Part shown: piece after piece, positions 1 to 34,151 of the stretch | Position numbering within the stretch: the stretch's first letter is position 1 | How the letters are laid out: each line of letters starts with the position of its first letter | Source: Terriglobia bacterium | GTDB lineage: Bacteria > Acidobacteriota > Terriglobia > JAIQFV01 | Length of the DNA: 34,151 nucleotides | Assembly (NCBI GenBank): GCA_020072965.1 | Contig: JAIQFY010000053.1 | Location: forward strand, 1 to 34,151 | Direction: 5' to 3' | Translations under genes and position numbers: made by a program | The notes under the pieces: model-generated | Seen by the model: the letters and a program-made list of their open reading frames with translations, nothing else | Told to the model about the DNA's origin: nothing | Database searches by the model: none

Positions 1-47
1 TCGGGTCAGCGTTTTGCCTGCGGCTTCCTTCAGATTCCCCCTCGCGG

Positions 48-78
<31 letters not shown>

Positions 79-116
79 TCCTGTCAGGCTCGTAAAGGAC
101 TTGCACCTTCAAGTGA

Positions 117-136
117 GTGCGCCCTGCCGGGCGCAC
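117..136. repeat. GC-rich hairpin at end of a possible dispersed repeat
   Basis: A perfect 8-bp stem (GTGCGCCC/GGGCGCAC) closes a TGCC loop. The preceding bases 1-116 look like the tail of a repeat that I associate with intergenic DNA in other bacteria, but I cannot name the family. There is no T-run after it on the plus strand, so it is not a normal plus-strand terminator. Confidence 0.35.
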
Positions 137-175
137 AAAAGAAAATGCGGCGAAGGGGAGGAAGCCTTCGCCGCA
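137..175 (-). terminator. Rho-independent terminator of the minus-strand PilZ gene
   Basis: Read on the minus strand, an 11-bp perfect stem (TGCGGCGAAGG with CCTTCGCCGCA, 8-nt loop) is followed at once by TTTTCTTTT. It lies 30 bases after the stop codon of the PilZ gene, the classic position and form for an intrinsic terminator. Confidence 0.8.
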
Positions 176-205
176 CAGGGGATGACTGAAGGAGGAACCA
201 ATCAA

Positions 206-559
206 TTACTTAATGTCATACAAAACCCACTGTCCCTTGACTGAAACGAACTCAACACCCAGGAGATCTAAGTTACCTGCGCCTTCGCTGATCCAGATCA
301 CCCGGCACTTCGCCTCGAACTTTTTTCCCAAGGTCAGGGTCAACGTCGATCCTTCTCGAACCAGTCCACGGGTCAACTCGAAACACGCGCCATTGCGGGT
401 GACGTTCTTGGTCACCGCTTTCACTTCATACCGCACGAGTTTTTTGGAATCTATTCCAGAGACTACAACTGGAATTTTTATGTCCAGGCGATACTCTTTG
501 CGCCGTTCAACGACAAAGAGATTCGGGGGCGGGAAAGCGTGGTCCACATTCTGGGGCAT
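206..559 (-). CDS. PilZ domain protein, probable c-di-GMP receptor
   Basis: This 117-aa protein is essentially one PilZ domain. PilZ domains bind cyclic di-GMP and pass the signal to motility, polysaccharide or secretion machinery by protein contact. The RxxxR element is R20-R24 (RKEYR). The second element, normally D/NxSxxG, is N52-G57 (NVTRNG) with Thr in place of Ser. Beta-strand-like segments follow to the end. I chose the ATG at 559 because GAGGTGA lies six bases upstream; a longer reading from 607 has no Shine-Dalgarno and is not PilZ-like. A strong terminator follows. A second PilZ gene starts about 280 bases away in the opposite direction. The partner and output are unknown. Confidence 0.8.
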
Positions 560-842
560 AAAATTCACCTCGCTTGTCGCTTCCAAAGAGTAACACGCGC
601 ACCTCAAGCGAATGTGAGCCCAGTCACAGGGAATTCAAAATTCCGTATGAGGAAAATCCAAAACACAACCGGGACCGGTGCCATTCAGCTTCGCCTCCGA
701 TGGATCGAATTCCTTAAGATTCGTAACAATCCTGACATGATCGTCTGTGAGAATAACGTCTGGAGTTCAGGAATTGCTTCGAAGGAATGAGTCTTTCGCG
801 AGTTTGACTCGGCCGGGCACAAGTGATCGGAGGAGGGAGCTC

Positions 843-1205
843 ATGAAACGAGACAAACCGGATTTAAGTCAAGCCAGAGATACGCTGGGCTGGTTCGATA
901 GCTGGAAAATGTATCGCGATGACCAGCGGGTCCCGCTTCGTGAACCCGTGATCCTTGAGGGTCGGGACAAGGAAGGCAAAGCGTTCGTGGAGGAAGCCGT
1001 CACGGAAAACGTGAGTCGAGAGGGTCTGTGCGTGGAGATGACCTGTGCTTTGAAACCGGGGACGGTGCTTCAGGTGTGTGCTCCTTACGACGGGTTCCGC
1101 TCTCAGGCTTGTGTCGCAGCGGTTCGACCTTCCAAATCACGGCCAGGAAAATTCCTGATCGGTTTGAAGTTCGTCAAATCCAATAAAGATTGGATCATCC
1201 ACTAA
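843..1205 (+). CDS. PilZ domain protein, second copy
   Basis: This 120-aa single-domain protein has both PilZ signatures: RxxxR at R29-R33 (RVPLR) and a canonical NxSxxG at N56-G61 (NVSREG). The end (GLKFVKSNKDWIIH) parallels the end of the divergent neighbour ([17 protein letters not shown]), so the two are probably paralogues. The start at 843 is preceded by GGAGGAGGGAGCTC, a strong ribosome site; an upstream in-frame start at 747 has none. The N-terminal 25 residues are polar and of unknown role. It is likely a c-di-GMP-responsive adaptor; the target cannot be told from the neighbourhood. Confidence 0.8.
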   Translation: MKRDKPDLSQARDTLGWFDSWKMYRDDQRVPLREPVILEGRDKEGKAFVEEAVTENVSREGLCVEMTCALKPGTVLQVCAPYDGFRSQACVAAVRPSKSRPGKFLIGLKFVKSNKDWIIH

Positions 1206-1648
1206 TTCCACTTTTCTGTCTCCCCGTTCAGGGAAATCCCTTCATCTAATTCGAGCTGCGTCATGCACTGCCGAAGGGGTGGAAGGGCGCTCTCTTTTCG
1301 CGTGACCCTTCGAAATCCAACCCTTCTCCCAAGGAGGCTCCACCCATCATTCACCCGTTCACTTGAGAGGAGGGATACCTGAAGGAATATCTATCCAGCT
1401 GGGAGAGTAAGTTTCAATTTAACATTTCTCCAGGCACAGATAGACCCCGTTGTCATGGCCCTCATCAACAGGCCGGGAGTCCTTGCTCACCAGCCTGCCC
1501 CTTGGGAACCGACTTGACTGCTCCCCGGACTTCCAACCATCAAAGAGCCTTGGCCGGATTCAATATATTTTTCGAAAGGTCTCTCCTGCGGTCAAAATCG
1601 CCCTCCCGCAGACACCTTTTCGATCGCGGCCCCATGCCCCCAACGGGG
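1206..1648. other. Gene-free stretch between converging genes
   Basis: I see no convincing gene, tRNA or repeat here. Short open frames have no ribosome sites and no recognisable protein pattern. The PilZ gene runs in from the left and the TPR gene from the right, so this is mainly 3' flanking DNA of two convergent units. Confidence 0.5.
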
Positions 1649-2605
1649 TCATTTCCGGACTGTGGCCGTCAGCGGGGCGATTCTTTGGGTCTTTGCATGG
1701 ATGAACGGTCCTAAGTTCGCATCGAGTTTGACGGTTTGGGCGAAATCACGGTCCGCATCGCTCTTCTTACCCTGTAGCCAGAGCGCAATCCCCCGACTGG
1801 CATAAGCCATGGCGTATCCCGGCTTCAATTCAATGGCCTTTGTAAAGTCGGCAATCGCGGCGTCCAGGCTCCCCTTCTCCCGCTTCACGACACCCCGATT
1901 TTGATAGGCCTCCGCGAATTGAGGATTCAGTTCAACGGCCTTTTCAAAATTCACCAGTGCCCCATCGAGATTGCCTTCCTTCCACAACAAAGCCCCTCGG
2001 TGGTCATAAGCAATAGGGTTGTTGTGATCGAGTTTGATCGATCGTGAATAATCACTGAGGGCCCCTTTTACATCTCCCAGGATCTTCCGGGTATCAGCCC
2101 GGTTGGTGTAAGCAGAAATCTCCTTGGGATTCAGCTCAATGGCTTTGTTGAAGTCTGAAAGCGCCGCTTCAAAGTCCCCTTGGGCATAATGGAGAACACC
2201 TCGATTATTGAACGCGGCCGAATATCGGGGATCAAGCTCAACCGCTTTACTGTAATCGGCGAGGGCGCCCGGCACATCATTCCGGCTATATCGCGCTACA
2301 CCGCGATTGTTGTACACAGCGGCAAACCCCGAATTGAGCTCGAGGGCTTTGCCATAGTCCGCCATCGCCGCCTCCACATCACCCTTGGCATAGTAAGCCA
2401 GGCCCCGGTTATTGTATGCTTCCGGGTAGCCCGGATCGATCATCAGAGCGATGTTGTAGTCCGCGATGGCCCCGCTCGCATCCCCATTCTGATAGCGTTC
2501 AAGTCCGCGGCTGACGTATGACATCATGTAATTGGATCGCTGCGCCAGAGAGATGGTCATCACGAAAGGCAGGAGAAGAAGGACACCCAGGGGAATTCGT
2601 CGCAT
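1649..2605 (-). CDS. Exported tetratricopeptide (TPR) repeat protein
   Basis: The 318-aa product begins with a signal peptide (MRRIPLGVLLLLPFVMTISLAQ) and then carries eight consecutive 34-residue TPR units, each ending in the usual A-hydrophobic-x-L-D/N-P pattern, up to about residue 295. TPR solenoids mediate protein-protein contacts, so this is probably a periplasmic or envelope scaffold. No enzymatic domain is present. The start at 2605 has GAGGAGGGGTT just upstream and opens directly on the signal peptide; an upstream start at 2773 would bury the signal sequence. It is read away from the DJ-1-like gene, so bases 2606-2948 should hold two divergent promoters. The exact role is unknown. 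Confidence 0.8.
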   Translation of the reverse strand: MRRIPLGVLLLLPFVMTISLAQRSNYMMSYVSRGLERYQNGDASGAIADYNIALMIDPGYPEAYNNRGLAYYAKGDVEAAMADYGKALELNSGFAAVYNNRGVARYSRNDVPGALADYSKAVELDPRYSAAFNNRGVLHYAQGDFEAALSDFNKAIELNPKEISAYTNRADTRKILGDVKGALSDYSRSIKLDHNNPIAYDHRGALLWKEGNLDGALVNFEKAVELNPQFAEAYQNRGVVKREKGSLDAAIADFTKAIELKPGYAMAYASRGIALWLQGKKSDADRDFAQTVKLDANLGPFIHAKTQRIAPLTATVRK

Positions 2606-2948
2606 AACCCCTCCTCGATGCCAAGCCCGCCCGGCGAGCTCGGCTTGAAGTTGTTCTATGGGTCCAGGTTTTAGGACGTCACCGCCGTCCTTGATGATAC
2701 ATACGGGGGATTTACCCTGAGGTTCTGCAACTTTTTGTACACGTTTGTAAATTGGAGCGGGTATTGAAATCAACGATGACCATTCCGAATATAATCAATC
2801 CGCCAGGTTCGCCGCTCCCAATTAGCGCTCTCCGCATTCAGCAGTTAATAAAGGTCAGGGAAACATTGCACCCGGCCAAACTTCCAGATCAGATATGCAA
2901 AGGGTGCGGCCAGTCCTCGCAAATTCAAACACACAAAGGGAGGCCCGT

Positions 2949-3530
2949 ATGGCGGCAAAGAAAATCTTGATGATTGTTGGAGACTACGTCGAAGATTATG
3001 AAGTCATGGTGCCTTTTCAGGCATTACAGATGGTTGGGCATACCGTTCACGCCATCTGTAGCGGCAAAAAGGCCGGCGAGCAAGTACGGACCGCCGTGCA
3101 TGATTTTGACGGCGCCCAGACTTACAGCGAAAAGCCCGGACACAATTTTACTTTGAATGCCACCTTTGCTGAGGTCAAGGCAGAAGACTACGATGCGCTT
3201 GTCATTCCTGGGGGAAGAGCCCCTGAGTACATTCGGTTGAACACGGAGGTCCTGAAGATGGTTCAGCACTTTGCAAAGGCCGGCAAACCCATTGCCGCGA
3301 TCTGCCACGCGGCCCAGGTTCTTGCTGCAGCGGGAGTGCTTGAAGGAAGGAGCTGTTCTGCATATCCTGCGGTCGGCCCGGACGTCACTCGAGCCGGCGG
3401 CCGTTTTGTTGATATTCCGATGGACAAGGCCAATGTCGATGGCAATCTGGTGACTGCACCCGCCTGGCCCGCCCATCCCGAATGGCTTGCAAAATTCCTC
3501 CAGGTCCTGGGAACCAGGATTACACTCTAG
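2949..3530 (+). CDS. DJ-1/PfpI family protein (class I amidotransferase-like fold)
   Basis: The 193-aa protein covers the whole DJ-1/PfpI domain. It starts with the strand [15 protein letters not shown], which includes the conserved acidic residues (E15, E18). The nucleophile elbow is AAICHAAQ with Cys119 followed by His120. The family includes cysteine peptidase-like, glyoxalase/deglycase-like and chaperone-like members, so the substrate cannot be assigned from sequence. The length is slightly above PfpI (about 166 aa) and close to DJ-1 and YhbO-like proteins. The start at 2949 follows AAGGGAGG with seven bases between. It is monocistronic and convergent with the radical SAM gene. A role in carbonyl or oxidative stress is possible but inferred. 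Confidence 0.85.
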
Positions 3531-3654
3531 TCTATGAGTTAACGGGGTTTACAGGACCGCAAGAGCCGCCGAGCTCAAATCCTGTCAAAGAGTTCAGTCA
3601 ATCGCGAACGCACCCATAGGATGTGTTGACTGTAGGGATGGAGGTAAGGTGTCA

Positions 3655-3697
3655 TTTCTTCCCTTGCCCCTGACACCCGTCACCTGTCCCCTGACCC
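3655..3697. repeat. Low-complexity CCTGACACC-type repeat after a stop codon
   Basis: A pyrimidine-rich run built from variants of CCCTGACACC and CACCTGTCCC lies immediately beyond the stop codon of the radical SAM gene, in its transcribed 3' end. Related runs sit in the same relative position after both ADOP genes (5350-5411 and 12196-12256). Confidence 0.6.
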
Positions 3698-5005
3698 CTA
3701 CTCCTCGAAGCTTCCGGTTGTTCCCCGGAACCCGCGGGCGGCCTGTCGTGCCACCCATTTGATCGCGCGGCTTGCTTTGTAACAGTAAGCGAGGTTGTGA
3801 TTCAACGTCGAAAAACAATGGGTTTGACAGCTCTTCTTCATGTCGTTGAGCTGTCTGCCTTCAAATCCGTGCTTGCCGACAGTGCCCCAGTTGTAGGTGG
3901 CTGAGTACATCGGAAAACAGGGCGCCAGCGTGCCGTCCGTGCGGATGATCAGCGAATTGTGGCCGGCCCGGCAGTCCCACGGCTCCACTTTGCCCCGCAT
4001 AAAGATCTTCATATCCTGCAACCGCCGCACCGAATTCACCATCCTGTAACCGGACCGATTCTTCTCGACGAGCCAGTCGATCAATTCATCAATCCTCGGC
4101 CAGTCCGCTTCTGTAATGAACGTGCTGTTCCTGTCTTGATGTCTGAAGTGAGCCTGCTCCAGCATCGGCGATTCATTGATGTGGTAGTCCGTCGCAATCC
4201 CGTGATCACGGGCGATTTCGGTCAACTGCTTGACGTCGTCCAGGTTGATGCGGGTGATGTTGATGTTGAAGAACACGCTGTAGCCGTACACGTACTGTTT
4301 CTTGATCAGATGCTGGAAGCAGGCCCAGATGGGCTTCAGGGCCTTGGGAAGTTCTTTTCGATCCTCAAAGGAATCGACCGCCAGGTTCACCGTCGCCACA
4401 CCCGCATCCCCCAGCGCATCGATGACTTCCTTTCTCATGAGGCGACCGTTGGTCGGGACATACACGAAGAATCCCTTCTTCGCGCCGTAATAGACCACCT
4501 TGTGGGCGAACTCCGGACGCAAAAGCACTTCGCCGCCCATCAGGGCCAGCACGCGACACCCTGTTTCATGGAGCCAATCGACGGACCGGCGAGCCGTATC
4601 CTCGGTCATCCCCTTGACCCGGTTATCAAAGGCCCAGCAGTAATGGCAATCGAGGTTGCACTTCCACTCGGTAAACAGGTACGCAATGATGGGGTGGAAC
4701 TCCCCCGGTAAAACTCGCGACCACAAATAAGGATAAAGCCAGCCGCGCACCACGCGATGAACCATGTGGCTCGTGACACGAGTTCGATATGGGTTTCCAT
4801 TTTTTGGCAGGTACTTTGGATCCGGCTCCACCTCACCGAGTTTCTCCGGATACTGCGGGAACACCGGTTCCGGCAATCGAAGCCGGTCTTCCTGGAGGGC
4901 GACAGGCGCCTGCCTCTCGCCTCCCATCAGCATGCGGTGTACCTCTTCGTCGACTCGGAATCCCGCTTTGCTCTTCTGAACGGATGGTTCTTCGGCTTCT
5001 TGCAT
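3698..5005 (-). CDS. Radical SAM protein with SPASM-like C-terminal cysteines
   Basis: In this 435-aa protein the 4Fe-4S ligands are C116, C120 and C123 (CNLDCHYC), which hold the cluster that splits S-adenosylmethionine into a radical. The usual GGEP motif reads MGGEV near 156-160. The C-terminal third has C345, C363, C393, C397 and C408 around the pattern DGTLAPCFPMY, typical of a SPASM/twitch region with auxiliary Fe-S clusters. Such enzymes often modify peptides or proteins, but no precursor peptide or partner is encoded next to it, so the substrate is unknown. The first 100 residues are an N-terminal extension rich in Pro and basic residues. The start at 5005 has AAAGGAA upstream. Confidence 0.85.
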   Translation of the reverse strand: MQEAEEPSVQKSKAGFRVDEEVHRMLMGGERQAPVALQEDRLRLPEPVFPQYPEKLGEVEPDPKYLPKNGNPYRTRVTSHMVHRVVRGWLYPYLWSRVLPGEFHPIIAYLFTEWKCNLDCHYCWAFDNRVKGMTEDTARRSVDWLHETGCRVLALMGGEVLLRPEFAHKVVYYGAKKGFFVYVPTNGRLMRKEVIDALGDAGVATVNLAVDSFEDRKELPKALKPIWACFQHLIKKQYVYGYSVFFNINITRINLDDVKQLTEIARDHGIATDYHINESPMLEQAHFRHQDRNSTFITEADWPRIDELIDWLVEKNRSGYRMVNSVRRLQDMKIFMRGKVEPWDCRAGHNSLIIRTDGTLAPCFPMYSATYNWGTVGKHGFEGRQLNDMKKSCQTHCFSTLNHNLAYCYKASRAIKWVARQAARGFRGTTGSFEE

Positions 5006-5349
5006 CGTTGATATTCCTTTCAGCTTCTCGTTTCCAGTCGGGGTCTACCAGAATGAATAAAGGTCCAGGTTAACCTCCGGCGTTTAAATCACGTCCCAAG
5101 ACTCGCGGATCCTCGGATTTGTGAAGGGGTTCACATCCGCCGCCACAGCCATTTGCTCGAGAGTTCCCTAAGGTTTGCCGCTGAGTTCTGAAGAAATAAG
5201 AGGCAGCCTCAAGCCTCCTCCTGTAACCGCCCGAATCGTATCAGGATTACAGAGGCAAAGGATGCTCGTCAGTCGGGCAAAAATCAAGGGATTTTGGGAG
5301 GGCTCCAGAGACGAAACTTGTCACCTTGGACTTTGGACTTGAAACTATC
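5006..5349. other. Gene-free stretch upstream of the radical SAM gene
   Basis: No gene is supported. The segment lies between the start of the radical SAM gene and the repeat after the first ADOP gene, so it should hold the radical SAM promoter. I could not pick a convincing -35/-10 pair. Confidence 0.4.
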
Positions 5350-5411
5350 TTTCCTATCCCCTGTCACCCAACACCTACAACCTCTCTTCCCTGACACCTG
5401 AAACCCGTTCA
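5350..5411. repeat. Low-complexity repeat just past the ADOP 1 stop codon
   Basis: This pyrimidine-rich run shares long stretches with 12196-12256, including TATCCCCT, CACCCAACACC and ACAACCTCTC, and ends about 7 bases beyond the stop codon of the first ADOP permease. The copy at 12196 sits in the same relation to the second ADOP gene. Confidence 0.7.
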
Positions 5412-5417
5412 TCGGCT

Positions 5418-7826
5418 CTACTCATACCTCAACGCCACCATCGGATCGATCTTGGTTGCGCGGGACGCGGGGATGTAGCTTGCCAGGCCGGCTGCTGCTG
5501 CCAACATAAGAGAAGTCACAACAAACGTCGTCACATCGGTCGGTTGAACTTCAAACAGGAAGGAGGCGAGCAGGCGTGTTGTCCCCAGGGCGCCACAGAC
5601 GCCCAGCGCAAGACCTGCGGTGATGAGCCGGGCGCTCCGTCCCAGCGTGCTCGCCAGGATGTCTTCGCGGTTTGCCCCGAGCGCCAGGCGAATGCCGATT
5701 TCCCGCGTGCGCTGGACCACGCTGAACGCCATGACCCCATAAATTCCAACCACGGCGAGCAGGAGAGCGATGCCCGAGAAGGCTGCCAGCAGACGCGAGT
5801 AAAAGCGCGGCTCGGCGGTGTTGGCCGTCAACAGATCTTCCATCGTGGCAATCTGAAAAACCGGCTGATTGGCTTCCACCTCGTGCAGCGCAGTCCGCAT
5901 AGAAGCGGCGATGGCCGCCGTCGGCATGCTGGACCGCACCACATAATTGATGGACTGCAGGAAAAACGGCATCTGAACCTGGGCCAGCGGCTGGTAAATA
6001 GCAGGTGGCATGTCCTGCCTGAGATTTTGTTGTTTCACGTCATCGACGACCCCGATCACCGTGTACCAGTCTTCCGGCCCCGGGTGGTCGGCAAACGTGA
6101 CCCGACTCCCGATCGCGTCTTTGTTGGGCCACACCCGTCTTGCTGTGGTCTGACCGATGATCATGACGCCGGGGGACTTTTCGTTATCGGCACGGGCAAA
6201 GTCGCGCCCTCTGACCAGCCGGATTCCCATGGTCTGGAAATACCCAGGCGTCACCGCCGGCTTGTTCACGTTGAACTCGGTGGCGGAATCCGGTACTCCC
6301 TCGACTGAGAAGCTGCCCCTGATGAGGTCCGTCCCCATTGGCAGCCAGTTGACTACGGCGGCCGAGCTCACGCCCGGCAGGGCGGTGAGTCGTTCCAGCA
6401 CTTTTTCATGAAAGGCCTTCATCTGCTCCGCCGTGCGGTACACCTGTGGGAGATGGACGGTCATGGTGATCACGTTGTCAGCCCGAAACCCGGGATCGAC
6501 TGAACGCAATTTGACAAAACTCTTCACGAGTAATCCCGCGCCAGTCAGCAGCACCAGTGCCATTCCGATTTCGCCTACGACAAGCGCATTTCGTATGCGT
6601 TGCGATTTCGCAGTGAGCCTGCCAAATCCGTGTTTCAGCGTCTCGCTCAGGCTGATCCGGGAGGCCTGCATCGCCGGCCACAAGCCGAACAGAAAACTCG
6701 TGACAGCGGATACCAGCAACGTGAACAGAAAAACCCGCGCATCCATGTGAACCTCTTCCAGCCGCGGAATGCTATGTGGAGGCGCAATGGACAAGAGTGT
6801 GGCGACCCCCCACATTGCAAGAACGATTCCCAGCAGGCCGCCCGCGAGCGACAGAACGGCACTCTCCGTGAGCAGTTGCCGAATGACCCTCATCCGGGTG
6901 GCGCCCAATGAATAGCGAACGGCGACTTCTTGCTCGCGCCGCGTCGCCCGGGCCAGCAGCAGGTTGGCGACGTTGACGGAGGCGATGAGCAGCAGGAGCG
7001 CGACCGAACCGAGCAGGAGGCGCAGGGCGGGGCGGACTTCACCCACGATCGTTTCCTGAAGCGGATGCATCCGGATGAGGTCACCGCGGATGGCCATCGG
7101 GTTGTCAGAATTGAGACGGCGGGCAATGGCGTCCAGCTCGGCTTGCGCCTGCCCCGGAAGGATTCCGTCCTTGAGTCTCCCAATGGCACTGCGAAAGGCG
7201 ATATGGGTGTTGTCCGGTTCCAATAGGGCCGGCACCCAGAGGTCGTCGTTCCTCGGGAAGGTACAGCCGGGCGGCATGACCCCCACAATGGTATACGCTT
7301 TCCCATCGAGCAGGATGGATTTACCGATGATATCTTTCCCGGCGCCGAAGCGGCTTCGCCATAGCGTATCGCTGAGCACCACCACAAGACCTTTTCCCGG
7401 CTCACCCTCTTCCGGCAGAAACGTCCGTCCCAACTCCGCGTCGATCCCCACAGTGCTCCAGAAATTGGCCGTGACCTCCGGAGCCTTTACTTCAACAGGT
7501 TCTCCCGCCCCGGTGAGGCTTTTGACCCCGCCGTTAAACGCAGCCACCGCTCTGAACGATTGCGCATGCTGCTGGAGCGCGATGAGCTCCGGGTCCGATA
7601 TATTCTGCAAGCCGTTGGGCGCCGAGGGGGGAGCGTTAGCGATCCGGAAGAGCCGGCCTGGATCATGGAACGGAAGCGGGCGGAGGAGGACCGAATTGAC
7701 GACCGTGAAGATGGCAGTGTTGGCGCCCATGCCGAATGCCAGCGTTAGTACCGCTATGAGGGTAAACCCCGGATTCTTCCAAAACATTCGCAAAGCAAAG
7801 CGAAGGTCGTTCGCAAAACTATCCAT
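5418..7826 (-). CDS. ADOP-type permease (duplicated FtsX/MacB-like), copy 1
   Basis: This 802-aa protein has the duplicated architecture of the ADOP family. An N-terminal segment ([15 protein letters not shown], then a membrane helix ending [10 protein letters not shown]) is followed by a MacB-type periplasmic core, an FtsX three-helix bundle with [22 protein letters not shown] near 280-310, a second periplasmic core, and a second FtsX bundle ending PMVALRYE. FtsX/MacB permeases usually work with an ABC ATPase to move substrates in the periplasm or act as mechanotransmitters; ADOP members are typically orphan, and no ATPase gene is nearby. The start has GAGGAGAA upstream. The substrate is unknown. 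A diverged paralogue lies at 12272-14809. Confidence 0.9.
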
Positions 7827-8442
7827 TTCTCCTCTTCATCCCAAAAGGGCTGTGCGACAAATGCATCGGACCGAATTGCTGTGACCAAGAACTACGAAAT
7901 TTGAACTACGACGGAAGGTCCCAATCTCCAGTGACTCCGAGACCTCAACCACCTTACTCCCCATTCTCGAAAGGAGCGACAGAGATCTCAGAATTCTGGC
8001 AAGTATCGAATTTCTAAAACAGCACATTTCATGCCAATTCTGGGCTGCCCCCTTCCATTTGAATTCGAAGAGGTTGTTGGAAGGGACCGGGTTCCGTGTC
8101 CGGGAAAGGGTGTTCGAAAGTGAAATCAACCCATCCCAAAACCGGACATCGGCAAGCAGACATGTCGGTAAGTTGACCCGGGGGTTTTAATGGTTTCCTC
8201 CCCCGAAACATACCGGGTCGACTCACCAACATTCGATCAGTTTTCATCCGGACAGAGGCCCCCATCCCGCATTCCGAAATCCGCAATCCGCAATAGATTG
8301 TGCAATCCGACCTTCTTGACAGCCAACACGTCGCAAGCGTACAGTCCATACCAATGCAATAATCGCCTCGAGATTTCGAGCCGGCAGCGCCCGGTTTCGT
8401 TCTTTATACTTAATAGACGGACTTCAACGAAAAGAGACAGGC
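7827..8442. other. Divergent intergenic region with a short simple repeat
   Basis: This lies between the divergently read ADOP 1 and PASTA genes and must contain both promoters. I see no gene. Bases about 8266-8295 are a simple repeat made of CCGCATTCCGAAATCCGCAA-like units, one of several low-complexity intergenic repeat types in this window. Confidence 0.5.
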
Positions 8443-10626
8443 ATGAGGGCAAGGATCTCTACGGACATGAGGCGAAGGATTTTTACCGTCTTCGCAGATC
8501 AATTCCGTGAGTGGATCTGTCTCGGACTCGTCGGATTGCTTCTCTTCCTTACACCCTTCCTCAGCCCCGTGGTTCAAGGCGCCGCCCCACAGCAGAAACA
8601 AGCGAAGTCGAAGGATACCAGCGAGAGGTTGGAAGTCGCGCCACAAATGCAGAAAGTCACCGGGTTGGCCGCTGCTCAGTCAACAGCTGTGGTCCCGGAC
8701 CTGAGGGGCCAAACACCTAAGCAGGCCATCGCGACTCTGCGCCGCGCTCATCTTGCCCTGGGAGAGGTCACCTACGGGATCTACGACGTCCCGGCCGGCC
8801 AGGTGGCGAGACAGTATCCTCCGGCCCGCGAAAATGCGCCGGCGGGCAGCGCCGTGGCGGTCTGGGTGGCACGCGAGCCCCCTCCCGGGCAGTTATCCAC
8901 TGCCGTACCAGACCTACGCGGTCAAACGCTCGATGAGGCGCGGAAGACCCTGCGGCAGGCGCATCTTGTGCCGGGTGAAATCCAATACGGGAATTACGAT
9001 GCCCCGGCCGGCAGAGTGGCAAGACAACGGCCGTCGGCCCGTGAAAATGCGCCCGCGGGCAGCGCCGTGGCGGTCTGGATCACTCGCGAGTCGCCCCCCG
9101 CCCCGTTGACGACCCCAGTCCCGGATCTAAGAGGCCAAACGGTCGATGAAGCGGCGGCGATTCTGCGCAGGGCTCGTCTCGTGATGGGGGAAGTCTATTT
9201 CGGTAACTACGACGCCGCCCCCGGACGAGTGGCAAGGCAACATCCACAGCCCCAAGAGCGTGTGCCCATGGAGACTGCCGTGGCGGTCTGGGTCGCCCGT
9301 GCGCCCGATGTCGCACCCCCGCCGCCAGAACAGCCGCCCAAGCGGCGCCCTGAACGGCAACCGGGGAGACAACCGGACAGTGAGCTGGTGGCCGTACCTG
9401 ATCTTCGCTCACGGCAGGAAGTTGCCGCAAAGATGATCTTGGAGCAGCGTGGCTTGCAGTATGGCGGGGCCAAGGAAATCATTACTGACCAGCAGTCACC
9501 TGGAACCATTCTCGACCAGCAGCCAAAACCCGACACGCTCGTTCGAAGGGGTACGGCCGTTCGAGTCGCCATAGCTGCCGGAAGGCCCCCTGATCCCACC
9601 GTAGAGGTTCCAAACCTGGTGCAAGAAAGGAAAGAAGAGGCCCAGCAGAAGTTGCGGAGTGTGGGTTTGCAGTCGAGTGACTCTGAAATCAGGGAGGTGG
9701 ATTCAGAGGAAGAGACCGGGGTTGTGGTTTCGCAGGTTCCGCCAGCCGGTACCCGAGTACGGCTCGGGACGAGCGTGAGCTTCGAGGTCAGCAGGCAGAT
9801 AGTTCATTCCCTCATGTTGCGGCCCGCCCCCACAAGCGCCACGCCAGGGGAGCCAGTGACCTTTAAAGCTGAACTCATTCCCCCGTTTCCCGGCGCGACA
9901 TTTCAATTCAACTTCGGCGAAGGCGAGCGCAGCGGCGAACTGGATGTGCCCGAAGCAACCCACCAGTACGACGACGATGGCGACTATGTGGTGTTCTCCA
10001 CGGCCACGCTCGGCAGCAGGCAGGTCATCAGCAACCGGGTCGAGCTTCCCGTGCACCTCGCGCGCCTCGATATCACCCTGCTCTCCTCACCTAGCCATCC
10101 CAGGGCGAACGAGACCATTCAGTTCCATGCGGTCGTCACCCCGTCATCCCAAGCCGGCAGAGCCGTCTACAGCTTTCACTTTGGGGACGGCACGCCGGTC
10201 GAAGCGTCAGACTCCCCTGAAGCGCAGCATTCCTATCCGCAGAGCAATCAATACTCGGCATGGGTAACGGTGCGCATGGTCCACGAGCCATTGCCGGGCG
10301 GCGGGAGCGTCCATGAGCATTTTTACACGAGCGATCCCATTGAGGTGGTGATCGCCCCTGCTCCCGTCCCTCTGTGGGGGATCATCGGAGCCATCCTGGG
10401 GGCCGTCCTTGTGGCCGGCGCTGGAACTTTTTCTGCATACCGGTGGATTCAGATGCAGAAGCTGAGCTTTCGAGTAGAAAAAGATGCGGGCCGACAGTGG
10501 CCGCAGGGGCCGGAACATTCGATCGCCTCCAGCAGATGGCAGTTCCGCGTGGCGCGCTCAACGGGAGAGCAGTCGACCACTTCTCACGGTCCTCTCTGCA
10601 CCAGAATCGAGAAAATCCATGAGTGA
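8443..10626 (+). CDS. Membrane-anchored PASTA-PKD repeat protein
   Basis: This 727-aa protein has a hydrophobic N-terminal segment (about 24-46) acting as signal or anchor. Five PASTA domains follow (about 82-148, 152-220, 222-292, 322-390, 393-455); the first three are near-identical with VPDLRGQT openings, and a Pro/Arg/Gln-rich linker precedes the fourth. Two PKD-like Ig domains (about 457-640, with FNFGEGE and FHFGDGT) lead to a single membrane helix (about 641-667) and a basic 58-residue tail. PASTA domains usually bind peptidoglycan, often on Ser/Thr kinases; no kinase domain is present here. This suggests an envelope sensor or adhesin reaching across the periplasm. A second start at 8467 is possible. 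The last codons overlap the next gene by eight bases. Confidence 0.8.
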   Translation: MRARISTDMRRRIFTVFADQFREWICLGLVGLLLFLTPFLSPVVQGAAPQQKQAKSKDTSERLEVAPQMQKVTGLAAAQSTAVVPDLRGQTPKQAIATLRRAHLALGEVTYGIYDVPAGQVARQYPPARENAPAGSAVAVWVAREPPPGQLSTAVPDLRGQTLDEARKTLRQAHLVPGEIQYGNYDAPAGRVARQRPSARENAPAGSAVAVWITRESPPAPLTTPVPDLRGQTVDEAAAILRRARLVMGEVYFGNYDAAPGRVARQHPQPQERVPMETAVAVWVARAPDVAPPPPEQPPKRRPERQPGRQPDSELVAVPDLRSRQEVAAKMILEQRGLQYGGAKEIITDQQSPGTILDQQPKPDTLVRRGTAVRVAIAAGRPPDPTVEVPNLVQERKEEAQQKLRSVGLQSSDSEIREVDSEEETGVVVSQVPPAGTRVRLGTSVSFEVSRQIVHSLMLRPAPTSATPGEPVTFKAELIPPFPGATFQFNFGEGERSGELDVPEATHQYDDDGDYVVFSTATLGSRQVISNRVELPVHLARLDITLLSSPSHPRANETIQFHAVVTPSSQAGRAVYSFHFGDGTPVEASDSPEAQHSYPQSNQYSAWVTVRMVHEPLPGGGSVHEHFYTSDPIEVVIAPAPVPLWGIIGAILGAVLVAGAGTFSAYRWIQMQKLSFRVEKDAGRQWPQGPEHSIASSRWQFRVARSTGEQSTTSHGPLCTRIEKIHE

Positions 10627-11197
10627 AACCCAGATGAATCTGAAGGATTGGTTCGCGCTGCCCGGCGATGATCTGCCTCCGGCGGCGCGTACTGCCGTGG
10701 AATCCAGTCGCTTCATGCCCGCCCTCAGAGAGGCCCTCCTTAAAGAGTCGAGGGCCATCAAGTGGGGCGCTGTCTCGGATGTGCTCGTAAAAAAGATTCT
10801 CGAGACCCTCGATGTGCCGCTCCTCGACATTCTCCTCCCCGCCTGGAAAAAGTATCGGGAGATCGAGGAGTTTGCGGATCCGAAAAAATATCCTCCTGCG
10901 GATACCTACCTGGTGTCCCTGGCGGAGCATACAGTGAAATCGGAGCATCACCCCTATGTGGAGGTTCTCTTCAAAGGAGCGACCCTTGGCCGAATCGACT
11001 TTACCTTGACGGTGGAGTTGACGCTTGAAGGATTTGTGCTGCAAATCCAGGGCGGCAGGATCAAGGCCATCCGGACCGGCACGATCAAGGGTCAAGGCTC
11101 ACTGGCGCTTGAAACCACCGTCGTGCTGGAAAAGGACTTCGGCTCGATCGAGCTTCCAGGAATGCTACAGCTTGGCGAAGGAATTCCGTTGCAGTAA
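10619..11197 (+). CDS. Unknown protein translationally coupled to the PASTA-PKD protein
   Basis: The 192-aa product has no signal peptide or membrane helix and I do not recognise it. Its N-terminal half is helical and charged; the C-terminal half, from about residue 95, is a run of alternating hydrophobic and polar strands (FTLTVELTLEGFVLQIQGG and beyond) that suggests a beta-barrel or sandwich. The start codon sits inside the end of the previous gene (ATGAGTGA), so the two are almost surely cotranscribed and translationally coupled. The simplest inference is a cytoplasmic partner of the basic C-terminal tail of the PASTA protein. This is unproven. Confidence 0.65.
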   Translation: MSETQMNLKDWFALPGDDLPPAARTAVESSRFMPALREALLKESRAIKWGAVSDVLVKKILETLDVPLLDILLPAWKKYREIEEFADPKKYPPADTYLVSLAEHTVKSEHHPYVEVLFKGATLGRIDFTLTVELTLEGFVLQIQGGRIKAIRTGTIKGQGSLALETTVVLEKDFGSIELPGMLQLGEGIPLQ

Positions 11198-11380
11198 CCG
11201 CCTTGGAGTGCGGAACTCCCGGTTCCGCTTTCTATCCTTGATGTCGGACCTTTGTCCCGCTCGTCTCACGCCAGCCTTCACTTCAGTCCCTAAAAAAAGG
11301 CCCATGGAGGACCGCCCTCTAAAAGCCCAATGAACAACTAACTGACCCGACCCTTGATTTTACTGATCGTGGATTTTCCG

Positions 11381-11947
11381 TTATTGAGCAGGCTTGGTCC
11401 CTCCCGCCGGGGTGGCGTTCAAGCGTGGGCCGGCATCCTCGTCCGCGTAGGCGGACACGATTTCTCCAAAGTAGACGCGGTGGAAATCGCCACTGCTGTA
11501 AAACTCCTCGCGCACGGCTTGGACCAGTGCGTCGGGTTCCAGATCATTCCGATGCAGGGTCCGGCACTCGTAATGCACCAGGCATTCCTTGATCACGGGA
11601 GGCCGCACCTCCCGGCTCGGCATCGGGGTCAATTGCATTTCTTGAAACTTATTGTGGTCTCGTCCTGAAACGGTCCCGCAATGGCTGACCGCCGCCGACA
11701 GTTCCCTGGGAGGAACGTTGACGGTGAAATCCCGGGCCTCCTCCAGCCGGCTGTAGGTGTGGCGCGAGGGTCTCACCAGCACAATGAAGACGGGTCGTGA
11801 CCAGATGGAGCCAATCGTTCCCCACCCGATGGTCATGACGTTGGGTTTCCCGTCCGCGCCCAGAGTGACCAGCAGGAGTCCGTCTTCACGCATACGCTGA
11901 ATCGTCTGGGCAAAGTAATCCGTGTATCGCACCAGTACCTTGGCCAT
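11381..11947 (-). CDS. Flavin reductase-like FMN-binding split-barrel protein
   Basis: This 188-aa protein fits the flavin reductase-like split-barrel fold. Signs are the N-terminal strand DGLLLVTLGADGKPNVMTIGWGTIGSIWSRPVF, the RPSRHTYSRLEEARDFTVNV stretch and the SGRDHNKF segment that in this family contacts FMN or follows the cofactor site. Members reduce flavins with NAD(P)H or bind FMN in ferredoxin- or rubredoxin-linked redox. I prefer the ATG at 11947, six bases after GGTGAG; the ATG at 11953 is too close to that ribosome site. It is isolated, between the PASTA pair and ADOP 2, so the physiological partner is unclear. Confidence 0.75.
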   Translation of the reverse strand: MAKVLVRYTDYFAQTIQRMREDGLLLVTLGADGKPNVMTIGWGTIGSIWSRPVFIVLVRPSRHTYSRLEEARDFTVNVPPRELSAAVSHCGTVSGRDHNKFQEMQLTPMPSREVRPPVIKECLVHYECRTLHRNDLEPDALVQAVREEFYSSGDFHRVYFGEIVSAYADEDAGPRLNATPAGGTKPAQ

Positions 11948-12023
11948 TCTCATCTCACCCCACGATTTACTAGGAACACCAGTTAATCTGTGAGATTTTA
12001 CACCGCGCAGGCTCAGAAAGCAC

Positions 12024-12058
12024 GGTGCCGCGGACATGCGTTTTCAAAATGTCTGCGA
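12024..12058. repeat. Hairpin repeat, copy A (GGTGCCGC-GACATGC type)
   Basis: This imperfect palindrome (GACAT pairing with ATGTC inside CGCGG and TGCG arms) matches 15066-15100 in 30 of about 35 positions, in the same orientation. It lies in the 324-base space between the flavin reductase-like gene and ADOP 2, where I see no gene. Confidence 0.65.
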
Positions 12059-12195
12059 GTGACGATACTTCCTGAACGGTCTCGAGAGGTCCGATTCGTT
12101 GATGCGGTATTACTGACGCTCTCGGGCTTGCGGAACAACCAGAAAGCTTCTACCCCGCGAATCAATCATTCCTTTCTACTTTGAACTCGCAACTG

Positions 12196-12256
12196 CTTTT
12201 CCTATCCCCTATCACCCAACACCTACAACCTCTCCCTCCTGACACCCGGCACCCGA
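12196..12256. repeat. Low-complexity repeat just past the ADOP 2 stop codon
   Basis: This is a second copy of the pyrimidine-rich repeat at 5350-5411, again within about 15 bases of the stop codon of an ADOP gene. Both copies would be transcribed as the 3' end of the permease mRNA. Confidence 0.7.
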
Positions 12257-12271
12257 CTCCTGAGCCCTGCT

Positions 12272-14809
12272 TTATTCATACCGCAGGGCGGCCATCGGAT
12301 CGACGCGGCTGGCGCGGAGAGCTGGAAGGTACCCCGCCACACAGGCAACGAGGGCCAGTCCAGCCGTGGCCAGCACCATAGTTGAGGGGTCATGGGCCGT
12401 CAGGCCGTAGAGCTGGCTCTGGACCGCCCGCATCAGCGCCAACGAGGCTGGTACGCCGATTACCACACCGAGGGCGACCAACAACAGTGCATCCCGCATA
12501 ACCATCCCGATCACGTTTCTGGGATCGGCTCCCAGCGCCATCCGGATGCCGATTTCGCGCCGCCGCTGGGAAACTGTGTAGGCCATTACCCCGTACAGTC
12601 CGATGGTCACCAGCATCGTCGCCAGAAACCCGAAGACCGTCGACAGGCTCGCAATCATGCGCTCGGTGGTAAGTGAGTTGCCGACTTGCGCCTCCATCGT
12701 CCGCATGTCATAGATGGGCAGGTTCTGATCCAGGTCCCGCACCCTCGCCCGCACCGTGGGAATCAACTGATTCGAATCGACCGCCGTCCGCAGGTACACG
12801 GTCATGCTGCCGACGAAGTAACTTCCATAGTAGGGAATGAACGCCTGCGGCGGGATATCGTCGCGCAGGTTCGTGTACTTGATGTCCTTTACCACTCCTA
12901 TGATTTCCATATCCGTGCGCGATCCCGGATCGGTCCCGAATCCGAGGTGGCGGCCGATTGGATTTTGCCCTTGAAAGTACCGCCGCGCGAACTCCTGGTT
13001 GATCATCACCGCGGTTGGCGTCCAGTCGTCGGGCTGCGGGCCGTACTTCACCTGGCGGTCGTCTTTGACGGAAAAGTCGCGGCCCGCGACGATGGGTATG
13101 CCGAGAGTCGCGAAGTAGTTCTGGCCGATCTGGTTCATGAACGGCTGGGCATGATCATCAGGTTTCCCGGGTGTGTAGCCCTCAACAGTCATCCCGCTGT
13201 CCCATTCGTCATTCTCGAGAATACGCATCGACGCCAGGCCCACCGACTGAACTCCCGGAATCGCGCCGAGGCTGTCGGTCAATTGCTGATAGAAGATCTT
13301 CGCTTGTTCGGCGGTGTAGCCGCTAAGCGAAGGGTCGATATTGAATCCCACCAGTCGCTCCGCCGAAAAGCCCGGGCCCAGGAGGCTCAGGTTATTCAGA
13401 CTGCGGAGGAAAAGTCCGGCGCCGATCAAAAGCAGCAGCGAAAGGGCGACCTGAGTGACGACGAGCGTCCGGCGCAGTCCTCCATGCCCGCCGCCCACCA
13501 CGGACCCCGCCTGATCTTTTAAGGTCTTCCCGATATCTGGCTTGGTCGTCTTCAGGGCCGGCACAAGGCCAAAAAAGAGTGCGGTCACAATCGTCACCGC
13601 CAAGGTGAAGAGAAGAATTCGAAGATCAGGCGCCGTGGAGATACTCAAGCCCCCGGAGTCCGCCGGCAGATAGATGTCGATGAGCGACCGGGCGGCCCAA
13701 TAAGCGACGACGCCGCCGGCGAGGGCTCCCATCGCGGAAAGGCACAGTGTTTCGACCAAAAGCTGACTGATGATTCGCAGGCGGCTTGCACCCACTGCCA
13801 GTCGCACCGCGATCTCCTTCTGCCGGCCTGTGGCCCGGGCCAGCAAGAGGTTCGCCAGGTTGGCGCAAGCGATCAGCAGCACGACGCCGGTGATGGCCAT
13901 TAGCACCCACAGCGGCGTCGAAAGCTCCCGCCGGAGATAAGACCGGCCCTGCGAGCCGGGTAGAGTGTCAATCCAGCATTTGAGAAATTGCTCCCGATCG
14001 TACGCCGAAGCACGGCTGAAGGCAGCCTCGCGCACCTCCATCTCGAGCATCGAATGCATGAACGGTTGCAGCGACGCCTTCGCCACCTTCTGTGTCACCC
14101 CCGGCTTCAAGCGCCCAAACGCATTCACCCACCGGCTGCGACGGTCCTTGAGCATATCAGTGGGGACGATCACCACCTGTTGTTGCATCATGACGGGAAT
14201 GAACAGCTTCGCGGAATGGCCTAATTCCACACCGTCAAACCCTGGCTGTGTGACTCCGACGACAGTCATATCGTGCTTGTTGACCGTCAGAGTCTTTCCA
14301 AGGATCCCCGGATCGCCACTGAACCGCTGCTTCCAGTAGTTGTAACTCAGTATCACCAGAGGATGCCCATTTGGAATGCGATCGTCTTCCGGTGTAAACG
14401 GACGTCCGAGCACCGTGGTCACCCCGAGCACGTTGAAATAGGTTCCCGACACCAGTTCCGCTTCCACGCGCTCCGCCTGTCCCCCGAACGTGAGGCTCAC
14501 CTGGGTCGGGAAGCGGCAGAACATGCCCGAGAAAACCTCATTGTGGTCCTGAAAATCGCGGTACATCGGATACGAGATCGCGTTGCCGCCCCAGTTGTTG
14601 CCGTAGTGGCGGCCGCGCATGGTGAGCAGCACCAGTTGCTGCGGATTTTTTACAGGCAGGAGCCGAAGCAAAACCTGGTCCAGCAAGGTGAATATGGCAG
14701 TGTTCGCGCCGATTCCGAGCGCCAGGGTCAGTACGGCGAGAGCGGAGAAGAGTGGATCCTTCACCAGCACACGTACGGCATACCGAATGTCGGCAAAAAG
14801 ATGGTCCAT
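12272..14809 (-). CDS. ADOP-type permease (duplicated FtsX/MacB-like), copy 2
   Basis: This 845-aa protein has the same plan as the permease at 5418-7826. There is an N-terminal juxtamembrane motif (DIRYAVRVLVKDPLF), a helix ending GIGANTAIF, a MacB-like periplasmic core, a first FtsX bundle ([21 protein letters not shown]), a second core and a second FtsX bundle ending PMAALRYE. It is 43 residues longer than copy 1 because of a larger first periplasmic loop. No ABC ATPase gene is nearby. The ATG at 14809 lies nine bases after GGAGG; a TTG at 14818 is also in frame but too close to that site. The substrate is unknown. The two copies have diverged strongly in their periplasmic parts, so their duplication is old. 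Confidence 0.9.
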   Translation of the reverse strand: MDHLFADIRYAVRVLVKDPLFSALAVLTLALGIGANTAIFTLLDQVLLRLLPVKNPQQLVLLTMRGRHYGNNWGGNAISYPMYRDFQDHNEVFSGMFCRFPTQVSLTFGGQAERVEAELVSGTYFNVLGVTTVLGRPFTPEDDRIPNGHPLVILSYNYWKQRFSGDPGILGKTLTVNKHDMTVVGVTQPGFDGVELGHSAKLFIPVMMQQQVVIVPTDMLKDRRSRWVNAFGRLKPGVTQKVAKASLQPFMHSMLEMEVREAAFSRASAYDREQFLKCWIDTLPGSQGRSYLRRELSTPLWVLMAITGVVLLIACANLANLLLARATGRQKEIAVRLAVGASRLRIISQLLVETLCLSAMGALAGGVVAYWAARSLIDIYLPADSGGLSISTAPDLRILLFTLAVTIVTALFFGLVPALKTTKPDIGKTLKDQAGSVVGGGHGGLRRTLVVTQVALSLLLLIGAGLFLRSLNNLSLLGPGFSAERLVGFNIDPSLSGYTAEQAKIFYQQLTDSLGAIPGVQSVGLASMRILENDEWDSGMTVEGYTPGKPDDHAQPFMNQIGQNYFATLGIPIVAGRDFSVKDDRQVKYGPQPDDWTPTAVMINQEFARRYFQGQNPIGRHLGFGTDPGSRTDMEIIGVVKDIKYTNLRDDIPPQAFIPYYGSYFVGSMTVYLRTAVDSNQLIPTVRARVRDLDQNLPIYDMRTMEAQVGNSLTTERMIASLSTVFGFLATMLVTIGLYGVMAYTVSQRRREIGIRMALGADPRNVIGMVMRDALLLVALGVVIGVPASLALMRAVQSQLYGLTAHDPSTMVLATAGLALVACVAGYLPALRASRVDPMAALRYE

Positions 14810-15065
14810 TCGCGTCAACCTCCGGGGAGTTCATTCACTTAGACGAAAGAACGGGGGCGAGGTTCCGCAGAATTTTCAACTGAGCACTGCCACCGGCAGC
14901 AGATCCCGGACTGACAGGGGATTTCATTAGCATTATACCGCAGGGGCGCTGGGGGCGCAGGGGAGTTGGTTTAGAGGGGAAAGATCAGAACAGAACCGAA
15001 GAGGAATTGGGTGCCGCAGGCATTTCCGCCGTGGTGAACATGCCGGCGAACAAGGGAGCAACCCG

Positions 15066-15100
15066 GGTGCCGCAGACATGCGTTTTCTGCATGTCTGCGA
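15066..15100. repeat. Hairpin repeat, copy B
   Basis: This is a near-perfect hairpin: CGCAGACATGC pairs with GCATGTCTGCG around a short TTTTCT loop. It is the better-paired copy of the element at 12024-12058. A diverged partial relative (GGTGCCGCAGGCAT) starts near 15010. The flanking stretch 14842-15226 has no gene that I can support. Confidence 0.65.
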
Positions 15101-15264
15101 AGGATATGTCTTGCTTCATTTGAAAATGGTCAACGGGGGGTCTCACCGTCCACCCAGGGGGTGCTCAACGATTATCGATACTGAGGGCTACTCTCTGAAC
15201 GATCACATCAGACTTGACGGACAGGCATGAATCCGGCGTCCGCGCTGATAGGCATTAGGATGTT

Positions 15265-15376
15265 CGTGCACTTCTTGCAAAAGTTTTCTACATCAAGTAG
15301 TATGCTGGTCGCTCCGGCGATGTGGGCCTGTAGCTCAGTTTGGGAGAGCGCTCCGACGCGTCGGAGAGGTCGTGGT
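15265..15376 (+). repeat. 112-bp direct repeat, left copy (promoter plus 5' tRNA-Ala half)
   Basis: This block and 15690-15801 are equal in length and mostly identical. Each contains a promoter, a short leader and the first half of a tRNA-Ala-like sequence, breaking off just inside the T-arm. The pair flanks the GIY-YIG gene as long direct repeats. Confidence 0.9.
15275..15303 (+). promoter_or_regulatory. Sigma-70-type promoter, left copy
   Basis: TTGCAA and TAGTAT are separated by exactly 17 bases and the -10 box ends 20 bases before the tRNA-like sequence, so transcription should begin about 12-14 bases upstream of it. It is copied at 15700-15728. Confidence 0.75.
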
Positions 15377-15384
15377 GAATCCCC
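15324..15384 (+). pseudogene. tRNA-Ala-like 5' half with abnormal anticodon arm, copy 1
   Basis: The acceptor 5' strand (GGGCCTG), TA, and full D-arm are identical to the intact tRNA-Ala at 15832. The 17-nt anticodon arm is replaced by a 16-nt perfect palindrome (CTCCGACG and its complement), so a normal 7-nt loop cannot form. The variable region AGGTC and GTGG of the T-arm remain; the rest of the T-arm and the 3' acceptor strand are missing. It cannot be a functional tRNA. Confidence 0.85.
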
Positions 15385-15422
15385 TGAATTAAGATCCGAA
15401 CATCCCCCCTTCTATCTTACCC

Positions 15423-15683
15423 ATGCATTTCGTTTACATCCTTGAGAGTCTGAAGGACGGGTACTACTATATCGGTTCAACCCATGACGTAGCCCATCGC
15501 CTCGAGCAGCACAATGCAGGGAGGCAGGCCGCAACGCGTTACCGCAGGCCATTCGAGTTAGTTTACGTAGAATCCTATTCGGATCCAGCGGCCGCACGCA
15601 GGCGGGAGCATTTCATCAAGAAGCAAAAGAGCCGTCTTTTCATTGAGGCTCTGATTCATTGCCCTCGGGCTGATCGGCCCTGA
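15423..15683 (+). CDS. Small GIY-YIG nuclease domain protein
   Basis: The 86-aa protein is a stand-alone GIY-YIG domain. GIY is VYI at residues 4-6 and YIG is 16-18; R26 (HRLEQHN) and E62 (RRREHFIKKQ) match the conserved Arg and the metal-binding Glu. GIY-YIG domains cut DNA in homing endonucleases, UvrC and some restriction enzymes; the small single-domain group to which this belongs has no settled function. There is no clear ribosome site before the ATG. It starts 39 bases after a tRNA-like 5' half that has its own promoter, and is bounded on the other side by a second copy of that promoter and half-tRNA. This suggests a mobile or homing-like unit targeting the tRNA gene (inference). Confidence 0.85.
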   Translation: MHFVYILESLKDGYYYIGSTHDVAHRLEQHNAGRQAATRYRRPFELVYVESYSDPAAARRREHFIKKQKSRLFIEALIHCPRADRP

Positions 15684-15699
15684 AACAACCGTGCACTTC

Positions 15700-15728
15700 T
15701 TGCAAAACTTCCCTACATCGAGTAGTAT
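15700..15728 (+). promoter_or_regulatory. Sigma-70-type promoter, right copy
   Basis: TTGCAA, 17 bases, TAGTAT, as in the left copy. The spacer differs at several positions while both boxes and the spacing are kept. It probably drives the second half-tRNA and the intact tRNA-Ala that starts 103 bases further on. Confidence 0.75.
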
Positions 15729-15748
15729 GCTGGTCGCTCATGCAGCGT

Positions 15749-15800
15749 GGGCCTGTAGCTCAGTTTGGGAGAGCGCTCCGAGGCGTCGGAGAGGTCGTGG
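15749..15800 (+). pseudogene. tRNA-Ala-like 5' half, copy 2
   Basis: As in copy 1, the 5' acceptor strand and D-arm are intact. The anticodon arm is the short CTCCGAGG..CGTCGGAG type, with one change that breaks the perfect palindrome, and the sequence stops matching tRNA after GTGG of the T-arm. Confidence 0.85.
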
Positions 15801-15831
15801 TCAGTTGCTGGAGCTTAAAGTCAAGTCGTGT

Positions 15832-15908
15832 GGGCCTGTAGCTCAGTTTGGGAGAGCGCATGACTGGCAGTCATGAGGTCGTGGGTTCGAGCCCCATCAG
15901 GTCCACCA
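15832..15908 (+). tRNA. tRNA-Ala, anticodon GGC, CCA encoded
   Basis: A full cloverleaf can be drawn. The acceptor stem pairs GGGCCTG with CAGGTCC and has the G3:U70 wobble that is the alanine identity element. The D-arm is GCTC/GAGC; the anticodon stem CATGA/TCATG closes the 7-nt loop CTGGCAG (anticodon GGC, codon GCC). The variable loop is AGGTC, the T-stem GTGGG/CCCAT holds TTCGAGC, and A73 and CCA follow. It has no promoter of its own directly upstream and probably relies on the one at 15700. It is the only intact tRNA in a row of six tRNA-like sequences. Confidence 0.95.
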
Positions 15909-16308
15909 TTTAAAAGCAAAGTCCAAATCCCAAACCTCCAAATTCCAAATAAATCACAAATTCCAAGGCTCCACTCCCCTTTTTCCACAGGAGAGCGCTC
16001 CGATGGGTCGGAGAGGTCGTGGGTTCGAGCCCCATCAGGTCCACCATTTAAAAGCAAAGTCCAAATCCCAAATCTCCAAATTCCAAATAAATCACAAATT
16101 CCAAGGCTCCACTCCCCTTTTTCCACAGGAGAGCGCTCCGACGGGTCGGAGAGGTCGTGGGTTCGAGCCCCATCAGGTCCACCATTTAAACGCAAAGTCC
16201 AAATTCCAAATAAATCTCAAATTCCAAGGCTCCACTGCCCTTTTTTCCACGGGAGAGCGCTCCGACGGGTCGGAGAGGTCGTGGGTTCGAGCCCCATCAG
16301 GTCCACCA
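15909..16308 (+). repeat. Tandem array of tRNA-Ala 3'-half units (138, 138 and 124 bp)
   Basis: After the intact tRNA come three units. Each has an AT-rich low-complexity spacer (built from CAAATTCCAAATCCC-like words and ending CTTTTTCCACA) followed by a tRNA 3' half with encoded CCA. The 3' halves are 15990-16046, 16128-16184 and 16251-16308; the last spacer lacks 14 bases. Each half begins at GAGAGCG of the D-arm and carries the same abnormal 16-nt anticodon arm (CTCCGAnGGGTCGGAG) as the 5' halves, then a perfect T-arm and 3' acceptor strand. None has the 5' acceptor strand, so none can be a working tRNA. Confidence 0.9.
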
Positions 16309-16315
16309 ATTATGA

Positions 16316-16336
16316 AATTCGGGACAGTCCCGAATT
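16316..16336. terminator. Hairpin, possible weak terminator of the minus-strand operon
   Basis: A 9-bp perfect stem (AATTCGGGA/TCCCGAATT) has a CAG loop. On the minus strand it lies about 90 bases after the stop of the SPOR-like gene and is followed by a T-poor run (TCATAATT), so termination is plausible but weak. Confidence 0.4.
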
Positions 16337-16424
16337 CCGGTCTGAGGTTTCCGAATCTGTCATGTCCGTGGTCGTCCCTCATCCTGCTTTTCAAGAGGGT
16401 CCAGCCTGTCTTCCGAATGGTCAG

Positions 16425-17108
16425 CTATCGCAAGAAGTTCTGCCCCCAGTCTTCTTCTCGCGCGAAATATGCACCCGTCGCACGTCCGGTCTGCTTCAAT
16501 GATACGGTCAGTCTATATGCTGCAGTAAACGAACCGTCCTCGAGAATTGCCAGAGCATAAAATCCATTTGGAGCTTTGTATATCGCCATGTTCGAAACAC
16601 CGTATTCAGCAACCCAGCTGTGGGAAAACAGCCTGAGACTCTCGAGATCTTTTGTTGATTTCACAATAGTAATCCATCGGCGGTTTTCTCTTAGGCTTCC
16701 GACGGCCGGGAAAGACGAAGATAGGTTCAGGAGCTTTTTGTCCAGTTCATCGAGCATCATTCTGACACCGATGAGAAGCTTGACCACCTCCTTCGGTCGA
16801 TCTTTGGTTTCTTGGGATTCGATGAAAAGTTCTAATCGTCTTGTGACCGTTATGATGTCGGTCAGCCTATTCCCCGCCTCATCCATCTCAGTATGTATGC
16901 GATCGGCTTCTTTTTTCAGTTTCTTCACACTGTCTTCAGCCGTCAAGACTTTCTCCCTGGCAACACGGAGATACCAGCCTGTCCAGACTACCAACACTGT
17001 GGCAACAACTATAGGAAGCAATGTATAAAGCAGTGCTCTCCGGCGAATACGTTTCTCCCGTTGTACTGCTTTGTCAATCTCCTCCCTGATTATGTCTGAT
17101 GAACTCAT
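16425..17108 (-). CDS. Single-pass membrane protein with coiled coil and SPOR-like end
   Basis: The 227-aa protein has a short basic cytoplasmic part, one membrane helix (about 26-46, LLYTLLPIVVATVLVVWTGW), a charged coiled-coil-like stretch (about 50-85) and a C-terminal domain. The pattern WITIVKS, then YKAPNGFYALAI, then GAYFAREEDWGQNF recalls SPOR-type domains, which bind denuded peptidoglycan, but the match is by pattern only. The ATG at 17108 is preceded by GGGGTGAGGTGG; a GTG at 17114 is also in frame. It starts a few bases after the upstream membrane protein gene ends, so the two form an operon. No close family is recognised; an envelope role is inferred. Confidence 0.6.
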   Translation of the reverse strand: MSSSDIIREEIDKAVQREKRIRRRALLYTLLPIVVATVLVVWTGWYLRVAREKVLTAEDSVKKLKKEADRIHTEMDEAGNRLTDIITVTRRLELFIESQETKDRPKEVVKLLIGVRMMLDELDKKLLNLSSSFPAVGSLRENRRWITIVKSTKDLESLRLFSHSWVAEYGVSNMAIYKAPNGFYALAILEDGSFTAAYRLTVSLKQTGRATGAYFAREEDWGQNFLR

Positions 17109-17115
17109 ATCCACC

Positions 17116-17499
17116 TCACCCCAGAGCGACTTTCTTCAAGGTTTCCCACACCAGCGAATCTATTTGCTGTTTTTCTGATTCAGATGCCTTGCTCACCTGA
17201 ACCTGAAGACTCCTATAGATGTTGAACCTATCTTTACACGCGTTAAGTTCCTTCAATGGAAGAAGGCTCACACTGGAGACAAATCCGCCTGCTATGCTCA
17301 TAATTGTTTTCATGGGTTCACCCGCCACATTATGACCAAACAGCAGCATGAAGATCACGAGAGTTAGGCCAAGACAAAAGACAGCGGACGCCAGGAAGAT
17401 GTACAGGCGAATTGCCCTCCGTTGATTTGCAACAAGTACATCCAGTTCTTCTATCGTATCCATGTCATCAACTGCCTTGAAAGTGCGCTCAATCGGCAT
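17116..17499 (-). CDS. Small two-helix membrane protein of unknown function
   Basis: In this 127-aa protein residues about 32-55 (LYIFLASAVFCLGLTLVIFMLLFG) and 66-83 form two membrane helices, with polar ends predicted on the same side. The layout, with a charged N-terminal helix, two helices and a C-terminal helix that looks oligomeric, resembles small 2-TM modules used as pore or sensor parts in some bacterial conflict systems. I cannot assign it to a named family. No good ribosome site precedes 17499; an alternative ATG is at 17463. The downstream SPOR-like gene follows within a few bases, so the products probably act together at the membrane. Confidence 0.55.
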   Translation of the reverse strand: MPIERTFKAVDDMDTIEELDVLVANQRRAIRLYIFLASAVFCLGLTLVIFMLLFGHNVAGEPMKTIMSIAGGFVSSVSLLPLKELNACKDRFNIYRSLQVQVSKASESEKQQIDSLVWETLKKVALG

Positions 17500-18082
17500 C
17501 CATCAACGTTCTAAGTGCCCAACTATTGTTTTAGCTGTATTGGATTCCGAGGAGTTGAAAAGCAAACCCTGTAAATTTTGTAAGCGAATCCAGGAAGAGT
17601 CAAAACGTCCCTCCCAAGCTGTCCGCCGAATTGCGAGTCCCCCGGCCGCCGCAGTTCAGCATTGGGGGGGTAAATCATGGTTGCACTGAAATTCCTACAT
17701 CCCGAAAGTTCCCCTTAAGGCGGGAATGTGATTGACCCACTTGAACAAACTCATCCCCGCAGGGATCGCCAAAGTCCCAGACCCTACAGATCAAAGTCGT
17801 CGGCTGCACAGTTCACCTTGGCAAAGTTTAATCGGGTAGTGGGATGATTGAATTGAAATCCTCGAATAGCCAGCCGATCGGAACAACATCGGGGCCGATC
17901 CAGGGGCGGTTGGCCCCAAGAAGTATAGAACTCGCGGAAGCTCAAATCAAGCTTATCCAAACACGCGAAGTTGTCCGAAGCCCAGCCTGAATGGCCTCCG
18001 GTTCATTGCCATAACGGACGAATTATTTCGAGGCGGGGGATACTCGGCGAGACGATCCGAAATGCCCCTTCGTAATAATGAC
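17500..18082. other. Gene-free stretch upstream of the membrane module
   Basis: No coding region is supported on either strand. There are no repeats that I recognise apart from a G-run near 17665. The part nearest 17500 should hold the promoter of the membrane protein pair. The rest may be decayed sequence. Confidence 0.4.
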
Positions 18083-18343
18083 GAGGGTCACATCTTCGCA
18101 TTTTGCAATTGGTGGGGCAAACTTGGAATACGACGAAGCGATGATGGAACACCGCGAGGGATGGTTGCCTGGTTTGGGAAAGCAGGAGGAGGCATGGGCA
18201 GGTCAGTGCCGACACCAGCAATCGGCCCCAGAGAGAGAAGTTGAGTTCGGGGGGGCGCACCTACTTTGATTCTCAACTTTGCCCCTGCACTATACAAAGA
18301 CACGGTGACCCTGCGAAATGCAAAATGCGAAGATGTGACCCTC
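18083..18343. repeat. Element bounded by a 25-bp perfect inverted repeat
   Basis: Bases 18083-18107 and 18319-18343 are exact reverse complements (ends GAGGGTCACATC; inner part TTCGCATTTTGCA). They enclose about 210 bases with no convincing gene. A diverged copy of the right end lies at 19405-19437. The GGGTCA..GCATTTTGCA type of sequence reminds me of repeats around REP-associated (Y1) transposases, but no transposase is present. It could be a non-autonomous element. Confidence 0.7.
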
Positions 18344-18863
18344 TACATACTCTACATACTCGCACGGCGGTGAGGACTACCGCATCCTGGATGCGCGCAG
18401 CAAGACCGACTAACGAGATGTCATCGGTCTGATGGGCTGCGGCGTGGGCGGCCGCAGTGAGCCGCGCCACGGTCCAATCGGGCTGTGTATCAAGCAACGC
18501 CTGCGAAAGCGGGTCACGTCCAACAGGCAGCAGCTTGCCTTTGTGTTGTGGCCGACCATACAGGGAGGCGGAGGTGACCTCTAAGAGTCGCTGGAACTCC
18601 CGTAACGAGGCTACCGCCGGTGTGCGGCTCTCATCGACCTTTTGAAGCGCTCTGACCAGGCGAAAGTACTCGGTCAACTGCTGATCCTCGGCGTAGTACC
18701 CCTCTACGGGCACGTCCGCTGGGTTCACGTGTAGTGCGGCTGCGACGTCTCGCGCACATGCGGAAAGCTCCCCACGCTCATGTTGCTTCATTGCGTCCCG
18801 GTAGAGCTTGTCCAAGCCTAGCAAGAAAACTCGGTTGTCTACGACACACGCATTGGTGAACAT
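18273..18863 (-). CDS. Unknown protein in an integron-cassette-like position, 3' end altered
   Basis: The 196-aa reading frame is not recognised. Residues 1-165 look like a genuine, mostly helical soluble protein. From about residue 170 the frame runs into the inverted-repeat element (18319-18343), so the natural C-terminus and any downstream attC of this cassette have been lost. The ATG at 18863 has GGGAG seven bases upstream and lies 16 bases after a GTTAGGC core, the expected spacing for a gene at the head of an integron cassette. Promoterless cassettes are normally read from an upstream integron promoter; no integrase gene is in the window. It may therefore be silent. Confidence 0.55.
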   Translation of the reverse strand: MFTNACVVDNRVFLLGLDKLYRDAMKQHERGELSACARDVAAALHVNPADVPVEGYYAEDQQLTEYFRLVRALQKVDESRTPAVASLREFQRLLEVTSASLYGRPQHKGKLLPVGRDPLSQALLDTQPDWTVARLTAAAHAAAHQTDDISLVGLAARIQDAVVLTAVRVCRVCRGSHLRILHFAGSPCLCIVQGQS

Positions 18864-18879
18864 GAGACACTCCCAATTG

Positions 18880-18954
18880 GCCTAACGGTTCGCGCTCACC
18901 CGCGGCCGCACTGCGTCGAGTGCGGCGGTCGTCGGGTACAGCGCGGTGTTAGGA
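18880..18954 (-). other. attC-like integron recombination site
   Basis: Read on the minus strand the site opens with TCCTAAC and closes with GTTAGGC, which fits the RYYYAAC...GTTRRRY core boxes except for the outermost base. Between them the arms pair imperfectly (CGCGCT, ACCCG and GCCGC blocks with their complements) around a CTCGACGCAG loop, giving about 75 bases, a usual attC size. A gene begins 16 bases after the GTTAGGC. Confidence 0.65.
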
Positions 18955-19184
18955 ATAGAGCTCCGCAGTCGTATCTGGCAAGGGCCGATCGAGACCAAAT
19001 TGCTGCGGTACCGCCTGCCATGTTGCTATGCCAAGAAAACCGCGAGCGATTGCGGCGTGTTCCTGGACGCCGCGGTGGGGAAAGCTCTCACGAAGCCCTT
19101 TCTCGGACAGCGCCGATCTGGCTGCCTCTTGCCAAACAGCTGGGGCGTCACACCGATCGGGATGATTTTTGAGACCTGGCGCCA

Positions 19185-19310
19185 TCATGCTACCCCGAAG
19201 GGGTCATATTCTATAGCCCAGGGTTGGCCGCCTTGCGGCCTACCCTGGGTCATGGTTGTTTCCCATGGAGGTTTTACCCTGAAGGGGTTACGTAAACCAT
19301 GACGGCCCCG
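19185..19310. repeat. Structured palindromic intergenic repeat
   Basis: Three hairpins lie in a row: ACCCC-GAA-GGGGT (19192-19204), a long one pairing CCCAGGGT/ACCCTGGG and GGCCGC/GCGGCC around CTT with one T-T mismatch (19217-19249), and CCC-TGAA-GGG near 19277-19286. CATGGTT near 19251 can also pair with AACCATG near 19295. Such arrays make spurious open frames on both strands. The rest of 18955-19442 contains nothing I can support as a gene. Confidence 0.7.
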
Positions 19311-19404
19311 AAACCGCTTTGAAGTTTCACAACCCCCCGCACATCCGACTGTTATGCACAGGCGGCTATGTCATAAATTGTGCAGCAAACCCTACCTATG
19401 CTAC

Positions 19405-19437
19405 CGCTGAAATGTAGATTGCGAAGATACGACCCCA
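19405..19437 (+). repeat. Diverged copy of the 18319-18343 repeat end
   Basis: AAATG, TGCGAAGAT and GACCC blocks align with the right end of the inverted-repeat element in the same orientation, with several substitutions. It lies just beyond the 3' end of the exported unknown gene. Confidence 0.5.
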
Positions 19438-19442
19438 ATGAA

Positions 19443-20225
19443 TTACCCGGGCCAACGCGGGCTCGCCAGATCAATCCTCCAGACCGGCCCTGCTGCGACG
19501 AGCGACCCCTCAAACCTCACGAACCCTGGAACCCCATCCGTCACGATCCACACGTTGGAGTCCGGCGGCATTCGCCCTGATATCTTTGCCATAAGCCTGA
19601 GCCAGATTCCCAGCCGGGGCTTAAACACATAACGGGCCGTGGATCTCGGGAATCCGCCTACCCACACCTTCTGTTCGCCCGCCGGCGATAGGTCCAGCGG
19701 GATGATTCGGGGCGCCGGCGTGAAGGCGACAATGTGGACCGTCTCGGCGCCTTGTTTGGGCAGGTTCTTCGCCACGGTGAGGACCATGCCGTTGTAGACA
19801 TCGGCGGGCAGGTCGAGCGTGCCTTCATGAATCTCCTCCCGACCATCCTTGTGCCTTTTAGTCTTGACGCGATACTTTCCGGAGGCTCGCTGTAAACTAA
19901 TTTCGGTGTCCTCGCTGAACGAGCTTCCACGCTCGACAAGACGGTATCTTCGCATAGTGAAAACGCGCTGCTGGGTGAATACCACCGTTTCGTCGAACAA
20001 CGAGCCGTCCTTGAAGTGGAACACCATGCGGCTCTCCACCTCCGGGCCCCGCGTGACCTGGAGAAGATCGCCCGACGCAATCAGAACGCCTTCGGTCGAG
20101 CGCACCTCCAGAAATCCGTGGACGGAGCCTTCGCCGAATCGCACCGGAACCTGGTTTGCGGCGACCACCCCCGGCCACAACGACAACGCCCCGGCAATCA
20201 TGAAGACCAACACCCACCGTTTCAT
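19443..20225 (-). CDS. Exported protein of unknown function
   Basis: The 260-aa product starts with a signal peptide (MKRWVLVFMIAGALSLWPGVVAAN). The mature part is rich in beta strands: GSVHGFLEVRSTEGVLIASGDLLQV, FHFKDGSLFDETVVFTQQRVFTMRRYRLVERG, and a middle part with EGTLDLPADVYNGMVLTVAKNLP. The pattern resembles secreted domains that bind lipid or polymer, but I do not recognise a named family. The ATG at 20225 has GAGGT upstream and opens the signal peptide; a longer frame from 20579 is not credible. It stands alone. The stop codon is close to a degenerate repeat at 19405-19437, but the protein appears full length. Confidence 0.65.
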   Translation of the reverse strand: MKRWVLVFMIAGALSLWPGVVAANQVPVRFGEGSVHGFLEVRSTEGVLIASGDLLQVTRGPEVESRMVFHFKDGSLFDETVVFTQQRVFTMRRYRLVERGSSFSEDTEISLQRASGKYRVKTKRHKDGREEIHEGTLDLPADVYNGMVLTVAKNLPKQGAETVHIVAFTPAPRIIPLDLSPAGEQKVWVGGFPRSTARYVFKPRLGIWLRLMAKISGRMPPDSNVWIVTDGVPGFVRFEGSLVAAGPVWRIDLASPRWPG

Positions 20226-21032
20226 GAGTGACCTCAAGCTCAAGCGCCAGGGACGCACCCTCGTGTTTTCGCCGAGTCGCATTCCTCGTTCTTCTATCAT
20301 ATCAATTAGGGAGGATGCGATCGGGACATAACCGGTTGCCAACAATCTTCTTCCGGGACCATGTGAAACCGAGCAAGTTGCTGGGGTCGCATCTCCAAAA
20401 TCCCTCTTTGGCGGCGAAGGATTGCGCTTGGGTGTACATAAAAACCAAGTCGTGAGGAGAGGACGCGCCGGTAGGTGGATTGACGATCCAAAAAACGGAT
20501 GGGGAGGGATGCAACTGTCCCGGTCTTCACACAAATTCCAACGAAACGACGAGGCGCACGGCTGGAAGCCTCGATTCATCGGATCGTGATTCTCGTGCAG
20601 GACTAAAGCCTACCGCCCCGTTAACGGGACGCTGCAAGAGAATCAACCCCGATGAATCGGCGTATCTGCTCCAAGGGGGGATCGCTGCCCGCCGGTGAAC
20701 CGGCGGGCTGTACGATGGCAAGTCCGCTGAAGCGGACTCCAGACCGGCCAATTGTCAGAAAAAGGGAAATTCTTAACTTCGCGACATTGGGGATGTCTTG
20801 CGGATCTTACAGGGAGGCGTGTGCTTCTAGCGCATTCTTCATCGATTCCCAAATAACGAACCATCTTGCAAATGTGGCCTACCTCTAAATTATCGTGTTT
20901 GGGAAGAGACCGATATGTTCTTTGGTTAGACATAATTACACGAGAATGGGTAGCCATTCTCAAGGTGTAACCGGGAGCGCAATTGTTGAGTTAGGCGAGA
21001 ACCTCTCTGAAGGGAATGGATTTCGACACAAC
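20226..21032. other. Long gene-free stretch with a palindrome cluster
   Basis: Apart from the hairpin cluster at 20610-20740 I find no gene with a ribosome site or a recognisable protein. Short frames around 20300-20560 and 20760-20960 look random or decayed. Confidence 0.45.
20610..20740. repeat. Cluster of four hairpins with TGAA/TTAA loops
   Basis: Four perfect palindromes lie in order: CCCG-TTAA-CGGG (20617-20628), CCGA-TGAA-TCGG (20649-20660), an 8-bp stem CCCGCCGG around TGAA (20688-20707), and AGTCCGC-TGAA-GCGGACT (20721-20738). Stem sequences all differ while the loop stays T(T/G)AA. The start of this cluster recurs at 21476-21520 and the same style at 31311-31462. Confidence 0.75.
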
Positions 21033-21365
21033 CTATGCCGCTTTCGCCAAGACAAACGTATCCAACACGTTGTCGCTAGCCTGAAATCGCTGATCGACGT
21101 CCAGCCGCATGACACTCATTGCTGATGGGCGCGTCTCGGGCGCTTCCTTTCGCAGATCACTAAATGGTTTCTCGATCGTCACAGCGTCAGTCCGGATTTC
21201 CTCGACTGCTTTTTCCCAGCGTTCCTCTTCTTTAGAGTCTGGCTCTTGATAGAAACGGTTGACCTCATCCCTGAATGAGTCAAAATCCTTGGATTCGGAT
21301 GCAACATCGTAGAGGACTTCTCTGTATCTATTGCGGAAGCGCAGATATGCTTCTTCTGGAGTCAC
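21033..21365 (-). CDS. Small unknown soluble protein
   Basis: The 110-aa protein is very rich in charged residues and predicted helix (AYLRFRNRYREVLYDVASESKDFDSFRDEVNRFY, then KEEERWEKAVEEI). No domain is recognised and there is no signal peptide or membrane segment. I choose the GTG at 21365 because GGAGG lies about five bases before it; a TTG at 21380 opens the same frame further upstream but without a site. It lies between two palindromic repeat clusters in a decayed region, so expression is uncertain. Confidence 0.45.
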   Translation of the reverse strand: MTPEEAYLRFRNRYREVLYDVASESKDFDSFRDEVNRFYQEPDSKEEERWEKAVEEIRTDAVTIEKPFSDLRKEAPETRPSAMSVMRLDVDQRFQASDNVLDTFVLAKAA

Positions 21366-21475
21366 GCCCACCTCCGACAACCTGAACTCCGCTCAGCCAT
21401 ACAATTTTTGCATTTAAGACAAAAGACGGGCACCCCTGATGCAACGGGTCCGACTCTTGGGCGAGAATCAACTCC

Positions 21476-21520
21476 GACGTCCCGTTAACGGGACACGGCA
21501 ACGGAATCAACCCCGATGGC
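21476..21520. repeat. Partial second copy of the 20610 palindrome cluster
   Basis: CGTCCCG-TTAA-CGGGAC is followed by GGAATCAACCCCGATG, which matches 20615-20653 closely, but the remaining hairpins are absent. It abuts the glycogen phosphorylase scrap and supplies the last codons and the stop of that chimeric frame. Confidence 0.7.
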
Positions 21521-21658
21521 CTCAGTGATTGTGTGAGCGAGCGCCGGATTTGCGAGCAGCAACCACCGTCGCGGCGTGACTCCTCTCGTCTTGTTATTGA
21601 AACGCTCCGGAAACATCTCGGCCAGGTCCTTCACTGTCGTCGTCCGCAGCAATTCTGA
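21511..21658 (-). pseudogene. Glycogen phosphorylase fragment
   Basis: About 48 codons match the middle of glycogen phosphorylase: [19 protein letters not shown] and then [19 protein letters not shown], one of the best-conserved blocks of the family (Asn of FNNKTNG replaced by Arg here). A full enzyme has about 830 residues, so this is a small scrap. It continues in frame from the acetate kinase fragment, and both ends are abrupt: one at the ackA join, one at a palindromic repeat. No function is expected. Confidence 0.75.
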
Positions 21659-21899
21659 GGCCATCCACTGCACGAGGCATTCCAATGACGCTGAAATGTC
21701 GGGAAGCGAGGCTGTAAACTTCTCCCTCAGCCCCTGGCCCATCTCGACCGCGATGATCGTTTCCCCTCCGATTCCGCTCGATCTGCCCACGGCACAAACG
21801 GTCATCACTGTTCTGTGCAATCCGGCCAAGGTCCGTGACGATCAGCTGGAACCTCAGACTGGAGCTTCCCGAGTTAAGTACGCGGATGTTGATCGGCAC
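21659..21899 (-). pseudogene. ackA: Acetate kinase N-terminal fragment, frameshifted
   Basis: From a GTG at 21899 the frame opens with the acetate kinase signature strand [16 protein letters not shown] and continues to RLCRGQIER. There an extra A (near 21772 on the plus strand, within CGGAATCGG) shifts the frame; removing it restores [18 protein letters not shown] and on to [11 protein letters not shown]. Only about 80 of some 400 residues are present before the sequence passes into glycogen phosphorylase. It lies directly downstream of phosphoketolase, as an ackA gene should, since acetate kinase turns the acetyl phosphate made by phosphoketolase into acetate and ATP. Here that step is lost from the locus. 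Confidence 0.8.
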
Positions 21900-21993
21900 T
21901 TCAGAGACCTATCGTTTCCATCGAGCGCGATGAACATAAACTGCACTTCGGCCGGTCCGACGCGCCCCACGTTCAGGCAATAGTTCGGAATAC

Positions 21994-24429
21994 CTAGTAT
22001 GGCCACTTCCAGCCGGCCACGTCCGGCTTATCAGTCCCATGCGCGAAGGCGTAATTCCGGCATAGAATCTGCTCATTGCGGAATTTCTCCATGGCGTGGG
22101 CTCCGATTCCCTGGAGTCTCGAAACACGTTTAATGACGTCCATCGCCAGGCTGAAGCGATCGATCTCGTTCTCGATCGCTAACTCCAGAGGTGTATTGAT
22201 GTTCCCTTGCTCCTTGTAACCGCGGACGTGCATGTTTTGATGGTTCGTGCGGCGATATGCCAAGCGATGGATGAGCCACGGATATCCATGGAAATTAAAG
22301 ATAATTGGCTTATCGACGGTGAAGAGCGAATCAAAATCCCGATCGGACAAGCCATGAGGATGTTCCGTAGTTGGCTGCAACCTGAAAAGATCAATCACGT
22401 TGATGTAACGGATCTTGAGGTCAGGAAACTCCTGTCGTAGCAGGACAATGGCAGCCAGAGTTTCCTGGGTGGGTATGTCCCCGGCTGAAGCCATCACCAC
22501 ATCCGGTTCGGTGCCCTGATCGTTACAAGCCCAATCCCACATGCCAATCCCCTTGGTGCAGTGTGTAATCGCCGCCTCCATGTCCATATATTGAAGGTGT
22601 GACTGCTTGTCGCAGACGATTACGTTGACGTAGTTCTCACTCTTCAGACAGTGATTGGCCACGGACAAGAGAGAGTTGACGTCAGGAGGCAGATAAATAC
22701 GTGTTACAGCAGCACTCTTGTTGACGACCACGTCCAGGAAACCAGGGTCCTGGTGGGTGAAACCATTGTGGTCCTGTCGCCAAACAGTGGAGGTGACTAG
22801 CATATTCAGCGACGCAATCTTTTCGCGCCATGAGAGGTGATTGCAAATGGAGAGCCACTTCGCGTGCTGGTTGAACATCGAATCGATGACATGGATAAAC
22901 GCCTCGTATGACGAAATGAAACCATGGCGCCCCGTGAGCAGGTAGCCTTCGAGCATGCCTTCAACGGTGTGCTCACTCAGCATCTCCATGACTCGGCCAT
23001 CAGGAGCGAGGTCCCCACCGTCCGCATCTTCCGGAAAGTAGTCAGCAATCCAGAACTTCTTGCTGACTGCATAAATATCATTCAGCTTGTTTGACGTGTT
23101 TTCGTCCGGCCCGAAGACACGGAAGTTCTTCATGTTCAGCTTCATGACGTCTCGAAGGAACGCACCTAACGGACGAGTGTTTTCTGCTTCCACAGTCCCG
23201 GGTTTCTCAACCTTCAAGGCGTATTGCTGGAATTCCGGAAGGCGCAGAGCCTTCTTCAGCTGTCCTCCGTTGGCGTGGGGGTTGGCACCCATGCGCCGTG
23301 CACCCGTCGGTGCAAGTTCTTTCAGTTCCGAGATCAATCTTCCGCCTGGATCAAAGAGTTCTTCTGGCTTGTAAGCGCGCATCCAGCTCTCCAGCTCGCG
23401 AAGCCGTTCTGGATTCTTTTTGACGTCCGCCAAAGGAACCTGATGCGCCCGCCAGAAGCCCTCCAACCTGTGGCCATCGACTTCCTTCGGAGCGGTCCAG
23501 CCCTTTGGAGTCCGCAATATGATCATAGGCCATCGAATTCGCTCAACCACCCCTGTCTTCCGTGCGGCCTGCTGCTGTTTCCTGATTTCGGAAACACAGT
23601 GCTCCGTCGTCGCCGCCATCGCTTGATGCATGCTCTCGGGGTCAGAGCCTTCCACAAAGTAAGGTGTCCAGCCGTAGCCCCGGAATAGGCTTTCCAGTTC
23701 TTCGTGACTAATACGCGCGAGGAGTGTGGGGTTATTGATTTTGTAGCCGTTCAGATGCAGCACCGGTAGGACCACGCCGTCGCGGATGGGGTTGAAGAAC
23801 TTATTGATGTGCCAGGAAGTTGCCAGAGGTCCGGTTTCCGATTCGCCGTCCCCGACTACGGCAGCAACAATCAGGTCTGGATTATCAAAAGCGGCGCCGC
23901 AGGCATGCGAGAGCACGTACCCAAGCTCTCCTCCTTCGTGGATCGAACCGGGTGTCTCCGGTGTACAGTGACTTCCGATGCCGCCGGGAAAGGAGAATTG
24001 TTTAAAAAACTCGCGCAGACCTTGCTCATCTTCGCTCTTATCTGTATAGATTTCGGAATAGGCCCCTTCTAAATAAAGTGGAGCGAGAACCCCGGGAGCG
24101 CCATGCCCGGGTCCGGTCAGGAAGATCATGTCCAAGTCGTACTTCTTGATGAGCCGGTTGAGGTGTATGTAAGTGAATGCCAAGCCAGGGCTCGCCCCCC
24201 AGTGTCCCAGCAACCGGTTCTTGATGTGCTCCGCCCTCAGGGGCGCTTTCAGCAGGGGATTGTCTTGCAGGTAGATCATACCCAGCATCAAGTAGTTACA
24301 GGCGCGCCAGTAAGCGTGGGTCTTGCGCAATTCTTCGGCGCTGAGAGGCATTCCTGAAACGGTAGATCTTGCTGAGCCGTATGCGCTCAGGGGATTGCTC
24401 GCTTTTTCGGCTGCTACATTGGTTGCCAT
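21994..24429 (-). CDS. xfp: Phosphoketolase (xylulose 5-phosphate/fructose 6-phosphate)
   Basis: This 811-aa enzyme cleaves xylulose 5-phosphate (and often fructose 6-phosphate) with phosphate to acetyl phosphate plus an aldose phosphate, using thiamine diphosphate. It is full length for the family. Visible motifs are GHWGASPGL (75-83), GPGHG (106-110), IHEGGELGY (163-171) and the cofactor motif GDGESETG (193-200) with the later N of [11 protein letters not shown]. The C-terminal part has [12 protein letters not shown]-like [15 protein letters not shown]. The ATG at 24429 lies seven bases after AAGGAG; a GTG at 24435 is in frame. Downstream is a broken acetate kinase gene, so a normal xfp-ackA pair was once here. 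Acetyl phosphate must now be used by phosphotransacetylase or an acetate kinase elsewhere. Confidence 0.93.
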
Positions 24430-24690
24430 ATTCACGCTCCTTCGCCAGATTCACTGCCACAAAAAAACTCATCGCACCCCGGACAACAATAACCCTCAAC
24501 TGTGGCAGGGCTCTCCGGGTTCTTCGCTGAAACTCATGATCCAGAGAAGCCACTCGCCTGGCGTCCGTTGGGGCGAACCCAAAACTCAATTCCTGTAGCT
24601 TAGCTCCGCTCTCAATTCACTCCAATTCCGCTGAAATCATACACTGGTGAGACTCTTTTAGCAGCGCTGAAGAATCGCGACAACTAGGAA
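24430..24690. other. Upstream region of phosphoketolase
   Basis: No gene is supported. The phosphoketolase promoter should be here, but I could not settle on one. The segment ends where an insertion-sequence remnant appears to begin (CTAGCCCGGATTTCTCACC near 24697). Confidence 0.4.
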
Positions 24691-24696
24691 AACCCC

Positions 24697-25243
24697 TAGC
24701 CCGGATTTCTCACCACACGCCTGAACCACCGGTTTGATCTCGGTTCTGACCTGAACCGGCTCGTCGGGGAGCGGTGTGGCGCCGGTCTGTTGACAAGGGG
24801 CGTCGTTTTCGGGGAGAGGTCCGCTGTAACCGCTTCATTTCATGCCGGGGCGAGCAGTGGAGCGACAGACTTTCCCTTGTGGATATTTCCTTGCGACCAG
24901 GCCTCGAATCGTGCCCTCCCTTTCAGCACCGCAACGGCGCCGCCTGTAACTGGGCGTAGACGTGCGCGAACAAGGCTTGATACGGATACCCGCCCGCCAG
25001 CGCTCGTCCCCGATCGCGCTCCCGCACGCGGCGCTCTCCGGTCGGATCCGCCTTCTCCACCTCCCGCAGCAACAACCCGCCCCCATCACTCGTGATGGCT
25101 CCACCCTCAAAGCTACCCCTCACCTCGCGCTGATTTAGGGGATGAAATTCCAAGCCACTTTGTTTACAATCTGTCTCCATTAGGCTGTCTCCTGTTCGTG
25201 GCACATCTTTTTCTCGCAAAAAAACTTATGCCACAAGAGACAG
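24697..25243. mobile_element. Remnant of an IS1380-family insertion sequence
   Basis: The transposase N-terminus at 24923-25180 marks this region as IS1380-like. CTAGCCCGGATTTCTCACC near 24697 resembles the CCCGGATT-type ends I associate with this family. At the other side CTGTCTC and GTGGCA (25185-25203) pair with TGCCAC and GAGACAG (25229-25243). Most of the roughly 1.6 kb of a complete element is missing, so it has suffered a large internal deletion. It lies directly against the 5'-truncated atpD gene. The exact ends are uncertain. Confidence 0.55.
24923..25180 (-). pseudogene. IS1380-type transposase, N-terminal fragment
   Basis: The frame starts with METDCKQSGLEFHPLNQREV and then RGSFEGGAITSDGGGLLLREVEK, the characteristic opening of IS1380 transposases, with AGGAG eight bases before the ATG at 25180. 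After about residue 46 the sequence no longer follows the family, and the frame stops at 85 residues instead of about 450. The DDE catalytic residues are absent, so it is inactive. Confidence 0.7.
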
Positions 25244-25254
25244 CACTTTTCAGT

Positions 25255-26311
<1,057 letters not shown>

Positions 26312-26374
26312 AGCTTGGATTTTGAACTCGGGACGTTGAAGGACGAAAGGCTTTCACGCGACACACGGTGGGAT

Positions 26375-26785
26375 ATGGCCAACACGTTGAAATTTGAGAT
26401 TGTGACGCCGGACGCCACAGTTTACTCCGCCGAAGTGGAATCGGTCATTCTGGAGGGGGTAGAGGGCCAAATGATGATTCTCCCCCAACATGCCCGGTTA
26501 ATTACGCAATTGGTGCCCGGCGAAATGGTTGTACGAAGAGCGGGCCATGATGAATTTCTGGCTGTCGGCGAAGGCCTTGTGGAGGTCACCGGGGAACACG
26601 TGGCCATCGTGACGGATATGGCGGTTGCCGCCGAAAGCATCGATGAAGCCAAAGCTGAAGAAGCGCGCCAACGCGCCGCCGCCCGCCTGGCCGAAAAACT
26701 CTCTTCAGAAGAAGTCGCTGCTGTCAATGCCAGCTTAGCTCGCTCATTGGCGCAATTGCACGTCAAGCGACGTCCCCACAAATGA
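26375..26785 (+). CDS. atpC: F1 ATP synthase subunit epsilon
   Basis: The 136-aa epsilon subunit links the rotating shaft to the c-ring and can inhibit ATP hydrolysis. The N-terminal beta sandwich opens LKFEIVTPDATVYSAEVE and contains GQMMILPQHARLITQLVPGEM, the usual GxxGxxPxHxP-like loop with A and Q at variable places; the C-terminal part (SIDEAKAEEARQRAAARLAEKL) forms the two-helix arm. Length is normal. The ATG at 26375 is preferred because the product begins like family members; an open frame from 26315 adds 20 unrelated residues. It follows atpD by 63 bases, the standard order at the end of an atp operon. With atpD truncated, expression and use are doubtful unless another atp operon exists. 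Confidence 0.88.
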   Translation: MANTLKFEIVTPDATVYSAEVESVILEGVEGQMMILPQHARLITQLVPGEMVVRRAGHDEFLAVGEGLVEVTGEHVAIVTDMAVAAESIDEAKAEEARQRAAARLAEKLSSEEVAAVNASLARSLAQLHVKRRPHK

Positions 26786-26860
26786 TCTGCGGGGGGAACC
26801 CGAACCGTCTCGGCTTCACCCCCGCCTACAAACCACACAGACACACTGCTAAAGCGGACA

Positions 26861-27000
26861 CGGCTCGGAGAGGTCGTGGGTCCGAGCCCCATCGGGTCCA
26901 CCATTTCAGAGCAAAGTCCAAATTCCAAATCCCCAAAACCCAAACAAATCCCAAATTCCAGGGAAACCTCATATTCCAAGTCTCCCCTCCCGCTTTTCGC
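26861..27000 (+). repeat. Distant copy of the tRNA-Ala 3'-half repeat with AT-rich tail
   Basis: CTCGGAGAGGTCGTGGG and on through CCA (26864-26903) match the 3' halves at 15990-16308, with T-arm changes (TCCGAGC, CATCGGG). The following bases repeat the same low-complexity words (CAAAGTCCAAATTCCAAAT and so on). The anticodon arm is mostly gone. Nearby, 27030-27100 carries another low-complexity type built on CATCCGCGAAATCTGCGGAT. Confidence 0.85.
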
Positions 27001-27190
27001 TCGGGTACCCAAGACTTTACGTCCTCCGTGCTCCGCGGTGAATATTCGATTTTGTTTCCTCGAAAGCATCTGCGTCATCCGCGAAATCTGCGGATCAAAT
27101 CAATGTCAAATATCAGTGCCTGCCCTGAATTTCTCCGGATTCGGACAGACTCCGTTCCACCGGAAATGCATTTCGTGATCGGTGTTTTCA

Positions 27191-27823
27191 TCATTTCTCT
27201 CTCTGGGCACCGAATTCCATGACGTAGTGGAAATGCCGCAGAAACGCTGGATCAATGGAATCCTTGGTGTGAGTGGCTACAATGGACAAGCCCCTGTAAG
27301 ACTCCATCCTCTGGAGGAAATAGCCGATCTCAATGATGGCATAGCGGTCGTGGCTATCTTTGACTTCGGTCCGCTTGCCGAAGAGGGCGTCGGCCTCGTC
27401 GAAGTAGAGGATGGCAGCAGTACTCTCGGCTGCGTCGAAGATCGTGCTCAAATTCTTCTCGGTCTCGCCAATGTACTTGCTAACCACCGCCGACAGGTCG
27501 ATACGGTAGAGAAGCAGGCTCAATTCCCTGGCGACGACCTCGGCGGCCATGGTCTTCCCGGTGCCGTTATCCCCCGCAAAGAGAACGATCGTGCCCGGAC
27601 CTCGGTTCGTGAGCTTGTGAAGCTCCCGGTCGTCATGGACGGCATTGTGGCTCTTGATCTGGTCGGTTATCTCGCGAAGAAGCTGCTTATCGGTGGCCGC
27701 AAGCTCCAGCTCATCCCAAGTGGCCTTCGGTTGGATGGGCTGTGGCAGCCCCCCCACACCCGACGACCCGTGTCGAGCAGTCCTTTTATCTGTGTTTTCA
27801 TTACTCCGGTCGATATTGCTCAT
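27191..27823 (-). CDS. AAA+ ATPase, core domain only, C-terminus missing
   Basis: The 210-aa protein has one AAA+ nucleotide-binding domain: Walker A GDNGTGKT (84-91), the pore-region stretch YRIDLSAVVSKYIGETEKNL, Walker B ILYFDEAD (138-145), a KDSHDRYA segment, and the sensor/arginine region DPAFLRHFHY (190-200). This subgroup is often found as the last part of larger remodelling ATPases, including those of contractile injection systems. Here the usual alpha-helical lid after VMEF is absent and the frame ends AQREK, so it is probably truncated by the adjacent repeat-rich DNA. The start has AGAGG upstream and lies 14 bases after the SDR gene, suggesting cotranscription. The target is unknown. 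Confidence 0.75.
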   Translation of the reverse strand: MSNIDRSNENTDKRTARHGSSGVGGLPQPIQPKATWDELELAATDKQLLREITDQIKSHNAVHDDRELHKLTNRGPGTIVLFAGDNGTGKTMAAEVVARELSLLLYRIDLSAVVSKYIGETEKNLSTIFDAAESTAAILYFDEADALFGKRTEVKDSHDRYAIIEIGYFLQRMESYRGLSIVATHTKDSIDPAFLRHFHYVMEFGAQREK

Positions 27824-27837
27824 GCTGGCCTCTTTAG

Positions 27838-28599
27838 CTAGGCGGCGACGAACTGCTGCCCGCCGTCGATGTCGTAGGTCGCGCCCGTAAGGGCCGTGTT
27901 GGTCATGATGTGTACGGCAAGCGCGGCGACGTCGGCCGGTTCGACGACGCGCCGGATGGGAAGCGTGGCGCGAAGCTGATTGCGGCGGTTTTCGAGTTCA
28001 TCGCCGAGGAGCGATGCCGACAACGGTGTGTCGACGAAGCCGGCGGCGATGAGGTTGACTCGGACGGGCGCGAGCTCGAGCGCCAGGTTGGCGGTGAGGG
28101 CGGGGAGCGCAGCGGTGACTGTCGACGCGATCCCGTGGCCGATGCCTGGGCGGCGGCCGCCGGTGCCGCCCATGAACAGCAGCGTGCCTCCCGGTCTCAC
28201 CTTGAGGGCGGCGTGGCGGGCGACCTGGAGCACCAGCAAGAGGTGCTCGTCGAGCGCCCGGCGCGCTTGCGCGAAGTCCATGTCGACGAGGCGCCCGTAG
28301 TGCGGCCGGCCCGCTGTGACCATCACGTGGTCGATCGGGGTCGGCAGGTCCTGGAAGAAACGCTCGAGGGGAGCAGGATCTGTGGCGTCAAAGGCCGCGG
28401 TGCTCAGCGCGTCGAGTTCGCTCGCGGCGCGCTGGAGACGCTCGGGATTCCTGCCGGTGAGGATGAGGTTGGCCCCCTCAGCGCGTGCGCGTCGAGCCGT
28501 TTCGAACCCGATGCCGGCGCTACCGCCGATCACGACGACGGTTTGCCCGAAGAGTTCCGGTCTGCGCGGGATGGGAGAGGCGGTGGTTGCGGTGCTCAT
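27838..28599 (-). CDS. SDR-family oxidoreductase lacking the YxxxK motif
   Basis: In this 253-aa Rossmann protein of the short-chain dehydrogenase family the cofactor loop is GGSAGIG near residue 21, TGRNPERL suggests NADP preference, and the C-terminus has the usual RVNLIAAGFVDTPLS and DIDGGQQF stretches. The catalytic region reads GGTGGRRPGIGHGIASTVTAALPAL, with no Tyr-x3-Lys pair, so classical dehydrogenase chemistry is not expected. This resembles a known divergent SDR subgroup. GGAGGA stands before the ATG at 28599; an upstream extension to 28728 has no such site. It heads a short transcription unit with the AAA+ gene. Confidence 0.8.
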   Translation of the reverse strand: MSTATTASPIPRRPELFGQTVVVIGGSAGIGFETARRARAEGANLILTGRNPERLQRAASELDALSTAAFDATDPAPLERFFQDLPTPIDHVMVTAGRPHYGRLVDMDFAQARRALDEHLLLVLQVARHAALKVRPGGTLLFMGGTGGRRPGIGHGIASTVTAALPALTANLALELAPVRVNLIAAGFVDTPLSASLLGDELENRRNQLRATLPIRRVVEPADVAALAVHIMTNTALTGATYDIDGGQQFVAA

Positions 28600-28764
28600 G
28601 ATTCCTCCGATCAGCAGTCTAAAAATTGCGTTCGCCTTATGGCGTGACGTTCCATACTCCTTGACTGCCACTTCAGCCAAACGTGAACGAAAAGGGTTGA
28701 GCTCCGGGATCAAGGAACTCGATCTCAAAGAGTCGGTCTCTTGCCCGACCCAGGTTTCGGGAGA

Positions 28765-29154
28765 TCACACATCGTCGCCGGGCGGCGCCTCGGCACCGTC
28801 AGCAGATAGACGGACCGTGCTCGCATCTGCCCACACCCATGGGGCGTCGTCGAGTCTAACATGAAGGTGCCCGACGCGCGGCGAGACAGCCAGAGCATTG
28901 GGGCCGAACACCGGCACAAGGTGCAGGTTCTCAGTACAGTATTGGATAATCGCCACTCCCCGGGAGGCGAGGGGTCCGGCCAGCGGAGGATCGATGACGA
29001 TCTTCGCTGGGGGCTCACTGGCGAGCGGGATAACCCCGGCGGGTCGACATTTGTCACTTGCGGTTTGTACCACAGCGGTCATTGCGCACAACACGATGGC
29101 AGCGACCAATAGCAGAGATGTGCCTTTCGATCTTGTGTACTTCAGATTTGCCAT
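28765..29154 (-). CDS. Exported DUF6130-like protein, C-terminus altered
   Basis: The 129-aa product has a signal peptide (MANLKYTRSKGTSLLLVAAIVLCAMTAVVQ) and then PPAKIVIDPPLAGPLASRG and RVGHLHVRLDDAPWVWADAS, which I recognise as typical of the small exported DUF6130 group, function unknown. In such proteins a segment like GLPPGPHKVLIELA follows; here the frame instead ends TVRLSADGAEAPPGDDV, so about 35 residues seem lost or scrambled. GGAGGA precedes the ATG at 29154. A fragment of an M19 dipeptidase gene runs directly into it in the same frame upstream. Confidence 0.6.
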   Translation of the reverse strand: MANLKYTRSKGTSLLLVAAIVLCAMTAVVQTASDKCRPAGVIPLASEPPAKIVIDPPLAGPLASRGVAIIQYCTENLHLVPVFGPNALAVSPRVGHLHVRLDDAPWVWADASTVRLSADGAEAPPGDDV

Positions 29155-29190
29155 GTTCTTTCCTCCGGTGCGTTCACCTGAATCGAAAAT

Positions 29191-29424
29191 CAGAGGCGTG
29201 TCGCTCGCCGAATCCGCCCAGTTGGTGTTGCGGGATTGCGTCAACGTCATCGACCGTATCCCCAGCCGGTAGTAAATCCGTAGCACAGGCAGATCGTCAT
29301 CAATCGTGTGCCCGCCCTCGATCCTCAGAAGCACCGCAATCCTGTGCGCTTCAACGATCCGCTCGATATCGGCCGCCGCCGTCGCCAGCTCAATCTGGTC
29401 CTTGTGTGCGTCCGAGACCGATTG
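29191..29424 (-). pseudogene. Membrane dipeptidase (peptidase M19) internal fragment
   Basis: About 75 codons match the middle of M19 dipeptidases: a helical part (QIELATAAADIERIVEAHRIA), then VLLRIEGGHTIDDDLPVLR with the metal-region EGGH motif, then YYRLGIRSMTLTQSRNTNWADSASDTP. Full proteins have about 350-420 residues, so both ends are missing and there is no start of its own. It reads through in the same frame into the start region of the DUF6130-like gene. No activity is expected. Confidence 0.7.
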
Positions 29425-29582
29425 CATACCATTCCGGAGATCCAGCGTCCTGCCTCCGCACCCCGAAAGAAGACGGGGACCCACAACGCGAAGAGGGCAG
29501 CATGCAGTAGCATTGGCCCTCCGGTCCACCCCAAGGTTCGACTGCGCGATGATGGTCGATCTGTGACGAAAGCTCCATTCAA

Positions 29583-30311
29583 TTACCAGCGGCCGAAATG
29601 AGCGCCGCCATCGACGTACAGGATGTCACCAGTGACCGTCGCCGCGTCGGTCAGGTACATGACCGCGTCCGCGATGTCCTTGACCGTCGAAGGCCGACCC
29701 ATCGGCGACAAGCTCTCCATCACGTCCTTCGGAGTCTCCCGGTGAAGCGGCGTGAGGACGACGCCGGGGGCGACGGCGTTCACACGGATGCCGTCTTTGG
29801 CGTACTCCATCGCAAGGTGCCGGGTGATCGTTTCAAGACCGCCTTTGGTGATCATCGGCACCGCCGCCGTGACGCCCCGGATCGGGTTGCGCGCAAGCGC
29901 CGCCGTGATCGTGACAATGCTCCCGCCCCTCTTCTGCGCTAACATTTGCTTTATGGAGAGTTGGGTGACATACAGAAAGCCCTCGACGTTCGTCGAGACG
30001 AGCGACTTGAAATCCTCGGCCGTGTAGTCCGTGAACGGCTTGGTGAAGAAGAGGCCGGCGTTGTTGACCAGTGCGTCGATCGACTTAAAGCGAGACAGCG
30101 CCGTCTCGACGATCCTGGCGGCAGTTGCCGGCTCGCCGATGTGGCCGTCCACCAGAGCGACGCGGTCGGAAGCCGCGATCTCGGCGGACTGGGTCACCCT
30201 CCGGGAATTGGCAACGACGTTGAAACCCCGTTTGACAAACTCTTCGACAATTCCCGCACCGATCCCCTGCGAAGCTCCGGTCACGATGGCTGTCTTCCGT
30301 GGGCCGCTCAT
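29583..30311 (-). CDS. SDR-family oxidoreductase with Met in place of catalytic Tyr
   Basis: This 242-aa short-chain dehydrogenase has TGASQGIG near residue 11, ANSRR for the cofactor 2'-phosphate side, NNAG near 88 and NAVAPGVVLTPLH. At the active site the YxxxK motif reads PMITKGGLE: the Lys is kept but Tyr is replaced by Met or lies elsewhere. The Ser usually found about 13 residues earlier is also not obvious (ITAALARNPIRG). Relatives with PMITKGG exist, so this is a subgroup trait rather than a sequencing error. The start at 30311 has GGGAA upstream. The neighbours are other oxidoreductases on the same strand. The substrate is unknown. Confidence 0.82.
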   Translation of the reverse strand: MSGPRKTAIVTGASQGIGAGIVEEFVKRGFNVVANSRRVTQSAEIAASDRVALVDGHIGEPATAARIVETALSRFKSIDALVNNAGLFFTKPFTDYTAEDFKSLVSTNVEGFLYVTQLSIKQMLAQKRGGSIVTITAALARNPIRGVTAAVPMITKGGLETITRHLAMEYAKDGIRVNAVAPGVVLTPLHRETPKDVMESLSPMGRPSTVKDIADAVMYLTDAATVTGDILYVDGGAHFGRW

Positions 30312-30369
30312 GGCTGTTTCCCAAAATAGACGGACTGTTTGTCGCTTCTATCCGATCCGATCGGGCGCG

Positions 30370-30447
30370 ATAGGCCGTTACCGCTCTCTATCGTGGAAGA
30401 ACTGCTCGCGCGTGATCTTGTCGCCCTGGACCGTCTAGACGCCGATC
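30370..30447 (-). pseudogene. Possible NTF2/SnoaL-like fragment
   Basis: On the minus strand the translation RKRITLEEIGV, a stop, then TVQGDKITREQFFHDRER resembles the end of SnoaL-like proteins (a typical form is GDKIVREEFFYD). It lies between the NmrA-like gene and the SDR at 29583. It is short and interrupted by a stop, so this is a tentative remnant. Confidence 0.3.
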
Positions 30448-30450
30448 TCT

Positions 30451-31251
30451 TCAAGCGTGATGCGCTTGCGCACGGCTGAGCCAGTCCTCGAAACGCGTCG
30501 GGCCGATACGCGGGTTGTCGCCGGGGGTGAGGCTTTGATCGTTCACCTCTATGCCGTAGTAGCCTGCGTGGGCGTCGGTGATCACCTTCCGTGTGTCTCG
30601 GTTTGCGCTCAGGAATCGTCGGACGAGCTCGTCCATACGGATCGGTTCGGGACCCGCCAGCTCGATCGTGCCGTTCAACGGCTGCTCGACAGCGATCTCG
30701 GCCAGCGCGGCGGCGACATCATCCGACACGATGGGCTGCATCAGGGCAGGCGGCAACCGAACCAATTGGTCGTCTGTGGCGGTTTGGGCGATGCTTCCGA
30801 CGAATTCGAAGAACTGCGTTGCACGGACGATCGTGTAGGGAACCGGGGAGGCCTTGATCAGTCTTTCCTGGGCCATCTTGGCGCGGAAGTAACCGCTGGC
30901 AAGAAGACGATCGGTGCCGACAACTGACAGCGCGATGTGATGTCCCACGCCCGCGACGGCTTCGGCGGCAAGGAGATTGCGGCCGGACGTTTCAAAGAAT
31001 TCCAAAACGGCCTTGTCTTCCCACGAAGGTGCGTTCGCCACATCGACAACAACCTGGGCGCCCGCAAGCGCTTCGGCCAGCCCCTGGCCGGTGATGGTGT
31101 TGACGCCCGATGACGGTGAAGCTGCCACTACCTTGTGGCCCTGCTGATGCAGGTTCTTCACGACCTTTGCTCCGATGAGTCCGCTGCCGCCAATGACGAC
31201 GATCTTCATCGTTGGTTTTTCCTTGCTCATAATTGTTTTTTCGTTCTTCAT
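30451..31251 (-). CDS. NmrA-like NAD(P)-binding protein (atypical SDR)
   Basis: The protein has up to 266 aa. A Rossmann start MKIVVIGGSGLIGAKVV carries the GGxGxxG loop, followed by AASPSSGVNTITGQGL, which marks the group of NAD(P)-binding proteins related to NmrA and NAD(P)H:quinone reductases. Further on are DVANAPSWED, HHIALSVVGTDRL and PYTIVRATQFFEF, the last being the usual second substrate-pocket strand. Such proteins act as redox sensors or reductases on unknown ligands. Three in-frame ATGs exist: 31251 (AAAGG upstream), 31230 and 31209 (AAGGA upstream, and the usual family start). Either the first or third may be used. Confidence 0.82.
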   Translation of the reverse strand: MKNEKTIMSKEKPTMKIVVIGGSGLIGAKVVKNLHQQGHKVVAASPSSGVNTITGQGLAEALAGAQVVVDVANAPSWEDKAVLEFFETSGRNLLAAEAVAGVGHHIALSVVGTDRLLASGYFRAKMAQERLIKASPVPYTIVRATQFFEFVGSIAQTATDDQLVRLPPALMQPIVSDDVAAALAEIAVEQPLNGTIELAGPEPIRMDELVRRFLSANRDTRKVITDAHAGYYGIEVNDQSLTPGDNPRIGPTRFEDWLSRAQAHHA

Positions 31252-31299
31252 AATTGACCTTTCTTTTTGTCGTCCCCAATGCGAACGAGTCGAGCGCCG

Positions 31300-31465
31300 G
31301 CTTTATTGGGAGCCCGTTTTAATGGGCTTCAAGCGCCTGCTTTAGCATGCTGAAGCGATGACGAGAAGAACGCTAAAGCGCCCTTTGCGACTCTGCTCCC
31401 GGTTTACCAGCCCTGAAGGGCTGGCCTAGTAACCCTGCGGACAAGCCGCGTGAACGCGGCTTCGT
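31300..31465. repeat. Second cluster of TGAA-loop hairpins
   Basis: In order: AGCCCGT..ATGGGCT (31311-31328), an 18-base near-palindrome around AGCATGCT (31339-31356), CCAGCCC-TGAA-GGGCTGG (31407-31424), and AAGCCGCG-TGAA-CGCGGCTT (31443-31462). The stems differ from those at 20610-20740 but the TGAA loop recurs. It fills the space between the NmrA-like gene and the alcohol dehydrogenase gene. Confidence 0.75.
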
Positions 31466-31538
31466 TTGCAGTTGACGCACTCCCGTCCTGCGTAACGCCA
31501 TTTACGACCCAGTATACTAGCGAGTCGTTAATCCAACT

Positions 31539-32573
31539 TCACATCGTCAGAACGACGCGGAACTGGGCCTTGCCGCTCAACATTCGCGCATAGGCTTCAG
31601 CCGCTTTTTCGAGCGGATATTTTTCAATCATGGGACGCACGCCGGTCAGTTCGGCGAAACGCAGCGTATCCTCGGAATCGGCTGGTGTGCCGGCGGCCCA
31701 GCCTTGAATGGTTCGACTTCCGCTAATCAGCTGGATCGGGGTGACCTCGATGGGATCAAAGGTCGCACCGATCACCACGAGCTTGCCGTTGGGCCCCAGG
31801 CCATCGATCAGTTCGGACATCGCTTTCGAGCTTGGGGCTGTCGCCAGAATGACGCGTGCGCCGCCCAGTTTTTGCAATTCCTCTGCCGCGTTCGTCGATT
31901 TGCTGTCGATGTAGACGTTGGCTCCGAGTTTTTTGGCGAGCGAAGCGTTCTCGGATCCGCGCCCGATCGCCGCGACCCTGTAACCGAACTTGTTCGCGAA
32001 CTGAATTCCGAGGTGACCTAGACCGCCGATCCCCTGCACCGCCACCAGGTCGCCGGGAAACGCCCCGCTGTGCCGCAGCGCGTTGAAGGTAGTAATTCCG
32101 GCGCAGAGCAGCGGCGCAGCGTCGGCGTCACTCAGGCTTTCCGGTATCGCCACCAGGGCTTCCACGGGAGCCACCATGTACTCCTGGTATCCGCCGTCAT
32201 AGCTGATGCCCGCAATCTTCAGATTCCGGCAATTGCGAAAATCTCCGCGCCGGCACTCGAGACACGTGCCGTCCTGCCCGCCGTGCCAGCCGACTCCGAC
32301 GCGCTGCCCCTTCTTCCACCCGGAAACCCCGGCGCCCACCTCATCGATGAGGCCTGCTACTTCGTGTCCCGGAACGCGAGGGTACTGAATCCCGGGCCAG
32401 GCGCCTTCTTTCGTGAGCACGTCACTGTGGCAGACCCCACAGGCCTGCACCTGGATGCGCACATGTCCGACCCCCGGCTTGGGAATCTCGCGCTCAACAA
32501 TCTGGAAATCGGACCCCGCCTTGGAAATCTGCGCCACCTTCATAGGTGCCATTGCAATCTTTGTAGTTGTCAT
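31539..32573 (-). CDS. Zinc-dependent alcohol dehydrogenase
   Basis: The 344-aa medium-chain dehydrogenase oxidises alcohols or reduces aldehydes with NAD(P). Catalytic zinc ligands are C45 (CGVCHSD), H70 with E71 (GHEVAG), and C157 (APLLCAG). The Rossmann loop is GIGGLG (181-186). The structural-zinc lobe has C104, C107 and C115, but the first position of the usual CxxCxxCx7C is Asp101. The start at 32573 is preceded by GGAGAAATC; a longer frame from 32648 has no site. It is on the same strand as the isochorismatase-like gene, 28 bases downstream of it, so the two are likely one unit. The natural substrate is unknown. Confidence 0.88.
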   Translation of the reverse strand: MTTTKIAMAPMKVAQISKAGSDFQIVEREIPKPGVGHVRIQVQACGVCHSDVLTKEGAWPGIQYPRVPGHEVAGLIDEVGAGVSGWKKGQRVGVGWHGGQDGTCLECRRGDFRNCRNLKIAGISYDGGYQEYMVAPVEALVAIPESLSDADAAPLLCAGITTFNALRHSGAFPGDLVAVQGIGGLGHLGIQFANKFGYRVAAIGRGSENASLAKKLGANVYIDSKSTNAAEELQKLGGARVILATAPSSKAMSELIDGLGPNGKLVVIGATFDPIEVTPIQLISGSRTIQGWAAGTPADSEDTLRFAELTGVRPMIEKYPLEKAAEAYARMLSGKAQFRVVLTM

Positions 32574-32601
32574 GATTTCTCCTTTGAATTTTGAACTTTC
32601 T

Positions 32602-33243
32602 TCAATAATGTTCACTCCTACTGCCGAAAATCGAATCGACGACTTCATTTGTGGTCACCATGGCACCGGCGTAGTTTGGGATATTCACGTCGAGAGCGGC
32701 ACGCATCTCCTTATCCGAGTAACTCGCCGTCGCATCTTTCACCATCGTGACCTCGTAGCCAAGCTCAGCGGCATAACGAACAGTGGCCTCTACACACGTG
32801 TGTGCGATGAGTCCCATGACGATGAGCTGATGGATGCCGTGTCTCTTGAGCTGCAAATCCAAATCCGTGTTGGCGAAGCCACTGGAACACCAATGCTCGA
32901 GGGCCACGATATCGCCCGGTTGAGGGGCGAACTCGCGGCGGATCTCGCCACCCCACGTGCCGTATTCGAACGCTTTGTGCAACCAAGCTGCCTTCTGAAT
33001 AGGCGCAATGTATCGCCAGTTCTCGTAGTCGCCTGGACGATATCGACGATGCAAGGCATAGAAAACGCGAAGCTGCGCTTTCCGCGCCGCGTTCAAGACT
33101 TGCAGCATATGAGGAATGCAGTCATTCGCTTCCGCGACGGCCCGAATTCGGTCCCAGATCTTGCCACCTTGGGAAATGAAGTCGTTATATGGATCGATGA
33201 CGAGAAGCGCAGTGATCTCCTTTTCAAACTTCAAATCTGCCAC
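32602..33243 (-). CDS. Isochorismatase-like cysteine hydrolase
   Basis: The 213-aa protein has the isochorismatase/nicotinamidase fold. Asp17 lies in LLVIDPYNDF, the nucleophile is C150 in GLIAHTCVEATVRYA, and a cis-peptide-like turn lies just before it. The usual catalytic Lys region reads ALEHWCSSGFANTDLD, with Glu-His where Lys is common, so the reaction is hard to predict; relatives hydrolyse amides or esters of small molecules. I start it at the GTG at 33243 because GGAGGAGAGCTC lies directly upstream; an ATG-type frame to 33318 adds residues that do not fit. It probably heads a unit with the alcohol dehydrogenase. Confidence 0.8.
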   Translation of the reverse strand: MADLKFEKEITALLVIDPYNDFISQGGKIWDRIRAVAEANDCIPHMLQVLNAARKAQLRVFYALHRRYRPGDYENWRYIAPIQKAAWLHKAFEYGTWGGEIRREFAPQPGDIVALEHWCSSGFANTDLDLQLKRHGIHQLIVMGLIAHTCVEATVRYAAELGYEVTMVKDATASYSDKEMRAALDVNIPNYAGAMVTTNEVVDSIFGSRSEHY

Positions 33244-33314
33244 GAGCTCTCCTCCTGCCTGTTGCCAGAATCGACAGTTTGAGTTGTTGCATGCGAGCGC
33301 GCCAGCCAGCAGAA

Positions 33315-33638
33315 TCACTTGTCCCTTAGGGCGTGTCGCTCGACACTCTTTGCGAACAGAGGCGTTTCTTGCCGGTTATGGGCCTCTGAAATCGGCTTAC
33401 GGGCGGCCTGGAAGACCTCCCACGGAATTCCTTGTTTGCCGAGGAAGTCCAACAACTCCGGCGTCGCAGAGCTGTGGACCATGTTTGTGAACTCACACCT
33501 GTTGTCGTCGATCTTCTTGACGCTCAAGTCCCAGATCACGCCGATCTTTGTGCGTCCCGTAGGGGTAAATACGTCCGAGTTGGAAACAAGTCTCAGGTGA
33601 TCAGGCTGGCCAATCTCCTCGATGTAGTGCTGCACCAT
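33315..33638 (-). CDS. Unknown protein, possibly SRPBCC-like and N-terminally shortened
   Basis: The 107-aa frame has beta strands (LRLVSNSDVFTPTGR, IGVIWDLSVKKIDDNRCEFTNMVHS) followed by a helix-rich end. It recalls the C-terminal half of START/SRPBCC ligand-binding proteins, though no family is certain. The ATG at 33638 has AGAGGA just before it. The region directly upstream is a beta-propeller fragment in another frame, so the gene may have lost its true N-terminus at a recombination joint near 33640-33660, or may be a fortuitous in-frame start. Confidence 0.45.
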   Translation of the reverse strand: MVQHYIEEIGQPDHLRLVSNSDVFTPTGRTKIGVIWDLSVKKIDDNRCEFTNMVHSSATPELLDFLGKQGIPWEVFQAARKPISEAHNRQETPLFAKSVERHALRDK

Positions 33639-33933
33639 CAGTCCTCTTGGGATCACCCATATTGGTCCAGTAGATGTGCCCAGCGGCGACATCGAGCACC
33701 AGGCCATCGGGCAACCTCCGGCCTTCGTTGATGATGGTCTTCAAATCGGAGCCATCAGGGTTTGCGGACAGTATGCGGCCCCTCCGGCCTTCGTTGATGA
33801 TGGTCTTCAAATCGGAGCCATCAGGGTTTGCGGACAGTATGCGGCCGGCGCCGAGGTCCAAGACGAAGAGCCTACCGGACGTGGGTGCGTTTTTCGCCTC
33901 TGCGTCTATCGGTGTGAAAGCTATCGCGCTCAT
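33601..33933 (-). pseudogene. Beta-propeller (YWTD/NHL-like) protein, N-terminal fragment
   Basis: The 110-aa frame has propeller-blade motifs: RLFVLDLGAGRILSANPDGSDLK, then LVLDVAAGHIYWTNMGDPK. A 22-residue blade segment is duplicated exactly (66 bases, twice). After YWTNMGDPK the sequence leaves the family and the frame stops, so only one to two blades of the usual five to seven remain. The start overlaps the stop of the upstream gene by four bases (ATGA), so it is translationally coupled. There is no obvious signal peptide. Confidence 0.6.
33715..33846. repeat. Perfect 66-bp tandem duplication
   Basis: 33715-33780 and 33781-33846 are identical by eye and in frame with the propeller fragment, duplicating 22 codons. 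Absence of any difference implies a recent event or an assembly artefact. Confidence 0.85.
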
Positions 33934-34151
33934 GTAGCCGTGTCATCGTCGTCCGCCCGCCCGAGCGTAGGCAGGTGCTTGCCGAAGTTCAATTCGAAGT
34001 CGCTCGGAATGCCGTAACCCATACTGCGGATCCTGGCACGGCGCGTCCGCTGACCGGGCCAGGCTAGGGCAGAGAAGAACATATCGTTGCTCGACTGGAG
34101 CTCGGTAGCTGTCGGCGTCCCGAACCGATTGACCTGGGCCTTCACCGCGCC
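33930..34151 (-). CDS. Unknown protein, 5' end outside the window
   Basis: About 72 codons are visible, ending GRADDDDTAT and a TGA that overlaps the ATG of the propeller gene. The frame is open to the window edge (a GTG at 34145 is the first in-frame start visible), so this may be the C-terminal part of a longer gene. The stretch RFGTPTATELQSSNDMFFSALAW is not one I recognise. The four-base overlap makes real coupling with the next gene likely. Confidence 0.4.
   Translation of the reverse strand, partial: GAVKAQVNRFGTPTATELQSSNDMFFSALAWPGQRTRRARIRSMGYGIPSDFELNFGKHLPTLGRADDDDTAT

Follow-up and report, generated by a model that had tools for sequence, protein, structure and literature searches.

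We analysed a stretch of 34,151 nucleotides from a Terriglobia bacterium (contig JAIQFY010000053.1), hereafter called the window. At 15265-16308 it holds an array in which two 5' and three 3' partial copies of a tRNA-Ala gene flank an intact tRNA-Ala, and a GIY-YIG nuclease gene lies between the two 5' copies. The features are as follows.

15265-15323, plus strand: leader copy 1, with TTGCAA at 15275-15280, 17 nt, and TAGTAT at 15298-15303; part of the 112-bp repeat shared with 15690-15801
15324-15350, plus strand: 5' partial copy 1, tRNA positions 1-27, exact match
15351-15366, plus strand: palindrome CTCCGACGCGTCGGAG, replacing the anticodon arm
15367-15375, plus strand: 5' partial copy 1, tRNA positions 45-53
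15423-15683, plus strand: GIY-YIG nuclease gene, 86 aa
15690-15748, plus strand: leader copy 2, with TTGCAA at 15700-15705, 17 nt, and TAGTAT at 15723-15728; recognised by the direct repeat and by leader conservation
15749-15800, plus strand: 5' partial copy 2, with tRNA positions 1-27, palindrome CTCCGAGGCGTCGGAG (15776-15791) and tRNA positions 45-53
15832-15908, plus strand: intact tRNA-Ala(GGC), Rfam score 64.4 bits
15990-16046, plus strand: 3' partial copy 1, with the end of the D arm, palindrome CTCCGATGGGTCGGAG (15998-16013) and tRNA positions 45-77
16128-16184, plus strand: 3' partial copy 2, with the end of the D arm, palindrome CTCCGACGGGTCGGAG (16136-16151) and tRNA positions 45-77
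16251-16308, plus strand: 3' partial copy 3, with the end of the D arm, a palindrome (16260-16275) and tRNA positions 45-77
about 26862-26903, plus strand: decayed 3' partial copy, with the remainder of a palindrome and tRNA positions 45-77

The preliminary description of this DNA had claimed one intact tRNA-Ala(GGC), and ARAGORN and Rfam agree that there is exactly one, at 15832-15908. By exact matching, tRNA positions 1-27 were located at three sites in the window (15324, 15749 and 15832) and positions 45-77 at four (15876, 16014, 16152 and 16276). The partial copies had been described as half-tRNAs; their positions and numbers were right, but they are not plain halves. In all partial copies of the array the tRNA sequence stops exactly at position 27 and restarts exactly at position 45, and the anticodon arm (positions 28-44, CATGACTGGCAGTCATG) is exchanged exactly for a palindrome, CTCCGA-N4-TCGGAG. 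Because the palindrome takes precisely the place of the anticodon arm, the 5' copies consist of positions 1-27, the palindrome and positions 45-53, and the 3' copies of positions from about 20 to 27, the palindrome and positions 45-77. The earlier count of three 3' copies holds for the array but misses the decayed copy farther downstream. We compared the palindromes with those of two related species, one of the same genus (G001) and one of the same family, the Terriglobia (Acidobacteriota) MAG JAQUPQ01 (G002). The 6-bp stem was identical in all Ala copies but one, which has a C-to-T change, and the loops of 4-5 nt varied (CGCG, GGCG, TGGG, CGGG, TGCA, TGGTA, CGGTG and CCCGG). A constant stem with varying loops looks like constraint on the stem.

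Within the array, the leader with the promoter-like TTGCAA-N17-TAGTAT is present only on the two 5' copies. The intact tRNA-Ala(GGC) itself lacks a leader, and its transcription would thus start from the second leader. The duplicated promoter claimed earlier stands as a promoter-like leader on both 5' copies, although a formal promoter scan omits these sites, since 8 of their 12 bases match. We propose them nevertheless because two paralogous tRNA loci keep them in their leaders: the same hexamers and spacing are found in the tRNA-Ala(CGC) leaders of the window genome (G000) and of G001. The tRNA-Ala(GGC) gene was the single one found in the genome, the remaining Ala genes being CGC and TGC, so that the array sits on an apparently essential single-copy gene.

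The 3' copies are tandem units of 138 and 124 bp that include an AT-rich spacer, which is part of a repeat dispersed through the genome. Units of this repeat resembling CAAATTCCAAAT lie at 15909-15989, 16047-16127 and 26905-26980 in the window and at about 40 places in the genome, often as inverted pairs no more than a few hundred bp apart, in intergenic DNA and beside some tRNAs. Immediately 3' of the array, at 16318-16334, is a palindrome of REP-like look, TTCGGGACAGTCCCGAA, which has six sites in the genome against none for a reversed control pattern. The tRNA-Ala 3' halves are separated by about 10.5 kb (16309-26862) encoding a phosphoketolase, a phosphorylase fragment and ATP synthase beta/epsilon. 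The right border of this region matches G001:C21, and the tRNA-Ala(GGC) of G001 is followed by an apparent recombinase gene; the region is possibly an old island. At the other end of the window, positions 1-51 on the minus strand are the terminal part of a group II intron (Rfam RF02001), truncated by the contig edge.

The reading frame between the 5' copies encodes a GIY-YIG domain (PF01541, E 1.9e-17), as had been claimed. Residues Y16, G18, R26, E62 and K66 are invariant in a 47-row alignment and Y5 and H30 nearly so, and the protein has the conserved Tyr, Arg, His and Glu of the GIY-YIG superfamily. Typical homing enzymes carry a DNA-binding domain separate from the nuclease domain, whereas the AF2 model of the 86-aa protein is one GIY-YIG domain (pLDDT 93) in which such a second domain is absent. 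The predicted fold is nearest to those of the branched-DNA nucleases HIGLE and SLX1, followed by UPF0213 and I-TevI, and the best PDB sequence match of the family profile is to the small UPF0213 GIY-YIG proteins (1ZG2 and 1YWL), which likewise have one domain. NCBIfam assigns no family to the window protein. The dN/dS ratio was 0.08-0.28 in three close pairs of nuclease genes, and on this sequence evidence the genes are under purifying selection. None of six members of a sister clade of small GIY-YIG genes (L063, L065-L068 and L076), which we take to be YhbQ-like, was near a tRNA. The window genome also has two tandem GIY-YIG genes of a different clade (L036, G000:C78:5200-9000), with no tRNA near.

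The nuclease gene is flanked by 112-bp direct repeats (15265-15376 and 15690-15801) that are 91% identical, far above chance. The preliminary description had reported these repeats and had taken them for the footprint of a duplication made by insertion, with empty sites to be sought in related genomes, and both points were borne out. The nuclease gene is found at tRNA-Ala(CGC), not GGC, in G001 and at both in G002. In all four cases in the window, G001 and G002 the order is the same: leader, tRNA 1-27, palindrome and positions 45-53, then the nuclease gene, then leader and tRNA. Both the window and G002:C90 have an extra palindromic copy ahead of the intact tRNA. The latter locus has four 5' units in a row upstream of the nuclease gene and one downstream, and each palindromic unit upstream has its own leader. 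The tRNA-Ala(CGC) locus of the window genome (G000:C11) is the empty counterpart of the occupied locus G001:C43, with synteny on both sides; the two differ by about 444 bp, and the leader and tRNA positions 1-53 are doubled at the occupied site. The GGC locus, in turn, is empty in G001 (G001:C20), where it is syntenic with the window locus and lacks the nuclease gene. A textbook homing element destroys its own cut site by inserting. The working tRNA-Ala(CGC), however, is identical at the occupied and the empty site, and since the insertion leaves it unchanged, the textbook rule does not hold within the tRNA.

To place the array in a wider setting, GIY-YIG loci were collected from relatives and from named genomes, the latter searched with a profile built from a 5-member alignment; the loci come from more than 12 phyla, and 94 were usable in this first sample. 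A tRNA or tmRNA gene lay within 500 bp of the GIY-YIG gene at 64 of the 94 loci. The density of tRNAs was 3.9 per kb at 0-50 bp from the gene against about 0.03-0.13 per kb at 1-4 kb, and all 73 tRNAs within 200 bp were on the strand of the nuclease gene. About one-third of the relatives in this sample had no tRNA within 500 bp; some of them lie at contig ends and some among protein-coding genes. Two more samples were drawn afterwards. In Bacteroidota, a phylum with a strong match in 87 of 198 genomes, a tRNA or tmRNA gene lay within 500 bp at 22 of 29 loci, and in a broader Acidobacteriota sample that included distant relatives the number was 10 of 29; all were on the same strand in both. Partial copies of the neighbouring tRNA were present at 42 of 60 GIY-adjacent tRNAs, and 33 of these carry a palindrome absent from the tRNA. 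At control tRNA-Ala loci, from which the window locus and G002:C90 were set aside, there were none (0/30). An assembly artefact was ruled out because the isolates Algoriphagus and Aquiflexum show the same structures. The viral contigs searched gave no relative, and the one annotated phage relative examined, that of Rhizobium phage Y65, has no annotated tRNA adjoining it. Among the collected loci, L072 combines intron-like sequence and a disrupted GIY-YIG frame in a tRNA-Leu(CAA) region, and L169 has a group I intron upstream of the GIY-YIG gene.

The units are about 0.3-0.45 kb in size and their palindromes are mostly of the types TCCCGA..TCGGGA or CCCCGC..GCGGGG. In the 5' type, to which the window's family belongs, the palindromic copy lies upstream of the nuclease gene, and the layout is leader with tRNA 1-27, then palindrome, positions 45-53 and nuclease gene, then leader with intact tRNA. 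Insertion of this type evidently duplicates the leader and the first half of the tRNA and leaves one tRNA intact. In the 3' type, seen in most other clades, an intact tRNA, often with its terminator, is followed by the gene, a D-arm remnant, the palindrome, tRNA positions 45 to the end and a repeated terminator; insertion here is evidently the mirror image, placed after the tRNA. In several 3'-type units the nuclease frame runs at its end into D-arm or palindrome sequence, for example with ...ASR-stop in L053, L070 and L071, so that the tRNA-derived core belongs to the unit. Of 30 loci assessed in the first sample, 16 had precisely the anticodon arm replaced and 5 precisely the D arm, these 5 all being tRNA-Pro. 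In Bacteroidota, 18 loci have a palindromic copy, of which only 4 show exact replacement of the anticodon arm, and clade-specific intervals there include Asp 51-58 and Cys 39-56. We therefore dropped the notion that the palindrome always replaces a whole arm exactly, and arm-exact replacement is a clade-specific detail. The palindrome occupies an internal tRNA interval that is specific to the clade and is often a whole arm. The unit is best explained as a single-domain GIY-YIG gene of about 80-90 codons together with a short tRNA-derived core bearing a clade-specific palindrome.

The isotype of the tRNA tracks the nuclease clade (30 changes on the tree, where 300 shuffles gave 38 or more), and so does the class of palindrome (5 changes against at least 9 in shuffles), on a tree of 85 columns with poor resolution. 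The clades cross phyla, with Pro units in Bacteroidota and Nitrospirota and Val units in Bacteroidota and CPR; such isotype-faithful clades spanning phyla are as expected for horizontal transfer that is faithful to its target. In Algoriphagus, almost every genome sampled carries the tRNA-Asp together with its terminator, and most of them have no nuclease match; one has an apparent decayed remnant of a unit. Two loci of sister species, L174 with two units and L176 with one, differ by one 358-bp tandem unit, and G422 carries tandem triples with spacings of 317 and 323 bp. These observations are best explained by units that vary in tandem number, cross phyla mostly within one isotype and are able to degenerate into tRNA fragments with a palindrome.

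Taken together, these data suggest that the array is probably a resident member of a family of selfish units, minimal and mobile, for which tRNA genes serve as hosts. This agrees with the preliminary description, which had proposed a selfish unit that targets tRNA and spares one working copy, and whose call for a search for enrichment at tRNA genes is answered by the three samples above; the partial copies and empty sites support the same reading. Three other explanations were weighed against it. The first holds that the nuclease is directed by structure, recognising folded stem-loops as cruciform or single-stranded hairpin DNA and swapping the palindrome for an arm, with tRNA, tmRNA, RNase P RNA and rRNA genes as targets. 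The exact replacement of the anticodon arm at 16 and of the D arm at 5 of 30 loci would fit this. So would GIY-YIG genes that we found within other structured RNA genes: one RNase P RNA gene of Paceibacterota (L160:3763-4348) and two acidobacterial 23S rRNA genes (L257 and L246) each hold such a gene, which occupies the loop of an inverted repeat of 14-18 bp. Furthermore, rRNA insertions with GIY-YIG in CPR are reported to be non-introns, and rRNA insertions to lie mostly at the tops or bases of stem-loops (PMC11270868), and the predicted fold is closest to branched-DNA nucleases. Likeness of fold, however, proves no function, replacement is often not exact to the arm, as in Asp and Cys, and the fidelity of clades to isotypes indicates that sequence matters besides structure, so we consider this explanation rather unlikely.

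A second explanation works at the level of RNA: the palindromic tRNA fragments would be expressed as structured RNAs and would control or block the nuclease, in the manner of the RNA arrays of type III toxin-antitoxin systems, or would act as tRNA decoys. The row of 5' palindromic units with their own leaders upstream of the gene in G002:C90 is in its favour, and so are stems that are kept while loops vary. But the units range from one to five in number and lie on either side of the gene, upstream or downstream, and the GIY-YIG enzymes known are DNA nucleases; we regard this explanation as quite improbable. The last, that the nuclease gene is a bystander with no role of its own, caught in unequal crossing-over at recombination-prone tRNA genes, was the alternative named in the preliminary description and could account for tandem partial copies without an intervening gene (the 3' copies in the window, the 5' units in L139), but it leaves the strong enrichment, the complete strand bias and the isotype fidelity unexplained, runs against the purifying selection on the nuclease gene and the lack of such copies at 30 control tRNA loci, and is largely refuted and hardly credible.

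The proposed selfish unit can be set beside several known systems. The nearest is SegB of phages T4 and T6, a free-standing GIY-YIG homing endonuclease found near tRNA genes of many isotypes (PMC13096335); it is reported to cut inside tRNA genes and to cause tRNA and nuclease gene to be amplified in tandem (PMC13096335 and 2008 work cited there). The two are alike in having a single GIY-YIG gene beside tRNA genes of many isotypes, in tandem amplification and in the puzzle of how self-cutting is avoided. SegB is phage-borne with reported cleavage, whereas the window group is chromosomal and single-domain, forms isotype-faithful clades and encodes a predicted nuclease; tRNA copies bearing a palindrome are a feature of the window group and are not mentioned for SegB in the available part of PMC13096335. 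Like a free-standing homing endonuclease, the gene lies outside any intron or intein (Rfam finds no intron at the unit, and the reading frame stands alone between tRNA copies) and adjoins its presumed target, tRNA genes, in three samples; unlike one, its 86-aa product is modelled without a separate DNA-binding domain. Rfam finds no group I intron in the window, so that the unit is not a group I intron homing element.

Other systems share single traits with it. The GIY-YIG-encoding insertion sequences of CPR rRNA, which are non-introns (PMC11270868), and 23S rRNA intervening sequences resemble it in that a GIY-YIG gene sits in a structured RNA gene but not in an intron. They lie inside the rRNA, however, whereas the window unit duplicates part of the tRNA gene and keeps an intact, uninterrupted copy. 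Elements with tyrosine recombinases at tRNA 3' ends also make partial tRNA duplications that preserve function; the window units differ in having no recombinase, a size of about 0.4 kb, duplications on the 5' side too and a palindrome in the copy. The GIY-YIG reading frame was the only one in the units read, and there was no recombinase Pfam match among the window reading frames tested. REP/RAYT systems likewise tie repeated palindromes to a nuclease-type gene, which is a Y1 transposase there and a GIY-YIG gene here, where the palindromes are embedded in tRNA copies. In the literature searched on GIY-YIG and tRNA, palindromes and RNA-gene insertions, and on palindromic tRNA copies by themselves, which included few subscription journals, the near precedents were SegB and the CPR rRNA insertions only. 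The tRNA-associated group of probably selfish nucleases is very widespread and apparently undescribed.

The array is thus best read as a chromosomal, SegB-like selfish nuclease unit that would target tRNA genes. We infer both the cleavage of DNA by the nuclease and the role of the palindrome. In the mechanism that we propose, the nuclease would break the target tRNA gene, the palindrome or both. One broken end would then copy the unit from a donor by way of a short stretch of tRNA homology that adjoins the palindrome. Rejoining of this copy to the sister chromosome would take place outside the tRNA promoter or terminator, and this would account for the survival of one working tRNA. By analogy with what is reported for phage SegB, breaks in the palindromic copies may drive tandem amplification. 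The unit would work as free-standing homing endonucleases such as SegB do, yet it misses or leaves in doubt some of their defining features, and a categorically new mechanism is possible. Tentatively, and with more doubt than assent, we also put forward that the units may be minimal transposable elements of a wholly new class. A structure-specific GIY-YIG nuclease would move by taking out one arm of a structured RNA gene (tRNA, tmRNA, RNase P RNA or 23S rRNA) and putting a palindromic hairpin in its place; in tRNA genes it would duplicate enough of the target to keep one functional copy.

If our reading is right, the tRNA genes of many bacteria carry tiny nuclease parasites that have been read as stray GIY-YIG genes and tRNA fragments. 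The units would then give rise to pseudo-tRNA arrays and to tandem amplification of tRNAs, and would be a chromosomal equivalent of phage SegB. They would also offer a simple case of a selfish nuclease that invades an essential single-copy gene without killing it.
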